Assembly (NCBI RefSeq): GCF_014930455.1
Contig: NZ_JAAIYO010000010.1
Span: 248,001-312,000 of the forward strand
Reading direction: 5' to 3'
Length of the DNA: 64,000 nt
Source: Corallococcus soli
Lineage (GTDB): Bacteria > Myxococcota > Myxococcia > Myxococcales > Myxococcaceae
Under the pieces are notes generated by a model. It was not told the DNA's origin and made no database searches. It was given only the letters and a program-made list of their open reading frames with translations. The translations under genes were made by a program, and so were the position numbers. Positions within the stretch are counted from its first letter, which is position 1, and every line of letters begins with the position of its first letter. Of this stretch, positions 1 to 64,000 are shown one piece after another.

Positions 1-74
1 AAATCCTCCCACTCCAAGTCCCGGCGCAATTCGCGCCGTGGACGTTCGTGAACCCGCACGGCCTCCTCGACTGA
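1..74 (+). CDS. C-terminal end of an upstream gene (partial)
   Basis: The window opens inside a reading frame (codons from base 3) that ends at a TGA three bases before the next start codon. The visible tail reads ILPLQVPAQFAPWTFVNPHG and then LLD. The 3-bp gap to the following glucan branching enzyme gene suggests one operon. Too little is visible to name the protein. Confidence 0.6.
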   Translation, partial: ILPLQVPAQFAPWTFVNPHGLLD

Positions 75-77
75 CCT

Positions 78-1667
78 ATGAGCCTGGGCTCCCTCGCGCT
101 GGTCCTCCACGCACATCTCCCCTTCGTCCGTCACCCCGAGTACGAGGACTTCCTCGAGGAGGACTGGCTCTACGAGGCCATCTCCGAGACGTACCTGCCG
201 CTGCTGCGCGTGTTCGACACGCTGGCCGAGGAGCGCGTCCCCTTCCGGGTGACGATGACCCTCTCGCCCACGCTCGTCACGATGCTCAACGACGACCTGT
301 TGCGTGAGCGCTACGCGCGGCGCCTGGACCTGCTCTGCGAGCTGGGGGCCCGCGAGGTGCACCGCACCCGTGACGACGCCACCTTCCAGCCGCTGGCCGT
401 CTTCCACCGCGACCACTTCGAATCGCTGCGCCTCGCGTACAACAACCACTACCGGCGCGACCTCGTCGCCGCGTTCCGCAGGCTCCAGGACGCAGGCCAC
501 CTGGAGATCCTCACCTGCAACGCCACCCACGGCTTCCTGCCGCTGATGCAGCAGACGCCGGAGGCCGTACGCGCCCAGGTGACGGTGGCGGCGAACCACT
601 ACCGCCAGAACTTCGGCCGCGACCCCGCAGGCATCTGGCTGGCCGAGTGCGGCTACTACCCGGGCCTGGAGCGCGTCCTCTCCGCCGAGCGGATCCGCTA
701 CTTCTTCGTCGACACGCACGCGCTCACCGACGCCACGCCCCGGCCCCTGCACGGGCCCTACGCCCCCATCTTCACCGAGCCGGGCGTCGCCGCCTTCGCG
801 CGCGACCCGGAGAGCAGCCAGCAGGTGTGGAGCACGGAGCACGGCTACCCGGGCGACCCCGTGTACCGGGAGTTCTACCGGGACATCGGCTGGGACCTGG
901 ACCAGGACTACATCCGGCCCTTCATCCAGCCCACCGGCGACCGCAAGAACACCGGCTTCAAGTACTTCCGCATCACCGGCAAGACGAACGACAAGCAGCC
1001 GTATGATCCGGCCGCCGCCCGCGAGCGCGCGGGGGTGCACGCCGGCAACTTCCTCTTCAACCGGCAGCGCCAGTTCGAATACCTGGCCTCGCGCATGGGC
1101 GGCCGCAAGCCCGTGGTCGTCGCGCCCTACGACGCGGAGCTCTTCGGCCACTGGTGGTTCGAAGGCCCCCACTTCATTGAGGCCCTCATCCGTCAGGCCG
1201 CGCGCGAGCCCCGGCACTTCGACCTCATCAGCCCGCTGGACGACCTGCGCGAGCACCCGGAGAACCAGGTCGCCACGCCGCCCCTGTCCTCCTGGGGCGC
1301 GGGGGGCTACGCGAACATGTGGCTGGACGGGAGCAACGACTGGATCTACCGCCACCTGAACCACTGCGCGAAGCAGATGGTGGAGCTGGCCCGGGACTTC
1401 CCGGACGCGTCGTCCCTGCCGCGCCGGGCCCTCAACCAGGCCGCACGCGAGCTGCTGCTGGCCCAGTCCTCCGACTGGGCCTTCATCATGAAGACCGGCA
1501 CCATGGTGGACTACGCCGTGCGTCGGACGAAGGAGCACCTGCAGCGCTTCCTGCGCCTGCACGACCAGGTGCGCTCAGGCACCATCGACGAGGGGTGGCT
1601 GTCCCACGTGGAGGGCCGCGACAACCTGTTCCCCGAACTGGACTACCGGGTGTACCGGCCCGGTTGA
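78..1667 (+). CDS. GH57 family 1,4-alpha-glucan branching enzyme
   Basis: A 529-residue glycoside hydrolase of family 57, the type that makes alpha-1,6 branches in glycogen in the cytoplasm. The N-terminal strand LALVLHAHLPFVRHPEY, the IWLAECGYYPG block with the likely nucleophile Glu190, and APYDAELFGHWWFEGP with the likely acid/base Asp352 match the motifs of the Thermus-type branching enzyme. A helical C-terminal region (about 400-529) corresponds to the family's extra domain. The length is typical (520-560). There is no signal peptide. The start ATG sits 3 bp after the stop of the preceding gene, so translational coupling is likely. Specificity (branching rather than amylase) is inferred from the motifs. 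Confidence 0.88.
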   Translation: MSLGSLALVLHAHLPFVRHPEYEDFLEEDWLYEAISETYLPLLRVFDTLAEERVPFRVTMTLSPTLVTMLNDDLLRERYARRLDLLCELGAREVHRTRDDATFQPLAVFHRDHFESLRLAYNNHYRRDLVAAFRRLQDAGHLEILTCNATHGFLPLMQQTPEAVRAQVTVAANHYRQNFGRDPAGIWLAECGYYPGLERVLSAERIRYFFVDTHALTDATPRPLHGPYAPIFTEPGVAAFARDPESSQQVWSTEHGYPGDPVYREFYRDIGWDLDQDYIRPFIQPTGDRKNTGFKYFRITGKTNDKQPYDPAAARERAGVHAGNFLFNRQRQFEYLASRMGGRKPVVVAPYDAELFGHWWFEGPHFIEALIRQAAREPRHFDLISPLDDLREHPENQVATPPLSSWGAGGYANMWLDGSNDWIYRHLNHCAKQMVELARDFPDASSLPRRALNQAARELLLAQSSDWAFIMKTGTMVDYAVRRTKEHLQRFLRLHDQVRSGTIDEGWLSHVEGRDNLFPELDYRVYRPG

Positions 1668-1769
1668 GCGCCCCGGGAACAGGCAGGCTGGCCGGGGGTT
1701 CACCTTCCGCGAGCGGACGAGGTCGTTCCGGTTGCGGGGCTTCATTTCCGCTTTAGCTTGAAGGAATCC

Positions 1770-3266
1770 ATGACCCACACGCTCCTTCCGTTCCGTCGCA
1801 AGCTCGTGACCGCCGTGCTGGTGCTGGCGTCGCCCACGCTCGCCCTCGCGCAGCCCCCGGCGCCCAAGGCCCCCGCGCCGCAGACGCAGCCGGCGGCCTC
1901 CGGACAGGCGGGCAACCTGCAACCCGCCACGCGCGAGGCGCAGTCGCTGTCCTCGCTGGCGCCGCTGGTGGATTCGGTGAAGTCCGCCGTCGTGAACGTG
2001 GACGTGCAGGCCCGCGCGGAGATGCCCGAGGGCATGGAGGACAACCCCCTCTTCGAGCGCTTCTTCGGCGGCAACGGCGGCAGGGGAGGGCGCAGCCAGC
2101 GCGAGCAGGTCCGTCAGGGCGCCGGGTCCGGCTTCATCATCGACCCCAAGGGCCTGGTGCTCACCAACAACCACGTCATCGAGGACGCGGTCACCATCAC
2201 CATCCGCCTGGACGACGGCCGTTCGTTCACCGGCGAGGTGGTGGGGCGCGACCCCCTCACGGACGTGGCCGTGGTGAAGATCAAGGAGAAGGTGGATCAG
2301 CTGCCCTCCGTGAAGCTGGGTGACTCGGACGCGGTGCGCGTGGGCGACTGGGTGCTGGCCATTGGCAACCCCTTCGGCCTGGCCTCCAGCGTGAGCGTGG
2401 GCATCCTGTCCGCGCGGGCCCGGGAGATCGGCGCCAGCGCGTATGACGACTTCCTGCAGACGGACGCGGCCATCAACCCCGGCAACTCCGGCGGCCCGCT
2501 GTTCAACATGAAGGGCGAGGTGGTGGGCATCAACACTGCCATCGTCGGCGGGGGCACGGGCATCGGCTTCTCCGTGCCCAGCAACCTCATCAAGGCCCTG
2601 CTGCCGCAACTGCAGAAGAGCGGCTCCGTCACGCGCGGCTGGCTGGGCGTGGGCATCCAGCCCCTCACGCGAGACCTGGCGCAGGCGCTGAAGCTGCCGG
2701 TGAACGAGGGCGCCATCCTCACGCAGATCAACCCCGGCTCGCCCGCGGCGAAGGCGGGCCTCAAGGCGGACGATGTGGTGGTCGCCGTGGACGGGCAGAA
2801 GGTGCGCTCCGACAGCGAGCTGACCCGCACGGTGGCGCTCAAGAAGCCCAACAGCGTCACCACGCTCAGCATCTACCGCGACGGCAAGGCCCAGGACGTC
2901 AAGGTGACCATGGGCACCCGGCCGGACCTGGAGGGCCTGTCCAAGAAGAAGCCCGAGGCCAACGGGGACCAGGACTCCTCGCGCCGCGTGGGCGTGTCCC
3001 TGCAGGACCTGGATGCGCGCACCGCGTCCCAGGCGGGCTTCACGGAGCGCACCGGCGCGCTCGTCACGGACATCGTCCCCGGCTCCCCCGCGGACCGCGC
3101 GCAGCTGGCCCCGGGCATGCTGGTGGTGGAGGCGAACCGCAAGCCCATCACGAGCGCGAAGGAGCTGGCCGCGGTCATCCGCGCCGCGCCCGCGGGCAGC
3201 ACCCTGTTGTTGCGCGTGGCCGGCCCGGGCGGCGGACGGCTGCTGCGCGCGTTGAAGATGCCTTGA
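1770..3266 (+). CDS. HtrA/DegP-type periplasmic serine protease with two PDZ domains
   Basis: A 498-residue envelope protease and chaperone that degrades misfolded periplasmic proteins. A signal peptide is clear (hydrophobic core about 11-24, ALA-QPP cleavage near residue 27), followed by a Pro/Ala-rich linker. The trypsin-like domain carries His135 (LTNNHVIEDA), Asp165 (TDVAVVKI) and Ser240 (INPGNSGGPLF). Two PDZ domains follow at about 285-380 and 405-498. The ATG at 1770 is chosen because an AAGGA Shine-Dalgarno lies 5 bp upstream; the in-frame TTG at 1758 would sit before that site. It stands alone between the glucan branching enzyme and an SGNH hydrolase. Length and layout are those of the Do family. 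Confidence 0.93.
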   Translation: MTHTLLPFRRKLVTAVLVLASPTLALAQPPAPKAPAPQTQPAASGQAGNLQPATREAQSLSSLAPLVDSVKSAVVNVDVQARAEMPEGMEDNPLFERFFGGNGGRGGRSQREQVRQGAGSGFIIDPKGLVLTNNHVIEDAVTITIRLDDGRSFTGEVVGRDPLTDVAVVKIKEKVDQLPSVKLGDSDAVRVGDWVLAIGNPFGLASSVSVGILSARAREIGASAYDDFLQTDAAINPGNSGGPLFNMKGEVVGINTAIVGGGTGIGFSVPSNLIKALLPQLQKSGSVTRGWLGVGIQPLTRDLAQALKLPVNEGAILTQINPGSPAAKAGLKADDVVVAVDGQKVRSDSELTRTVALKKPNSVTTLSIYRDGKAQDVKVTMGTRPDLEGLSKKKPEANGDQDSSRRVGVSLQDLDARTASQAGFTERTGALVTDIVPGSPADRAQLAPGMLVVEANRKPITSAKELAAVIRAAPAGSTLLLRVAGPGGGRLLRALKMP

Positions 3267-3318
3267 GGTCGTGGGGGCCTGGAGGGGGTTTTCCCGTCTT
3301 GGAGGGTGAGCGCGCGGC

Positions 3319-3912
3319 ATGAGCGTCAACTACGTCTCGCTGGGTGACAGCACGGCGGTGGGGGTGGGGGCGTCGCAGGGTGGGGGCTATCCCGACCGGC
3401 TCGCCTCCCGCCTGCGGCAGGCCGGCCTGCCGGTGGGCCACACCAACCTGGGGCAGAGCGGCGCGCGCGTGCGCGACGTCGTCAACAGCGCCCTCAAGCG
3501 CGTCGTGGCCCTGCAGCCCACGCTCATCACCCTGGGCGTGGGCACCAACGACCTCTGGCGCGGCACCGAGGTGGCGGAGTACCAGGACGACCTGGACCGC
3601 ATCGCCCGCCGGTTGAAGCAGACCGGCGCGTCCATGGTGGTGGTGAACCTGGCCGACATGGCGCTCGCGCCCATCGCGAAGCTGGTGCCCAGCGCGCTGT
3701 ACGAAGGGCGCATCGAGCCCTTCAACGAAGCCATCGCCACGGTGGCGCGCGCGCACGGGCTCCACCTGGTGGACCTGTACACGGCCAGCCGCGAGCTGAT
3801 CCCCCGGCGGCGGGACTTCTTCAGCTCGGACGGCTTCCACCCGTCCGCGGAGGGCTACGAGGAGTGGGCGGACCTGATGCTGCCCACGGTGCGCACGCTC
3901 ATCCAGCGCTGA
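3319..3912 (+). CDS. SGNH/GDSL-type esterase or lipase
   Basis: A 197-residue hydrolase of the SGNH superfamily. The four blocks are visible: GDSTAVG (nucleophile Ser near residue 11), LGQSGARV (Gly), GTNDLWRG (Asn) and DGFHPSAEGY (Asp-His pair near the C-terminus). There is no signal peptide, so it is probably cytoplasmic. The family removes acyl or acetyl groups from lipids, polysaccharides or thioesters, and the substrate cannot be read from sequence. The start ATG has GGAGG about 13 bp upstream. The gene ends 18 bp from the convergent diguanylate cyclase gene. Confidence 0.85.
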   Translation: MSVNYVSLGDSTAVGVGASQGGGYPDRLASRLRQAGLPVGHTNLGQSGARVRDVVNSALKRVVALQPTLITLGVGTNDLWRGTEVAEYQDDLDRIARRLKQTGASMVVVNLADMALAPIAKLVPSALYEGRIEPFNEAIATVARAHGLHLVDLYTASRELIPRRRDFFSSDGFHPSAEGYEEWADLMLPTVRTLIQR

Positions 3913-3930
3913 GCCGGGGGCGTCCGCGCC

Positions 3931-5856
3931 TCACGCCTTGGCGATGCCCGAGGGCGCCGGGGGCGTGGTCGGCGCGTCAGTGGGCGGGGCGGTGATGCTG
4001 CGCTCGCGGCCGGGGTGCATCTCCATGCCGGGCTCGAAGGTCGTCACGCGGTTGCGGCCCGTGCGCTTGCTGCAATAGAGCGCCGAGTCCGCGCAATCCA
4101 CCAGCGCCTCCTGCGAGTTCGCGTCCGTGGGGAAGTGCGCGACGCCGATGGACACCGTGACGTGGTTGCCGGGCAGGCCCGGACGCCCCAGCGTGCCGGA
4201 CTCCGCCACCGCGCGGCGCAGCGTCTCCGCGACCTCGAACGCCGTCGACTTGGAGACCTGGGGCAGCAGCAGTACGAACTCCTCGCCGCCATAGCGCCCC
4301 AGCGTGTCCACCTTGCGGGCGCGGGTGCGCAGCACCTCGGAGACCCGGCGCAGCGTCTCGTCCCCCGCGCGGTGTCCGGCCAGGTCGTTGAGGCGCTTGA
4401 AGTGGTCCACGTCCACCATCAGCAGCGCCAGCGGCACGCCGAAGCGCTGGGCCCGCGCCAGCTCCAGGTCCAACCGCTGGAAGAGGTGGCGCCGGTTGGG
4501 CACGCCCGTGAGCGCGTCCGTCAGCGTGAGCTTCACCGTCTCCGCGTGCAGGCGCGCGTTCGTCACCGCCGTGGCCGCCTGATCCGCCACCGCCGTGAAG
4601 AGTTCAATCTCCTCCGCGGCGAAGCACGCCGTCTCCGGCCGCTGGAAGTTGATGACGCCCAGGAGCGTCTCCGCGTGCACCATGGGCACCGCCAGCAGCG
4701 AGCCCTGCTCGGAGCCGCCGCGCAGGCCGCGCCGGGCGAAGATGCTGGTGCCGTCGGTGAGGTCCGGCAGGTACACCGCCTTGCGCGTCTGGGCGGCCCG
4801 GCCGCACGCTCCCTCGCCCACGGCGAAGGTGTGGCCCTCCAGGCCCCGGCCCTGCGGCCACGCGTGCTTCACCTCCAGCATGCCGTCCTCGTTGAGGAGC
4901 ATGATGGAGAAGTCGGGGATGTGCAGCCGCTCCACCACCATGCGGGTGATGCGCGACAGCAGCTCGTCCAGCTCCAGCGTGGTGTTGAGCGAGCGCGCCA
5001 CGTCGAACAGCAGCGACAGCTCCCGCAGGCGCTCCTCCAGCTCGTCCTTCAGCGCCAGCTTCTCCTTCACCAGCTCCAGGTCGCGGTGCGTGTCGATCTC
5101 CTCCACCTTCATGGAGGTCAGCCGCGCGAGCATCTGGTTGAAGGCCGCGCCCAGCCGCGAAATCTCATCCGTGCCCCGGGCGTCCGCGCGCACCAGCAGG
5201 TCCCCGGACTCCGCGCGCCCCATGGCCTCGCTCAGCCGCTTGAGCGGACGCGTGAGCACGAAGCGCAGGCTCAGCCAGGTGACGAGCGCCAGGATGACGA
5301 CGAAGAGCACCATCGCCCCCAGCGCGTCCCGGAACACCGTCTGCAACTGACGGTGCAGCGCGGGCTCGCCCAGGCGCACCTGCAGCACGCCCATGCGCTG
5401 CGCGGCCTCGCCGGTGTGACAGCCGGAGCACTCGGGGCCGCCCAGGGGACGCACCACCTCCGTGCCGCGCTCGCTGGAGCGCGCCGTCTCCGGCCCCGCC
5501 GCCGACAGCCGCGAGGCCTCCGGGTGCGGGTGGCCCTGCTCGGCCGGACGCCGGCTCCAGCGGATGCGCCCCTCCGGCGTCAGCACCCGCAGGTCCTCCA
5601 CCGAACGGAACAGCCGCGTGTCCGACGCCAGCACCTCCGCCACCGCCCCGTGCGGCGCCGCGCCCGGCGCCTGCGGCAGGGTGAACGTGGAGGCCACGAA
5701 CTCCGCCAGCGCCAGCGCCTCCAGGTGCGTGCCCTCGCGCACCGCCTGCCGCGCCTCGCGTGAGAAGTGCCCCACGCCCAGCAACGCCACCACCAGACCT
5801 GGCAGGCCGATGCTCCAGAGCAGCTTCCTGCCAATCGTCTCGGAACCCAGGGCCAT
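3931..5856 (-). CDS. Membrane diguanylate cyclase with periplasmic CxxCH haem motif, HAMP, GAF and GGDEF domains
   Basis: A 641-residue sensor enzyme making cyclic di-GMP from two GTP. Layout: TM1 (about 12-30), periplasmic region 31-178 holding a single c-type haem motif CSGCH at 143-147, TM2 (about 180-200), HAMP (197-250), a short coiled coil (250-285), GAF (285-440) and GGDEF (445-610). The active-site loop is GGEEF (523-527), and an inhibitory RxxD site (RKVD, 514-517) lies five residues upstream, so catalysis and product feedback both look intact. The haem motif suggests sensing of redox state or a gas ligand outside the inner membrane. The start is set at the ATG at 5856 because an upstream extension would run into the promoter at 5918-5946. 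Ligand and output are unknown. Confidence 0.88.
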   Translation of the reverse strand: MALGSETIGRKLLWSIGLPGLVVALLGVGHFSREARQAVREGTHLEALALAEFVASTFTLPQAPGAAPHGAVAEVLASDTRLFRSVEDLRVLTPEGRIRWSRRPAEQGHPHPEASRLSAAGPETARSSERGTEVVRPLGGPECSGCHTGEAAQRMGVLQVRLGEPALHRQLQTVFRDALGAMVLFVVILALVTWLSLRFVLTRPLKRLSEAMGRAESGDLLVRADARGTDEISRLGAAFNQMLARLTSMKVEEIDTHRDLELVKEKLALKDELEERLRELSLLFDVARSLNTTLELDELLSRITRMVVERLHIPDFSIMLLNEDGMLEVKHAWPQGRGLEGHTFAVGEGACGRAAQTRKAVYLPDLTDGTSIFARRGLRGGSEQGSLLAVPMVHAETLLGVINFQRPETACFAAEEIELFTAVADQAATAVTNARLHAETVKLTLTDALTGVPNRRHLFQRLDLELARAQRFGVPLALLMVDVDHFKRLNDLAGHRAGDETLRRVSEVLRTRARKVDTLGRYGGEEFVLLLPQVSKSTAFEVAETLRRAVAESGTLGRPGLPGNHVTVSIGVAHFPTDANSQEALVDCADSALYCSKRTGRNRVTTFEPGMEMHPGRERSITAPPTDAPTTPPAPSGIAKA

Positions 5857-5917
5857 GTGCGCAGCGCAGTGTCTCCGAAGCCCGCGCCTTCTGCGCGTGA
5901 ACCCGGAGTGTTCAGAA

Positions 5918-5946
5918 ATTGTCAGGGTGGTGACACGCCCTGTCAA
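5918..5946 (-). promoter_or_regulatory. Sigma-70-type promoter for the haem-GGDEF gene
   Basis: Read on the minus strand, TTGACA (complement of 5941-5946) is separated by 17 bp from GACAAT (complement of 5918-5923). Start codon 5856 lies about 55 bp downstream of the predicted transcription start. Confidence 0.55.
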
Positions 5947-6048
5947 ACGTACTCATGCGGAAATATTGAACCTGGACTGCTGTTACCTGCGAGTTCCTGT
6001 TTTCAGGGGCTGCGCCCAGGGTGCGGCGGAATCCCCGAGGGAGACCCC

Positions 6049-6837
6049 ATGTCCACGCCCGCGTTCCTCACGTCCGCGCTGTTGCCGGTGCCGCACGGCT
6101 TCGCCACCCGTGAGGGTGGGGTGTCGCAGGGGCCCTACGCGTCGCTGAACCTGGGGTTCTCGGTGGGGGATGAGCGCGCTCGCGTGGAGGAGAACCACCG
6201 GCGGCTGGCCCTGGCGGTGGGCGCGAAGCTGGGCGCGCTGGGCCGGGTGTCGCAGGTGCACGGCGACAGGGTGCTGGAGGTGCGGGGCGAACCGGACGAC
6301 GTGCTGCGCCCGACGCTGGGCGAGGCGGACGCGCTCTGGACACAGGAGGAGGGCAGTTGGGTGGCGGTGGGCACCGCGGACTGCGTGCCGGTGCTGCTGG
6401 TGGATCCGGAAGGGCGCCGGGTGGCGGCGGTGCACTCGGGCTGGAAGGGCACGGACCTGGAGATCGGCGCGCGCACGGTGGAGGCGCTGGTGGCGAAGGG
6501 CTCGCGGCCGGAGCAGCTGCTGGCGGCGGTGGGGCCCTGCATCCAGGCGTGCTGCTATGAGGTGTCCGTGGAGCTGGGGGAGCGCTTCCGCGCGCGCTTC
6601 GGCCCGGACGTGGTGCGCGAGGGCGTGAAGCCCCACCTGGACCTGCCCCGCGCGGTGAGGGCGTCGCTGCTCAAGGCGGGCCTCCAGGCCGGGCACGTGG
6701 ATGTGCTACAGGTGTGTACGGCGTGTGATCGCGAGCGGTTCTTCTCCCACCGCCGGGACGCGGGGCTCACGGGCCGGCACCTCAATTTCGTGCTACACCG
6801 CTTCGAGCGTCCCGTGCCAGGCCGGCCGTTTTCTTGA
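6049..6837 (+). CDS. pgeF: Peptidoglycan editing factor PgeF (YfiH/LACC1 family)
   Basis: A 262-residue cytoplasmic protein of the former multicopper polyphenol oxidase family, now known as purine nucleoside phosphorylase/peptidoglycan editing factor. In E. coli PgeF removes wrongly incorporated serine-containing muropeptide precursors. Diagnostic blocks: QVHGDRVLEV, TADCVPVLLVD, HSGWKGT and VGPCIQACCYEV, which supply the His and Cys zinc ligands. Length is normal (240-270). ATG 6049 is the first start giving a family-like N-terminus (MSTPAFLTS); longer in-frame extensions cover the intergenic region. Its stop codon overlaps the -35 box of the promoter for the next gene, so the two are probably transcribed separately. 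Confidence 0.9.
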   Translation: MSTPAFLTSALLPVPHGFATREGGVSQGPYASLNLGFSVGDERARVEENHRRLALAVGAKLGALGRVSQVHGDRVLEVRGEPDDVLRPTLGEADALWTQEEGSWVAVGTADCVPVLLVDPEGRRVAAVHSGWKGTDLEIGARTVEALVAKGSRPEQLLAAVGPCIQACCYEVSVELGERFRARFGPDVVREGVKPHLDLPRAVRASLLKAGLQAGHVDVLQVCTACDRERFFSHRRDAGLTGRHLNFVLHRFERPVPGRPFS

Positions 6838-6863
6838 CGGTCTCTGTCCGGCCTTCCTATCCT
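6834..6863 (+). promoter_or_regulatory. Sigma-70-type promoter for the CpoB-like gene
   Basis: TTGACG (6834-6839), an 18-bp spacer and TATCCT (6858-6863). The -35 box overlaps the pgeF stop codon, and the GTG start at 6892 lies about 20 bp after the expected transcription start. Confidence 0.55.
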
Positions 6864-6891
6864 CGACGCGGAATCCCCTCCGTCCAGGCTC

Positions 6892-7734
6892 GTGCCGGTG
6901 CGCCCCTTCTTCTTCCGCCTGTTTGCCGTCGTGGCGCTGTGCGCGCCCACCGCCTGCGCCACCACCGCCGCCTCCCAGGCGGAAGTGGGGCGTCTGGAAG
7001 CGGAGCTGCGCACGCTGCGCTCCTCCCAGGCGAAGCTCGTGGAGCGCCTGGAGCGGCTGGAGACCCGCGACGCCGTCTCCCGCGCCCGCTCCGTGGCCCC
7101 GGCCACGCCCGCGCCGGTGAGCAGCGCCAAGGCGTCGGACGAGCCCACCGGCAGCGAAGCGCTGGGCCTGCCCCCGTCGGAGCTGGCGGTGGTGCGGCTC
7201 AAGCCGAAGAAGGAACCCGCCCCGCGCATCGCCACGGCGGTCGCGGTGGTGGAGCCGGATCAGGACCAGATGGAGATGTTCATCAGCCCGGCGGAGGGCT
7301 CGTCGGGGACCGCCTCCGCGTCGCCCGGCCGCGCGGAGCCGCCGGACAAGGATCCGGCCATCCTGGAAGCCGAGTACGAGCACGCCGTGTCGCTGCTGCG
7401 CACCGGCAACGTGGAGGGGGGCGTGGATCAGCTCACGCGCTTCGCGGAGACCAACCCCCGCCACCCCCGCGCGGACAATGCGCTGTACTTCACCGGGCTG
7501 GGGCAGATGGGCCTCCAGGACCCGGCCAGCGCCGCCAAGACGTTCGAACGGCTCATCAAGACCTACCCCGCCGGGGATGCCATCCTGGACGGCATGCTCC
7601 GGCTCGCGGAGTGCCGGGTGCGGCTCAATCAGGCCGTGGATGCCAGGGCCCTCTATACTCGCGTCGTCACCCAGTTCCCGGGGACGGCCGCCGCCACGCA
7701 GGCGGAGCAGCGGCTCGCCGCGCTCTCGCCGTAA
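6892..7734 (+). CDS. CpoB/YbgF-like envelope protein with coiled coil and TPR domain
   Basis: A 280-residue exported protein. The N-terminus has a hydrophobic signal (FFFRLFAVVALCAPTAC) ending in a cysteine, so it may be a lipoprotein, though the lipobox is weak. A coiled coil follows (about 30-60, rich in Glu/Leu/Arg), then a Pro/Ala/Ser-rich linker and a C-terminal tetratricopeptide region (about 155-280) with YEHAVSLLRTGNVEGGVDQL and NALYFTGLGQMGL. This is the layout of CpoB/YbgF, which links Tol-Pal to peptidoglycan synthesis at division. No tol genes are adjacent, so the assignment rests on architecture. The GTG start has no strong Shine-Dalgarno. A LysM protein gene follows after 27 bp. 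Confidence 0.75.
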   Translation: MPVRPFFFRLFAVVALCAPTACATTAASQAEVGRLEAELRTLRSSQAKLVERLERLETRDAVSRARSVAPATPAPVSSAKASDEPTGSEALGLPPSELAVVRLKPKKEPAPRIATAVAVVEPDQDQMEMFISPAEGSSGTASASPGRAEPPDKDPAILEAEYEHAVSLLRTGNVEGGVDQLTRFAETNPRHPRADNALYFTGLGQMGLQDPASAAKTFERLIKTYPAGDAILDGMLRLAECRVRLNQAVDARALYTRVVTQFPGTAAATQAEQRLAALSP

Positions 7735-7761
7735 GCCCTTTTCGTGAAAGGACGTCGTCCG

Positions 7762-8985
7762 ATGCGCTCCCGGATCCTCGCCTCCCTGCTCGTGCCCCTC
7801 GCCGTCGCCCCGGCGTGGACGGCCCATGCCCAGCAGCAGGACGCGCAAGAGGAGGAACCGCAGTCGGCCGGAGGTGAGACGGAAGGCCAGGACATCTCCG
7901 ACGAAGCCCCGGAGCGTCCCACCTCCGTCACGCTGCCTCCCGGCGCCCCCCAGGGCCGCGAGAGCGCCCCCGGCCAGGTGCACACGGTGGAGGGCGGCGA
8001 CACGCTGTGGGATTTGTCCCAGCGCTACCTGGGCAGCCCCTGGTACTGGCCCAAGGTCTGGTCCTACAACCCGCAGATCGCCAACCCGCACTGGATCTAC
8101 CCGGGCAACAACGTGAAGTTCTACCCGGGCGGCGAGGAGGTCCCCTCGCGCGTGGAGGCGGGCAACCTTCCTACCGACGACATGGAGGCGCCCCAGGACG
8201 TGAGCGGCGCCAGCCTGGTGACGGTGGTGGGGAAGATCGGCTACGACCCGTCCTCGGCCCGGCCGGTGACGACCAAGGGCTTCGTGACGGCGCGTGAGCT
8301 GGACGAGGCGGGCCGCATCGACGGTTCGCCCTCCGAGGCGCTGATGCTGTCAGCCCCGTCGCGCGTGTACCTGCGCTTCAAGAAGCGCGGCGCCGCCAAG
8401 GTCGGGGAGAGCTACGTCGTCTACCACACCGTGGAGCCGGTGACGCACCCGGTGACGGGCGCCAAGGCGGGCTTCCTCACGGAGCTGCTGGGCACGGTGC
8501 AGGTCACCGCCATCAACGATGACGTGGTCACCGCGCGCATCATGGAGACCTGGGACCCCATCGAGCGTGGCAACTACGTGGGCCCCTCCAGCGAGCGGCT
8601 GTCGGAGCGCGTCGCCCCCAAGCCGAACGCCAAGGAGATCCCCGGCTACGTGCTGACGCCGATGACGGCGGGCCAGACGGTGATGAGCGAGCACCACTTC
8701 ATCATCGTCGACCGCGGCACCGCGGACGGCGTGCAGGTGGGCAACGTCTTCACCATTGATCGCAAGGGCGACCCCAGCCTGAACGTGCTCGGGCGCCGCA
8801 AGACCAACCCGAGCGAGATCAAGAAGGGCGAGCGCGCCTACCCGTGGGAGGCCGTGGCCCAGTGCATGGTCACCGAGGTCCGCGAGCGCACCTCCAACTG
8901 CCTCATCACCCGCTCCCTGGTGGAGATCTCCCCGGGGGATCGCGCCACCATGCGCAAGGACGGGGCCCCCACCGCCAGCCGGTAG
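7762..8985 (+). CDS. Secreted LysM-domain peptidoglycan-binding protein
   Basis: A 407-residue exported protein. The signal peptide (MRSRILASLLVPLAVAPAWT, cleavage after AHA) is followed by an acidic Gln/Glu-rich stretch and one LysM domain (about 75-125: VHTVEGGDTLWDLSQRYLG, then YPGNNVKFYPGG). The rest (130-407) is mostly beta, with short conserved blocks such as TVVGKIGYDPSSARP and HHFIIVDRGTADGVQVG and no recognisable catalytic motif. It resembles myxobacterial LysM proteins expected to bind the cell wall in the periplasm. ATG 7762 is preferred over GTG 7744 because AAAGGA lies 9 bp upstream. Probably co-transcribed with the CpoB-like gene. Confidence 0.82.
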   Translation: MRSRILASLLVPLAVAPAWTAHAQQQDAQEEEPQSAGGETEGQDISDEAPERPTSVTLPPGAPQGRESAPGQVHTVEGGDTLWDLSQRYLGSPWYWPKVWSYNPQIANPHWIYPGNNVKFYPGGEEVPSRVEAGNLPTDDMEAPQDVSGASLVTVVGKIGYDPSSARPVTTKGFVTARELDEAGRIDGSPSEALMLSAPSRVYLRFKKRGAAKVGESYVVYHTVEPVTHPVTGAKAGFLTELLGTVQVTAINDDVVTARIMETWDPIERGNYVGPSSERLSERVAPKPNAKEIPGYVLTPMTAGQTVMSEHHFIIVDRGTADGVQVGNVFTIDRKGDPSLNVLGRRKTNPSEIKKGERAYPWEAVAQCMVTEVRERTSNCLITRSLVEISPGDRATMRKDGAPTASR

Positions 8986-9019
8986 TCCCGGGCTCCGGAA
9001 CGGCAGGAAAGCTGCATTC

Positions 9020-9044
9020 CGGCCCGCCCTGGAGGGGCGGGCCG
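9020..9044 (+). terminator. Hairpin terminator after the LysM gene
   Basis: A perfect 10-bp inverted repeat (CGGCCCGCCC / GGGCGGGCCG) with a 5-base loop, 34 bp after the LysM stop codon. It lacks a clear T-run, so efficiency is uncertain. Confidence 0.5.
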
Positions 9045-9045
9045 C

Positions 9046-9073
9046 TTGACCACCGATGTTCCGGTGTTATGTG
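9046..9073 (+). promoter_or_regulatory. Possible sigma-70 promoter for dprA-topA
   Basis: TTGACC (9046-9051), a 16-bp spacer and TATGTG (9068-9073), directly after the terminator hairpin and 55 bp before the dprA start. Confidence 0.35.
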
Positions 9074-9090
9074 TCACGCCCCTCCCGGGT

Positions 9091-9108
9091 CCACCTCTAT
9101 ATAGGTGG
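9091..9108. promoter_or_regulatory. Inverted repeat with TATATA core just upstream of dprA
   Basis: CCACCT and AGGTGG arms surround CTATAT, an 18-bp symmetric element lying 20 bp before the dprA start and downstream of the putative promoter. It could be an operator or a small 5' UTR hairpin that controls translation of a competence gene. Confidence 0.35.
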
Positions 9109-9128
9109 GAAACAGGCGGGGGACGGGT

Positions 9129-10253
9129 ATGGCGGACACGGACACGGGCACACTCACCGCAGAACACCGCGCCTGCCTGGCGCTCTGGGCCATCCCTGGC
9201 CTGGGGCCCAAGACGCTGGACGCGGTGCGTGCGTTCGCCGGCGGGGCGCTGTCCCGTCTGGCGTCCGCCCCGGTGCGGGACTGGGTGTCCGACGTCCCGG
9301 TGCCCACCGCCGTCCGGCACCGCCTGGCGGCCGTCGCGTCCCTGGACGACCTGGCCTCGCGGGTGGAGTCCGCCTGTGCCGTGGCGGGCATCCGGGTGGC
9401 CTTCGCGGGCATGCCCGCCCATCCCGGCCGGTTGGTGGGGCTGGAGGACGCGCCGCCGCTGCTCTTCTACCGGGGCGAGCCCGGCCCTCCCCGGCGCCGG
9501 CTGGCCATGGTGGGCAGCCGGCACCCCGACCAGGGCTTCCTGCCGTTCGCGCGCACGTTCGCCCGGCAGGTGGCGGAGGCCGGTGTGGGGGTGGTGTCGG
9601 GCGCGGCGGAGGGGGTGGACCGGGCGTGCCACTGGGGCGCCCTGGACGCGGGCGGGGAGACGTGGGCGTTCCTGGGGTCGGCCCTGGATGCGTTGGATCC
9701 GGCCCAGGCCCGGCTGCTGCCCCACTTCCTCTCCCGGGGCGGGGTGTTCTTCAGCGAGCTGCCGCCCGGTGTCCGGGCGAGCACGACGACCTTCCCCCGG
9801 CGCAACCGACTCATCGCCGGAGCGTCGGACGCGGTGCTGGTGATGCGGGCCGGACTGGAGTCCGGGAGCCTGTACACGGCGGACGCGGCCCGCACCCAGG
9901 GCCGTCCGGTGTTCGCCCTGCCCGGGGACGTGTGGCAGCCGGCGGCGGCGGGCTGCAACGCCCTGCTGGCGGACGGGCGGGCCCGGGCCTGTACGTCGGC
10001 GGAAGCAATCTGCGCGGTGGTGGGCGTTCACCCCGCCCGGGCGGTGCCGGCGGGGCGTGAAGGAGGTTGGTGGGAGGCGCTGTCCGTGGAAGCGCGCGGG
10101 GCTTATGGGCTGTTGGACAGGGTTCCCCGGTCTTTCGACGAGGTGCTCGCTCACAGTCCGCTGTCCCCCGCCGCGCTCACGAGCGCCCTGGTGGAGTTGG
10201 AATTGTCGGGGCTGGTGGTCCAGCACCCGGGTAAACGGTACGAGAAGGTTTGA
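9129..10253 (+). CDS. dprA: DNA-processing protein DprA
   Basis: A 374-residue protein that loads RecA on incoming single-stranded DNA during transformation. The N-terminal helical part contains a helix-hairpin-helix-like GLGPKTLDAVRAF. The Rossmann-type DprA core starts with MVGSRHP (GSR at 129-131), followed by GVVSGAAEGVDRACH, ELPPGVRASTTTFPRRNR and GSLYTADAARTQGRPVFALPG split by short loops. The C-terminal winged helix (about 305-374) ends LVELELSGLVVQHPGKRYEKV-like. Length is typical. ATG 9129 is chosen over the upstream in-frame GTG 9105, which overlaps an inverted repeat. topA begins 23 bp after the stop, a common bacterial pairing. Confidence 0.92.
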   Translation: MADTDTGTLTAEHRACLALWAIPGLGPKTLDAVRAFAGGALSRLASAPVRDWVSDVPVPTAVRHRLAAVASLDDLASRVESACAVAGIRVAFAGMPAHPGRLVGLEDAPPLLFYRGEPGPPRRRLAMVGSRHPDQGFLPFARTFARQVAEAGVGVVSGAAEGVDRACHWGALDAGGETWAFLGSALDALDPAQARLLPHFLSRGGVFFSELPPGVRASTTTFPRRNRLIAGASDAVLVMRAGLESGSLYTADAARTQGRPVFALPGDVWQPAAAGCNALLADGRARACTSAEAICAVVGVHPARAVPAGREGGWWEALSVEARGAYGLLDRVPRSFDEVLAHSPLSPAALTSALVELELSGLVVQHPGKRYEKV

Positions 10254-10276
10254 AGGCAGTCCGAGGTAGGAGAGCC

Positions 10277-12919
10277 ATGGCCACGCGGAAGAAGACACAG
10301 GCGGCGCAGACGGAAGCGGCGACGGAGGAGACGACGCCCAAGAAGGCGGCCTCCAAGAAGCCGGCGGCCAAGAAGGCGCCCGCCAAGAAGGCGCCCGCCA
10401 AGAAGAAGACGGCGGCGAAGAAGGCCTCGGCCAAGAAGAAGACGGCGGCCCGTCGCCGTGGCGCGGACGGCGAGGAGCTTCCCACCGTGGACGCGGACGC
10501 GGAGGACGCCGAGGAAGAAGTCCCCGAGCGCCGTGGCAAGGGCCCGCACTACCTGGTGGTGGTGGAGTCTCCCGCCAAGGCCAAGACCATCAAGAAGTAC
10601 CTGGGCTCTGGCTACACGGTGAAGGCCTCCGTGGGGCACGTGAAGGATCTGCCCAAGAGCAAGATTGGCGTCGACGTGGAGGACGACTTCAAGCCCGAGT
10701 ACACGGTCATCAAGGGCAAGGAGAAGGTCCTCAACGAGCTGAAGAAGACGGCCAGGACGGTGGACCGCGTGTTCCTCGCGACGGACCCCGACCGCGAGGG
10801 CGAGGCCATCGCCTGGCACATCAAGGAGGAGCTGGCCCACCCGGACTCCCTCCGGGTGACCTTCAACGAGATCACCAAGAAGGCGGTGCAGGAAGCCATC
10901 GCCAATCCGCGCGAGCTCAACCAGGACAACTACGACTCGCAGCAGACGCGGCGCATCCTGGACCGGCTCGTCGGCTATCAAATCTCGCCGCTGCTCTGGA
11001 AGAAGATCCGCCGGGGCCTGTCCGCCGGCCGCGTGCAGTCCGTGGCGGTGCGCCTCATCGTGGAGCGCGAGGCGGAGATCAAGGCCTTCACGCCCGAGGA
11101 GTACTGGACGCTGGACGCGCTGGTGCAGGGCCCGCAGGGGCCGCCGCCCTTCAAGGCGAAGCTGTCCCGCGTGGACGGCAAGAAGGTGGAGCTGAAGGAC
11201 CGCGCCACCACGGACGGGCTCGTCGCGGAGCTGAAGGACGCGCCCTTCACCGTCACCAAGGTGGACCGCAAGGAGCGCCGCCGCAACGCGCCCGCGCCCT
11301 TCATCACCTCCAAGCTCCAGCAGGAGGCGGCGAACCGGCTGCACTTCACCGCCAAGAAGACGATGACGCTGGCGCAGAAGCTGTACGAAGGCGTGCCGCT
11401 GGGTGAGGAGGGCCAGACGGCGCTCATCACGTACATGCGCACGGACTCCACGCGCCTGTCGGACGACGCCGTCACGCAGGTGCGCGAGTTCATTGGCCAG
11501 AAGTACGGCGCGGACTACCTGCCGCCGGAGCCCATGGTTTACAAGAGCCGCAAGAGCGCCCAGGACGCGCACGAGGCCATCCGGCCCACGTCCCTGGAGT
11601 ACCCGCCCGAGCGCGTGCGTCCCTTCTTCGACGCGATGGACGAGTCGGACATGTTCCGCCTCTACGAGCTCATCTGGAACCGCTTCGTCGCGTGCCAGAT
11701 GAAGCCCGCCGTGTACGACCAGACGGCCGCGGACATCACCGCGGGCCGCGCCACCTTCCGCGCGTCCGGCAGCACGCTGAAGTTCCCCGGCTACCTGGGC
11801 GTGTACGGCGCTGGCCTCACGCCGGAAGAGGAGTCCGAGCGCGACAAGGCCAAGGCCGCCGGTGAGGACGGCGCCGAGGACGTGGTGGGCGAGCTGCCGC
11901 CCCTCAACGAGGGCGAGGTGCTGGCCCTGCACAAGCTGCTCAACGAGCAGCACTTCACCCAGCCGCCCCCGCGCTTCAGCGAGGCCACGCTGGTGAAGGA
12001 GCTGGAGGAGCGCGGCATCGGCCGTCCGTCCACGTACGCGGCCATCCTCTCCAACATCCAGGACAAGAAGTACGTGGAGAAGCTGGAGAGCCGCTTCCGC
12101 CCCACGGACCTGGGGCAGATGACCAACGAGCTGCTGGTGAAGCACTTCCCCCATGAACTGGACGTGACGTTCACGGCCAGCATGGAGGAGAAGCTGGACC
12201 AGATCTCCGACGGCGGCGCCAGCTGGAAGACCGTGCTCCACGACTTCTACGGGCCCTTCAAGGAGACCCTGGAGAAGGCCGAAGCGGAGATGCGCGACGT
12301 CAAGCGCGAGGAGATCAAGACCGACATCGCCTGCGAGAAGTGCGGCAACCCGTTCGTCATCAAGTTCGGGAAGATGGGCCACTTCCTCGCCTGCTCGAAC
12401 TACCCCGACTGCAAGAACACCAAGGACTTCAAGCGGGACGCCGAGGGGAAGATCGTCATCGTGGAGGAGGAGACCACGGACGAGAAATGCGAGAAGTGCG
12501 CCAAGCCCATGGTCATCAAGCGCGGCCGGTTCGGGCGCTTCATGGCGTGCTCGGGCTACCCGGACTGCAAGACGTCCAAGCCCATCTCCATCGGCGTGTC
12601 GTGCCCGGAGTGCAAGGTGGGCTACCTCACCGAGCGCCGCAGCGGACGGGGGAAGATCTTCTTCGGCTGCAACCGCTACCCGGACTGCAAGTTCGCCGCG
12701 TGGGACCGGCCGCTCCCGGAGGCGTGCCCGCAGTGCGCGTCGCCGTACCTCCTGCAGAAGTACTCCAAGCGGGACGGCGCCTACATCTCCTGCCCGAACA
12801 AGGAATGCGACTACCGCCGCGAGGTGGTGGAGCAGGGCGTCCCCGGCGCTCCCGGGGAGGCCTCCGCGGGTGCGCCTGCCGAGGCAGCAGCCGCTCCGCT
12901 GCCCCCTTCGGCGGCCTGA
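10277..12919 (+). CDS. topA: DNA topoisomerase I with histone-H1-like lysine-rich N-terminal extension
   Basis: An 880-residue type IA topoisomerase that relaxes negative supercoils. The catalytic core begins at about residue 90 with the TOPRIM segment HYLVVVESPAKAKTIKKYLG and has DPDREGEAIAWH. The active-site tyrosine is Tyr386 in ITYMRTDSTRLS. Four C-terminal Cys4 zinc repeats follow (CEKCGNPF...CSNYPDC, CEKCAKPM...CSGYPDC, CPECKVGY...CNRYPDC, CPQCASPY...CPNKEC), then an Ala/Pro tail. The first 90 residues are unusual: tandem AKKAP/AKKK units resembling the histone H1 C-terminal tail, then an acidic stretch. The start at ATG 10277 keeps the whole basic region. Probably in one operon with dprA. 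Confidence 0.95.
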   Translation: MATRKKTQAAQTEAATEETTPKKAASKKPAAKKAPAKKAPAKKKTAAKKASAKKKTAARRRGADGEELPTVDADAEDAEEEVPERRGKGPHYLVVVESPAKAKTIKKYLGSGYTVKASVGHVKDLPKSKIGVDVEDDFKPEYTVIKGKEKVLNELKKTARTVDRVFLATDPDREGEAIAWHIKEELAHPDSLRVTFNEITKKAVQEAIANPRELNQDNYDSQQTRRILDRLVGYQISPLLWKKIRRGLSAGRVQSVAVRLIVEREAEIKAFTPEEYWTLDALVQGPQGPPPFKAKLSRVDGKKVELKDRATTDGLVAELKDAPFTVTKVDRKERRRNAPAPFITSKLQQEAANRLHFTAKKTMTLAQKLYEGVPLGEEGQTALITYMRTDSTRLSDDAVTQVREFIGQKYGADYLPPEPMVYKSRKSAQDAHEAIRPTSLEYPPERVRPFFDAMDESDMFRLYELIWNRFVACQMKPAVYDQTAADITAGRATFRASGSTLKFPGYLGVYGAGLTPEEESERDKAKAAGEDGAEDVVGELPPLNEGEVLALHKLLNEQHFTQPPPRFSEATLVKELEERGIGRPSTYAAILSNIQDKKYVEKLESRFRPTDLGQMTNELLVKHFPHELDVTFTASMEEKLDQISDGGASWKTVLHDFYGPFKETLEKAEAEMRDVKREEIKTDIACEKCGNPFVIKFGKMGHFLACSNYPDCKNTKDFKRDAEGKIVIVEEETTDEKCEKCAKPMVIKRGRFGRFMACSGYPDCKTSKPISIGVSCPECKVGYLTERRSGRGKIFFGCNRYPDCKFAAWDRPLPEACPQCASPYLLQKYSKRDGAYISCPNKECDYRREVVEQGVPGAPGEASAGAPAEAAAAPLPPSAA

Positions 12920-12937
12920 GCGGAAAGCTGAGTCATT

Positions 12938-12963
12938 CCAGGGGGCTGGGTGGACCCCCCTGG
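12938..12963 (+). terminator. Weak terminator hairpin after topA
   Basis: CCAGGGGG and CCCCCTGG arms (8 bp) with a 10-base loop, directly before and touching the -35 box of the agl promoter. There is no T-run. Confidence 0.35.
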
Positions 12964-12964
12964 C

Positions 12965-12994
12965 TTGACACCCTCGCGGGCGAAGCCCTACAAG
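12965..12994 (+). promoter_or_regulatory. Sigma-70-type promoter of the agl motor operon
   Basis: Perfect TTGACA (12965-12970), an 18-bp spacer and TACAAG (12989-12994). It lies about 90 bp before the aglR start and is the best vegetative promoter match I found in the window. Confidence 0.65.
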
Positions 12995-13083
12995 TCCGGA
13001 TTGCTCCCGGCCCGTGATCGCAAGCCTCCTGCCCGTTCGCGGCAGGGGTGCGCGCGGGGGGCAGCGAAAGGACGCACTCCGCG

Positions 13084-13836
13084 ATGAATCCCTCCGTGAA
13101 CGCGTTGTTGAGCATGGTCCTGGCCGAGGCGGCTCCCGCGGCCAGCCAGCCCCCCTCTGGAGGTCTGGTGGACTTCGTCTTCACCGCGTTCGAGGCCGGC
13201 GGCCACTTCATGCTGGTGAACCTGTTCTGGCTGTTCGCCTCGCTGGCCGTCATCGGTGAGCGCGCGGTGACGCTGCTGTTCCGCTACCGCCTCAACGCGA
13301 GCGCGTTCATCGAACAGGTCCACAAGATGGTGCGCAGCGGCAACCTGGACCGCGCGGTGAAGTTCTGCGGCATGGCGCCGCGCTCGCCGCTGGCCCGCGT
13401 CATCCGCGCGGGGCTCATCAACGCGAACCGGGGTGAAGTGGAGGTGGCCAAGTCCGTGGAGGAGGCGCTGGCGGAGTACACGCCGCACGTCACCCGCCGG
13501 GTGCAGTGGCTGTGGTCGCTCGCGAACATCGCGACGCTGGTGGGACTCGTCGGCACCATCGTGGGCCTCATCGGCACCTTCCGCGCGCTGGGCAACGTGC
13601 CGGCGGACCAGAAGCAGGCGCTGCTCTCCAACGGCATCTCGGAGGCCATGTACAACACGGGCTTCGGGCTCTCCATCGCCGTCATCTGCATCGTGGCGCA
13701 CCTGTTCTTCCACACATACGCGAAGAACATGGTGGAGACGGTGGAGCTGAACGCGCTCAAGCTGGAGAACCTGCTGTCGCGCCGCGGCTCGCTGGAAGTG
13801 GTCCCCAAGGACGACGACGTCCGGGCGGCGTCGTAG
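13084..13836 (+). CDS. aglR: MotA/TolQ/ExbB proton channel, gliding motor AglR
   Basis: A 250-residue inner-membrane proton-channel subunit. A short periplasmic N-terminus precedes TM1 (about 40-62, FMLVNLFWLFASLAVIGERA). A cytoplasmic loop holds the TolQ-like block SPLARVIRAGLINANRGEVE. TM2 and TM3 (about 140-162 and 185-207) carry LVGLVGTIVGLIGTFRALG and GFGLSIAVICIVAHLFF. It is followed by two TolR-type genes, the order known for aglR-aglQ-aglS of Myxococcus xanthus, whose products power adventurous gliding with the proton-motive force. ATG 13084 follows an AAAGGA site. The agl assignment is stronger than generic TolQ because of gene order and Asp28 in the next gene. Confidence 0.82.
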   Translation: MNPSVNALLSMVLAEAAPAASQPPSGGLVDFVFTAFEAGGHFMLVNLFWLFASLAVIGERAVTLLFRYRLNASAFIEQVHKMVRSGNLDRAVKFCGMAPRSPLARVIRAGLINANRGEVEVAKSVEEALAEYTPHVTRRVQWLWSLANIATLVGLVGTIVGLIGTFRALGNVPADQKQALLSNGISEAMYNTGFGLSIAVICIVAHLFFHTYAKNMVETVELNALKLENLLSRRGSLEVVPKDDDVRAAS

Positions 13837-13861
13837 TCCCCGCTGGCTTCCGGAGCCACGC

Positions 13862-14392
13862 ATGGCGCTCTACTACTCCCGCCGCAAGCTGAAGCCGAGG
13901 GAAGAGGAAGAGGGGGGCGAGCTGAACATCGTCCCGTACCTCGACATCCTCATGAACCTCATCATCTTCATGCTGCTGTCCATCACGGGCCTGACGGCCT
14001 TTGGCGCGCTCAACGTGTCCGCGCCCACGTACGGCGGCGGTGCTTCCGCCAGCGCGGGACAGGCGGAAGCGGAGGCGCCCAAGCTGAACCTGCAGGTGCT
14101 CATCTCCGAGAAGGGCCTCTACGTCCGGGGCAACGGCAAGGAGGCCGCGGCCCCGGAGGGGGGGGCGCCCACGCTGCCGAAGCTCGCGAGCGGCGCCTAT
14201 GACTACGCGGCGCTCAACGCGCAGCTGGTGAAGATCAAGGCGGAGTTCCCCCAGGAGACGAAGGTCATCTTGGTGGCGGATCCAGGCGTTCACTACGAGG
14301 CCCTCATCCACACGATGGACGCCCTGCGCGAGACGGCGACGCCCACGAATCGCAAGCTGCTGTTCCCCGACGTCACCCTGGGCACCCTGTAG
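13862..14392 (+). CDS. aglQ: ExbD/TolR family protein, gliding motor AglQ
   Basis: A 176-residue single-pass inner-membrane protein. The N-terminus reads LNIVPYLDILMNLIIFMLLS, with the proton-conducting aspartate at position 28, the same number as the essential Asp28 of M. xanthus AglQ. One TM helix (about 27-47) is followed by a periplasmic domain (50-176) of the ExbD/TolR type, which binds peptidoglycan or partners. It starts 25 bp after aglR and ends 2 bp before aglS, so the three are surely one transcript. The alternative, a Tol-Pal or TonB energiser, is less likely since no tolA, tolB, pal or tonB gene is nearby. Confidence 0.82.
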   Translation: MALYYSRRKLKPREEEEGGELNIVPYLDILMNLIIFMLLSITGLTAFGALNVSAPTYGGGASASAGQAEAEAPKLNLQVLISEKGLYVRGNGKEAAAPEGGAPTLPKLASGAYDYAALNAQLVKIKAEFPQETKVILVADPGVHYEALIHTMDALRETATPTNRKLLFPDVTLGTL

Positions 14393-14394
14393 CC

Positions 14395-14979
14395 ATGTCC
14401 GAGCCCGCCGCGCCCCCGACCCCCGCCGAAGCCGATCAGCTCGCGCGCATGCGCTACCGCCGCGCCCTCGCGCGCAAGAAGCGCAAGGAGCGCGAGGCCG
14501 CGTCTGAAGTGAGGGAGCTCAACATCACCGCGATGATGGACATGATGACCATCATCCTGGTGTTCCTGCTGAAGTCCTTCGCGTCATCCTCCGCGTCCAT
14601 CACCGCGTCCGACGACGTCCGCCCGCCCATCTCCTCCACGCGCGCGACGCCCAAGGACACGGTGGCCGTCACCATCACCGCGAGCCACATCATGGTGGGC
14701 GAGCGCAAGGTGGTGCAGCTGACGAACCAGGCCATCCCGGAGGCCCAGCTCGCTCCGGACAAGCGGCTGATCCTGGGGCTGGATGAGCAGCTGAAGAAGG
14801 AAGTGAAGAAGCTCAAGTACATCGCCGAGCGAAACCCGACGGCGCCGTTCAGCCACGAGCTGTCCATCATCGCGGACAAGGCCGTGCCGTACGATCTGCT
14901 CGTCAGCGTGCTCTACACGGCGGGCCAGAACGAGCTGGAGAACTACCGCTTCATCGTGCTCCAGGGTAACCCCGAATAG
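14395..14979 (+). CDS. aglS: ExbD/TolR family protein, gliding motor AglS
   Basis: A 194-residue second TolR-type subunit. A basic cytoplasmic N-terminus (MRYRRALARKKRKERE) leads to the TM segment ELNITAMMDMMTIILVFLL, with the channel aspartate at residue 49. A periplasmic domain follows (about 70-194). In M. xanthus AglQ and AglS both pair with AglR to form the stator that drives focal-adhesion gliding along the periplasm. The start is 2 bp after the aglQ stop. The gene ends at a hairpin shared with the convergent DksA-like gene. Confidence 0.8.
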   Translation: MSEPAAPPTPAEADQLARMRYRRALARKKRKEREAASEVRELNITAMMDMMTIILVFLLKSFASSSASITASDDVRPPISSTRATPKDTVAVTITASHIMVGERKVVQLTNQAIPEAQLAPDKRLILGLDEQLKKEVKKLKYIAERNPTAPFSHELSIIADKAVPYDLLVSVLYTAGQNELENYRFIVLQGNPE

Positions 14980-15002
14980 GGGCCGGCCCGCCGGACACAC
15001 GA

Positions 15003-15033
15003 CTCCCCCGCGCGGGATGGACGCACGGGGGAG
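15003..15033. terminator. Bidirectional hairpin between aglS and the DksA-like gene
   Basis: CTCCCCCG and CGGGGGAG arms (8 bp, perfect) separated by 15 bases, centred in the 69-bp gap between two convergent genes. No T-run on either side. Confidence 0.5.
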
Positions 15034-15048
15034 GGCCTGACGTCTTCG

Positions 15049-15441
15049 CTAGAGGGACAGGCTGCCCACGTGCCGGGCGGCGTCACGCGTCTCCTGCTCG
15101 TGGAGGGCGGCGTCCTCTTCGCAGCGGATGGCGAAGGGCATGGCCTCCAGCCGGTCCATGGAGATCTCGTTCCCGCAGTCCACGCACTCGCCGAACACGT
15201 CCGTGTCCATGCGGCGCAGCGCGGCGTCAATGAGCATGATCTCCCGGCGCTGGGCCTCGATGAGCGTGGAGAGCGTGTAGTCCGCCAGCTCCGCCTGCGC
15301 CTGCTCCTCGTATTCGGGGTCGCGCTCCTGGTCCTTCAGCGCCATCAGCTCCCGGCGAGCGCCCGCCTGGGCCTCCTCGGTCGTCTTGCGGCGCTTCTGG
15401 AGAAGCTCACGGATTCCCACCAGGTCCTTGGCTCGGCTCAT
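15049..15441 (-). CDS. DksA/TraR-family protein with incomplete zinc finger
   Basis: A 130-residue protein with a long N-terminal coiled coil (about 10-80, [19 protein letters not shown]) and a C-terminal zinc-finger region. DksA-type proteins insert the coiled coil into the RNA polymerase secondary channel and act with ppGpp. The family finger is CxxC-x17-CxxC; here it reads [18 protein letters not shown] then AIRCEEDA, so the fourth cysteine is replaced by Asp. Zinc binding may be lost, as in several Cys-poor DksA paralogues. ATG 15441 is the first start giving a family-like N-terminus ([10 protein letters not shown]). Faces aglS convergently. Confidence 0.82.
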
Positions 15442-15737
15442 GGCTGCGTCACTCCCATCCCGGTTCACGGTTGAACGGCGCTCGCGGCCGGCGGTGTCAT
15501 CCCGGCGCGAAGACCGCGAGAAACCTAGGGTTGGATCCCAGGTGGGGAAACCTCGCCTCCCTGTCGGCACGCATGGCGGGACGCAGGGCAGGCGGCCAGC
15601 CGTGGGCCGGGTGGGAAGTGGAAAGAGGACGCGGGGTTGCCGCGCTGCTTTCACGGCTGGGAAAGGGCGCGACCTTCCTGCTAACAGGGACGCCCGGGTG
15701 GCCTGAAACACGGGCGCGCCGGGTGGGTGGAGGTTGC
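15442..15737. other. Divergent intergenic region between the DksA-like gene and trmFO
   Basis: About 300 bp of GC-rich DNA between two divergent starts. I found no convincing -35/-10 pair, no hairpin above 8 bp and no small gene; both promoters presumably lie here. Confidence 0.4.
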
Positions 15738-17114
15738 ATGTCGGACGTGAAGCAGCGGGTGACGGTGATTGGCGGGGGCCTGGCGGGCACCGAGTGCGCG
15801 TACCAGCTCGCGCGGCGCGGCGTGCCGGTGGTGCTGCGCGAGATGAAGCCGCACAAGCGCTCCCCCGCGCACAAGTCGGACTCGCTCGCGGAGCTGGTGT
15901 GCAGCAACTCGCTGCGCTCGGACAACCCGGAGAGCGCCATTGGCCTGCTGCACGCGGAGCTGCGCGCGCTGGGCTCGCTGGTGCTGGGCAGCGCGGACCT
16001 GCACCGGGTGCCGGCGGGGGACGCGCTGGCGGTGGAGCGCGAGGGCTTCTCCCGTGAAATCACCACCCGGCTCCAGTCCGGCGTGGGCGTGGAGGTTGTC
16101 GGCGGGGAGGTGGAGCGGATCCCGGACGAGGGCGTGGTGGTGGTGGCGACGGGGCCGCTGACGTCGGACGCGCTCACGGCGGAGCTGGAGCGCCACGTGG
16201 GCACGAAGCTCTACTTCTACGACTCCATCGCGCCCATCCTGTCCGGGGACTCCATCGACATGGACGTGGCCTTCCGCCAGAGCCGCTACGGCAAGGGCGG
16301 CGGGGATGACTACCTCAACCTGCCGATGACGCGCGACGAGTACTACCGCTTCGTCAACGAGGTGAAGGCGGGCCAGAAGCTGGTGCCGCACAGCTTCGAG
16401 GAACCGAAATACTTCGAAGGGTGTCTGCCCATCGAAGTGATGGCCGAGCGCGGAGATGACACGCTGGCCTTCGGGCCGCTCAAGCCGGTGGGGCTGAAGG
16501 ACCCGCGCACGGGCAAGGACCCCTACGCGGTGGTGCAGCTGCGCATGGAGGACAAGGCCGGCACGGCGTGGAACATGGTGGGCTTCCAGACGCGCCTGAC
16601 GTGGGGCGAGCAGAAGCGCATCTTCATGTCCTGCATCCCGGGCCTCCAGAACGCGGAGTTCCTGCGGATGGGGCAGATCCACCGCAACACGTTCATCGAC
16701 TCGCCGCGCCTGCTGGCGGAGGACCTGTCGCTGAAGACAGAGCGGCGGGTGTTCTTCGCGGGGCAGGTGACGGGGGTGGAGGGCTACGTGGAGAGCGCGG
16801 CGTGCGGCTACCTGGTGGCGCTGGCGGTGCATGCGCGCCTCACGGGGGGCACGTTCGTGCCGCCTCCGGCGACGACGGCGCTGGGGTCGCTGTACCGGCA
16901 CGTCACCGGCGAGGCGCACCCGCCGGACCACCCGCACCAGCCCACCAACGTCATCTTCGGCCTGTTCCCGCCCCTGTCGGGGCGGATGAAGAAGGCGGAC
17001 AAGCGCGCGGCCTACTCGGCGCGGGCGAAGCAGGACCTGGCGGCCTGGCTGCCACATGCGGGCGCCCCGGACTCGGGCGCCCCCCAAGCGACGGACGAAC
17101 AGAGGAGCGCATGA
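15738..17114 (+). CDS. trmFO: tRNA (uracil-5-)-methyltransferase TrmFO (folate/FAD-dependent)
   Basis: A 458-residue flavoprotein that makes ribothymidine at tRNA position 54 using methylene-tetrahydrofolate. The FAD-binding motif is [20 protein letters not shown] (residues 8-27). The family block [19 protein letters not shown] is present, as are [21 protein letters not shown] and a C-terminal [21 protein letters not shown] 15738 gives the standard family start; a longer in-frame extension upstream lacks similarity. The stop overlaps the start of the next gene (ATGA), so translation is coupled. Length is normal (430-470). The protein depends on the folate pool that folD, metF and the gcv genes in this window also serve. 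Confidence 0.94.
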
Positions 17115-18736
17115 AGCGACCTGGAATCTGGGGCCTCGTGGCCCTGCTGGCGGTGGTGGGGTGCAAGAAGGGCGAGGACGCCGCGCCGTCCGCGCCGTCG
17201 CAGCGCAGCGCCGCGAAGGGCGACACCGTCCGCAGCGCGGCCAAGGGCGCGGCGGTGGTGGGCGGGCAGGGGCAGCAGCTGGCGGCGGGGCGCGCCGCGG
17301 ACCTGCGCCTGTCTCCGGACGGGCAGTTCGCCACGTACCTGCTCAACGGCCAGAAACCCCGGCTGGACGGCATCCCGCCGCAGATGCTGGTGGGCACGCT
17401 GTACGTGGTGCCGGTGGCGGGCGGCAAGCCGCGCGAGCTGGGGGACGGCGTGACGAACGTGCCGGGCAGCCTGCTGTTCTCCGCGGACTCCAAGCACCTG
17501 CTGTACGTGACGGGCTACAACCCGGCCTCGCAGTCGGGCGAGCTGCACGCGCTGGCCCTGACGGACGCTGCGGCGGAGCCGGTGAAGCTGGGAGCGGCGG
17601 TGAGCTACCTGCTGCCCTCGCCCGACGGCGCCAGCGCGGCCTTCGTGGACGGCGGCGTGCTGAAGCTGGGGCCGCTGCCCTCGGGGCCGTTCCAGGACGT
17701 GGCGGCGGAGGTGAGCACCGCGCAGTTCACGCCGGACGGCAAGACGCTGCTCTTCAAGCGCCGGCTGTCGGCCGCGAGCGGGCTGGCGGCGGTGACGGTG
17801 GGCGCCAACGAGCCGCCGCGCAAGCTGGCGGATCAGGTGGGCGACTACCAGGTGTCCCCGGACGGCAAGCGCGTGGCGTACCAGGTGCGCAGCGAGGCCG
17901 TGCGCGGCATGTATGACCTGTACCTGGCGGAGGTGCCGGCGCTGAAGGGCCAGCGGCTCGCGGTGGGCTCGAAGGTGTTCGGCTTCTCGCCGGACGGCCA
18001 GTGGCTGGCGCGCACGGAGAACGGCAAGCCGGAGCAGCTGGGGGACCTGTACGTGGGGCCGGCCTCCGGCGGGCCCGGGCGCAAGGTGGGCGAGGCCGTG
18101 GAGGAGATGGCGTTCGCGCCGGACTCCAAGGCGGTGGGCTTCCTGGAGAAGTACGACCAGCCGTCGCGCGCGGGCGCGATGAGCGTGGCGGCGCTGCCGG
18201 ACGGCGCGCCCAAGCGCGTGGGGGACCGGGTGCCCAACTTCGTGTGGGGCTCGGACAGCCGCTACGTGGCGTTCCTGTCGCGCTTCGTGCGGCCGGTGTT
18301 CTCCGTGGACCTGATGCTGTACTCGCTGGGCCAGGAGAAGGCGGAGAAGGTGCAGCCGGGCGTGTTCGGCTACGGCTTCACGCCGAACAACGGCGCGGTG
18401 GTGTTCCGCACCAACTGCATCCGCAACGGCCGCGCGTGCGACTTCAAGGCGCTGGACCTGGGTGAGAAGCAGGCCGAGGCGAAGACGTGGATGCAGGGCA
18501 TCTTCAGCTACAAGATCTCCAACGACGGGGCCCGCATCCTGGCGACGTACGCGCGCATGGACTCGGACACCTACGACGTGGCCGTCTACGACGTGAAGAC
18601 GGGGGCCCGGAAGACGCTCGACCAGGGCGTGCAGGTGCCCACGTACTTCGCCGGCAAGGATGACACCCGCGCCGTCTACATCATCGGCCAGGGGCAGAAC
18701 CCCGGCGTGTACAGCGCCATCGCCTCAGCGCAGTAG
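17111..18736 (+). CDS. Lipoprotein with TolB/PD40-like beta-propeller
   Basis: A 541-residue lipoprotein. The signal ends in a lipobox (LLAVVGC, Cys18), then a charged and low-complexity linker. From about residue 60 to the end there are repeated propeller units of the PD40/WD40-like type, with recurring [44 protein letters not shown] and [10 protein letters not shown]. Such propellers occur in TolB and in protein-binding periplasmic lipoproteins; no enzyme active site is visible. It is fused to trmFO by an ATGA overlap, an unexplained partnership that may only reflect shared transcription. Function unknown. Confidence 0.75.
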
Positions 18737-18844
18737 GGGCGGACCCAGGGGGGGGAGGGCGCTCGCGCCCGTCCGCCCCTTCGGGCCCCCGCTGGCGGTT
18801 GAGGCGTGCACCGTGGGGGCGGGTGTGCTGTCTTGCCGCGCCGA

Positions 18845-21121
18845 ATGGCACAACTCGTCTATCGGCGCTACGGCGGCTCCCTCCAGGTCGACATCCCCGA
18901 CTTCAACACGCTCACCGAAGCGGTGCGCATCCCCGCGACGCAGTGGATGGCGCTCGCGTGTCCGCTGGAGGGCATCGCGTGTGATCCGCGCTTCCTCACG
19001 CTGATGGACTCGGACGGCAACCAGCGCATCCGCGTGGAGGAGCTGCGCGCCGCGGTGGACTGGACGGCGGCGCGGCTGACGGATCGCAAGGGCGCGGACG
19101 CGGGCAGCGACGTGCTGGAGCTGGCGGCGCTCTCCGACACGGCGAACAACCTGCGGGGTGCGGCGGAGCTGGTGCTGCGCACGCTCCAGGCGCCGGACAC
19201 CACGCGCCTGTCCCTGGAGCAGCTGCGCACCAGCGACAAGGCGCTGCGTGACGCGGGCACCAACGGCGACGGCATCATCGCGCCCACCTCCCTGCCGGAG
19301 CGGCTGCGGCCCCTGGCGCAGGCCATCATCACGGCCTTCCCGGCGGTGACGAACCGCGCGGGCCTGGCGGGCGTGGACGTGGCACTGGTGAAGCGCTTCC
19401 GCGAGGAGCGGGCGGCGCTGCTCGCGCACCTGGCCGGCAGGGACGCGGTGTTCACCTGGGGCGCGGCGAGCCTGGAGCAGGCGAAGCGCGTGCACGACGT
19501 GGCGCCGCTGCTGGACGGCTACTTCGCGCAGTGCCGGCTGGTGGCCGCGCAGCCGGAGGCCGCAGCCAGCATGCGCCTGCGCGCGGAGCGGGTGGAGGGG
19601 GCCCTGGGCGACCCGGGCGCCATGGGGAAGGCCGCCGGGGAGCTGCCCATCGCGCCCCCGGATGCGTCAGGCGTGCTGGTGTGGGCACGGCTGTTCCGTG
19701 GCGCGGGCTACGAGCGGCTGGAGTCGTTCCACCAGGAGGTGGCGACGCCGCTGCTGGGCGACGGCGTGAAGCTGACGGACACGGCGTGGAAGGACCTGTC
19801 CGCGAAGGCGGAGGCCATCCTCGCCTGGCAGGCGAAGCGGGACGGCCACGCGCTGCACGCGGTGGTGGACACGCTGGGCACCGTGTCGGACGAGGAGCTG
19901 GACGCGCTGGAGTCCGCGAGCCGCGAGGACCTGTCGCTCAAGGGCACGCTGGACGTCATCGCGGAGCTGGAGCGGCTGGTGCTGTACCAGCGCTGGCTCC
20001 TGGTGTTCGCCAACAACTTCATCAGCATGCCCAGCCTGTACCTGCCCAAGCGGCGGGCGCTGATGGAGCGGGGCACGCTCATCCTGGCCGGGCGCAAGTA
20101 CACGCTGTCGGTGCTGGTGAAGGACCGGGCGGGGCACTCGGCGCTGACGGGGCAGGGCACCACCTGCATCCTCTACGTGAAGGTGCTGCCCAAGGACGGC
20201 GCGGAGGGCTACGAGGTGGCGGTGCCCGTCACGGCGGGCCGCAGCACGGAGCTCGTCGTGGGCAAGCGCGGCGTGTTCTACGACGTGGACGGCGTGGAGA
20301 GCGACGCCATCGTCACGCAGGTGGTCCGCCAGCCGGTGTCGCTGTGGGAATCCATGACGATGCCCTTCATGCGCATCGGCGCGTTCATCTCCGGCAAGGT
20401 GGAGGCGCTGGCGGCGTCGGGTGAGAAGGACTTCGATTCGACGCTGGAGCGCGGCTACACGCAGACGGTGACGGCGCCCCCGGCGGGCGCGGCCAAGGCG
20501 GGGCCCCCGGCGGCGGCACCGGCGGCGGCACCCGCGGGAGGAGGCCTCGCCGGCATGCTGGCGGCGGGCGGCATCGCGTTCGCGGCGCTGGGCTCGTCGC
20601 TGGCGTTCATCCTCACGCAGGTCAAGTCGCTGACGCTGGTGGACGTCATCACCGCGGCGACCATCCTGGCCATCGTGGTGATGGCGCCCGCGGGGCTGCT
20701 CGGGTGGCTGAAGCTGCGGCGGCGCAACCTGGCGCTGCTCCTGGAGGGCTCCGGCTGGGCGCTCAACGACCGGCTGATGCTCACCCGGGGCGTGGCGACG
20801 CTCATCACCCGCCGCCCGAAGCTGCCGAAGAACGCGCGCGTGGACCACGCGGACCTGGTGCGCGGGGCGCTGCGCCACACGCAGGACGACGACGAGAGCG
20901 ACGGCATGTCCGCGGGGGCCCGCATCGGGCTCACGCTGCTGGTGCTGTTCATCCTGCTGTGGCAGGTGCGCGTGCCCATCACGGAGTGGCTGTGCACGCA
21001 TCAGTGGCTGTCCGGAGACAGCTGCCGGGTGTTCCTGCCCCAACTGGTGCCTTCTGAACTGCCGGGTGCGCCGGCCCCCACCGCTCCGGCTCCGGCTCCG
21101 GCCCCTGCGCCCGCGAAGTAG
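18845..21121 (+). CDS. Large EF-hand-containing membrane protein of unknown function
   Basis: A 758-residue protein that I cannot assign to a characterised family. Near the N-terminus is a canonical EF-hand calcium loop, DSDGNQRIRVEE (55-66), so calcium binding is plausible. The middle (70-540) is mostly helical with a beta segment around 410-500 (RKYTLSVLVKDRAGHSALTG). An Ala/Pro-rich linker precedes two adjacent TM helices (about 570-592 and 597-620) and a third near 694-712. The C-terminus is a short Pro/Ala tail. There is no signal peptide, so the large N-terminal part is likely cytoplasmic. ATG 18845 is favoured over a GTG 39 bp upstream. It stands between a lipoprotein gene and xerC. 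Confidence 0.72.
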   Translation: MAQLVYRRYGGSLQVDIPDFNTLTEAVRIPATQWMALACPLEGIACDPRFLTLMDSDGNQRIRVEELRAAVDWTAARLTDRKGADAGSDVLELAALSDTANNLRGAAELVLRTLQAPDTTRLSLEQLRTSDKALRDAGTNGDGIIAPTSLPERLRPLAQAIITAFPAVTNRAGLAGVDVALVKRFREERAALLAHLAGRDAVFTWGAASLEQAKRVHDVAPLLDGYFAQCRLVAAQPEAAASMRLRAERVEGALGDPGAMGKAAGELPIAPPDASGVLVWARLFRGAGYERLESFHQEVATPLLGDGVKLTDTAWKDLSAKAEAILAWQAKRDGHALHAVVDTLGTVSDEELDALESASREDLSLKGTLDVIAELERLVLYQRWLLVFANNFISMPSLYLPKRRALMERGTLILAGRKYTLSVLVKDRAGHSALTGQGTTCILYVKVLPKDGAEGYEVAVPVTAGRSTELVVGKRGVFYDVDGVESDAIVTQVVRQPVSLWESMTMPFMRIGAFISGKVEALAASGEKDFDSTLERGYTQTVTAPPAGAAKAGPPAAAPAAAPAGGGLAGMLAAGGIAFAALGSSLAFILTQVKSLTLVDVITAATILAIVVMAPAGLLGWLKLRRRNLALLLEGSGWALNDRLMLTRGVATLITRRPKLPKNARVDHADLVRGALRHTQDDDESDGMSAGARIGLTLLVLFILLWQVRVPITEWLCTHQWLSGDSCRVFLPQLVPSELPGAPAPTAPAPAPAPAPAK

Positions 21122-21155
21122 GCGGGCGGAGGGTGCTCGCGCACCGACGCGAATC

Positions 21156-21183
21156 TTGCGAGGCTCGGGGAGGCCCCTAGGCT
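21156..21183 (+). promoter_or_regulatory. Possible sigma-70 promoter for xerC (near-leaderless)
   Basis: TTGCGA (21156-21161), a 16-bp spacer and TAGGCT (21178-21183). The start codon at 21193 is only 9 bp beyond the -10 box, so the mRNA would have almost no leader. Confidence 0.4.
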
Positions 21184-21192
21184 TCCCCGACC

Positions 21193-22095
21193 ATGTCGAC
21201 CCTGTCCCCGCTCCTCGAGAAGTTCCGCGCCCACCTGGAAGACGAGAAGGACGCGTCACCGCACACGGTGCGCAACTACCTCATCGACCTGGTGGACTAT
21301 GAGCGCTACCTCGTGGAGCGGATGAAGTCGTCGCTGCTGGCCGGCACGCACGCGGCCATCCGGGGCTACCTGGGCACGCTCAGCGTGGACCACGCCCCCT
21401 CCAGCCGCGCGCGGCGGCTGGCGAGCATCAAGTCGTTCTACAAGTATCTGGTGCGCCAGAAGCTCCTGTCCGCCAGCCCCGCGAAGCTGGTGAAGAGCCC
21501 CAAGCTGCCCAAGACGCTGCCCAAGGTGCTGCCGGTGGAGGAGGTGTTCGCCATCCTCGACATGCCGGACGTGAGCACGGTGCTGGGGCTTCGGGACAAG
21601 GCGATCCTGGAGATGCTCTACGGCGGCGGCCTGCGCATCAGCGAGCTGTGTGGCCTGTCGCTGCTGGGCGTGGACCGGAGCAGCCGCATCGTCCGGGTGA
21701 TGGGCAAGGGCAGCAAGGAGCGCCTCATCCCGCTCAACGCCAAGTCCATCCGCGCGCTGGAGGCGTACCTCGCGAGGCGCGGCGAGCTGCTGGCCACGGT
21801 CTACGCGGGGCAGGATCCGGACGCGCTGTTCCTCAACTTCCGCGGCGGCCGGCTGACGCCCCGGAGCATCGCGAGGCACCTGGATGCGTACGTGCTCCAG
21901 CTCGCGCTGGCGCGCAAGGTGAGCCCGCACGCGATGCGCCACTCGTTCGCCACGCACCTGCTGGGCGGCGGCGCGGACATCCGCAGCATCCAGGAGCTGC
22001 TGGGCCACGCGAGCCTGTCCACCACGCAGAAGTACACCCACGTGACCTTTGAACAGCTGCAAGAGGTCTACGACGCCGCGCACCCGCGCGCGTGA
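21193..22095 (+). CDS. xerC: Tyrosine recombinase XerC
   Basis: A 300-residue tyrosine recombinase that resolves chromosome dimers at dif together with XerD. The N-terminal SAM-like DNA-binding domain spans 1-95. The catalytic residues are complete: Arg148 (GGGLRISELCGL), Lys172 (GKGSKERLIPL), His246 and Arg249 (HAMRHSFATHLL), His272 (LGHAS) and nucleophile Tyr281 (TTQKYTHV). Length and the C-terminal LQEVYDAAHPRA tail are characteristic of housekeeping XerC rather than a mobile-element integrase. No att-like repeats or cargo lie nearby, so it is not part of an integrated element. Confidence 0.9.
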   Translation: MSTLSPLLEKFRAHLEDEKDASPHTVRNYLIDLVDYERYLVERMKSSLLAGTHAAIRGYLGTLSVDHAPSSRARRLASIKSFYKYLVRQKLLSASPAKLVKSPKLPKTLPKVLPVEEVFAILDMPDVSTVLGLRDKAILEMLYGGGLRISELCGLSLLGVDRSSRIVRVMGKGSKERLIPLNAKSIRALEAYLARRGELLATVYAGQDPDALFLNFRGGRLTPRSIARHLDAYVLQLALARKVSPHAMRHSFATHLLGGGADIRSIQELLGHASLSTTQKYTHVTFEQLQEVYDAAHPRA

Positions 22096-22149
22096 CGCTT
22101 CGGGGCATTCCGGTATCCGCTGCCGCGCACCCTCGCTGGAGGAGAAGCC

Positions 22150-22557
22150 ATGAACTCGCTGAGCATGTCGATTCATGACGCCGAGGTCGTAGGCCTTCAT
22201 TCCGATCGCGAGGCCGAGACCCTGACGTTCGACCTCGTGCTCGAAGACAAGAGGGTGCTCCTGCTCGAGTTCACGGGCGCTCTGCACTGGGACCTGGGGC
22301 GATACGAAATCCAGAACGTGCTGTACGGCATCGATGAGTGGCGGGGCGACAATGAGAGTACGCTCCAGGCCTGCGCGGAGCTCGGGTTGGGGGCCTTCTG
22401 GGCCGAAAAAATCAAGGCCGGCGAATTCTCTGTCTTTGAAATCAATCCCGCCGTGGGGCTGGGGGGCTACGTGATCGCGCGCACCATGGAGGTGCGCATC
22501 GCCTCGGTCCCCCCCCGCGACCCGTCGCAAGGTCATGCCCGTGTCCAACCGGAGTGA
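22150..22557 (+). CDS. Small hypothetical protein
   Basis: A 135-residue cytoplasmic protein with no signal peptide or TM segment, slightly more A/T-rich than its neighbours. A good Shine-Dalgarno (GGAGGAGA) precedes the ATG. The N-terminal half looks beta-rich (AETLTFDLVLEDKRVLLLEF), and the second half has WDLGRYEIQNVLYGIDEW and FSVFEINPAVGLGGYV. I do not recognise the family. The last 23 bp overlap the next gene, and a run of eight C (22509-22516) lies just before the overlap, so a length change there would alter the C-terminus. Confidence 0.55.
   Translation: MNSLSMSIHDAEVVGLHSDREAETLTFDLVLEDKRVLLLEFTGALHWDLGRYEIQNVLYGIDEWRGDNESTLQACAELGLGAFWAEKIKAGEFSVFEINPAVGLGGYVIARTMEVRIASVPPRDPSQGHARVQPE
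22509..22516 (+). repeat. Poly-C tract near the 3' end of the hypothetical gene
   Basis: Eight consecutive C residues within the coding region at the junction of two overlapping reading frames. It is a potential slippage site, or simply chance in high-GC DNA. Confidence 0.5.
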
Positions 22558-22930
22558 AGAAGTCGAAGCGTTCATGGCGGAGCTCGAACATCCGCTCAAG
22601 GCGGAGATTCAATCCGTGCGCAGCGCCATCCTGGCCTCCGACAAGACGCTCACCGAGCGCATCAAGTGGAATGCCCCCAGCTTCTGCTCCGGCGGCGATG
22701 ACCGGGCGACGTTCCGGCTGGCCCCCAAGGGCATCTTCCAGGTCATCCTCCACCGGGGCGCGAAGGTGAAGGACACGGCGGGCTTCGCCTTCGAGGACGA
22801 CTCGGGTCTGGTGAAGTGGGCCGCGGTGGACCGGGGCATCGTCACGCTCCAGGACGCGAAGGACGTGAAGGCGAAGAAGGCGGCCCTGGTGAAGCTGGTG
22901 GGCCGGTGGATCCAGGCCACCGTGGCCTGA
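22535..22930 (+). CDS. DUF1801 domain protein
   Basis: A 131-residue small cytoplasmic protein of the DUF1801 (YdhG/YdeI-like) type. It has the typical helical start (VEAFMAELEHPLKAEIQSVR), the core block ERIKWNAPSFCSGGDDRATF and the beta strand GIFQVILHRGAKV. The biochemical role of the family is unsettled. The ATG at 22535 overlaps the preceding gene by 23 bp; a GTG two codons later is an alternative start. Confidence 0.78.
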   Translation: MPVSNRSEEVEAFMAELEHPLKAEIQSVRSAILASDKTLTERIKWNAPSFCSGGDDRATFRLAPKGIFQVILHRGAKVKDTAGFAFEDDSGLVKWAAVDRGIVTLQDAKDVKAKKAALVKLVGRWIQATVA

Positions 22931-23011
22931 AGGGCCCTCACAGGGTGAGGGAGCGGACAGCCGGGCCGTGTTTGCTGGTGGGGGCGGGGCGGGCTTGTTA
23001 AACCTCCCGCC

Positions 23012-23539
23012 ATGTTCCACGGCACCACCATCCTCTGCGTCCGCCGCGACCAGAAGGTCGTCATCGCGGGCGACGGCCAGGTCAGCCTCGACAAGACCAT
23101 CATGAAGAACACGGCGCGCAAGGTGCGCCGCATTGGCGACGGGCAGGTGCTCGCCGGCTTCGCGGGCAGCACCGCGGACGCCTTCACGCTCTTCGAGCGC
23201 TTCGAGGCCAAGTTCAAGGAGCACCAGAAGAACCTGACCCGCGCCTGCGTGGAACTGGGCAAGGACTGGCGCACCGACCGCTTCCTGCGCCGCCTGGAGG
23301 CGCTGCTCATCGTCGCGGACCGGGAGAAGACCTTCATCCTCTCCGGCGCGGGGGACGTCATCGAACCCGACCACGGCATCGCCGCGGTGGGCAGCGGTGG
23401 CTCCTACGCGCTGTCCGCCGCGAGAGCGCTCCAGGCGAACACCCAGATGTCGGCCCGCGACATCTGCACGCAGTCCATGGCCATCGCCGCGGACATCTGC
23501 GTCTACACGAACTCCAACGTCACCTACGAAGAGCTCTGA
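23012..23539 (+). CDS. hslV: ATP-dependent protease peptidase subunit HslV
   Basis: A 175-residue subunit of the HslVU (ClpQY) proteasome-like protease. The N-terminus [13 protein letters not shown] implies a four-residue propeptide (MFHG) removed to expose the catalytic Thr5; E. coli has only Met before its Thr1. Other hallmarks are [27 protein letters not shown] and [17 protein letters not shown]. Twelve HslV subunits form the chamber that degrades unfolded proteins fed by HslU. The hslU start is 12 bp downstream. Confidence 0.95.
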
Positions 23540-23551
23540 GAGGACCGCCCC

Positions 23552-24949
<1,398 letters not shown>

Positions 24950-25009
24950 CGCGCTAGCGTCCCCGTCGTTGTCCCCCCTGAAGCCGCACGAATCGTGAGG
25001 AAGACCGCC

Positions 25010-26239
25010 TTGCCGCATCCGTCGCCATCCCCCGCCGCCGCCCCTGGCAACGACGCCCTCATGCAGAAGGCGAAGCAGCACCTGCTGCAGAACTACAAGC
25101 AGCAACCCATCGCCCTGGTGCGGGGGCAGGGCACGCGGGTGTGGGACGCGGATGGCAAGGCGTACCTGGACTGCATCGGCGGCATCGCCGTGTGCGCGCT
25201 GGGCCACTGCCACCCGGAGGTCGTCGCGGCGGCGAAGGCGCAGTTGGATCTGCTGTGGCACGTCTCCAACGTCTTCTATTCACAGCCGCAGATCGACCTG
25301 GCCGAACAGCTGACGGACTGGGCGGGCCTGCCGCGCGCGTTCTTCTGCAACTCCGGCGCGGAGGCGAACGAGGCGCTGATCAAGCTCACCCGCAAGGTGA
25401 TGAAGGACCGGGGCACGCCGGAGCGCTTCGAGCTCATCACCTTCGACAAGAGCTTCCACGGCCGCACCCTGGCCACCGTCACCGCCACCGGCCAGCCGAA
25501 GTACCACGCGGGCTTCGAGCCGCTGCCCGCGGGCTTCCGGCACGTCCCGTACGGGGACCTGGAGGCGGTGCGCCGCGCCGTGGGGCCCGCCACCGCCGCC
25601 ATCCTCGTGGAGCCCATCCAGGGCGAGGGTGGGGTGCGCATGGCGCCCCCGGGCTTCATGAAGGGCCTGCGGGAGCTGTGCGACGCGCAGGGCCTGCTGC
25701 TGCTCGTGGATGAGGTCCAGACGGGCATGGGCCGCACGGGCCTGCCCTTCGGCTTCATGCACGACGGCATCCAGCCGGACGCCATCAGCGTCGCCAAGGC
25801 CCTGGGCAACGGCCTGCCCATGGGCGCCATGCTCTGCCGCGAGGAGCTGGCGAAGAGCCTCACCCCCGGCACCCACGGCTCCACCTTCGGCGGCAACCTG
25901 GTGTCCGCCGCTGCGGCCAACGTCGTCCTGCGGCTCCTGCGCCAGCCCGGCCTGCTGCCGGACGTGCAGGCGAAGGGCGAGCACTTCCTCGCGGGCGCGC
26001 GGACGCTCCAGGCGGCGCTGCCCCAAGGGCGCATCCAGGCCGTGCGCGGGCGGGGGATGCTGCTGGGCGTCGAACTGGACCGCGAGGTCGCGCCCGTCAT
26101 CGCGAAGCTGCGCGACGCCGGACTGCTGGTGAACTCCGCGGGGGAGACGACGCTGAGATTCGCCCCCGCGCTCACCATCACCCGGCAGGAACTGGACGAA
26201 GCCCTGGGCATCCTCCAGCGTGTGCTGGCTTCCCTCTAG
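25010..26239 (+). CDS. argD: Acetylornithine aminotransferase
   Basis: A 409-residue PLP enzyme of class III aminotransferases converting N-acetylglutamate semialdehyde to N-acetylornithine in arginine synthesis; it may also serve lysine or ornithine routes. Blocks: GTRVWDADGKAYLDCIGGIA, FFCNSGAEANEALIKLTRK, FHGRTLATVTATG, VEPIQGEGGV, LVDEVQTGMGRTG, and Schiff-base Lys263 (SVAKALGNGLPMG). The TTG at 25010 is chosen because GAGGAAG lies about 8 bp upstream; an in-frame GTG at 24995 has no ribosome site. Other class III aminotransferases cannot be fully excluded, but the motif set fits ArgD best. Confidence 0.87.
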   Translation: MPHPSPSPAAAPGNDALMQKAKQHLLQNYKQQPIALVRGQGTRVWDADGKAYLDCIGGIAVCALGHCHPEVVAAAKAQLDLLWHVSNVFYSQPQIDLAEQLTDWAGLPRAFFCNSGAEANEALIKLTRKVMKDRGTPERFELITFDKSFHGRTLATVTATGQPKYHAGFEPLPAGFRHVPYGDLEAVRRAVGPATAAILVEPIQGEGGVRMAPPGFMKGLRELCDAQGLLLLVDEVQTGMGRTGLPFGFMHDGIQPDAISVAKALGNGLPMGAMLCREELAKSLTPGTHGSTFGGNLVSAAAANVVLRLLRQPGLLPDVQAKGEHFLAGARTLQAALPQGRIQAVRGRGMLLGVELDREVAPVIAKLRDAGLLVNSAGETTLRFAPALTITRQELDEALGILQRVLASL

Positions 26240-26276
26240 CCGTCTTTCCGGGGAGCAGCCCGTTGGATGGGGGCGT

Positions 26277-26306
26277 TTGACGCCCTGCGTCCCAGACACC
26301 TACACT
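26277..26306 (+). promoter_or_regulatory. Sigma-70-type promoter for the J-domain/TPR gene
   Basis: TTGACG (26277-26282), an 18-bp spacer and TACACT (26301-26306). It places transcription start about 5 bp before the TTG start at 26318, and shows that an in-frame ATG at 26267, which lies upstream of the promoter, is not used from it. Confidence 0.55.
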
Positions 26307-26317
26307 CGGGGATTCGC

Positions 26318-27670
26318 TTGAGCGCGCCCAACCCCATCGTCGGCCTGGGGGGCCGGACCGACCACATCGCCACGGTGCCCCACCTGGACCTGTCCCGCCT
26401 CCAGCTCAGTCCGGAAGAGGGGACGGTGCTGGGGCTGGTGGGCCGTGTCGAGCGCATCGACGCGGTGCTGTCCCGCTCCGCGCTGGGCGAGGCCCGGACC
26501 ATCGCCGTGCTGCTGTCGCTGCGCGCCAAGGGCGCCATCGTCCCCGCGCGCGTGGTGCCGCGCACGACGCCCGCCGCCCCGGCCGTGGACGCCTCCATGG
26601 CGGAGGAGGTGGACCTGGAGCCCGAACAGAAGCGGGAGATCATCGAGCTGGAGCGCTCGCTGGACGGGATGGACCACCACGCCGTGCTGGGCGTGTCCCG
26701 GGGGGCCACCGCCGCGGAGGTGAAGCAGGCCTACTACAACGCGTCGCGGCGCTTCCACCCGGACCGCTACTTCGGCAAGAACCTGGGCAGCTTCCGCGCC
26801 CGGCTGGAGCGCATCTTCAAGCGCCTCACCGACGCCCAGAACGCGCTCAGCCGCGCGGAGCCGCGCCCCGCCGCGGCGGCGCCCCCCGTGACGTCGTCCT
26901 CCGCGCCCCGGCCGGTCCCCGCGTCCCCGGCCCCCGTGCGGCCGCCCTCGGGCGCCTTCGCGTCGGTCCAGCCCCAGGTGCGGCCACCCTCGGGCGCCTT
27001 CGCGTCGGTCCAGCCCCAGGCGCGGCCACCCTCGGGGGCCTTCGCGTCGGTCCAGCCCACGGCGGCCCCCGCCGAGCCCGTGGATCCGGAGTCGGAGGCC
27101 CGCCGCGCGGAGCGTCAGGCCCGGCTGGCGCGCCATCCGTACATGGCGCGCACCCACAAGCTCACGGAGCTCATCGCCCGGGGCAGGGCGGCCACGGCGC
27201 GCGGCGACTTCGAGCGGGCCTACCAGGACTTCAACCACGTGCTGGGCCTGGACCCAAAGAACCGCGAGGTCGCCGCGCTGCTCGTCGACGCGCGCCGCAA
27301 GCACGACCTGCACCGCGCGCAGGCGGAGGTGGAGCGGGGCCAGGAGCTGGAGATGCGCGGGGACTTCGCCGGAGCGCACGCGGCCTACAAGCTGGCCGTG
27401 TCGCTCAACGGCGACAACCCGGAGGCGGCCTACCAGGCGGCGCGCGTGGGCCGCGAGCTGGCGCACGACGTCCAGGAGGTGCGGGCGCTCGCCCAGCGGG
27501 CGGTGGAATTGAAGCCCGGCCGCGCGGATTATCAACTGCTGCTGGCCCATGTGCTGCTGGCGGTGGGGCAGAAGAAGCCGGCCAAGCACCACTACGAGGA
27601 GGTCGTGCGCCTGGATCCGGACAACGCCGAGGCCCGTGCGGCCCTCAAGAAGTTGCGTTGGACGTTCTAG
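26318..27670 (+). CDS. J-domain co-chaperone with TPR repeats
   Basis: A 450-residue protein combining a DnaJ domain and tetratricopeptide repeats. An N-terminal domain of about 100 residues (LGLVGRVERIDAVLSRSALG) is followed by the J domain (about 120-185: HHAVLGVSRGATAAEVKQAY, with the essential HPD at 147-149). A Pro-rich linker has three 14-residue repeats RPPSGAFASVQPQ. TPR units run from about 265 to 450 (GDFERAYQDFNHVLGLDPKN, LRPGR-like, HHYEEVVRLDPDNAEARAAL). The next gene, 18 bp downstream, encodes a DnaK-like chaperone, so this is probably its dedicated J-protein. The TTG start follows from the promoter position. Confidence 0.82.
   Translation: MSAPNPIVGLGGRTDHIATVPHLDLSRLQLSPEEGTVLGLVGRVERIDAVLSRSALGEARTIAVLLSLRAKGAIVPARVVPRTTPAAPAVDASMAEEVDLEPEQKREIIELERSLDGMDHHAVLGVSRGATAAEVKQAYYNASRRFHPDRYFGKNLGSFRARLERIFKRLTDAQNALSRAEPRPAAAAPPVTSSSAPRPVPASPAPVRPPSGAFASVQPQVRPPSGAFASVQPQARPPSGAFASVQPTAAPAEPVDPESEARRAERQARLARHPYMARTHKLTELIARGRAATARGDFERAYQDFNHVLGLDPKNREVAALLVDARRKHDLHRAQAEVERGQELEMRGDFAGAHAAYKLAVSLNGDNPEAAYQAARVGRELAHDVQEVRALAQRAVELKPGRADYQLLLAHVLLAVGQKKPAKHHYEEVVRLDPDNAEARAALKKLRWTF
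26939..27064 (+). repeat. Three tandem 42-bp repeats coding the RPPSGAFASVQP linker
   Basis: Units at 26939-26980, 26981-27022 and 27023-27064, nearly identical and in frame (14 residues each). They form a flexible Pro/Ser-rich linker between J domain and TPRs; copy number may vary between strains. Confidence 0.85.
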
Positions 27671-27688
27671 TGAGGTGCATGCTCCCCC

Positions 27689-29533
27689 ATGGCTGAGTCC
27701 GAACCGCTCATTGGCATCGACCTGGGGACGACGAACAGCCTCGTCGCCACCGTGCAGGACGGTCAGCCCCTCATCATCAAGAACCGCACCGGCGTGCCCC
27801 TCACCCCGTCCGTGGTGGCGGTGTCGAAGAACGGCAAGCGGCTGGTGGGCGGCATCGCCAAGCGGCAGGCCATCACCAACCCGCAGGAGACGGTGTCCGC
27901 GGCCAAGCGCCTCATCGGGCGCAAGTTCTCCTCGCGCCCGGTGCAGGACGCGATGCGCGCCCTGACGTACCAGGTGGTGTGCGGCGCGCACGACGACGTG
28001 CGCATCCGCCTGGCCGGCCGCGACCTGGCCGTGCCGGAGGTCAGCGCGATGATATTGGCCGAGCTGAAGGCGGACGCGGAGGCCCACTTCGGCCGGCCCG
28101 TCACCCAGGCCGTCATCACCGTGCCGGCCTACTTCAACGACGGCCAGCGCCAGGCCACCAAGGACGCGGGCCGCATCGCCGGGCTGGACGTGCTGCGCAT
28201 CATCAACGAGCCCACGGCGGCGGCGCTGGCGTACGGCTTCGGGCGCACGGTGAACGGGAAGATCGCCGTGTTGGACCTGGGCGGCGGCACCTTCGACGTG
28301 TCGGTGCTGGAGATCAACAACGGCATCTTCGACGTGGTGGCGACGGGCGGCGACACCTTCCTGGGCGGCGAGGACTGGGACCACCGCATCATCGAATGGA
28401 TGGTGTTCGGCTTCGCGAAGGAGCACGGCATCGACCTGCGCAAGGACCGCATGGCGTTGCAGCGGCTGAAGGACGCCGCGGAGAAGGCCAAGGTGGAGCT
28501 GTCGTCGGTGAAGGAGACGCAGGTGCACCTGCCCTTCATCTGCACGCCGCCGGGCGGAGGCGCCGCGCTGCACCTGCAGTCCACGCTCACCCGCGAGAAG
28601 CTGGAGGACCTGACAGCGGACCTGGGCGAGCGCCTGGTGGGCATCACGTCCGAGGTGCTGGGCGAGGCGAACGTGCGCCCCTCGGAGCTCAAGGAGGTCG
28701 TCCTCGTGGGGGGCATGTCGCGCATGCCCCGCATCGTGGAGCAGGTGCGCCAGTACTTCCGCCGCGAGCCCTGCAAGGGCGTGCACGCGGAGGAGGTGGT
28801 GGCCCTGGGCGCCGCCATCCAGGCGCACGCGCTGGTGGCGCAGGAAGGCGAGCTGCTGCTGCTGGACGTCACGCCGCAGAGCATGGGCGTGGCCATCGCG
28901 GGCGGCTACGTGCGCCGGCTGATTCCGCGCAACACCACCGTGCCCACGTCCGCGACGGAGGTGTTCGCCACGTCCAAGGACTTCCAGCGCACGGTGAAGA
29001 TCATGGTGCTCCAGGGCGAGCACGAACTGGCGCACCACAACGAGCTGCTGGGCGAGTTCCTCCTCACCGGCCTGCGCGAAGCGCCGCGCGGCCAGGTGGA
29101 GATAGAGGTGACGTTCGACATCAACGCGGAGGGCATCGTGTCCGTGTCCGCCAGGGACCGGGACACGGGCCTGCGCCAGTCCATCACCGTCACCGCGTCC
29201 AGCGGCCTCACGGAAGACGAGCTGCGCCGCATCATGGACGAGCAGCGCGACTGGCTCGTCACCGCCCGGGCCTCGGAGGAGCTGAAAACCCGGCGCGTGG
29301 AGCTGGACACCCTCGCCCGCGACCTGGTGGACGCGCTCTCCCGCGTGCGGCTCCTGCCCGGCGCCGGGGGCCTCTCCCCGGACGTCGTCGCCCGCGCGGA
29401 GCTGGCCCTGGACCACGCCCGGCAGGTGCGCGGAGGCGAGGACGTGGGCGCGCTCACGCGGGCCTGCGAGGCGCTCTCCCAGAGCCTGCCGCTCTTGCGC
29501 TCGGCCAGTCCGCGCGGGACGCCGGGAAGGTAG
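27689..29533 (+). CDS. DnaK-like Hsp70 chaperone (short-lid paralogue)
   Basis: A 614-residue Hsp70. The ATPase domain (1-about 375) has the phosphate-1 motif [66 protein letters not shown] and [14 protein letters not shown]. The substrate domain (about 385-500) includes [13 protein letters not shown] and [19 protein letters not shown]. The lid is short and ends in SPRGTPGR, without the EEVD-like end of housekeeping DnaK. It pairs with the J-domain gene just upstream and has no grpE nearby, which marks it as one of the specialised Hsp70 paralogues common in myxobacteria rather than the heat-shock DnaK. Confidence 0.9.
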
Positions 29534-29607
29534 CCACGCATGCCCGGCCTCCCCGTCCGCTCCCGCCGTGCCCCCCGTCCGCGTCCCGCGCCGCGACGGA
29601 GTCACCC

Positions 29608-30393
29608 ATGAACACGCTCCGGGCCAGGCAACTGGTGGAAGCCGGGTTGCTGTTGCGGCTGAGTGGTGACGTGCCGGGCGCGGAGCGGCTCTTCGTCCGG
29701 GCGCTGGAGCTGGATCCCGCGAACGCGCGCGCGCGCCAGCTGCTGGCGCAGGGGCCCGGCTCCGCGTCGCCGGTGAACGCCGCGGCGCCCGACCTGGAAG
29801 GGGACTGGGGCGCCTGGGCCGAAGCCGCCAGCCCCGGCCCCGCGGAGCCGCTGCCGGAGTCGGTGAGCCTCCCGGAGGGGACGGGGGCGCCGGGGGACGC
29901 GTTGGACCTCATCGCGGAGGCGCACCGCACGCAGGAGTTCGGCCTCCCGGAGACGTGCTCCGGGATGGGGCCGCTCCCCCAGGGCTCGGAGGTGGAGTGC
30001 CTGCTCCAGGGGGCGGAGGACCTCCTGACGCTGGATGACCACTCGGGCGCTGTGGACCTGCTGCGCCGGGCCCAGTCGCTGGCCCCGGAGGACCCGCGCG
30101 TGGAGGCGCTGCGCGACCGCAGCGAGCGCATCCTGGTGGGCATGCTGGAGGCCCGCCTGGGGGACCTGAACCGGATGCCGCGCGTGCGGTTGCAGCCGGA
30201 CGACATCATCTGGCTCAACCTGGACCACCGCGCGGGCTTCGTGCTCGCGCAGATTGACGGCGCGGTGAGCTTCGACGACCTGTTCGCGCTGTCCGGGATG
30301 TCGCGGCTGGACACCGCGCGCATCCTCGCGCAGCTGCTCGACGAGGGCATCATCGCCCCCGGCGAGCCGCCCGTGCCTACGCGGGGCGGATGA
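29608..30393 (+). CDS. TPR protein with C-terminal winged-helix-like domain
   Basis: A 261-residue cytoplasmic protein. It opens with a TPR unit (RARQLVEAGLLLRLSGDVPG, ERLFVRALELDPANARARQL), has an acidic Pro-rich middle, a second TPR near 125-165 (LTLDDHSGAVDLLRRAQSLA) and a final domain (about 185-255) of the type DIIWLNLDHRAGFVLAQIDG followed by FDDLFALSGMSRLDTARIL, seen in many myxobacterial regulatory proteins. It lies 74 bp after the DnaK-like gene and may be in the same transcript. Its 3' end overlaps the convergent dehydratase gene by 17 bp. Function unknown. Confidence 0.72.
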   Translation: MNTLRARQLVEAGLLLRLSGDVPGAERLFVRALELDPANARARQLLAQGPGSASPVNAAAPDLEGDWGAWAEAASPGPAEPLPESVSLPEGTGAPGDALDLIAEAHRTQEFGLPETCSGMGPLPQGSEVECLLQGAEDLLTLDDHSGAVDLLRRAQSLAPEDPRVEALRDRSERILVGMLEARLGDLNRMPRVRLQPDDIIWLNLDHRAGFVLAQIDGAVSFDDLFALSGMSRLDTARILAQLLDEGIIAPGEPPVPTRGG

Positions 30394-30859
30394 CGGCCGT
30401 CCACACGCCGCGCACCACCGGCTCGCCGCGCGCGTTGAGCGTCTCCGTGGCGACGACGAGGAAGTCCATCCCGGCCTTGCGGTACAGCTCGTGGATGTGG
30501 CCCGTGGTGGTGAGCACGTCCCCGGGGCGCATCACGCCCAGGAACTCCAGCTCCTGCTCGCCGTGCACCAGCCGCACGCGGTCCACGCCCAGCTCCGGAT
30601 CCGCGATGGCGGCGCTGAAGGGGCGGATGGCGAACACCACCGCGAAGCTGGGAAAGGCGATGACGTCGCCGTAGGGCCCCGCCTTCGCCGCGTCGTCCGC
30701 GTAGAGCAGGGGACTGACGTGGGCGGGCGGCTCGCCGAAGGTGCCCGCGGAGGGCACGGAGCCCGCGAGGATGAGGGAGAACTCGCGCAGCTTCTCCCGG
30801 CCGATTTCATACGTGAAGGGGCCGTAGGAGCGGCCGACGAACTTCGGGTCCAGGGCCAT
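30377..30859 (-). CDS. MaoC-like dehydratase, N-terminal-type subunit
   Basis: A 160-residue hot-dog-fold protein of the FAS1-like/MaoC N-terminal type: KFVGRSYGPFTYEIGREKLR, VSPLLYADDAAKAGPYGDVI, HGEQELEFLGVMRPGDVLTT. It lacks the catalytic Asp/His pair, as do the substrate-binding subunits (HadA/HadC) of heterodimeric (3R)-hydroxyacyl dehydratases. The upstream gene, 2 bp away, supplies the catalytic-type partner. Together they probably dehydrate 3-hydroxyacyl thioesters in a fatty-acid or polyketide route. The ATG directly follows the stop of the partner gene. Confidence 0.78.
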   Translation of the reverse strand: MALDPKFVGRSYGPFTYEIGREKLREFSLILAGSVPSAGTFGEPPAHVSPLLYADDAAKAGPYGDVIAFPSFAVVFAIRPFSAAIADPELGVDRVRLVHGEQELEFLGVMRPGDVLTTTGHIHELYRKAGMDFLVVATETLNARGEPVVRGVWTAVIRPA

Positions 30860-30861
30860 GG

Positions 30862-31257
30862 CTATCCGAGCGAGGTTTCGACGACGGCGCCCCGGAGGAC
30901 GGGCTCGCCGCGCTGGTTGGTGGCGGTGACTTCCGTGCGCAGCCGGCCATCCGCGATGGCGACGACGCGGCCCTGGAAGGTGACGGTGTCCTCGGGCAGC
31001 ACCGGCCGGGAGAAGCGCACCCGCACGCGGCGCACCAGGCCCGGGTCCCCCACGAAGACGGCCACGGCCTCCACGGCCCAGCCCAGCGTGCAGAGGCCCT
31101 GGAGGATGACGCCGTCGAAGCCGGCGAGCTTGCCCACCTCCGGGTCGATGTGGATGGGGTTGTAGTCCCCGGAAGCGCCCGCGTAATACACCGGCCGCAG
31201 CCGGTCGCACTGGCGGACGTGCGTGAAGGTGTCTCCCACCTGGAACGTGCGTGCCAT
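30862..31257 (-). CDS. MaoC-like dehydratase, catalytic subunit
   Basis: A 131-residue hot-dog-fold hydratase. The active-site motif is AGASGDYNPIHIDPE, with Asp and His in the D-x4-H spacing of R-specific enoyl-CoA hydratases and mycobacterial HadB. The rest (GVILQGLCTLGWAVEAVAVF, FSRPVLPEDTVTFQGRVV) follows the family. It is the first gene of a two-gene operon with the N-terminal-type subunit and probably forms a heterodimer with it. ATG 31257 gives the usual length. Confidence 0.82.
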   Translation of the reverse strand: MARTFQVGDTFTHVRQCDRLRPVYYAGASGDYNPIHIDPEVGKLAGFDGVILQGLCTLGWAVEAVAVFVGDPGLVRRVRVRFSRPVLPEDTVTFQGRVVAIADGRLRTEVTATNQRGEPVLRGAVVETSLG

Positions 31258-31309
31258 GAGGCGGCCAAGCCTACTGCCCCCCGCGCGCGGGTGTCCGGTG
31301 GAAAGAAGA

Positions 31310-31342
31310 GAGGGGCGGCTCCCGTGTCGGGAACCGCCCCTC
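31310..31342 (-). terminator. Intrinsic terminator of the M36 protease gene
   Basis: A 14-bp stem with one mismatch (GAGGGGCGGCTCCC / GGGAACCGCCCCTC) and a 5-base loop, 42 bp after the protease stop. On the minus strand it is followed by a pyrimidine-rich TCTTCTTTCC tail, as expected for a terminator. Confidence 0.75.
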
Positions 31343-31383
31343 GTTCACTTCAGGGCTTCAGATTGCCGAAGCCGTTGGGTGCC

Positions 31384-34300
31384 TTACGCCGACTTGCGAC
31401 GGCGCAGCAGGCCCATGGCCGCGAACAGCGCCATCAGCGGAGCCATCCCGCCCACGGAGCCGCCGGCGGACGAGCAGCCGCCGCCCTCTTCCTCGAACTT
31501 CGGCACGTTGACCTGCACGTCGGCGGTGCTGCTGGCACCGGCCGCGTCCGTCACCGTCACGGTGAAGGCGTAGGTCTCCGCGGTCTTCTTCTTCGCCGGC
31601 GTGAAGCTGGCTTCGGCGCTGTTCGCCCCCGTGAGGCTCACGGAGGAGCCCGCCGTCTGCGTCCACGCGTACGTCAGCGTCTCATTGTCCGGGTCGGAGG
31701 ACGTCGAGGCGTCCACCCGCACCAGCTCACCGCCACGCACGCCCGAGATGACCCGGGCCTTGGCGACCGGCGCCTGGTTCACCTGCTTCACCGTCACCGT
31801 GTGGACGAACGGACCGACCGTCGCGCCTTCCACGTCCTTCACCAACAGGCTGAAGGCCAGGGCCGTGTCGGCCTGGACCTGCGGCGCGGTGAACTTCAGC
31901 GTGGCCGCGTCGGTGCCCGTGATGTTGAGCGCCGCGGGGCCACCGACCTGGGTCCAGGCGTAGGTGAGCGCGTCACCGTCCGGATCCGTGATGCCGGAAG
32001 CGTCCAGCTCCACGTTGCTGCCCTCATCCGCGGAGATCGCGGCCGGAGCCTCGCCCACCGGGTGACGGTTCAGCTTGCGCACCGTGACGTTGACCAGGTC
32101 CGTGGTGGACTGGCCGCCCGACGTCACCGTGAGCTGGAAGGTCAGCTCGGTGGCGGTGTTGACGTCCGGCGCCGTGAAGCTCGCCGTGGCCGTGTCAGCG
32201 CCCGTCAGGGTCACCGCCGCGCCCGCGGTCTGCTCCCAGAGGTACGTCACCGCCGTGCCATCCGCGTCCGAGCCGGAGCCGGCCAGGGTCACGGTGGAGC
32301 GGGCGTCCGCGTCGAAGTCCGCGCCGGCGTTGGACACCGGAGCGCGGTCCACGTTCTTCACCGTCACGGAGACGGCCTTGGACACCGTCGCGGTGCCGTC
32401 CGTCACGCTCACCGTGAAGGTGAGCTGCGTGTCCGCCGTCACCTCGGGCGCCAGGAACGTGGCCTGGGCGCGGTTGGCGTTGGTCAGCGTCACCTTGGGC
32501 GTGCCGCCCGTCTGCGTCCAGGTGAAGCCCAGGGACGCCGCGTCCACGCGGTCCGCGTCCGAGGAGCCCGACGCGTCCAGCGTCACGGGCGTGGTGTCAC
32601 GCTCGTTCACCGTCGCGGGCGCGGTGGCCACGGCGACCGGCGGCTGGTTCACGTCGATGATCTCGATCTGCACCGTCTTCGGGGCGCTCGTCTTGCTGGC
32701 CGCGTCGGTGACGACGAGCTGGAAGGCGAGGGTGTCGCTGTAGTCCACGTCCGCCACGAAGCTGGGCGTCGCGGTGTCCGCGCCCGTCAGCGTCACGGGC
32801 GTGGCGCCACCGACCTGGGTCCAGGCGTAGGTGAGCGTGTCACCGGCGGCGGCGTCCGGGTCGAAGCTGCCCGTGCCGTTCAGGGGGATGGTGGTGCGCG
32901 TGTACACCCCACCGACGATGGTGGCCTCGGGGACCGCCTGCAGCTCCACCCGGGACGGGCCCGGGTTGGCGATGGGGCGGAGGTTGCAGGTGCCGCCCGA
33001 TGGCGCCTGCGGCGCCTGCGACGCGAACACCGGCGTCGCGCCGGTGAACGCCACGTCATCCACGTCCAGGCCGTACGCACCCACCGCGATGTCGCCGGCG
33101 ACGCGGAAGCGGAAGCGCACGTTCTTGAGGCCCAGGTCCGGGAAGAACGTCCCGAAGTTGATGCTCGCGGACGTGAAGGCCGGGAAGCCCGCGCTCGCCA
33201 GCGCCATGGCCGCGCGACCCTCGATGGGGTTCAGGCCGCCTTCGGAGATGTACGCCGTGTAGCCCGGATCCGCGTCCACCACTGGGTACAGATCCCAGGG
33301 GTCGATCCAGTCGATGCCGTCGACCGTGAACTCCAGCACCGCGCCGTCGTAGGCCGCGCCCGTGGAGTAGTCCTCCTCGAAGGAGTGGCGGTACTTGTAG
33401 CTGATGGTGAAGTCCGCGGCCTCGTCCACCGACATCCAGGGGCTGGTGAGGGTGATCTCCGTCGCCGCGGCGGGGTTGGTGCCGTGCGCGTACCGGTTCT
33501 CCACCGGCCCCTCGAGCGTGAAGTCACCCGACGAGGACAGGGTCTGCGACAGCGTCCAGGACGCCAGGCCGGACTCGAAGGCCTCCGTGTTGCTGACCGC
33601 GGGCACGTCGTCGTAGTTGACGCGAGGGTCGAACGTCACCGTCTTCGCCGCCGCCGGGATCTCCGGGGAGTCGAAGACGATCTTCAGGCCCGCGCGGGCG
33701 ATGTCGTCGGACGTCGCCGTGAGGGCGACCGGCAGGGTGACGGTGGCCTGCGCGCCGCGCGACAGCGCGGGGATGTTGATCTGGTTGCTGCTGGGGAAGC
33801 CCAGGGTGGCCGTGGTGCTGGTGGTGCTGACCGTGCCGCTGAAGGCGCTCAGTCCGCCACCGCCCACGTTGCGCACGGTGATCTTGAGCTGACCCTGCTC
33901 GTCGACGTCGAGGACGCCGTCGTGGTCGCAGCCCGTCTGGCTGTCATCCAGCTTGATGCTGACGACCTCCAGGTTGCCGCCCGCCGAGAAGCTCTCCGTC
34001 ACGCCGATGTGGTCGAAGGAGTTGCGGTCCGGCGCCTTGGCGCCGTGACCCGCGCCGCGCTTGGCGAACGCCGCCACGAAGCGCTGGTAGTCCGCCGGGT
34101 CCGACGCCAGGGCCACGGCCCACAGCGCGTCACGCGCTTCAATGTAGGTGGGCGCGTTCGGCGTCGCCTTGTAGGCGGCGACCAGGTACCGCTTCATGCG
34201 GTCCTGGGCCTCCTGGAAGGGGTGCGCGTTCAGCAGGCTCGCGTAGGCCTCCCACAGCATCGTGGCCCAGATCTCACCGCTGTTGTGGACCTGGCTGTTG

Positions 34301-36543
34301 ATCTCACCCGTCACCGTGCCCGACATCTGCTCGGCCGGCAGCGCGGTGAAGTTCTGGATGTGCTTGAACGTCAGGGCGTTCTTCGCGAAGTCCGTCGAAT
34401 AGGGGATGCGACGGATGCCGAAGTAGTAGCCGTTGTTCTTGCCACCGCTGGAGGTGTAGCCGGCGTTGGTGTAGACGCCCTGGTACTGGGCGTTGCCGGG
34501 CTTGGTCCGGTCGCTCTCACGCACCTGCATGATCTGCGCGTGGAAGTCGCCCCAGCCCTCGCCCATCGCGCGGCCCTGGTTGTTGCTGAGGCCCGCGGCG
34601 TTACCGATGAGGCGGTTGCTGATGTAGTGGCCCCACTCGTGGGCGATGATGCCGTTGTCGAGCGTACCGTCGCGGTCCAGCGCCGCCACGCGGCGCATCT
34701 TCACCGTGACGGTGTCCGTCGCCAGCGCCGCCTTCCACTCGATGGCGGCGGCCTGGGTGATGGACTGCGTGGCGATGGTCACCGCGGGGTTCGCGCCGCC
34801 CAGTCCGGGAGCCTCGCCCGGCGCGTTGTTGCCGATGACCGCCGCGATGGCGCCCGCGTTCTGCGCGTTCAGCGCCTTGGCGGAGAAGTCGCAGGCACCG
34901 CGGTCGATGAGGGCGATCTTCCCCTGGAAGGCACCTGCCTCGAAGGGCGCGCAGCCGTTGTTGGGGGCCGCGACGACGTCACCCGTCACGTCGAACACCT
35001 GGGCACCGAACGCCGCCGAACCGGAGTCGTAGTTGCCCGCGAGCGACGCCGGCGCCGTCACGTTCAGCTCGGGCGTGCCGTCGAACACGTACATCTGCAT
35101 GCGCGGCGACGCACCGTCGGCCGGCGTGCTCATGTTCGCGTTGTTGCGGCCGCCGTAGTCCTGGCCCTGGGCCTGGAGCGGGTCGCCTTCCGCGCCGCCA
35201 CGGCCGAAGTTGAACGACTGGGCGTTGCCAGCGGCCTCGTCGAAGCCGGCGTCGTAGAACCAGTCGTGAAGGAAGTTGTTCACGTAGAACAGGTTGACGA
35301 CCGCCGCCTTGATCTGCGTGGCGTTGGCGTTCGGCGCCAGGTTCTGGTCGAAGACGTGGCCGAAGGTGTTGGCCGCCGTCGTCTCCGGGCGCAGGTCCGC
35401 GGTGCCGGGCGTGAAGCCGTCCGGCGCCGCGAGGTCCGCGTACGCGTCCACGTTGTTACCGGTGGTCTGCGTCGCGTTCGCCGGCAGCCACGGGTCGTTC
35501 TTGGTGAACGGCGTGTTGGCGATGGTGATGTCGCTCTGCGGGCGGTTCAGGGGGAGCTGGAAGCCGTCGCGCAGGCCCGTGGGGTGCGGGGTCGCGTCGT
35601 TGCCCTGGGGACCGTCCTCCGGGATGAACGGCGACGTCGTGTCCGCCCAGACCTTGTAGGTGAAGGGCGTGCCGCCCACGTCCGCCGTCAGGTCGTTGCG
35701 GAAGAGCACCTGGCCGGTGGTCGCCGACACCACGTAGCCGAAGTACTGGCTGGAGCGCGCGGCCTTCGGGCCGGCATTGACCTCCACGTACCAGGCGGGC
35801 TCGAGCGCGCCGGACAGCGTGAAGAACACCTGCCGGGCACGGGCCGGGGTGGCCAGGCCCTGCGACAGGGACGCCTGCGCGGACGGGGCCAGCTCGAAGA
35901 AGGTGTACTCGCCCTGCGTGCCGGTGTTGACGAACGACGCGGCCTGCGCGCCGGTGCCCGTCAGGTCCTTGAACGCACCGGAGACGGCCTCCGAGGCGCC
36001 CAGGCGGAAGGAGCCCGCGCCGCGGGCCTTCAGGCGCGCGTTGAGCGTCATTTCGGACGGGGCCAGGTAGCCGCTGACGGCCACCAGGCGCAGGTCCTGG
36101 CCCATGATGACCTTGATCTCGTTGCGGAAGACCGGGATGCCGCCCACCGTCTGGTGGAAGGTGGCGATGATCGGGCCCTTGCCCGTGTTGTGCACCGCGC
36201 GCAGCGTGGCGCTGGCGACGTCATCGCGGGTCAGGCGGTAGCTGTCCGCCACCGTCTGCAGGTGCGCGCGCGCCGCGCCTTCCGCCGTCATGCCGTTGCG
36301 GATGACGGACTTGGACTGCGCGCCATCCTGCGTCGCCCACGCGAACGTGGGCACGCCGAGCCGCTGCTCGGTCTGCTCGACGCGGAGACCGCGGGACACC
36401 GCCGTGGTGGGGTCCACGGCCAGCGAGCGCGACTCCTTCTGCTCCAGGAACGCGTCGTAGTTCGACCGCTCCTTGGCCCACGCACTGGTGCCCGCCATGG
36501 GCACCAGCAGCAGGCTGGTCAAAAGCTTTTCCCTGAGACGCAT
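31384..36543 (-). CDS. Giant secreted M36 (fungalysin-type) metallopeptidase with PA domain, five Ig/PKD repeats and MYXO-CTERM-like tail
   Basis: A 1719-residue exported zinc protease. Signal peptide (1-23), fungalysin propeptide (about 30-290, including FTP-like region), M36 catalytic domain with HEWGH at 635-639 (GIIAHEWGHYISNRL) and GEGWGDFHAQ downstream supplying the third ligand. A PA insert (about 500-610, CAPFEAGAFQGKIALIDRGA) precedes the active site. Then comes a beta-sandwich region, five PKD/Ig-like repeats (about 1210-1680; recurring TYAWTQVGG and VTLTGADTAT), and a C-terminal GGGCSSAGG, one TM helix and LLRRRKSA, as in MYXO-CTERM sorting tails. This suggests processing and surface anchoring or release through the type II pathway. 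It is a likely predation or feeding enzyme. AAGGAAGG precedes the ATG. Confidence 0.9.
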   Translation of the reverse strand: MRLREKLLTSLLLVPMAGTSAWAKERSNYDAFLEQKESRSLAVDPTTAVSRGLRVEQTEQRLGVPTFAWATQDGAQSKSVIRNGMTAEGAARAHLQTVADSYRLTRDDVASATLRAVHNTGKGPIIATFHQTVGGIPVFRNEIKVIMGQDLRLVAVSGYLAPSEMTLNARLKARGAGSFRLGASEAVSGAFKDLTGTGAQAASFVNTGTQGEYTFFELAPSAQASLSQGLATPARARQVFFTLSGALEPAWYVEVNAGPKAARSSQYFGYVVSATTGQVLFRNDLTADVGGTPFTYKVWADTTSPFIPEDGPQGNDATPHPTGLRDGFQLPLNRPQSDITIANTPFTKNDPWLPANATQTTGNNVDAYADLAAPDGFTPGTADLRPETTAANTFGHVFDQNLAPNANATQIKAAVVNLFYVNNFLHDWFYDAGFDEAAGNAQSFNFGRGGAEGDPLQAQGQDYGGRNNANMSTPADGASPRMQMYVFDGTPELNVTAPASLAGNYDSGSAAFGAQVFDVTGDVVAAPNNGCAPFEAGAFQGKIALIDRGACDFSAKALNAQNAGAIAAVIGNNAPGEAPGLGGANPAVTIATQSITQAAAIEWKAALATDTVTVKMRRVAALDRDGTLDNGIIAHEWGHYISNRLIGNAAGLSNNQGRAMGEGWGDFHAQIMQVRESDRTKPGNAQYQGVYTNAGYTSSGGKNNGYYFGIRRIPYSTDFAKNALTFKHIQNFTALPAEQMSGTVTGEINSQVHNSGEIWATMLWEAYASLLNAHPFQEAQDRMKRYLVAAYKATPNAPTYIEARDALWAVALASDPADYQRFVAAFAKRGAGHGAKAPDRNSFDHIGVTESFSAGGNLEVVSIKLDDSQTGCDHDGVLDVDEQGQLKITVRNVGGGGLSAFSGTVSTTSTTATLGFPSSNQINIPALSRGAQATVTLPVALTATSDDIARAGLKIVFDSPEIPAAAKTVTFDPRVNYDDVPAVSNTEAFESGLASWTLSQTLSSSGDFTLEGPVENRYAHGTNPAAATEITLTSPWMSVDEAADFTISYKYRHSFEEDYSTGAAYDGAVLEFTVDGIDWIDPWDLYPVVDADPGYTAYISEGGLNPIEGRAAMALASAGFPAFTSASINFGTFFPDLGLKNVRFRFRVAGDIAVGAYGLDVDDVAFTGATPVFASQAPQAPSGGTCNLRPIANPGPSRVELQAVPEATIVGGVYTRTTIPLNGTGSFDPDAAAGDTLTYAWTQVGGATPVTLTGADTATPSFVADVDYSDTLAFQLVVTDAASKTSAPKTVQIEIIDVNQPPVAVATAPATVNERDTTPVTLDASGSSDADRVDAASLGFTWTQTGGTPKVTLTNANRAQATFLAPEVTADTQLTFTVSVTDGTATVSKAVSVTVKNVDRAPVSNAGADFDADARSTVTLAGSGSDADGTAVTYLWEQTAGAAVTLTGADTATASFTAPDVNTATELTFQLTVTSGGQSTTDLVNVTVRKLNRHPVGEAPAAISADEGSNVELDASGITDPDGDALTYAWTQVGGPAALNITGTDAATLKFTAPQVQADTALAFSLLVKDVEGATVGPFVHTVTVKQVNQAPVAKARVISGVRGGELVRVDASTSSDPDNETLTYAWTQTAGSSVSLTGANSAEASFTPAKKKTAETYAFTVTVTDAAGASSTADVQVNVPKFEEEGGGCSSAGGSVGGMAPLMALFAAMGLLRRRKSA

Positions 36544-36699
36544 GCGCCTTCCTTCTTGGGGGTAATGAACTGCCGGACGAGGGGACTGCGAGAGACGACG
36601 ACGGTTGCGGGAGCGCGCCGGGGGCGGCGGCTCCCCTACGGCTACGGCTGGAGGACCGCGGGTGGACAGCCCAATTGAGAACGCATCCCAACGCCCGGG

Positions 36700-36715
36700 G
36701 TCGCATGGATGCGAC
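36700..36715. promoter_or_regulatory. Inverted repeat upstream of the M36 protease
   Basis: GTCGCAT and ATGCGAC arms (7 bp, perfect) around a GG centre, 157 bp before the protease start. It is a candidate operator; no factor can be named. Confidence 0.35.
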
Positions 36716-36987
36716 AGCGGGACGCGGTGGAGGAAGTCAGGGGAGAGGGGGCGCGCGCGGAGGGCGCGAAGCGCTCCTCGGAGCCGGACAGGCGGAACGC
36801 CACACCCACGTCAGGGGTGGCTGATGCGAATTCCGTGTCAACAATTCCTGGCAAAAGCCGCTCTCCAACCCACTGGTCCGAGCGCGGTTGTCTTCACCGG
36901 ATCGGATTCAAGTGGGAGCGCATGCTAACCAGGACACTGGATCGTTGAAAAGAGGGGGTCCCCAACATCCTTGCGTTAGCAATCCAG

Positions 36988-36999
36988 TAACAATTGTCA
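36988..36999. promoter_or_regulatory. TAACAATTGTCA near-palindrome
   Basis: A 12-bp A/T-rich near-palindrome (one asymmetric pair) in otherwise GC-rich DNA, between the SDR gene's 3' end and the protease gene. Possible binding site. Confidence 0.3.
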
Positions 37000-37103
37000 G
37001 TCTGGAATAAGCCGTGCCCGAGGAGGAAGTCGCCCAGCAGCCGGGTGAGCGCGGGCGGTGGAGCCACGCCGCGCCGCCCCTTGCTTCCCGCGTGCAACGC
37101 TGC

Positions 37104-38267
37104 TCAGCGGCGCGTGCGGGGCGCGGCGCCTTCGTCCTGCGGAGGCGGGGGCGCGTGGTCGAGCGGATCCTCCACCTCCGCGCCCTCCCGTCGCTGCTTG
37201 TACTGCTCGCGCACGTAGGCCACGAGCTGATCCAGGTACGTGGACAGCGGCGGACACCGCACGCCGGTGCCATCCAGCAGCTCCAGCGTGTTGTGGCAGT
37301 TGTAGATGGCCAGGTGGTTCACGTAGCTGATGGCCGCGCGCTGGGGCCGGGCCAGCTTCTCCAGCAGCGGCAGCCGCAGCATCACGTCCGCGGCGCGCGC
37401 GGACAGGTTGAAGCGCGGCAGCTTCTTGTGGGACTTCTCCGCGATGAGCTCGTACACGCGCCGGGCGCTCATGGGGTTGGGGTCTACCAAGTGGAAGGTG
37501 CGGCCCTTCGCGCGCTCATCCCGCGACAGCCGCCACACCGCCTCCACCACGAAGTCCACCGGCACGACGTTGAGGGGCGCGACGCCGTTGCCCGGCAGCG
37601 GCAGCGGCACCACCAGCGGCGACGTGACGAGCAGGATGCCCAGGTAGTAGGGGCCCTCGAAGCGATCGATCGCCCCCGTGCGTGAATCGCCCACCACGCT
37701 GGAGGGGCGGAAGATGGTGATGGGGAGGGTGGCGGAGGCGCGCTGCACCAGCCGCTCCGCCTGGAACTTCGTCTCCTCGTAGGCGTTGCGGAAGGACTGG
37801 CCCCGGTCCAGCTCGTCCTCGGCGATGACGCCCACCCTGTCGCCGGACACGTAGCAGGTGGAGAAGTGGCTGAAGCGCGACAGGTTCTCGCAGTCGCGCG
37901 CCAGCTCCAGCAGGTTGCGCGTGCCGTCCACGTTCACCCGCCACGCGGTCTCCTTGGGCACGCCCAGCTGCGCCACCGCCGCCAGGTGGAAGATGTCCGT
38001 CACCCGCTCGCACAGGCGCTGGTACTCCTCGCCGGACAGGCCCAGGTGCATGTCCACCGCGTCGCCGGTGAGCAGCTCCACCTTGGCGCCCTGCACCTTC
38101 GCCGCCAGGGCCTGGGCCTCCTTGAAGGCCTTGGGCTGCACCAGCGCGTAGATGTGCCCCTGGGGGTCCTCCTTCGCGATGTGCTCCACCAGCCGCTTGC
38201 CGATGAAGCCCGGGTAGCCGGTGAGGAAGTAGGTGCCAGCGGTTCGCTTCTTCGGCGTGTCACTCAT
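37104..38267 (-). CDS. SDR-family NAD-dependent oxidoreductase, fatty acyl-CoA/thioester reductase-like
   Basis: A 387-residue extended short-chain dehydrogenase. The cofactor motif is YFLTGYPGFIGKRLVEHI (TGxxGFxG), and the catalytic YxxxK is NAYEETKFQAERLV. The blocks FHLAAVAQLGVPKETAWRVN and ITIFRPSSVVGDSRTGAIDR place it nearest the NAD_binding_4 (male-sterility, thioester reductase) group, which reduces acyl thioesters or sugar nucleotides. The C-terminal 30 residues are charged and Pro-rich. ATG 38267 gives the usual short N-terminus before the Rossmann strand. It begins 26 bp after the coaE stop, so it is probably in the same transcript. Substrate unknown. Confidence 0.78.
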   Translation of the reverse strand: MSDTPKKRTAGTYFLTGYPGFIGKRLVEHIAKEDPQGHIYALVQPKAFKEAQALAAKVQGAKVELLTGDAVDMHLGLSGEEYQRLCERVTDIFHLAAVAQLGVPKETAWRVNVDGTRNLLELARDCENLSRFSHFSTCYVSGDRVGVIAEDELDRGQSFRNAYEETKFQAERLVQRASATLPITIFRPSSVVGDSRTGAIDRFEGPYYLGILLVTSPLVVPLPLPGNGVAPLNVVPVDFVVEAVWRLSRDERAKGRTFHLVDPNPMSARRVYELIAEKSHKKLPRFNLSARAADVMLRLPLLEKLARPQRAAISYVNHLAIYNCHNTLELLDGTGVRCPPLSTYLDQLVAYVREQYKQRREGAEVEDPLDHAPPPPQDEGAAPRTRR

Positions 38268-38293
38268 TCGCGGCGCAGCATACCCGTCCGTCG

Positions 38294-38890
38294 TCAGCCG
38301 TGCGCGAGCATCGCCCGCCACACCGCCTCCACCTGGGGACGGGTGGACTCCGGCGCGCCACTGTTGTCGATGACCCAGGTGGCGTGCGCGCGCTTGTCGT
38401 CCAGGGCCATCTGCGCGGCGAGCCGCGCCTCCGCCGCGTCGGCGTCCAGCCCGTCGCGCGCCATCAGCCGCGCCTTCTGCACGTCCCGGGGCACCCACAC
38501 CACGGCCACGCCCTCCATGGCGGCGTGCAGGCCCGTCTCGATGAGCAGCGGCACGTCGTACACGACGTGGGTGAGGCCCTCCGCCTCCAGCGCCTGGAGC
38601 TTCTCCAGGAAGGCGGCGCGCACCTGGGGGTGCACGATGGCGTTGAGGGCGGCGCGCTCCTGGGGGTCCGCGAAGATGTGGGCGCCCAGCCTCACCCGGT
38701 CCAGGCGGCCGTCGGGGCCTACCACGCCGGGGAAGCGCTCGCGGATGCGCTGGAGGCCGGGCGTGCCGGGCTCCACCACCTCGCGGGCGATGACGTCCGC
38801 GTCCAGCACGCGCGCCCCCAGCTCGCGCAGCATGCGGCTCACCGTGCTCTTGCCTGAGGCGATGCCCCCCGTCAGCCCGAAGACGTGCAC
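38294..38890 (-). CDS. coaE: Dephospho-CoA kinase CoaE
   Basis: A 198-residue kinase for the last step of coenzyme A synthesis (ATP + dephospho-CoA). P-loop GLTGGIASGKST (5-16), the acceptor-binding LGARVLDADVIAREVV, the block HPQVRAAF and the lid segment LMARDGLDADAAEARLAAQ match the family. GTG start. Length is standard (195-205). The secreted-protein gene upstream ends 8 bp before, so the run 39381 to 37104 is likely one operon. Confidence 0.93.
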   Translation of the reverse strand: MHVFGLTGGIASGKSTVSRMLRELGARVLDADVIAREVVEPGTPGLQRIRERFPGVVGPDGRLDRVRLGAHIFADPQERAALNAIVHPQVRAAFLEKLQALEAEGLTHVVYDVPLLIETGLHAAMEGVAVVWVPRDVQKARLMARDGLDADAAEARLAAQMALDDKRAHATWVIDNSGAPESTRPQVEAVWRAMLAHG

Positions 38891-38898
38891 GGGGCGGG

Positions 38899-39381
38899 CT
38901 ACTTCGCGGCCTTGGGCGTGGTGAAGACGAAGGACTGCACCGTCTTGCCGTCCTCGTTGAAGAAGATGGCCACGCCCAGCTTCACGTAGAGGAAGTAGGT
39001 GCGGAAGTCGTCCGTCAGCTTGCGCAGGTAGCAGGGCGTGCTGGGCGCCGCCCCGCCGGGGCACGCGGGGCCGTAGCTGTTCTCGATGGTGTCCTTCTCG
39101 ATGACGGGCGCGGGGAACACGTCGATGCGCTCCACCTGCTGGGTGGCCGGGTCCACCTTGAACTGGGCCTGGGTGGTGCCCTTGATGGCCTCCTTGGCGA
39201 AGTAGGCGAGGATCTCCTTGCCGTCCTGGGACATGGTCCGGGACGGCTCGCCGAACTTCTTCACGATGTCCTCCTTCTTGGAGGACCCGGGCTCGATGCC
39301 CTGCCAGGGCTTGGCGGAAGCAGGCAGGGAGACGGCGATGGCGGCGACGGCGAAAAGGACGGCAATGACGGGGGTGCGCAT
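38899..39381 (-). CDS. Secreted BamE/SmpA-like protein of unknown function
   Basis: A 160-residue exported protein: signal peptide MRTPVIAVLFAVAAIAVSLP with cleavage after ASA. The segment PGSSKKEDIVKKFGEPSRTM resembles the (T/S)xxxVxxxLGxP helix-turn of SmpA/OmlA/BamE-fold proteins. Two cysteines (CPGGAAPSTPC) could form a disulphide. There is no lipobox. It heads the coaE-SDR operon, but nothing links it functionally to CoA synthesis. Confidence 0.68.
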   Translation of the reverse strand: MRTPVIAVLFAVAAIAVSLPASAKPWQGIEPGSSKKEDIVKKFGEPSRTMSQDGKEILAYFAKEAIKGTTQAQFKVDPATQQVERIDVFPAPVIEKDTIENSYGPACPGGAAPSTPCYLRKLTDDFRTYFLYVKLGVAIFFNEDGKTVQSFVFTTPKAAK

Positions 39382-39479
39382 CTCGACTCCTCCCTAGCGG
39401 ATCAGGCGGCCGCGCCTCAAGGTCCGTGTCCTGAAGCGACGGGCGTGTCCACCCGGCATTCAATCACGAACGAGACGCC

Positions 39480-39508
39480 TTGCCCCCTCCGGGGGGCTCT
39501 GCTACGTG
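39480..39508 (+). promoter_or_regulatory. Possible sigma-70 promoter for the cytochrome gene (near-leaderless)
   Basis: TTGCCC (39480-39485), a 17-bp spacer and TACGTG (39503-39508). The start codon at 39517 would be within a few bases of the transcription start. Confidence 0.4.
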
Positions 39509-39516
39509 CTCGGGCC

Positions 39517-40029
39517 ATGCGTTCTCGTGCCTTCCGGGTCTTTTCCGCCCTCCTGCTCGCCGCTTCGAGCGGTCTTGCCGGGGCTGCGGACTTCACGGGT
39601 CCCGACAGCTGCAAGGGGTGCCACCCGGAGGCGTACGACGCGTGGATGAAGTCCAAGCACGCCCGGGCCACGGACACGTTGGCGGAGGGGCAGAAGAAGG
39701 ACGCGCGCTGCCTGTCCTGCCACGCGCCGGACCAGGGCGAGCAGACGCTCACCGGCGTCACCTGCGAGACGTGCCACGGCGGCGGGCAGTACTACTCCCC
39801 GTCCTACGTGATGAAGGACCCGGAGCTGGCGCGGCTGGTGGGGCTGGTGGACCCGTCGGAGAAGCAGTGCCGCACCTGCCATGACGCCTCGTCTCCCTCC
39901 CTGCGCCCGTTCGACTTCAAGGAAGCGCTGAAGGCCATCGACCACTGGTCCGCCGAACGCGCCCGCAAGCAGCAGCCGCGCGCGGACGCGGCCCCCTCCA
40001 CGCCGGCACCCGCCACGGCGAAGAAGTGA
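39517..40029 (+). CDS. Periplasmic tetrahaem c-type cytochrome (c554/cytochrome family)
   Basis: A 170-residue exported cytochrome. The signal peptide (MRSRAFRVFSALLLAASSGL, cleavage after AGA) is followed by four CxxCH haem sites: CKGCH (32-36), CLSCH, CETCH and CRTCH. The block PDSCKGCHPEAYDAWMKSKH is that of the cytochrome c554 family, with YDAWMKSKHA giving a distal His ligand. The Ala/Pro/Lys-rich tail has no domain. Likely an electron carrier in the periplasm; the partner is unknown. It lies 7 bp before engB and probably shares its transcript. Confidence 0.86.
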   Translation: MRSRAFRVFSALLLAASSGLAGAADFTGPDSCKGCHPEAYDAWMKSKHARATDTLAEGQKKDARCLSCHAPDQGEQTLTGVTCETCHGGGQYYSPSYVMKDPELARLVGLVDPSEKQCRTCHDASSPSLRPFDFKEALKAIDHWSAERARKQQPRADAAPSTPAPATAKK

Positions 40030-40036
40030 CCCCTTC

Positions 40037-40657
40037 TTGATCAAGATCCTCGACTCCCGCTTCGTCACCACCGCCGTGGAACTCAAGGGCCTGCCCACGG
40101 ACCACGCCGCGGAGGTCGCCTTCGTCGGCCGCTCCAACGTGGGCAAGTCGTCCATGATCAACGCCCTGACGAACCGGCGGAAGCTGGTGCGCGTGTCCAA
40201 CACGCCCGGGCGCACCCGCACGCTCAACTTCTTCGACGTGGACCTGGACCGCGACGGCCAGCGCCACACGGTGCGGCTGGCGGACCTGCCCGGCTACGGC
40301 TTCGCCAAGGCGAGCAAGACGGACAAGGCCCAGTGGCAGGAGATGATCACCTCCTACCTGAAGCACCGTCACCGGCTGGAGGTGGTGGTGAGCATCATCG
40401 ACGCGGAGGTGGGGCCGTCTCCGGAGGACCTGCGCACGCTCGACTACCTTCAGGAGCACAACCGCCGCATCCTCGTGGTGGCCACGAAGATCGACCGGCT
40501 GACCAAGGCCCAGCGCAAGCCCCGGCTCAACGCCCTCTGCGCGCAGCTGGAGCTGCCCCGCGAGGCGCTGGTTCCGTTCTCCTCCACCGAAAAGCTGGGC
40601 GTGGAGGAGGTGTGGGGCACGCTGCTGGACACCTTCGGCAAGGCCACCCGCGTCTGA
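40037..40657 (+). CDS. engB: Ribosome biogenesis GTP-binding protein EngB (YihA/YsxC)
   Basis: A 206-residue GTPase needed for 50S ribosome assembly. G1 is GRSNVGKSS (31-39), G2 is NTPGRTRTLNFF, G3 is DLPGYGFAK and G4 is ATKIDRLTK. The TTG start gives the typical N-terminus (MIKILDSRFVTTA) and follows the cytochrome stop by 7 bp. Length is standard (195-210). Confidence 0.93.
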   Translation: MIKILDSRFVTTAVELKGLPTDHAAEVAFVGRSNVGKSSMINALTNRRKLVRVSNTPGRTRTLNFFDVDLDRDGQRHTVRLADLPGYGFAKASKTDKAQWQEMITSYLKHRHRLEVVVSIIDAEVGPSPEDLRTLDYLQEHNRRILVVATKIDRLTKAQRKPRLNALCAQLELPREALVPFSSTEKLGVEEVWGTLLDTFGKATRV

Positions 40658-40696
40658 GTCTCCCGGGTCCGGGCACGCTGTGGTAGCACCCCCGGC

Positions 40697-42358
40697 GTGT
40701 CCCAGAACGGCAAGACGAACGGTGGTGCTGCGCCCCTCGCTCCTCGCGAGGTGCGTCAGCGGTTGATGCAGCTGAGCCCCCGCAGGCGCGTGGAGGCCCT
40801 CTTCGACGCGCAGGACACGGCCGCGCTGGTGCGCTCGCTGCCCGCGGAGGACCTGTACGTCACCATCCAGGAAGTCGGCCTCGCGGACTCCACGGAGCTG
40901 GTGCAGCTGGCGTCCCCCGCGCAGTTCCGCACCTTCGTGGACCTGGGCGGGTGGGTGAAGGACAAGGTGGATCCGCACGCGGTGCTGACGTGGCTGCGGG
41001 CCGCGCGCGGGGACGAACCCGAAGACTTCATGCGCAAGCTGCACGCGGTGGACCTGGAGGTGGTGGAGACGCTCCTCAAGGAGTTCACCACCGTGTACGA
41101 CCTGGAGGAGGACCCGGACGCCAACCCCCAGGGCATGGCGGTGGAGACGCCGGAGGGCCGCTACCTGGTCGAAATCAAGCTGGAGGGCGTGGAGATGTCC
41201 GCCATGCGCGCCATCGTGAACGACCTCATCGCGGAGAACCCCTTCGAGTCGGTGCGCCTCTTTGAAGCGGTGCGCTGGGAGATTCCCTCCGAGCTGGAGG
41301 AGACGGCGTTCCAGTTCCGCCGCGCGCGCCTCGCCGACCTGGGCTTCCCCTCGCTGGAGGACGCCCTGGCGCTCTTCAGCCGCGTGGACGTGCCGCCCCG
41401 GCCCGCGGGCCACGCGGCCCCCGCGCTCACCACCACGGGCGGGCACCTGGACTACGTGGAGGCGGCCTTCCGGGATTTGTCCGACGTGGAGCGGATGAAC
41501 GCGGAGGACGAGCTGCGCGAGGTGGCCAACGCGGTGCTCGTCGCGGAGCTGGGGGACCCGGGGGACCTGGACGCCGTGCGCCGCGTGGGCGAATGGGTGC
41601 GCGACTACCTGTCGCTGGGCCTGGAGCACCTGACGGGCGGGGACCCGGCCCGGGCGCCGGACGCGCTGCGCGACACGCCCCTGCGCCGCGTCTTCCAGGT
41701 GGGCTTCACGCTGACGCTCCAGCTCAAGTACCGCGCGGACCGGCTCTTCAAGCAGGAGTTCATGAAGCTGGATGACGTGCCGCTGGTGCTGCCCGAAGAG
41801 GCCGCGGCGCTGGAGGCCCTGCGCCGCAAGCGCCCCCGTCGCGCGCTGCGCGTGCCGGGCGCGGAGGCGGTGCCGTTCCGCTCGCTGCGGGAGGTGGCCT
41901 CGTCGGAGGTGCTGCTGGCGCGCGCCGAAGGCCAGGTGTCCGCGCTGGGCGCGCTCCTGGGCGGCGCGGAGGGCCCGGCTCACACCGTGCTGGCGCGCTT
42001 CGGCGTGTCCTTGGACGTGCTGGGCGTGGAGCGGCTGTGGGCGGCGGTGGTGGCCATGGCCGTCCTGGAGGAGCGCGTGGACGTGCGCCCCGTGCCGCTG
42101 GGCCGCACGGTGGAGCTGGGGCAGCGCCTGTTCGAAGGCAGCCCGGAGTCCCCGCGCCTGCGCCCGAGCGCGGGGGAGCGCGCGCTGGCGGTGCTGGGGC
42201 CCGCGGTGCCGGACGACGCCCGGGAGGAGCTGCGTCGGGTGGTGAACGTCACGCTGACGCGGCTGCTGTCGGAGCTGGGCACGCCGTGGCTGCGCGAGGG
42301 GCGCCTGGACCTCATCGCCTCCGCGGTCCTTCCGATGGAGAGCGCGCCGGTCCCGTAG
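40697..42358 (+). CDS. DUF6178 family protein
   Basis: A 553-residue cytoplasmic protein without signal peptide or TM segments. It is almost all helical, with charged Leu-rich repeats (LMQLSPRRRVEALFDAQDTA, LVRSLPAEDLYVTIQEVGLA, WLRAARGDEPEDFMRKLHAV). The sequence pattern fits the DUF6178 family of deltaproteobacteria and myxobacteria, whose function is unknown; that recognition is from memory. GTG start 40 bp after engB. A SPAQFRTFVDLGGWVKDKVD segment resembles the scaffold repeats found in metal-transporter regulatory domains, but I would not push this. Confidence 0.65.
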   Translation: MSQNGKTNGGAAPLAPREVRQRLMQLSPRRRVEALFDAQDTAALVRSLPAEDLYVTIQEVGLADSTELVQLASPAQFRTFVDLGGWVKDKVDPHAVLTWLRAARGDEPEDFMRKLHAVDLEVVETLLKEFTTVYDLEEDPDANPQGMAVETPEGRYLVEIKLEGVEMSAMRAIVNDLIAENPFESVRLFEAVRWEIPSELEETAFQFRRARLADLGFPSLEDALALFSRVDVPPRPAGHAAPALTTTGGHLDYVEAAFRDLSDVERMNAEDELREVANAVLVAELGDPGDLDAVRRVGEWVRDYLSLGLEHLTGGDPARAPDALRDTPLRRVFQVGFTLTLQLKYRADRLFKQEFMKLDDVPLVLPEEAAALEALRRKRPRRALRVPGAEAVPFRSLREVASSEVLLARAEGQVSALGALLGGAEGPAHTVLARFGVSLDVLGVERLWAAVVAMAVLEERVDVRPVPLGRTVELGQRLFEGSPESPRLRPSAGERALAVLGPAVPDDAREELRRVVNVTLTRLLSELGTPWLREGRLDLIASAVLPMESAPVP

Positions 42359-42440
42359 CTTTTTCAGCCTTGCCCGGCCCGCCGGTCGGGGGCGATCACG
42401 CAACTGCCCGTAGATACAGGCCTCGCTCGCCCCCATCCCC

Positions 42441-42456
42441 TGGCACGCCCGCTGCT
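42441..42456 (+). promoter_or_regulatory. Putative sigma-54 promoter for the polysaccharide genes
   Basis: TGGCACG (-24, 42441-42447), four bases, then CTGCT (-12, 42452-42456), against the consensus TGGCACG-N4-TTGCW. There is one mismatch, GG/GC spacing is exact, and the site lies about 150 bp before the polymerase gene start, inside a non-coding gap. Myxobacteria use many sigma-54 promoters for development and surface structures. Confidence 0.6.
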
Positions 42457-42604
42457 TTGCCCACCGCCCGCTGGCCCTGTGTCGTCGGTCGGCTCGCACC
42501 TTCGCGAGCTGCCCGCGGCGTGAGTGGCCGGCCAACGGCTTTCCAAGAGGGCCAGGGGCACGCGTGTGACGGGACGAGCGACCGACAGCGAAGGGGTGGA
42601 GTTC

Positions 42605-43888
42605 ATGGGACCGGGCGCGCAGGGGCAGCGTCGCGACGTGCTGGCTTTCTTCCTGCTCGTGGGGTTCGCGGCGGTGATGTACGCGGTGCCGGGTGAGTGG
42701 ATCCCCGCGCTGGCGCCGCTGCGGCTGGCGCTCCTGACGTCGGGCCTGGCGGCCGGACTGATGGTGCTGCGGCGGCTGGGCAAGGCGGAGCCCGTCTATT
42801 TCGACGGCGCGCGGGGCATCGCGCTGCTGGCGTTCTCGTCGCTGGCGTTCTGCTCGGTGGCGTGGTCCGTCAATCCGGACGTGACGCGCTTCCAGGGCGT
42901 GGAGCTCTTGAAGCTCACGGCCATCTACCTGACGCTCGTCAACGTCATCACCACCGGCAAGCGGCTGGCGGCGATGTGCGCGGCCATGGTGCTGGGCGCC
43001 ATCGTGACGTCCATTGGCGTCATCAACTGGTACATCGTCGGCGAGAACATGGTGGAGGGCTTCCGTTCGCGCTGGGTCGGCGTGTACGCGGACCCCAACC
43101 ACATGGCCATGAACATGGTGGTGGTGGTGCCGCTCGCGGTGGCCTTCCTGGCGCGCAAGCGCACCCCGTGGTTCTTCCGCGTGCTGTGCGGCCTGTCCGC
43201 GGTGCTGTCGGTGGTGGCCATCGTGTTGTCGCACTCGCGCGGTGGCTTCATCGGCCTGTCGGTGGCGATGGCGCTGTGGGCCATCCGCGAGAAGCGCCGC
43301 ATGCAGGCCATCGTGCTGGGCAGCGTGTTCGTGCTGGGCCTGGTGGTGTTCGCGCCCAAGAGCTTCTGGCAGCGCAACGAGACGGTGGCGACGTTCCACG
43401 AGGACGCGTCCGCCATGGGCCGTGTGTACGCGTGGCAGGTGGCCAGCCGCATGAGCCTGGACAAGCCGCTGCTGGGCGTGGGCGCGGGCGGCTTCCGCTA
43501 CGCGTGGTTCGAATACGCCCCGCCGGAAGCGCACCGCGCCTACGTGGCGCACAACATCTTCCTGGACGTCATCGGGGAGATGGGCTGGGTGGGCCTGCTG
43601 TTCTTCCTGGTGTTCGTGGGTGGCTCCGTCGGCGGCGCGGCGGCGGCCTCCGCGGATCCAGAGTCAGGGTGGCTCGCGCGGGCGCTGTTCGCGTCGGTTG
43701 CGGGCTACCTCGTCTGTGACTTGTTCTCGGGCTACATCCTGTCCGCGCATTGCTACGTGCTCTTCGGCCTGGCCGCGAGCGCGCACCGCATCGCGCAGGC
43801 ACGGGAGCGGGCCCTGGCGGTGGGGAGGCAGCCGGCCGTGCAGCAGGCGCCGGCGGCCACGTGGGAGGGGTCTGGGCATGCGGCGTGA
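42605..43888 (+). CDS. O-antigen ligase/polymerase family membrane protein (Wzy_C)
   Basis: A 427-residue polytopic inner-membrane protein with about 11-12 predicted helices. The Wzy_C/O-antigen ligase core is visible: GVYADPNHMAMNMVVVVPLA, IVLSHSRGGFIGLSVAMALW, and after the large periplasmic loop LLGVGAGGFRYAWFEYAPPE with HNIFLDVIGEMGWVGLLFF. Such proteins polymerise or transfer lipid-linked polysaccharide repeats. ATG 42605 is chosen since GGGGTGGAG precedes it; an in-frame GTG at 42524 would add a basic non-membrane extension. The glycosyltransferase gene follows within 10 bp. Confidence 0.85.
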   Translation: MGPGAQGQRRDVLAFFLLVGFAAVMYAVPGEWIPALAPLRLALLTSGLAAGLMVLRRLGKAEPVYFDGARGIALLAFSSLAFCSVAWSVNPDVTRFQGVELLKLTAIYLTLVNVITTGKRLAAMCAAMVLGAIVTSIGVINWYIVGENMVEGFRSRWVGVYADPNHMAMNMVVVVPLAVAFLARKRTPWFFRVLCGLSAVLSVVAIVLSHSRGGFIGLSVAMALWAIREKRRMQAIVLGSVFVLGLVVFAPKSFWQRNETVATFHEDASAMGRVYAWQVASRMSLDKPLLGVGAGGFRYAWFEYAPPEAHRAYVAHNIFLDVIGEMGWVGLLFFLVFVGGSVGGAAAASADPESGWLARALFASVAGYLVCDLFSGYILSAHCYVLFGLAASAHRIAQARERALAVGRQPAVQQAPAATWEGSGHAA

Positions 43889-43898
43889 GGAAGCACGG

Positions 43899-45029
43899 AT
43901 GGGGCGGGAGCCCCTCCGTTTGGTGCAGTTCACCCGGTCGTTCCACATTGGTGGCACCGAAGTGCAGGTGCTGGAGTTGCTGCGCGGCCTGCCGCCCAGC
44001 TACCGGTTGCAGGTGTCGGTGCTGGAGGAGGAAGGGCCCCTGATGGGCTCGGTGTGGAAGCTGGGCCACGCGCCGGAGGTCTTCTCCCTCAAGGGCACGC
44101 TCGCGCAGCCGAACACGCTCGTGCAGCTCTACCGGCTGTCACGCTGGCTCAAGCAGCACCGCGTGCAGCTGGTGCACGTGCACGACTTCTACTCCAGCAT
44201 CCTCGCGGTGCCGGCCGCGAAGCTCGCCGGCGCGAAGGTCATCGTCGGGCGCCTGGACCTGTCCCACTGGCAGGGCAAGGCCCGCCGCCTGCTGCACGCG
44301 CAGGTGACGCGCATGGCGGACCACGTCATCGCCAACGCGGGCGCCATCCGCACCCTGCTCATGGAAGAGGAGGGCCTGCCCGCCGAGCGCATCTCCGTCA
44401 TCCACAACGGCCTGGACCTTGCCCGCTTTGACGCCCGCGCCGCGGAGGGCGTCAAGGCGCCGCTGCCGCCGGAGACCCCGGGCGTCCCCACCGTCATCCA
44501 CGTGGCCAACATGAGCCACCCCGTGAAGCGGCAGGAGGACCTGCTCCTCGCGCTCGCCATGCTGCGTCATGAGGGCGTCCCGCTGAACGCCTGGCTCGTG
44601 GGGGATGGTCCGCGCCGGCCCGGCCTGGAGAAGATGGCGCGGGAGCTGGGGGTGGCGGACGGGGTGCACTTCCTCAAGCACCGCACGGACGTGCCGGCGC
44701 TCTATGGCCGTGCCACCTTCGGCGTCCTGTGCTCCTCCGCGGAGGGCATGTCCAACGCGGTGATGGAGGGCATGGCCGCGGGCCTCCCCATGGTCGTCAC
44801 CCGAGTGGGCGGCAACCCGGACCTCATCGTGGACGGCGAGCGGGGCCTCCTGGTGGACCCGGAGCGGCCCGCCCAGCTGGCCCAGGCCTTCCGGCGGCTC
44901 TTGAACCACCCGGAGGAGGCCCGGAAGATGGGCAAGGCCGCCCGGGGCTTCGTCGCCCGCGAGCTGTCCCTGGAGAAGATGGTGCGTCAGCATGACGCCC
45001 TGTACCGCCAGGTCGCACAGCTTCCCTGA
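43899..45029 (+). CDS. GT4-family glycosyltransferase
   Basis: A 376-residue GT-B fold glycosyltransferase. The N-terminal acceptor domain has FTRSFHIGGTEVQVLELLRG, and the C-terminal nucleotide-sugar domain has VANMSHPVKRQEDLLLALAM, WLVGDGPRRPGLEKMARELG and the EX7E motif in SSAEGMSNAVMEGMAAGLPM. It probably adds a sugar to the polysaccharide handled by the adjacent polymerase. ATG 43899 has GAGGAAG upstream; an alternative ATG at 43878 overlaps the polymerase stop. Substrate unknown. Confidence 0.86.
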   Translation: MGREPLRLVQFTRSFHIGGTEVQVLELLRGLPPSYRLQVSVLEEEGPLMGSVWKLGHAPEVFSLKGTLAQPNTLVQLYRLSRWLKQHRVQLVHVHDFYSSILAVPAAKLAGAKVIVGRLDLSHWQGKARRLLHAQVTRMADHVIANAGAIRTLLMEEEGLPAERISVIHNGLDLARFDARAAEGVKAPLPPETPGVPTVIHVANMSHPVKRQEDLLLALAMLRHEGVPLNAWLVGDGPRRPGLEKMARELGVADGVHFLKHRTDVPALYGRATFGVLCSSAEGMSNAVMEGMAAGLPMVVTRVGGNPDLIVDGERGLLVDPERPAQLAQAFRRLLNHPEEARKMGKAARGFVARELSLEKMVRQHDALYRQVAQLP

Positions 45030-45037
45030 GAGTGGAA

Positions 45038-45055
45038 CCGGCCCTCCAGGGCCGG
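45038..45055 (+). terminator. Hairpin directly after the glycosyltransferase gene
   Basis: CCGGCCCT and AGGGCCGG (8 bp, perfect) around CC, 8 bp after the stop codon. No T-run follows, so read-through is possible. Confidence 0.45.
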
Positions 45056-45179
45056 GAAATGTCAGACCGATCTGGATAATCCGAGCCCGTCCTCAAGCAA
45101 TTGGGGGCGGGCGCGTTCGTATGTTGGCGGGGGGGCTTCCAGCCGCGTCGCACCCTGTGTGTTTAATTTATAGATGGGA

Positions 45180-45510
45180 ATAGCTCGTTTTTCGTGGAGA
45201 TTGGTGGGAAGCCTGTGGTAATGGCGCGACAGGCGTTGCGACCCGAGCGCGCCGTGCCCACCGTGGTGGGCGTCGGATCAGGCGGTGCAGGAATCGCCGC
45301 GGACCTGACGGGGTTTTGAAGGGAGCGGACGTCGAGCGCGGGGCCCGGAGATACGGGACGCGGGGCGGACGCGGAACATGAAGGTGGCGCGGAGTGGGCG
45401 TAAGGCCCGCATCCGCATCCGCCGCGACTTTACGAGGCCCTGCCAGTCGGCACGCGGCCCGGGGCGCTCGCCGGTAAAACTCCAAGGTGCCGGCGAGCGC
45501 TCTCTTTTTT
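45180..45510 (+). ncRNA. Candidate non-coding RNA ending at a strong intrinsic terminator
   Basis: The 543-bp gap between the glycosyltransferase gene and the convergent cyclodeaminase gene holds no credible gene, yet ends in a textbook terminator (45464-45510). About 300 bp upstream is the most A/T-rich spot nearby (45161-45175), with TTTAAT and TATAGA as possible -10 boxes but no good -35. A transcript of about 330 nt is inferred. The sequence shows none of the conserved blocks I know for RNase P, tmRNA, SRP or 6S RNA. It could instead be a long 3' UTR of the glycosyltransferase transcript. Confidence 0.35.
45464..45510 (+). terminator. Strong intrinsic terminator
   Basis: Perfect 11-bp stem GCGCTCGCCGG / CCGGCGAGCGC with a 15-base loop, followed by TCTCTTTTTT (45501-45510). 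Orientation is plus strand only; the minus-strand reading has no T-run. Confidence 0.85.
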
Positions 45511-45572
45511 GTCCTCGGGGCAGGCGTCCTGACAGGTCGCCTGTCTCGCCCAGACGCTCTGGGTGGGATGGC

Positions 45573-46535
45573 TCAGGCGTCCCCGACCAGGTCGAACAGC
45601 TGCCCGACGCCCTTCGCGCGGGCCACGTCGTAGAGCGCGCGGGCCAGGGCCACGTCCTGCACGGCGAGGCCGGTGGAGTCGAAGACGGTGACTTCGTCTC
45701 CGGTCCGCCCCGGCTTGCGACCCGCGACGACCTGGCCCAGGGTGCCGGCGAGCTGCTCCTCCTTGATCACCCCGTCATGCAGGGGCACGTTGACCTCGCC
45801 GGAGTGCAGCGCCTGTTCCGCGTCGTCGATGAAGACGCGCCCTTCGACGAGCAGGCGCGGATCCAGCTCCTGCTTGCCCGGGGCGTCCGCGCCCATGGCG
45901 TTGATGTGGGCGCCGGACTGGACCCACTCCCTGCGGACCACCGGGGCACGGGCGGGCGTGGCGGAGCACACGATGTCCGCGCCGGAGGCCTCCTGGAGGC
46001 TCACCACCCGGCCTCCCTTCTCCTTCTGGAGGGCCTGGGCGGCGGCGTCGGACACGTCCGCCAGCAGCAGCTCCAGGTCGCCGAAGAGGGCGCGGTGCGA
46101 GTCGATGAGCACCCGCGCCTGCACGCCGCAGCCCACGAGTCCCAGCGTGCGCGGCTGCTTCTTCGCCAGGTACTTGGACGCGATGCCGCCCGCGGCGCCG
46201 GTGCGCCACGCGGTGAGCAGCGTGCCGTCCAGGATGGCCAGCGGTGAGGCGGTGTCCGGGTCGCTGAGGATGTAGACGGCGCGCACGGTGGGCAGGCCGT
46301 GCTTCTGCGGGTTGCGCGGATGCGCGTTGACCCACTTCACGCCCGCGGCCCCGTCCAGGAACGCCGGCATGGCGCGGAAGTCGCCGTCGTACTTCGGCAG
46401 GGACAGGTACACCTTGGGGGGCATGAGCGCGTCGTTACGGCCATGGGCCAGGAAGGCGCGCTCCACGGCTTCCAGTCCGAGCTCGACGGTGTAGAGGCCG
46501 CGCAGCTCTTTCGCACTGAGGAGGAGGGTGGGCAT
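45573..46535 (-). CDS. Ornithine cyclodeaminase/mu-crystallin family protein
   Basis: A 320-residue NAD(P)-dependent enzyme. The N-terminal dimerisation half has LMPPKVYLSLPKYDGDFRAM and GVKWVNAHPRNP. The Rossmann part has GLVGCGVQARVLIDSHRALF and CSATPARAPVVRREWVQSGA with HINAMGADAPGKQELD. The family includes ornithine cyclodeaminase, archaeal-type alanine dehydrogenase and imine reductases, and the sequence alone does not decide among them. ATG 46535 follows a GGAGGAG-like site on the minus strand. It is downstream of the ELW-repeat lipoprotein gene by 146 bp. Confidence 0.82.
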   Translation of the reverse strand: MPTLLLSAKELRGLYTVELGLEAVERAFLAHGRNDALMPPKVYLSLPKYDGDFRAMPAFLDGAAGVKWVNAHPRNPQKHGLPTVRAVYILSDPDTASPLAILDGTLLTAWRTGAAGGIASKYLAKKQPRTLGLVGCGVQARVLIDSHRALFGDLELLLADVSDAAAQALQKEKGGRVVSLQEASGADIVCSATPARAPVVRREWVQSGAHINAMGADAPGKQELDPRLLVEGRVFIDDAEQALHSGEVNVPLHDGVIKEEQLAGTLGQVVAGRKPGRTGDEVTVFDSTGLAVQDVALARALYDVARAKGVGQLFDLVGDA

Positions 46536-46681
46536 GGGCGCCGCTTTAACCAACCGCGAACGGCCACGCACGCCCCACGGCGACGGCCGGGGATGGACTG
46601 TCGCGGGCAGGTCCCTGGCTGCCCAGGAGCCCGGCGTGCCTGGGATTGGCGCACCGCGCCCCTCAAGGGGCCTTCGCGCTG

Positions 46682-48178
46682 CTACCGGGCTTCGGGGGCC
46701 AGGGCAGGGCAGGTGACGCTGGCGGGCATGGCCCACAGGGCGTTGCCCGGGGGCCCACCGTTGGCGACGAAGAAGATGCGATCCCCAAGGCGGGTGAACG
46801 ACTGGGGAGAGGAGCCCCCTTCCGGACCGATGTCCGCGACGCGGCCCGTGTTGGCGACCGTGCCGTCCGTCACCCAGGGCTCCTGGCCGTCGTTGGGGGA
46901 CCTGCTGCCGAAGAGGAGGGTGCCGCTGCCGGTATTGAAGAGGGGCGACCAGTTCTCATCCGACGTGCTCAGCCCCGTGCTCAACCGCAGCGTCCCCGCC
47001 GCCGTGCCATCCGTCACCCAGAGCTCCACCAGGCGGGGCGCGGGCCCCGGCGAGCCGATGGCGACCGACAGGTAGAGCTTGCTGCCCGCCGTCGTCGCGA
47101 CCTGGAGGTACGGCTGCGCGCCGGGCTGCCCCGCGAAGGGGTTGGGCAGGGTGGTCACGGTCGTCTTCCCCCCACCCGACAGGGACACGCGCGCCAGTCT
47201 CAGCCGGTCCTCCGTCGTGCCGTAGGAGACGTAGGAGACGTAGACGTGGGAGCCGAGGACGCCGAGCAGGCTCGAGACGTGGCCGAACGTCTCCAGCCGC
47301 ACGGTGCCCGCCGCCGTGCCATCCGACTTCCAGATCTCCGTGTCGCCCCCATCCCGCAGCGCGAACACGATGCCGCCCGTCGTGGCCCGCACGTCGCTCA
47401 GCAGGGGCTCGCCCGCGTCCAGCGCCTTGATGACGGAGGTGCCCGCCGCCGTGCCATCCGAGCGCCACAGCCGCGTGCCGTTCACCGCGTCCTGGAGGAA
47501 GAACAGCCGCTGACCGCCGGCCAGCATGACGTTCCCCACGAGGGATGACTGCGTGCCGAGGTCGACCGTCCGGACCGTCCCGGCCGCCGTGCCATCCGAC
47601 CTCCACAGCTCCAGCCGGCTCCCCGAGGGCGCCACCGGCACGATGCGGAAGAAGCCCAGCGCGCCGCCCACCTGTGCGGGGCCCGCGAACTGCGTGCTCG
47701 CGGGCCCCGGTGTCAGGTCCACGACGGGCCGCGTGCCCGCCGCCGTGCCGTCGGTGACCCACAGCTCCCGCCCCAGCACCGCGTCACCGACGCTGAAGAA
47801 GAGCTGGGAGCCCACGGCGGTGAAGCCGCTCAGCGCCCGGTAGCCGGTGGTGCCCTCGTCGGGGAACTCCTTCACCGGGACGGTGCCCGCGGTCGTCCCG
47901 TCGCTCTTCCACAGCGTGGACTGCCCGCCGACGACGTCCGTCGCGAAGTAGAGCGTGCCCTGGAACACCGACAGGCCGTAGGGACTGGGACGCCAGGGCG
48001 GCGGCAGCGGAGTCCCCGGGGCGATGACGTCCTTCACCTTCACGGCCACCCCGGGGGCGCACGCCTGGGCCTGGACCGGTGCTTCGCTCAAGCGCGGCTC
48101 GCCCACCGTTTCGGGTTCGACGCCACCACATCCCACCAGCCCCACACCGACCACGGCCCACCAGGCCTTCACGCGCAT
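46682..48178 (-). CDS. Lipoprotein with ELWxxDGTxxGT propeller repeats
   Basis: A 498-residue exported lipoprotein: signal MRVKAWWAVVGVGLVGC with lipobox and Cys17. Seven units carry the motif (E/T/R)LWxxDGTxAGT, e.g. TLWKSDGTTAGT, ELWVTDGTAAGT, ELWRSDGTAAGT and EIWKSDGTAAGT, ending with EPWVTDGTVANT. Such repeats form beta-propellers and are abundant in myxobacterial surface proteins; no function is established. ATG 48178. A very long hairpin lies upstream, between this gene and pyrD. Confidence 0.83.
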   Translation of the reverse strand: MRVKAWWAVVGVGLVGCGGVEPETVGEPRLSEAPVQAQACAPGVAVKVKDVIAPGTPLPPPWRPSPYGLSVFQGTLYFATDVVGGQSTLWKSDGTTAGTVPVKEFPDEGTTGYRALSGFTAVGSQLFFSVGDAVLGRELWVTDGTAAGTRPVVDLTPGPASTQFAGPAQVGGALGFFRIVPVAPSGSRLELWRSDGTAAGTVRTVDLGTQSSLVGNVMLAGGQRLFFLQDAVNGTRLWRSDGTAAGTSVIKALDAGEPLLSDVRATTGGIVFALRDGGDTEIWKSDGTAAGTVRLETFGHVSSLLGVLGSHVYVSYVSYGTTEDRLRLARVSLSGGGKTTVTTLPNPFAGQPGAQPYLQVATTAGSKLYLSVAIGSPGPAPRLVELWVTDGTAAGTLRLSTGLSTSDENWSPLFNTGSGTLLFGSRSPNDGQEPWVTDGTVANTGRVADIGPEGGSSPQSFTRLGDRIFFVANGGPPGNALWAMPASVTCPALAPEAR

Positions 48179-48262
48179 GTCCGCTCCTTGGCTTCACGAA
48201 AGCCGACGGACGTTGGGGAGCCCGGGGGTGGACGGACACCCGTCCTCGGGGGCATGTGGGTG

Positions 48263-48332
48263 CTGCCCTCGCGACATTGAAGCCCGCCACCGGAGTGCCG
48301 GCGACCGTCCGGTGGCGGATGTCGCGGGGCAG
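48263..48332 (-). terminator. Long imperfect hairpin between pyrD and the ELW-repeat gene
   Basis: Outer arms CTGCCCTCGCGACAT / ATGTCGCGGGGCAG (one bulged T) enclose inner arms CCGCCACCGG / CCGGTGGCGG, about 24 base pairs in 70 bp. It lies 21 bp beyond the pyrD stop. It may stop pyrD transcription or be a structured leader of the next gene. Confidence 0.5.
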
Positions 48333-48352
48333 CGTCCCCCCGCGTGACGCGG

Positions 48353-49453
48353 CTAGGGGGAAGCCGCGACAGGTGTGCCCGGATGGGCGTCCACGCCAAT
48401 CACGTCGCGCACGGAGGTGAAGCCATCGCGGGCCAGCAGCGCACCCAGGTCGCGCAGGATGCGGCCCACCATGCCCGGGCCCTCGTAGATGAAACCCGTG
48501 TACACCTGCACCACGGTGGCGCCCGCGCGCAGCTTCTCGTAGACGTCCTGGGCGGTGAACACGCCGCCCACGCCGATGAGGGGCAGGGTGCCCCGGCCGC
48601 GCTGGTAGGCGCGGCGGATGACGGCGTTGGACAGCTCGCGCACGGGGGCGCCGGAGAGTCCCCCGGCCTCCTTGGCGTGCCTGTGCTCGAAGGGGCGGGT
48701 GATGGTGGTGTTGGTGGCGATGAGGCCGGACAGCCCGCGCTCCAGGGCCACGTCCACCACCTCGTCCACGGCCTCCGGGGTGAGGTCCGGGGCGATCTTC
48801 AGGAACAGCGGCGTGCCCGGCGCCACCTGGCCCATGCGCTCCTGCACGGCGCGCAGCAGGGCGGACAGCTGCTCCGGCTCCTGGAGCGTGCGCAGGCCGG
48901 GCGTGTTGGGTGAGGACGCGTTGACGACCACGTAGTCCCCCAGCGGCGCGAGCGCGTCCACGCACGCCACATAGTCGTCCACCGCGCGCTCCAGCGGCGT
49001 GTCCTTGTTCTTGCCGATGTTCACGCCCAGCGGGCCGGGCTTCCACGTCCGGCCCGTCAGGTGGGCCAGGGCGGTGGCGGCGCCGTGGTTGTTGAAGCCC
49101 ATGCGGTTGATGACCGCGCGGTGCTCCGGCAGCCGGAACAGGCGCGGCTTCGGGTTGCCGGGCTGGGGCTTCGGCGTGACGGTGCCCACCTCCACGGCGG
49201 AGAAGCCGCAGGCGAACAGCCCGTCCACGGCCTCCGCGTCCTTGTCCAGGCCGGCGGCGAGCGCCACCGGGTGGGCGAAGCGCAGCCCGGCCAGCTCCAC
49301 GCCCAGGTCCATGGGGGCCTGGGCCAGGGTGCGCTCGCGCATGGACTGGCACAGGGACGGCATCCGCCCCAGGGCCGCGAGCCCGGACATCCCCAGCCGG
49401 TGCGCGGGCTCCGGCGGGAGGGTGAAGAGCAGCGAGCGCGTGAGGCCGTACAT
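48353..49453 (-). CDS. pyrD: Dihydroorotate dehydrogenase (quinone), class 2
   Basis: A 366-residue FMN enzyme of pyrimidine synthesis, membrane-associated and passing electrons to quinone. The N-terminal helices (MYGLTRSLLFTLPPEPAHRL) are those of class 2. Blocks: PVALAAGLDKDAEAVDGLF, VEVGTVTPKPQPGNPKPRLF, NRMGFNNHG, VNASSPNTPGLR with the catalytic serine (Ser180/181), NTTI and GVGGVFTAQDVYEKLRAGA. The start lies 5 bp after the adenosine deaminase stop, so the two nucleotide genes form an operon. Confidence 0.94.
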   Translation of the reverse strand: MYGLTRSLLFTLPPEPAHRLGMSGLAALGRMPSLCQSMRERTLAQAPMDLGVELAGLRFAHPVALAAGLDKDAEAVDGLFACGFSAVEVGTVTPKPQPGNPKPRLFRLPEHRAVINRMGFNNHGAATALAHLTGRTWKPGPLGVNIGKNKDTPLERAVDDYVACVDALAPLGDYVVVNASSPNTPGLRTLQEPEQLSALLRAVQERMGQVAPGTPLFLKIAPDLTPEAVDEVVDVALERGLSGLIATNTTITRPFEHRHAKEAGGLSGAPVRELSNAVIRRAYQRGRGTLPLIGVGGVFTAQDVYEKLRAGATVVQVYTGFIYEGPGMVGRILRDLGALLARDGFTSVRDVIGVDAHPGTPVAASP

Positions 49454-49458
49454 GGCGC

Positions 49459-50451
49459 TCAGGCGGGGATGAAGGACGCCTCGCGCGCCCACGCGAGTGC
49501 CTGGTCCACCTGCTCCGGGGTGAGCAGGCCGTTGGACTCGACGATCTCAATCTCCCGCTGCATGTCCGTCTCCAGCAGGTAGGGGCCGTCCGTGTTGATG
49601 GTGAACTTCACCTTGCGGTCCCAGAACGTCTGCATGATGTGCTTGAGCTCGGCCAGGTCCGCCACCGCGCGGGTGTGGATGTTGGACGTGGGGCACAGCT
49701 CCAGCGTGATGTTGTTCTCGCGCAGGACCTTCATCGCGGACTCGTCGTAGGCGGCGCGGATGCCATGGCCGATGCGGTTCGGCTTGAGCTTCTCCACCGC
49801 CGCCATCAGGCCCTCGGAGCCCGTGCCGGCCGTCTCGCCGGTGTGCACGGTGCACTTGAGGCCGCCCTTGCGCGCGCGGGCGTACAGGTCCTCGTACTCC
49901 GCGAGCGCGGGCTTGTGCTCCATGGCGTCGCGCTCCGTGCCGGCCAGGTCGATGCCGTACACGCCGCGGTTGCGGTACTTGATGGCCTTCTCCACGATGA
50001 TGCTGTTGAGCTTGTGGTCGAACTCGCGGGCCAGGCAGAAGATGAAGCCCACCTTCACGCCGTACTCCAGCACCGCGCGGTCCATGCCCCGGAGCGCGGC
50101 GTGGATGATGTGGTCCAGGTCCAGCTCGGAGGACAGGTTGCGCTTCATCGGGTTGAAGCGCAGCTCGATCTGCGTGACGCGGCTGCCCCGGTACTCCTTG
50201 CCAATCACCTCGTAGACGGAGCGCTCGATGGCGCTGGGAGAGGATTGGATCTTCTCCGTCCAGGTGTGGAGGATCTTCAGGTAGTCGTCGAGGCTGCCCA
50301 CCTTGCCCGGACGGGAGGTGATGAGCTCGACGAAGTCGAAGTAGTTTTTGACCGGGAGCTTGAAGCCCTGTTGGTGGGCAATGGACCACAGGATGTGCGG
50401 GGCTACCGCGCCACCCACGTGGATGTGGAGGTCAATGAGGTCGCGAACCAT
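49459..50451 (-). CDS. Adenosine deaminase family protein
   Basis: A 330-residue metal-dependent amidohydrolase. Zinc ligands are visible: LIDLHIHVGG (His9 and His11), CTVHTGETAG, GHGIRAAYDE and FTINTDGP (the Asp ligand). The fold and length match adenosine deaminase/adenine deaminase-like enzymes of purine salvage; exact substrate (adenosine, adenine or a modified purine) is not certain. It is upstream of pyrD in the same operon and 36 bp after the Smr gene. Confidence 0.85.
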   Translation of the reverse strand: MVRDLIDLHIHVGGAVAPHILWSIAHQQGFKLPVKNYFDFVELITSRPGKVGSLDDYLKILHTWTEKIQSSPSAIERSVYEVIGKEYRGSRVTQIELRFNPMKRNLSSELDLDHIIHAALRGMDRAVLEYGVKVGFIFCLAREFDHKLNSIIVEKAIKYRNRGVYGIDLAGTERDAMEHKPALAEYEDLYARARKGGLKCTVHTGETAGTGSEGLMAAVEKLKPNRIGHGIRAAYDESAMKVLRENNITLELCPTSNIHTRAVADLAELKHIMQTFWDRKVKFTINTDGPYLLETDMQREIEIVESNGLLTPEQVDQALAWAREASFIPA

Positions 50452-50487
50452 GGCGGCATGTATGCACAGCCACGGCCACGCGTAAAG

Positions 50488-51189
50488 CTATCGGCGAAGC
50501 AGCACGTACACCGCGCCCGTTCCTCCGTCCTGCGGGCGTGCGCTGGCGAACGCGAGCACCAGCCGCTCCATCCGCTTCTGCCCAAGCCACACCTTCAACC
50601 CCTCCTTCAGCACCGGCACCTGCTCCTTGGAGTTCAAACCGCGCCCGTGGATGATGAGGACGCAGCGCTTCTTGGAGCGCTGGCTGTCGGACAGGAAGCG
50701 CTCCACGGCGCCCCGGGCCTCGGCGGCCGTCTTGCCGTGCAGGTCCAACGTGTCCTGCACGGAGAAGTCGCCCCGGCGCAGCGAGCGCAGCAGGTTGCGG
50801 TCCACGCCGGGGGCGGCGCCCTCGATGAACTCGTTCGAGTCCGCGACGTCGAAGCCGCCCTCGCCGGCGACCAGCTCCGACAGCTGGGCCAGGGCCTCCG
50901 CGTTGTCGTCGATGAGCTCCGGCAGGCGCGGGTTCACCTTGGGGGCCTCGCCCCGGTTCGTCATCTGCTGCACGCCGTCCATGGCGGAGAAGAAGAGGCC
51001 CACGTCGTCGTCCTCCGGCCGGGCCTTGGCGGCCTTCACGGGCTTCGCGACGACCTTCTTCTTCGCGGCGGCCTCCGCGGCGGCCTTCTGCTGTTCCTGC
51101 TTCTCCTGGTCCTGGAGCGTCTTGATGGCGGACTTGAAGGGGTTGTTCTGGAAGGCCGCTTCCTTCTTCTTCGGGGGCTGCTTGCTCAT
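50488..51189 (-). CDS. Smr-domain protein (MutS2 C-terminal-like)
   Basis: A 233-residue cytoplasmic protein. A Lys/Ala-rich coiled-coil N-terminus (about 1-65) leads into a middle helical region, and the C-terminal Smr domain (about 145-233) carries TLDLHGKTAAEARGAVERFL, VLIIHGRGLNSKEQVPVLKE and GGTGAVYVLLRR. Smr domains are nicking nucleases or RNA-cleaving modules (SmrB, MutS2). As a stand-alone Smr protein it may act in ribosome rescue or DNA repair; which one cannot be told here. Confidence 0.84.
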   Translation of the reverse strand: MSKQPPKKKEAAFQNNPFKSAIKTLQDQEKQEQQKAAAEAAAKKKVVAKPVKAAKARPEDDDVGLFFSAMDGVQQMTNRGEAPKVNPRLPELIDDNAEALAQLSELVAGEGGFDVADSNEFIEGAAPGVDRNLLRSLRRGDFSVQDTLDLHGKTAAEARGAVERFLSDSQRSKKRCVLIIHGRGLNSKEQVPVLKEGLKVWLGQKRMERLVLAFASARPQDGGTGAVYVLLRR

Positions 51190-51213
51190 GGGGTTCCCAT
51201 TCTCTAACCCGGA

Positions 51214-52047
51214 CTACAGGTCGCGCAGCTTCCTGATTGTCTCGTAGGCGTCGCGGATCTCCTGGAAGCGGCGGGCGGCCTTCTCGGTGGCCTTGGGGCC
51301 CAGGCCGGCGGACTTGTCCGGGTGGTGGGCGGCGGCGAGCTTGCGGAAGGCGGCCTTCACCTCCGCGTTGGTGGCGTCCGGCTTCAGGCCCAGGCTCTCG
51401 AAGTGGGGGGTGGCGTCGCCCAGGTGCTGGCGGGCCAGGGCCTGGATCTTCTCGTCCGGGATGCCCAGGCCGTCCGCCATGCGGCGCAGGACCTCCGTCT
51501 CCGAGCGCTGCATGTGCCCGTCCGCCAGCGCCATCTCATAGAGGGCGTCCAGCAGGCGCAGCCGCTCGTCCGCCGGCAGGGCTTCCTGGCAGGCGGCGAG
51601 CGCCTCGGCGGCCTTCAGGGAGGCGGGCCGGGCGATGAACTGCTTCAGGTACCGGCCCACGGACTGGACGGTGAAGGCGTCGGCGTGGAGGACCTCCTCG
51701 AAGTAGCGGCGGATCTCCCGGACCTCCTCGCGGCGCAGCTCGCCGTCCGCGCGGGCCACGTCCATGAAGAGGGCGACGATGGCGTGGTCGAGCGGATCCT
51801 CCTCCGGCGCCTCCACGGCGCGGTGCTCCCCGGGCATGGGGCCGGTGCGGCGGGGCGGGGGGCGCTCGGGCGCGGTGGGGAAGTCGGAGAACAGCTCGGG
51901 GGACTGGGGGGGCGGGGCGTTCTGTTCGTCGAAGTAGTGACCCAGCGCGACGCCCGCGATGAGGGCGAGCACGATGGCCCAGGGCCCGCCAATGAGGAGG
52001 CCGAGCATGAGTCCAACCATCGCCCCGAGAACTTTTCCTGCGCCCAT
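51214..52047 (-). CDS. DjlA-like membrane co-chaperone (TM, TerB, J domain)
   Basis: A 277-residue protein. One N-terminal glycine-rich TM segment (about 5-35, VLGAMVGLMLGLLIGGPWAI) is followed by a Pro-rich linker, a TerB-like helical domain (about 85-200: AIVALFMDVARADGELRREE, LLDALYEMALADGHMQRSE) and a C-terminal J domain (about 212-277) with AAAHHPDKS, so the HPD motif is intact. This is the order of DjlA, a membrane-anchored J-protein that activates DnaK. ATG 52047. It is divergent from folD, with only 51 bp between the starts. Confidence 0.87.
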   Translation of the reverse strand: MGAGKVLGAMVGLMLGLLIGGPWAIVLALIAGVALGHYFDEQNAPPPQSPELFSDFPTAPERPPPRRTGPMPGEHRAVEAPEEDPLDHAIVALFMDVARADGELRREEVREIRRYFEEVLHADAFTVQSVGRYLKQFIARPASLKAAEALAACQEALPADERLRLLDALYEMALADGHMQRSETEVLRRMADGLGIPDEKIQALARQHLGDATPHFESLGLKPDATNAEVKAAFRKLAAAHHPDKSAGLGPKATEKAARRFQEIRDAYETIRKLRDL

Positions 52048-52098
52048 GGGTTCGCTTCGCTCCCTTGAATCCACCCAGTTTTGCATAAGGTGCGCCGC

Positions 52099-52950
52099 AT
52101 GACGGCCCAGTTGATCGACGGCAAGGCAGTGGCGGCGCGCGTGCGGGCGGAAATCAAGGAGGAGGTGGCGCGGCTGAAGGCGGAGCGCGGCATCACCCCC
52201 GGGCTCGCGGTGGTGCGTGTAGGTGAGGATCCCGCCTCGAAAATCTACGTGACGGGGAAGAAGAAGGCCGCCGAGGAGGTGGGCTTCAACTCCTGGGAGC
52301 ACCACCCGGACGCGTCCATCACCCAGGACGAGCTTCTGGCGCTGGTGCACCAGCTCAATGAGGACCCGGCGGTGCACGGCATCCTGGTGCAGCTGCCGCT
52401 GCCCAAGCACCTGGACGCGGACGCCATCATCTCCGCGGTGAAGCCGGAGAAGGACGCGGACGGCTTCCACCCGATGAACGCGGGCAACCTGCTGCTGGGC
52501 CGGCCGGCGACGCGCGCGTGCACGCCCTGGGGCGTGATGCGGCTGCTGGAGGAGGTGGGGTGCAACCCGGCGGGCAAGCGGGCGGTTGTGGTGGGCCGCA
52601 GCAACATCGTGGGCAAGCCCCAGGCGCTGATGCTGCTCCAGAAGGATGCGACGGTGACGGTATGCCACCGCAAGAGCGACCTGCCGGCGGAGGTGGCGCA
52701 GGCGGACATCCTGGTGGTCGCCGTGGGCGTGCCGGAGCTGGTGAAGGGCGCGTGGATCAAGCCCGGCGCGGTCGTCATCGACGTGGGGATGAACCGCAAG
52801 GCGGACGGCAAGCTGGTGGGCGACGTGGAGTTCGCCGCGGCGGCCGAGAGGGCTTCGTTCATCACCCCGGTGCCCGGCGGCGTGGGCCCGATGACCATCG
52901 CCATGCTGATGAAGAACACGCTGGAAGCGGCGCAGCGCGCCGGGAAGTAG
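52099..52950 (+). CDS. folD: Bifunctional methylenetetrahydrofolate dehydrogenase/cyclohydrolase FolD
   Basis: A 283-residue enzyme interconverting methylene-, methenyl- and formyl-tetrahydrofolate. The active-site Tyr50 and Lys54 ([16 protein letters not shown]) are at the E. coli positions. Other blocks: [48 protein letters not shown] and [18 protein letters not shown] 52099 is preferred (AAGG 8 bp upstream); a TTG at 52081 would add six residues. It ends before a strong hairpin. It connects to metF and gcvT elsewhere in the window through one-carbon metabolism. Confidence 0.94.
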
Positions 52951-52965
52951 CACGCGTGACACGGA

Positions 52966-52992
52966 CCTCCCTGCCGGTGGATGGCAGGGAGG
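52966..52992. terminator. Hairpin terminator after folD
   Basis: CCTCCCTGCC and GGCAGGGAGG arms (10 bp, perfect) around a 7-base loop, 15 bp after the folD stop, facing the convergent Cys-rich gene. No T-run. Confidence 0.55.
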
Positions 52993-53092
52993 CCGGTCCC
53001 CTCAGGTCCAGCCTGCGACCAAGAGGGGCACCCCTGCCACGGGCTTCATCACCAGGAGGAAGCCGGTTCCACTGCGGCGCGCGGCCCCTGCT

Positions 53093-53614
53093 TCACGGCT
53101 GGGTGCTCTGGGCGCCCTGCGTGAGGAATGGGAAGTCGAGGTGCCAGAACGATGCCTTCACTCCGCCCCTGGACTCACACTCCGACTCGAACTGCATGGC
53201 CTTCACGAAGCAGCTCTCCTCAATCTCATTGCAGGAGGCCTCCGTGTTGTCCTGACACATGCCCGTCCAGCTACCGGTCACGATGGGGATGGGATTCCCA
53301 CCGTTGTCACAGTCCGTGCACTGGAGCTCCGCCAGGTCCAGGTTCCCCATGTACTCGGCGACCGTCGTCGTGCCAGGGGAATGGTCAAAGCGCACGAAGC
53401 CACCATTCCCAGCGCAGGCGATGGTCGCGATGACAGGGTCATCATCGCAGTCGGTCTGATGATTCATGTCGTACAGGCAGCGGATGACCGTGCCATTGCC
53501 GCAGACATAGACCAGGAAGTCGTTCTGGCATTCGACCTTGTAGGCCCAGCTCGCGACCGGAGCGATGGCGAAGGCAAGAGCCAGCAAGGGAAGGACACGG
53601 CGGATGGCGGACAT
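53093..53614 (-). CDS. Cysteine-rich secreted protein of unknown function
   Basis: A 173-residue exported protein. The signal peptide (MSAIRRVLPLLALAFAIAPV, cleavage after SWA) precedes a mature part with 11 cysteines, many in pairs (CQNDFLVYVCGNGTVIRC, LQCTDCDNGG), an arrangement typical of disulphide-stabilised extracellular proteins. Codon use is less GC-biased than in the neighbours, and the gene lies beside the accessory cassette at 53.9-57 kb. I do not recognise the family. Confidence 0.68.
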   Translation of the reverse strand: MSAIRRVLPLLALAFAIAPVASWAYKVECQNDFLVYVCGNGTVIRCLYDMNHQTDCDDDPVIATIACAGNGGFVRFDHSPGTTTVAEYMGNLDLAELQCTDCDNGGNPIPIVTGSWTGMCQDNTEASCNEIEESCFVKAMQFESECESRGGVKASFWHLDFPFLTQGAQSTQP

Positions 53615-53732
53615 GCAGACCTCGACTCAATCAGGGTTGGGGGGCGTATGGAGCCGGAAACCTGCTCTTCATTAAAATCCGGCTCAGCTGGTTTCCAAGG
53701 TACCTGGAGCGAAGCGGTTGGGACAAGTCCTG

Positions 53733-53807
53733 GGTCAGCGTTCACGGCGGCCGGTGGTTGCGGGCGTGAACCCTGACCGCTCAGGCAAAAACCATCCCGT
53801 GAGCGGT
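53733..53807. other. Two overlapping hairpins in a 314-bp gene-free stretch
   Basis: The stretch 53615-53928 holds no gene. Hairpin A pairs GGTCAG-c-GTTCACG (53733-53746) with CGTGAAC-c-CTGACC (53765-53778), 13 bp plus a mismatch. Hairpin B pairs ACCGCTCA (53776-53783) with TGAGCGGT (53800-53807) and is followed by a T-rich run. They share bases 53776-53778, so they are mutually exclusive, as in attenuators. Confidence 0.45.
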
Positions 53808-53928
53808 TTCGTCTGGCTTTCTGATTATCGCCACCCACGAAGACATGGCTTTGGAGGGGATGTGTATGGCGGGAGATTCGTGGTCAGGGTGGTTTTGAAA
53901 AGGATGACCGCTGGGCTACAAGGGAGGA

Positions 53929-54882
53929 ATGGTGAGTCGCGAAGAGCGCATGTCGGGAGGCTTGTATGGGCTGCTCATCGGGGATGCCCTGGGCGTCCCG
54001 TATGAGTTTCACGGTCCTGAATTGATTCCAGCGCCGGAGGCCATTGAGTACACACCGCCCCCGGGCTTCCACCGTGCGCACGAAGGCGTACCGCCCGGCA
54101 CCTGGTCGGACGATGGCGCCCATGCGCTGTGTCTGCTGGATTCGCTGACGTACCAGAAGGGGCTCGACTGTGAGGACCTGGGTCGGCGTCTGGTGAACTG
54201 GTACGACTGGGGTTACTTGGCGGTGGAGGGCCAGGTGTTCGACGTGGGAATCCAGACGCGCAATGCGCTGGGACGGCTCCGGGACGGCACGCCCGCGCTG
54301 CTCGCCGGGCCGGATGGAGAGAAGGACAACGGCAATGGCTCGCTGATGCGCGTGCTGCCCCTGGCGCTGTGGCACCGGGGCACGGACGCGGCGCTGGCCT
54401 CGGATGCGGCGCTGGCCTCGGATGCGATGGCGCAGTCGCGCGTCACGCACGGGCACCTGCGCTCCCAGGTGTGCTGCGCGGTGTATTGCCTCTGGGCGCG
54501 GCGGATGTTGGAAGGCGCGGCGGACCCGTGGGCGGAGGCCGTGGCCACCTTCCGCGCGCTGTACCCGGAGGAGCACCCCGCCAGGGCGGAGCTGGACACG
54601 CACGTCCGCCCGGAGGACCTGACGCCGGGGAAGGGGAGTGGCTACGTGGTGGACTGCCTGCGCTCCGCCCGTGACTGCGTGGCGAAGGGCTGCACCTACG
54701 AGGAGGTCGTCAAGGCGGCCATCCGGCTGGGCCACGACACGGACACCACGGCCGCGGTGGCGGGCGGCATCGCGGGCCTCCAGTACGGCCTGAAAGGGAT
54801 TCCGCACCGCTGGCGCTCGATGCTTCGCGGTGAGGAGCTGGTGGCGCCGCTCCTCGACCGGCTGCTGAAGCCCCAACCCTGA
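53929..54882 (+). CDS. ADP-ribosylglycohydrolase (DraG/ARH family)
   Basis: A 317-residue helical hydrolase that removes ADP-ribose from proteins or other targets. Motifs: LYGLLIGDALGVPYEF (GDALG), PPGTWSDDGAHALCLL (Mg ligands Asp61 and Asp62; the usual WTDDT reads WSDDG), NGSLMRVLP, THGH and LGHDTDTTAAVAGGIAGLQY (Asp270 and Asp272). The protein is complete. The ATG is directly preceded by GGGAGGA, very close for a ribosome site, so a start at GTG 53932 or ATG 53950 is possible. The last 142 bp are duplicated at 56980-57121. It may belong to the accessory cassette that follows or be the ancestral neighbour of hom. Confidence 0.88.
   Translation: MVSREERMSGGLYGLLIGDALGVPYEFHGPELIPAPEAIEYTPPPGFHRAHEGVPPGTWSDDGAHALCLLDSLTYQKGLDCEDLGRRLVNWYDWGYLAVEGQVFDVGIQTRNALGRLRDGTPALLAGPDGEKDNGNGSLMRVLPLALWHRGTDAALASDAALASDAMAQSRVTHGHLRSQVCCAVYCLWARRMLEGAADPWAEAVATFRALYPEEHPARAELDTHVRPEDLTPGKGSGYVVDCLRSARDCVAKGCTYEEVVKAAIRLGHDTDTTAAVAGGIAGLQYGLKGIPHRWRSMLRGEELVAPLLDRLLKPQP
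54388..54423 (+). repeat. Tandem 18-bp duplication inside the ADP-ribosylglycohydrolase gene
   Basis: GCGGCGCTGGCCTCGGAT occurs twice in a row (54388-54405 and 54406-54423), adding AALASD once more in a surface loop. The frame is kept. Confidence 0.85.
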
Positions 54883-54912
54883 CGGCGCTCAGTCCGGGAA
54901 GATCTCCAGCAC
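54741..54912. repeat. Left copy of the 172-bp direct repeat flanking the toxin cassette
   Basis: The last 142 bp of the ADP-ribosylglycohydrolase gene plus the last codons of the hom gene (minus strand). It matches 56980-57151 with only two substitutions and no gaps, both synonymous in the hydrolase frame (Lys and Leu codons). Confidence 0.93.
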
Positions 54913-55022
54913 ACAGCAGCAGGTGGCTGGTGTTGTTGAGCACGCCCTCGAACCAGCCCAGCCTGCCCAACGCCAGGTCGCGGCGGCACAGCGGCACAGC
55001 GGCATCGCCGCGCCCGCCGCGC
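54888..55022 (-). pseudogene. Remnant of a second homoserine dehydrogenase gene
   Basis: The first part (54888-54912) equals the 3' end of the intact hom gene (LEIFPD and stop). From 54912 it jumps to sequence matching hom interior 57591-57701 (coding LGRLGRFEGVLNNTSHLLLC), with five substitutions and one 1-bp deletion in about 111 bp, after a loss of 439 bp. The junction carries a shared CAC, and the two segments are in different frames. It is clearly a decayed, internally deleted copy. Confidence 0.85.
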
Positions 55023-55227
55023 TTTGCCATTTCTGGCCCGTGCTGCATCCACGCCCATGGATCCTCTGCGGCTTCAATTCTGCCTGATGGGGCCGTGTCC
55101 CGCGCTGGGCCCTGGATTGCTGGGGTCCTGCCACACCAAGCACCCTTGCCGTCAGCGCATGCTGGCATACTCCAGAATGGACCCCCTCTGACCCGAAGCT
55201 TCCTGTCCTGGTGGAAAGGCTGTGGTC

Positions 55228-56145
55228 ATGCGTTCCCGCGCTTGCATTGGACTCCTCCTTTTCCTCTCCGCTTGCGCTACGCGGCCACCGCCTCCCAGCG
55301 CGCGTGGAACTCGGAGCCAGAGGGTTGCCAACCTCCAGCGAGCGGCTGCGCTGCCCTGGACGGACGGCGGACAGTGCGTTGTCCACGAGGCTTCCGAGCC
55401 TTGGCCCGTCCTGGTGGAGAGGTGTTATCAGGCCCTCGACCATGACCGGATTGAGTTCCACGACACTGCGGGAAGATGCGCGGTCGCCTCTGCGGGTGCT
55501 GGTGCCATGGGAGTCGGGCTCTGCGTTCTGGTGGCTCCTGAGCTCGTTGTGGGAGCCGTGATCGTCCTTGGCGTGGTGGTGGTCGCCGTCGCCATCAAGG
55601 AAGAACTGGATGCATATGAGCTACGCCACTCCTACCCCGAGGAAGCAGGGACCTCACGAGGAACGAAGGTGGCATCCCGGGAAGCTGAGGCTCAACGCAA
55701 GCCCAAGCTGAAGCCCGAGCCAGCGGGGCAGGACTGGCAGCCTCCGGTGCCACCCGTGCATGTGGACCAGACGGGCCGCGCCAGTTGCGAACCTGTTCCA
55801 GTTCCCCACGCGGGCGGAGATACCTCGCATAACGAGTGCGCTGACGAGTTCCCTCCCAATCGTTATCCCGGGATGGACGTGCTCGTTGGTGGTGTGCGCT
55901 TCGATGCGTTGCAAGTCGGCGTGCGCGTGCTGTGGGAAATCAAGACCCAGCAATTCGACTCGTACAGTAAATTCATCCGGAGGCGGGAGATTGAAACGGA
56001 GTTGGAGCAAATAGAAAGGGAGCAAGACGCGGCGGCGGCATGCGGATATGGCTACGTGATCGGGGTGAGCACCCAAGCACACAAAGACGCGCTGCTCGGA
56101 GCCCTTCCATCCCTCAAGATCGTCGTCACGGGATGCAAACGATGA
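55228..56145 (+). CDS. SitA-like lipoprotein toxin with PD-(D/E)XK-type C-terminal nuclease domain (DUF6310)
   Basis: A 305-residue lipoprotein. The signal ends in the lipobox FLSAC (Cys16, followed by Ala, so outer-membrane sorting is expected). A variable region (20-85), a strongly hydrophobic segment (86-124, VGLCVLVAPELVVGAVIVLG) and a charged Pro/Lys-rich linker (135-200) follow. The C-terminal domain (about 205-305) reads NRYPGMDVLVGGVRFDALQV then VRVLWEIKT, where Asp226 and Glu237-x-Lys239 match the core of PD-(D/E)XK nucleases, then GYGYVIGVSTQAH. The layout (lipoprotein head, hydrophobic escort region, toxic tail, immunity gene directly after) is that of SitA toxins transferred between myxobacteria by outer-membrane exchange. 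GGAAAGG lies 8 bp before ATG 55228. Nuclease activity is inferred, not shown. Confidence 0.78.
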   Translation: MRSRACIGLLLFLSACATRPPPPSARGTRSQRVANLQRAAALPWTDGGQCVVHEASEPWPVLVERCYQALDHDRIEFHDTAGRCAVASAGAGAMGVGLCVLVAPELVVGAVIVLGVVVVAVAIKEELDAYELRHSYPEEAGTSRGTKVASREAEAQRKPKLKPEPAGQDWQPPVPPVHVDQTGRASCEPVPVPHAGGDTSHNECADEFPPNRYPGMDVLVGGVRFDALQVGVRVLWEIKTQQFDSYSKFIRRREIETELEQIEREQDAAAACGYGYVIGVSTQAHKDALLGALPSLKIVVTGCKR

Positions 56146-56897
56146 CCGCTCGAAATGAACTTGTTCTGACTGTCTACACGCCAGCGCTCCAGGCCGATGA
56201 TGGCCGCACACTCGCTGTCGTCCGTGGCATGGAGCGAGCGCTGCCCGGCCTACGCCTGAAGTGGGAAGTGGGCGAAGGAGGGCGCCCCATCGAGTTACCG
56301 CAACGCGACGCCTGGCTCGTTGAGGCAACAGCACGCGGAAAGCTCCCGCTCCTGTGCAATGGCGACGAGAGCCATCCCGTGACGGTTTCGGGAAGGGGAA
56401 GATCGGGACGCCTCAGTCCGGGCGGTCAGCCGCAGCTCCACGTTCAGGCGGAGTTGCCACTGGATGCGACTGTTATCGCGGCAGCGGGGGAGCTGCTGGA
56501 GCATGTGGGGGAGGGCGCACGCGCGTTCTGGGGGCACGCGACTCCGGATGCCGCTGCGCTGGACATCGCGTATCAGATAGCCCCCACGCTGGAGGGACCG
56601 CCGTCCCCACGCCGGGGGTTGCCCGCACTGAAGCTCTTCGAGCACATCCGCTCGCCCGAGATTCCCTATTACCTCGGGTGGCTGAACTATTGGTCTGCCC
56701 CCGCCGCGCAGGCCATCGGGTTCCCGGACCCGACCCGTGACGCAGAGCTGCTGTCGCGGGCGTGGCGCACGGCATCGGGTGGGTGGCTCGTGCAGCTCAC
56801 CGACACGCCGCTCGACCTGGACAACCCCGCCCACCTGGACGCGCTCCTTCGGGCCTATGAGCGCTTCCCGGAGATCGGCGGGCGTGCAGCGCCTTGA
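56142..56897 (+). CDS. DUF5953-type putative immunity protein
   Basis: A 251-residue cytoplasmic protein without signal peptide or TM segments. The start ATG overlaps the toxin stop (ATGA), so translation is coupled and the ratio to the toxin is fixed; an ATG nine bases earlier is also in frame. Blocks such as RNELVLTVYTPALQADDGRT, DAAALDIAYQIAPTLEG and IRSPEIPYYLGWLNYWS fit the DUF5953 family, known to me only from myxobacteria, often next to DUF6310 genes (recalled, not searched). Position directly after a nuclease-type toxin points to immunity. Confidence 0.72.
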   Translation: MTARNELVLTVYTPALQADDGRTLAVVRGMERALPGLRLKWEVGEGGRPIELPQRDAWLVEATARGKLPLLCNGDESHPVTVSGRGRSGRLSPGGQPQLHVQAELPLDATVIAAAGELLEHVGEGARAFWGHATPDAAALDIAYQIAPTLEGPPSPRRGLPALKLFEHIRSPEIPYYLGWLNYWSAPAAQAIGFPDPTRDAELLSRAWRTASGGWLVQLTDTPLDLDNPAHLDALLRAYERFPEIGGRAAP

Positions 56898-56979
56898 CTT
56901 GATTCGGCGGATTGGGATGCCGCTCCGACTGTAGGAAAGAGGCCCACTGCACGGATGGCCGAGCCTCCCTGGATTTTGT

Positions 56980-57121
56980 GGACACCACGGCCGCGGTGGC
57001 GGGCGGCATCGCGGGCCTCCAGTACGGCCTGAAGGGGATTCCGCACCGCTGGCGCTCGATGCTGCGCGGTGAGGAGCTGGTGGCGCCGCTCCTCGACCGG
57101 CTGCTGAAGCCCCAACCCTGA
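56980..57121 (+). pseudogene. Duplicated 3' end of the ADP-ribosylglycohydrolase gene
   Basis: Codes in frame for the last 46 residues, from the DTTAAVAGGIAG motif to LLKPQP and the stop. It is fused upstream to unrelated sequence (an ATG at 56912 would give a 69-residue chimera) and lacks the rest of the catalytic domain, so it cannot be active alone. Confidence 0.88.
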
Positions 57122-57151
57122 CGGCGCTCAGTCCGGGAAGATCTCCAGCAC
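56980..57151. repeat. Right copy of the 172-bp direct repeat flanking the toxin cassette
   Basis: Partner of 54741-54912, ending where the intact hom gene continues. It brackets the toxin/immunity pair together with the left copy. Confidence 0.93.
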
Positions 57152-58183
57152 GTCCTTCAGCATCGCGGCGCCCGTGCCCCGGGCGCCCTGCTCCGCGTTG
57201 ATGATCGTGTTCACGCCGTGCAGATCGCTGCGGAACACCGCGCCCATCTCCATCGCGCCCAGCCGGGCCAGGGGGTGGGATGCGTCCACGGCGGTGGGCC
57301 GCACGCTCCACTCCCAGCGGCCGTCGGCCAGCGGCTCCGCGCGCGCCAGCAGCAGCACCTGACCGCCCTTCGCCCGCGCCGCGTCCAGCTCCGCGCGCGT
57401 GACGCCGCGCATCCCCGTCACCGCCACGTCCTTCAGCGTCGTGGGCACGCGCATCACCGCGTTGGCCAGGATGACCAGCTTGCTCGCCGTGTCCCAGCCG
57501 TCCACGTCCAGCGACGGGTCCGCCTCCGCGATGCCCAGCGCCTGCGCCTCCGCCAGCGCGGCCTCGTACGTCCGGCCCTCCGCCATGCGGCACAGCAGCA
57601 GGTGGCTGGTGTTGTTGAGCACGCCCTCGAACCGGCCCAGCCTGCCCAGCGCCAGGTCGCGGCGGCCCAGCGACACCAGCGGCATCGCGGCGCCCGCCGC
57701 GCCACTGAAGCGCAGGGGAGGGCGGCCCGGTGACCCCAGGTCGCTCATCGCCGCCAGCTCCTGATACCCCAGCACCAGCGGGCCCTTGCTCGCGAGCACC
57801 GCCGGCATGCCCCGCAGCAGCGCGTCCCGCGTGATGTCCAGCCCGGGCTGCCCGTCCTTCAGGCTCGTGGGCGTGGCCTCCAGCAGCAGGTCCGCCTTCA
57901 CCTCGCGCACCAGCGCCTGTCCGCTCATCCCCGGACGGCCCACCACCGGCAGCGACGCCACCGAAGACTTCGCCCGCTTCGCCGCCAGCACCGCCGCCAC
58001 GTCCAGCCCGTGCGGCGACACCGCCGCCCCGCCGGAGTCCGCCACGCCCACCGGCAGCAGCTCCAGCCGGTAGCGCTCCATCAGCAGCGACGCGCGCGAC
58101 TGGAGGATCTCCAGCAGCGGCACGCCCACGTTCCCCAGGCCCGTCAGCAGGAAGCGCACCGTGCGCACGGCGCGGGGGTTCAT
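57128..58183 (-). CDS. hom: Homoserine dehydrogenase
   Basis: A 351-residue NAD(P)-dependent enzyme reducing aspartate semialdehyde to homoserine, precursor of methionine and threonine. The N-terminal Rossmann motif is VRFLLTGLGNVGVPLLEI, and the substrate region contains ADLLLEATPTSLKDGQPGLD, VLASKGPLVLGYQELAA, GGRTYEAALAEAQALGIAEA-like and ADPSLDVDGWDTASKLVIL. There is no ACT domain, so feedback control through it is absent. ATG 58183 overlaps the stop of the preceding membrane-protein gene (ATGA). It ends 7 bp from the duplicated hydrolase fragment on the other strand. Confidence 0.9.
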   Translation of the reverse strand: MNPRAVRTVRFLLTGLGNVGVPLLEILQSRASLLMERYRLELLPVGVADSGGAAVSPHGLDVAAVLAAKRAKSSVASLPVVGRPGMSGQALVREVKADLLLEATPTSLKDGQPGLDITRDALLRGMPAVLASKGPLVLGYQELAAMSDLGSPGRPPLRFSGAAGAAMPLVSLGRRDLALGRLGRFEGVLNNTSHLLLCRMAEGRTYEAALAEAQALGIAEADPSLDVDGWDTASKLVILANAVMRVPTTLKDVAVTGMRGVTRAELDAARAKGGQVLLLARAEPLADGRWEWSVRPTAVDASHPLARLGAMEMGAVFRSDLHGVNTIINAEQGARGTGAAMLKDVLEIFPD

Positions 58184-58602
58184 GGCGAGAACGCTTCCCG
58201 CACCCCGTCCCGGCGCAGGGTGAAGAGCATCCACGTCGCCACCGGCACCCCCACGAAGCACCCGGGCGTCAGCGTGTACATGGCGCAGATGGCCCCCACC
58301 ATGGCGAGCCCGTACCCCTTGAGGTTCATCGCGCTCCAGGCGCCCCAGATGGCCAGCACCCCGCAGACCACCCCGACCACGATGGCCAGCGTGAAGCCCA
58401 GCGTGAACTCCAGCACCGCGGGCGCCTGGCCCGGGGCGGAGAAGGGCGAGGCCACCTTGAGCGCCGCGAGCACCGCCGCCAGCAGGCTGAAGGTGACGTG
58501 CAGCACGCCCACGATGAGCTGGAAGAACGCCGGGAAGCGCACCATCTGGAAGATCCGGATGCGCGGGTCGCCCGGCGGCAGCTGCGGTCCAGGGCCGCTC
58601 AT
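58180..58602 (-). CDS. Small four-helix membrane protein between metF and hom
   Basis: A 140-residue inner-membrane protein with about four TM segments (near 18-45, 60-85, 86-105 and 108-128: FFQLIVGVLHVTFSLLAAVL, LGFTLAIVVGVVCGVLAIWG, YGLAMVGAICAMYTLTPGCF). No motif is recognised. Both ends overlap the neighbours by ATGA, so it is translated in lockstep with two methionine-pathway enzymes. A role in transport or regulation of that pathway is possible but not shown. Confidence 0.72.
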   Translation of the reverse strand: MSGPGPQLPPGDPRIRIFQMVRFPAFFQLIVGVLHVTFSLLAAVLAALKVASPFSAPGQAPAVLEFTLGFTLAIVVGVVCGVLAIWGAWSAMNLKGYGLAMVGAICAMYTLTPGCFVGVPVATWMLFTLRRDGVREAFSP

Positions 58603-59471
58603 GAGCGGGCCCTCAACGCGCTGACGATCATCCGCGTCGCCGGGGACTTGTTGAGTGTGTAGAAGTGGATGCCCGGCACGCCGCGCGCCAGCAGCTCCAT
58701 GCACTGCACCGTGGCGTGCGCGACCCCCAGCTGCACCACCGCGTCCGGCTGGTCCTTCACGCGCTCCATCTGTAGCGCCAGCCGCATGGGCACCGTGGCG
58801 CCGCACATGCGCGTGAAGCGCTGGACCTGCTCATAGTTGGTGATGGGCATGATGCCGGGGACGATGGGCACGTTGATGCCGGCCCGTCGCGCCCGCTCCA
58901 CGAAGTCGAAATAGAAGGCGTTGTCGAAGAAGAGCTGCGTCACCACGAAGTCCATCCCCGCATCCACCTTGGCCTTCAGGTGCTTGAGGTCGTCCTCGCG
59001 CGACGCCGTCTCCATGTGCCCCTCCGGATAGCACGCACCCCCCAGGCAGAAGTTGAAATCCTCTTCTCGGACGAATCTCACCAACTCCTCCGCGTAGCGG
59101 AACCCGCCCGGCACCGGCTCGAAGGACTGCTGCCCCTGGGGCGGATCCCCGCGCAGCAGGAGCAGGTTCTCGATGCGTGCCGCGGCGAGCCGGCGCAGCA
59201 CGTCACGAAGGTCGTCCCGGGTGTGGCCCACGCACGTCAGGTGCGCCATGGCCTCGATGCCGGTGTGCTCCTTGATGTGCGTCACCAGGTCCACCGTCCG
59301 GTCCCGCGTGCTGCCGCCCGCGCCGTACGTCACCGACACGAACCCCGGATTCAACGGCGCCAGCTCCTCCACCGTGCGCAGGAGCGAGGCCACGCCCGCG
59401 TCCGTCTTGGGAGGAAAAAACTCGAAGGAGAAGCACGGCTGGGAGGGATTGAGGCAGTTGCGGATCTTCAT
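58599..59471 (-). CDS. metF: Methylenetetrahydrofolate reductase MetF
   Basis: A 290-residue FAD enzyme making 5-methyl-tetrahydrofolate for methionine synthesis. TIM-barrel blocks: CFSFEFFPPKTDAGVASLL, FVSVTYGAGGSTRDRTVDL, AHLTCVGHTRDDLRDVL, NLLLLRGDPPQG, GGACYPEGHMET and DFVVTQLFFDNAFYFDFVE. Length and motifs are standard. It is the first gene of the metF-membrane protein-hom operon; it diverges from gcvT, with about 107 bp between the starts. Confidence 0.94.
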   Translation of the reverse strand: MKIRNCLNPSQPCFSFEFFPPKTDAGVASLLRTVEELAPLNPGFVSVTYGAGGSTRDRTVDLVTHIKEHTGIEAMAHLTCVGHTRDDLRDVLRRLAAARIENLLLLRGDPPQGQQSFEPVPGGFRYAEELVRFVREEDFNFCLGGACYPEGHMETASREDDLKHLKAKVDAGMDFVVTQLFFDNAFYFDFVERARRAGINVPIVPGIMPITNYEQVQRFTRMCGATVPMRLALQMERVKDQPDAVVQLGVAHATVQCMELLARGVPGIHFYTLNKSPATRMIVSALRARS

Positions 59472-59503
59472 GGCCGGAGCAGTTTAGACCTTCCGCGTCG
59501 TCC

Positions 59504-59531
59504 TTGATCGGAGAAGGTGCGCCGCTATAGT
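59504..59531 (+). promoter_or_regulatory. Sigma-70-type promoter of the gcv operon
   Basis: TTGATC (59504-59509), a 16-bp spacer and TATAGT (59526-59531), about 48 bp before the gcvT start. The -10 box is a near-perfect match. No glycine riboswitch fits in the short leader. Confidence 0.6.
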
Positions 59532-59578
59532 CCGCGCCGTTTCGCCACCCCTGCCATACCCCTGCCATGGAGAAGTCA

Positions 59579-60664
59579 ATGACCCGGCGCACGCCCCTCA
59601 ACGAGGCCCACCGAAAGCTGGGGGCCCGGATGGTCGACTTCGTCGGTTGGGACATGCCGGTGCAGTACAGCTCCGTCATCGCCGAGCATGAGGCCGTGCG
59701 CACCGCCGTCGGCCTCTTCGACGTCTCGCACATGGGGGAGGTGGAGTTCTTGGGCCCCGGCGCGCTGGAGACGGTGAACCGGCTCATCTCCAACGACCTG
59801 TCGCGCATCCAGGACGGCCAGGCCGTCTACGCGGGCCTGCTCAACGACCTGGGCGGTTTCGTGGACGACGTCGTCGCCTACCGCTTCAGCCCGGAGCGCA
59901 TCCTCATCTGCGTCAACTCCAGCAACCGCGAGAAGGACTTCACCTGGATGAAGGCGCGCGCGGAGGGCGTCTCGCCGGTGGACCGGGGGGACGAGTTCGC
60001 GCAGATCGCCGTCCAGGGCCCCAAGGCCGTGGGCCTGGTGCAGCGGCTGACGAAGGCGGACCTGTCGAAGATCGGCACCTACCGCTTCGCCGAAGGGGAG
60101 GTCGCGGGCGTGAAGTCCATCATCTCCCGCACGGGCTACACGGGCGAGGACGGCTTCGAGCTGTACTGCCCCGCCGACGACGCGGTGAAGCTCTGGGACG
60201 CGCTCCTGGAGGCCGGCCAGCCGGACGGCGTGAAGCCCTGCGGCCTGGGCGCGCGCGACTCGCTGCGCACGGAGATGAAGTACGCGCTGTACGGCAACGA
60301 CATCGACGATGCGCACACCGCCCTGGAGGCGGGCCTGGGGTGGATCGTCAAGCTGGACAAGCCGGGCGGCTTCATCGGCAAGGACGCGCTTGTCGCGCAG
60401 AAGGCCGCGGGCGTGCAGCGCAAGCTCGTGGGCTTCGAAGTCACCGGCGCGGGCATCCCCCGCCACGGCTACCCCATCCTCAAGGACGGCGCCCGCGTGG
60501 GCGAAGTCACCAGCGGCACGCAGGGCCCCACCGTGAAGAAGCCCATCGGCATGGGCTACGTGCCCGCGGCGCTCGCCACCGAGGGCTCCACCTTCGACGT
60601 GGAGATCCGCGGCCGGGCCGTGCCCGCCGTCGTCGTGAAGACCCCCTTCCTCAAGAAGTCCTGA
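59579..60664 (+). CDS. gcvT: Glycine cleavage system T protein (aminomethyltransferase)
   Basis: A 361-residue enzyme that releases ammonia from the lipoyl-bound aminomethyl group and passes the carbon to tetrahydrofolate. Blocks: [72 protein letters not shown] and [22 protein letters not shown] 59579 is chosen since GGAGAAG lies 3-4 bp upstream; an ATG at 59567 is in frame. Followed by gcvH after 41 bp. Confidence 0.95.
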
Positions 60665-60705
60665 TTCCCTTCCATCCCTCCGCACGCACGCGAGGAGCCG
60701 TCTCC

Positions 60706-61089
60706 ATGTCCGATTCCATCCCGCAGGACCTGAAGTACACGAAGGAACACGAGTGGGCCCGCGTCGGGACCAAGACCGTGGTGGTGGGTGTCACCGCCCA
60801 CGCCCAGGAAGCGCTGGGCGACGTGGTCTACGTGGAGCTGCCGAAGCTCGGCACCCAGCTGGTGGAGGGCAAGCAGTTCGGCGTCATCGAGTCCACCAAG
60901 GCCGTGTCGGACCTGTACGCGCCCATCAGCGGCACCGTGGTGGCGGTGAACGACGCGCTCACCGGCAACCCGTCCATCATCAACACCGACCCGTATGGGC
61001 AGGGCTGGATCGTGGAGCTTGAGCCCCTGGACGGCGAGCAGGTGGGCAAGCTCCTGGACGCCGCCGCGTACGGCGCGCTCCTGAAGTAG
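60706..61089 (+). CDS. gcvH: Glycine cleavage system H protein
   Basis: A 127-residue lipoyl carrier shuttling the aminomethyl group between P, T and L proteins. The lipoylated residue is Lys65 in [12 protein letters not shown]. The N-terminal [12 protein letters not shown] and the strand [14 protein letters not shown] are standard. Second gene of the gcv operon. Confidence 0.96.
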
Positions 61090-61196
61090 CCCTTCGCGCA
61101 AGAAGTGGAGCGTCCGGATTGTTAGAGACGCTCCACGAGGCTCCGACCCCGTTCGGACGCCGACTCCTTCCGCACCTCACGCGAGCCCTCCCGACC

Positions 61197-64000
<2,804 letters not shown>

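Follow-up and report, generated by a model that had tools for sequence, protein, structure and literature searches.

Pxr is the studied case of a myxobacterial small RNA among the matches listed in our literature searches. The excerpts of PMC5684412 and PMC5568312 describe it as an intergenic RNA that ends in a stem-loop, and those of PMC5568312 place it after nla19/pxrR, toward the pxrA and NADH dehydrogenase side. M. xanthus has no hfq, according to the available part of PMC5684412. The small RNAs derived from 3' untranslated regions (3' UTRs), of which CpxQ, MalH, and SdhX are examples, are located at the 3' end of an mRNA, share its terminator, and contain a short conserved segment, as described in the excerpted text of PMC9438474.

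Here we analyze a window of 64,000 nucleotides of Corallococcus soli (contig NZ_JAAIYO010000010.1, positions 248,001 to 312,000), in which a plus-strand interval shares features with each of these systems. We favor, with somewhat better than even confidence, the reading that the interval is a Myxococcaceae noncoding RNA gene descended from the 3' end of an mRNA. To judge from its sequence, the candidate RNA is not a new RNA gene; it is left over from a DUF4097 transcription unit, and the 3' hairpin of that unit is conserved across the family. Pxr, an RNA of the same suborder, was the first identity considered and was rejected by both place and sequence. The neighbors at the present locus are a glycosyltransferase and an ornithine cyclodeaminase gene; the loop sequence ACTCCAAGG is absent from all five pxrA-region loci, two of which (L094 and L095) have a different terminal hairpin. 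The hairpin is not described in the excerpts of the literature on myxobacterial small RNAs that were searched or in Rfam 15, which gave no match at the gathering threshold anywhere in the window; between 44900 and 45700, two matches at E values of 3 and 3.9 fell far below threshold.

The terminator hairpin and its neighboring genes

The features at the 3' end of the interval and the gene that precedes it are as follows.

43878 to 45029, plus strand: glycosyltransferase (group 1/family 4) gene, the last plus-strand gene before the RNA, identified by translation and Pfam
45038 to 45055, plus strand: short GC hairpin past the glycosyltransferase stop codon, without a T-run, read from the sequence and variable within the genus
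45436 to 45459, plus strand: hairpin immediately 5' of the terminator, predicted by RNAalifold and folding
45462 to 45502, plus strand: family-wide hairpin, a 15-bp stem with G-U pairs counted (45462-45476/45488-45502) around an 11-nt loop (45477-45487), AAACTCCAAGG
45505 to 45510, plus strand: T6 tract of the intrinsic terminator, read from the sequence

An earlier note on this DNA had described a perfect 11-bp GC-rich stem near which no plus-strand gene ends. Both observations hold: the stem pairs 45464-45474 with 45490-45500 and is followed by CTCTTTTTT, with T6 at 45505-45510, while the nearest plus-strand gene ends at 45029, ~430 nt upstream. In RNA, the 11-nt loop reads AAACUCCAAGG. The segment from 45426 to 45510 has a folding energy of -46.3 kcal/mol (z = -4.17), which none of 200 shuffled sequences equaled, and the hairpin at 45462-45502 has the stable GC-rich stem and subsequent U-run of an intrinsic (Rho-independent) terminator. 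Support for the hairpin that precedes it is modest across 41 loci, with z below -1 in 20 of 41 and a median of -0.94. A pattern scan of 18 kb gave 13 terminator-like sites against 6.1 expected; since it allowed loops of at most 8, it picked up only 5 pairs of this hairpin.

The hairpin is located where a sugar-polymer gene cluster ends. The glycosyltransferase gene is preceded by an O-antigen ligase-like gene, and the next gene downstream of the hairpin is a convergent ornithine cyclodeaminase gene (45573-46532). Identification of the upstream genes with the BPS polysaccharide genes around MXAN_1915 was dropped, as the excerpts of PMC7310880 and PMC7484181 give MXAN_1915 another role. The short hairpin at 45038-45055 had been taken to close the glycosyltransferase gene, a role that the sequence does not support: it is followed by GAAATG and, having no T-run, is not a canonical intrinsic terminator.

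The glycosyltransferase mRNA may thus read through to 45510, and such read-through would fit an explanation in which the hairpin is only the intrinsic terminator of a glycosyltransferase operon (formerly a glycosyltransferase-DUF4097 operon) and the preceding stretch, without a transcript of its own, is a long 3' UTR that gene loss left behind. The hairpin is indeed located 3' of the glycosyltransferase gene in the main loci, with or without a DUF4097 gene between them. We nevertheless regard this explanation as unlikely, though by no means negligible. A stable stem and a U-run suffice for termination and do not require an unchanged 9-nt loop, the longest tail T-run is only 3 to 4 nt in 9 of 40 hairpins (a set collected by the loop motif) that still keep the loop, a second copy is present elsewhere in four genomes, and ~330 nt upstream of the hairpin are constrained in Corallococcus.

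Distribution, stem, and loop of the hairpin in the family

A DNA match to the 3' part of the interval was found at an E value of 1e-4 in 61 of 96 family genomes, representing 8 of 26 genera. The earlier note had proposed a covariance search of the interval; a covariance model (R1) run on 195 genomes of the phylum matched strongly, at E values no higher than 3e-13, in 62 genomes out of the 64 that represent eight genera, and the two genomes of these genera that had no strong hairpin (G012 and G074) had no glycosyltransferase match either. The G074 assembly is fragmented. The hairpin is nearly always single copy, apart from a second strong copy in four genomes, and a repeat or mobile element is unlikely considering that each genome has one strong place, save these four with two.

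The second copies (L076, L078, L081, and L082) belong to four genomes of one genus. The copy in L081 follows a PhoU_div (DUF47) gene, with similar sequence in L076 and L082; in L078, the PhoU_div gene looks decayed and the hairpin is intact.

Scanning the genome collection with an exact pattern returned 25 stretches from Corallococcus, Myxococcus, Pyxidicoccus, Archangium, Citreicoccus, Hyalangium, two records whose titles give only Myxococcaceae, and one under the title Comamonas. The last, Comamonas sp. KCTC 72670 (BNCN01000003.1), has the hairpin on a contig that equals in length (767,272 bases) a contig of a Myxococcus-group genome (G066) and is probably mislabeled. The hairpin is present in Myxococcus xanthus and is widespread in the fruiting-body-forming genera examined.

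Apart from those in the 62 genomes with strong matches and the four second copies, the matches are weak. They raise the count to 67 of 92 genomes and 15 of 26 genera at an E value of 0.01, and to 68 of 195 genomes at 0.001, where four of the weak matches come from this hairpin read on the opposite strand. We fetched thirteen other weak matches (five within the eight genera, one from another genus of the family, and seven from outside the family); these are GC-rich stems, none of which contains ACTCCAAGG. One weak match (L228) has CTCCAAG but is located inside long open frames and has no T-run. Another of them (L224, genome G039) looks like an unrelated terminator whose loop contains TCCAAGG; its stem is different, and the similarity may be due to chance. 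Searching by protein in two further genera gave four glycosyltransferase loci, three in G016 and one in G043. One of those in G016 (L101) has an apparent DUF4097 frame and a hairpin with CCTCCAAGG, while no such hairpin was present in the stretch read at the other three.

The loop is the invariant part of the hairpin. Because alignment A2 had used the loop motif as a filter, loop invariance was taken from 41 loci aligned without filtering on the motif (37 main loci and 4 second copies), in all of which ACTCCAAGG and, in the loop, ACUCCAAGG are unchanged; these loci were gathered by similarity to a query that contains the loop, which favors an unchanged loop. Two extra copies of ACTCCAAGG in the window, at 18123-18131 (plus strand) and 50625-50633 (minus strand), bring its total there to 3 against 0.3 expected; both are inside predicted genes and may reflect codon usage.

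The stem, by comparison, varies in sequence and keeps its pairing. Across 40 distinct hairpins, collected by the loop motif, 98.7% of cells pair, and changes on both sides are seen in 7 of 15 stem pairs; there are 29 such cells against 6.7 in shuffles, none of 500 of which reached that number. The loop-closing pair is GC in 20 cases, CG in 7, AU in 5, and UA in 5. A measure of further pair types was not above shuffles (18 versus 16.7, 143/500). The stem is supported by these compensatory changes. The tail has a T-run of at least 5 in 31 of the same 40 hairpins and of 3 to 4 in the other 9.

Invariant loops on covarying stems are a common appearance of protein-binding hairpins. The same combination at this locus speaks for a second alternative, in which the loop is bound by an RNA-binding protein, or acts in cis on decay of the operon mRNA, rather than being part of a trans-acting small RNA. 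This alternative overlaps our favored reading, which does not specify the partner of the loop; taken separately, we give it a minor share of the probability. The target search described below, which gave no conserved target, is in its favor. Acting in cis on one protein gene would not be enough, however, because the hairpin outlasts its gene and a copy also follows PhoU_div in L081.

Loss of the DUF4097 gene and constraint on the interval

Most other genera have a DUF4097 gene (Pfam PF13349, from two proteins scanned) between the glycosyltransferase gene and the hairpin. Scored as intact where at least 214 codons were matched and the open frame was at least 232, this gene is intact at 34 of 60 loci, decayed at 4, and not recognizable at 22; the underlying table has 62 rows for 60 genomes (G029 and G064 appear twice) and leaves out G060 and G072. 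Corallococcus accounts for 15 of the 22 loci, Citreicoccus for two (both of its genomes), and two other genera for the remaining five. The decayed genes (L064, L065, L087, and L089) are two loci in each of two genera. Counting by these groups rather than on a tree, we arrive at three or more separate losses within the family. The terminator was orphaned because its DUF4097 gene was lost.

Traces of the lost unit appear to persist in Corallococcus. The additional features of the interval are as follows.

45060 to 45080, plus strand: promoter-like element TGTCAGACC-GATCT-GGATAAT, kept in the genus and found at the same place before DUF4097 in Myxococcus-group loci
45085 to 45112, plus strand: conserved leader hairpin GCCCG...CGGGC, with conservation at 45061-45115 and pairing read from the sequence
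45087 to 45510, plus strand: predicted noncoding transcript, its putative start placed by conservation and the TGTCAGACC element
45168 to 45203, plus strand: conserved block, a probable remnant of DUF4097 codons (I/V-D-G-N-S), from alignment, motif, and reverse search
45192 to 45203, plus strand: 5' arm of the long-range helix predicted to close a 330-nt domain, from RNAalifold, with its partner at 45425-45435, nearly invariant
45425 to 45435, plus strand: 3' arm of the same predicted helix, from RNAalifold

The promoter-leader of the intact unit aligns to ~45055-45133 in 14 of 14 genus loci (E values of 6e-12 to 6e-7). Against the block at 45168-45203, a model of the intact gene matched the collinear place in 14 of 14 genus loci, weakly (E of 0.015 to 2), where the best of 240 shuffled sequences gave 0.77. 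In the reverse search with a genus model, 10 of 36 other loci matched the remnant place (E of 0.007 to 5.4), and some matched other places. Over its whole length, the 330-nt domain can be aligned to locus L052 of Citreicoccus, with an E value of 5e-13 compared to 0.54 for the best shuffle.

The interval from 45030 to 45520 is present in 15 of 16 genus genomes, including that of C. soli; the other 14 align at 82 to 91% identity over nearly the full length, except that in G008 the interval is split over two contig pieces (90 and 97% identity). Across the 15 aligned genus loci, the hairpin and the last 55 alignment columns are identical. Mean pairwise identity was calculated from 11 of these loci, leaving out three in which no glycosyltransferase frame was found by pattern (L011, L012, and L019) as well as L013. 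It is 0.936 at 45061-45115, 0.853 over 45159-45508 (with weaker parts of 0.71 to 0.80 inside), 0.993 over 45426-45508, and 1.000 in the hairpin, compared to 0.80 at four-fold degenerate sites of the glycosyltransferase gene; neighboring intergenic sequence is lower, at 0.584 for 45116-45158 and 0.441 right past the hairpin. An intergenic control (53615-53928) was conserved in 0 of 91 other genomes. A second control (60665-61118), conserved in 88 of 92 family genomes, was dropped because a coding frame inside it, presumably glycine cleavage H-like, had been missed by the simple gene caller. Taken together with the coding analysis below, these data indicate that ~330 nt of apparently noncoding sequence between the promoter-like element and the hairpin are under constraint in the genus.

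The noncoding character claimed for the interval is borne out. From 45167 to the T-run, the 15 genus loci measure 343 to 348 nt, lengths that cover all residues modulo 3, and so no reading frame is shared through the interval. We therefore consider a conserved short protein encoded here to be highly improbable, despite stop-free stretches of 63 to 114 codons in each of the 15 sequences, the apparent descent of part of the stretch from DUF4097 codons, and one member (L020) that has, as an exception among the 15, one frame without a stop. Besides the insertions and deletions that shift the frame, the conserved blocks show conservation at every codon position, and a tblastn search with DUF4097 gave no match in any of the 15 genus loci.

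The predicted long-range helix encloses several hairpins in the RNAalifold structure, few pairs of which vary, with double changes in only 3 of 87 pairs and a covariation term of -2.56. The fold of the 330-nt domain is mildly better than that of shuffled sequences (z = -2.51, 1/100).

Promoter-like element and candidate mechanism

A transcript of about 330 nt had been proposed for the interval. The noncoding character is supported, but transcription would more likely begin near 45087 (~425 nt) than near 45180 (~330 nt), and the TGTCAGACC element points to an RNA that is probably ~425 nt long. The A/T-rich promoter-like spot at ~45160-45175 was not upheld, as it continues into the conserved block with its weak alignment to former DUF4097 codons; the place of its -35 box (45116-45158) is poorly conserved (0.58), whereas the TGTCAGACC...GGATAAT stretch is at 0.94. 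A sigma-70 scan found no promoter between 36000 and 54000.

TGTCAGACC or a near variant precedes the DUF4097 gene in Myxococcus-group loci. In this genome, TGTCAGACC occurs 29 times against 7 for the reversed control, TA follows exactly 7 nt downstream in 13 of the 29 copies, and a frame starts within 120 nt of 19 of 29 by a crude frame call. On account of these copy numbers, the TA spacing, and the nearby frames, the element is likely a promoter. The spacing at this locus, and also in Myxococcus, is 8, which differs from the 7 at the 13 other sites. Throughout this genome, TGTCAGACC-N7-TA resembles a promoter class, and TGTCAGACC is also found upstream of the second hairpin copy in L076 and L078. 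The geometry of the element resembles that of the mycobacterial LexA-independent promoter, written tTGTCRgtg - 8 nt - TannnT in the excerpts of PMC5656591. The excerpts of PMC12288472 and PMC9705874 did not contain TGTCAGACC as a described myxobacterial DNA-damage promoter, and a literature text search for TGTCAGACC gave nothing on myxobacteria among the matches listed.

These features suggest the following history. The ancestral unit would have begun with the glycosyltransferase gene, followed by a DUF4097 gene that carried its own promoter-like TGTCAGACC...GGATA; the hairpin at the end of the unit would have served as both intrinsic terminator and conserved RNA element. In Corallococcus, in Citreicoccus, and separately elsewhere, DUF4097 was lost, with the promoter-like element, leader, and hairpin kept. 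Transcription would run from ~45087 to 45510, possibly followed by processing to a 3' piece of ~85 nt (45426-45510). The exposed loop, as the putative working part of the hairpin, may then act in trans: its CUCC could pair with a Shine-Dalgarno-like GGAG, or a protein could bind it.

The terminator role explains part of the retention of the hairpin. Because the loop is constant across relatives even where the protein gene has decayed, the hairpin is probably more than a stop signal and part of a small regulatory RNA. A trans-acting small RNA is the simplest idea, given that the loop CUCC can pair with GGAG; a loop-binding protein is nearly as likely. We searched ten genomes for the loop complement, CCTTGGAGT, near start codons and found no conserved target. 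Before RTG, CCTTGGAGT occurs 23 times against 5 for its reverse in the C. soli genome, but 21 against 7 in G012, which does not have the RNA. Among the matches listed, several recurrent ones read as antisense of codons and are present in G012 as well. Since CCTTGGAGT matches also occur in G012, we claim no target.

A bolder version of this history is possible but doubtful: within a single family, a DUF4097 gene would have become a regulatory RNA gene on several occasions, with the anti-Shine-Dalgarno-like loop ACUCCAAGG acting in trans and the formerly coding stretch rebuilt in Corallococcus into a 330-nt structured body. The series runs from an intact through a decayed to an absent gene, and the RNA element is retained at every stage; it would be a rare natural record of how the end of an mRNA turns into an RNA gene.

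Compared with known systems, the hairpin has the GC-rich stem and T-run at an operon end that are typical of ordinary intrinsic terminators, but those with a similar stem, represented by the weak model matches, do not have the loop, which here is unchanged across genera. In Pxr, the third stem-loop is variable apart from 8 base pairs according to the excerpted sources, whereas here the terminator loop is the fixed part. With respect to place, the candidate corresponds to a 3' UTR-derived small RNA: the hairpin follows the intact DUF4097 gene at the 34 loci that have one, and in C. soli only the glycosyltransferase gene is left upstream. Relative to CpxQ, MalH, and SdhX as described in the excerpts of PMC9438474, this locus differs in two respects: several groups have lost the protein gene and kept the rest of the unit, and the segment that stays fixed is the terminator hairpin's loop.
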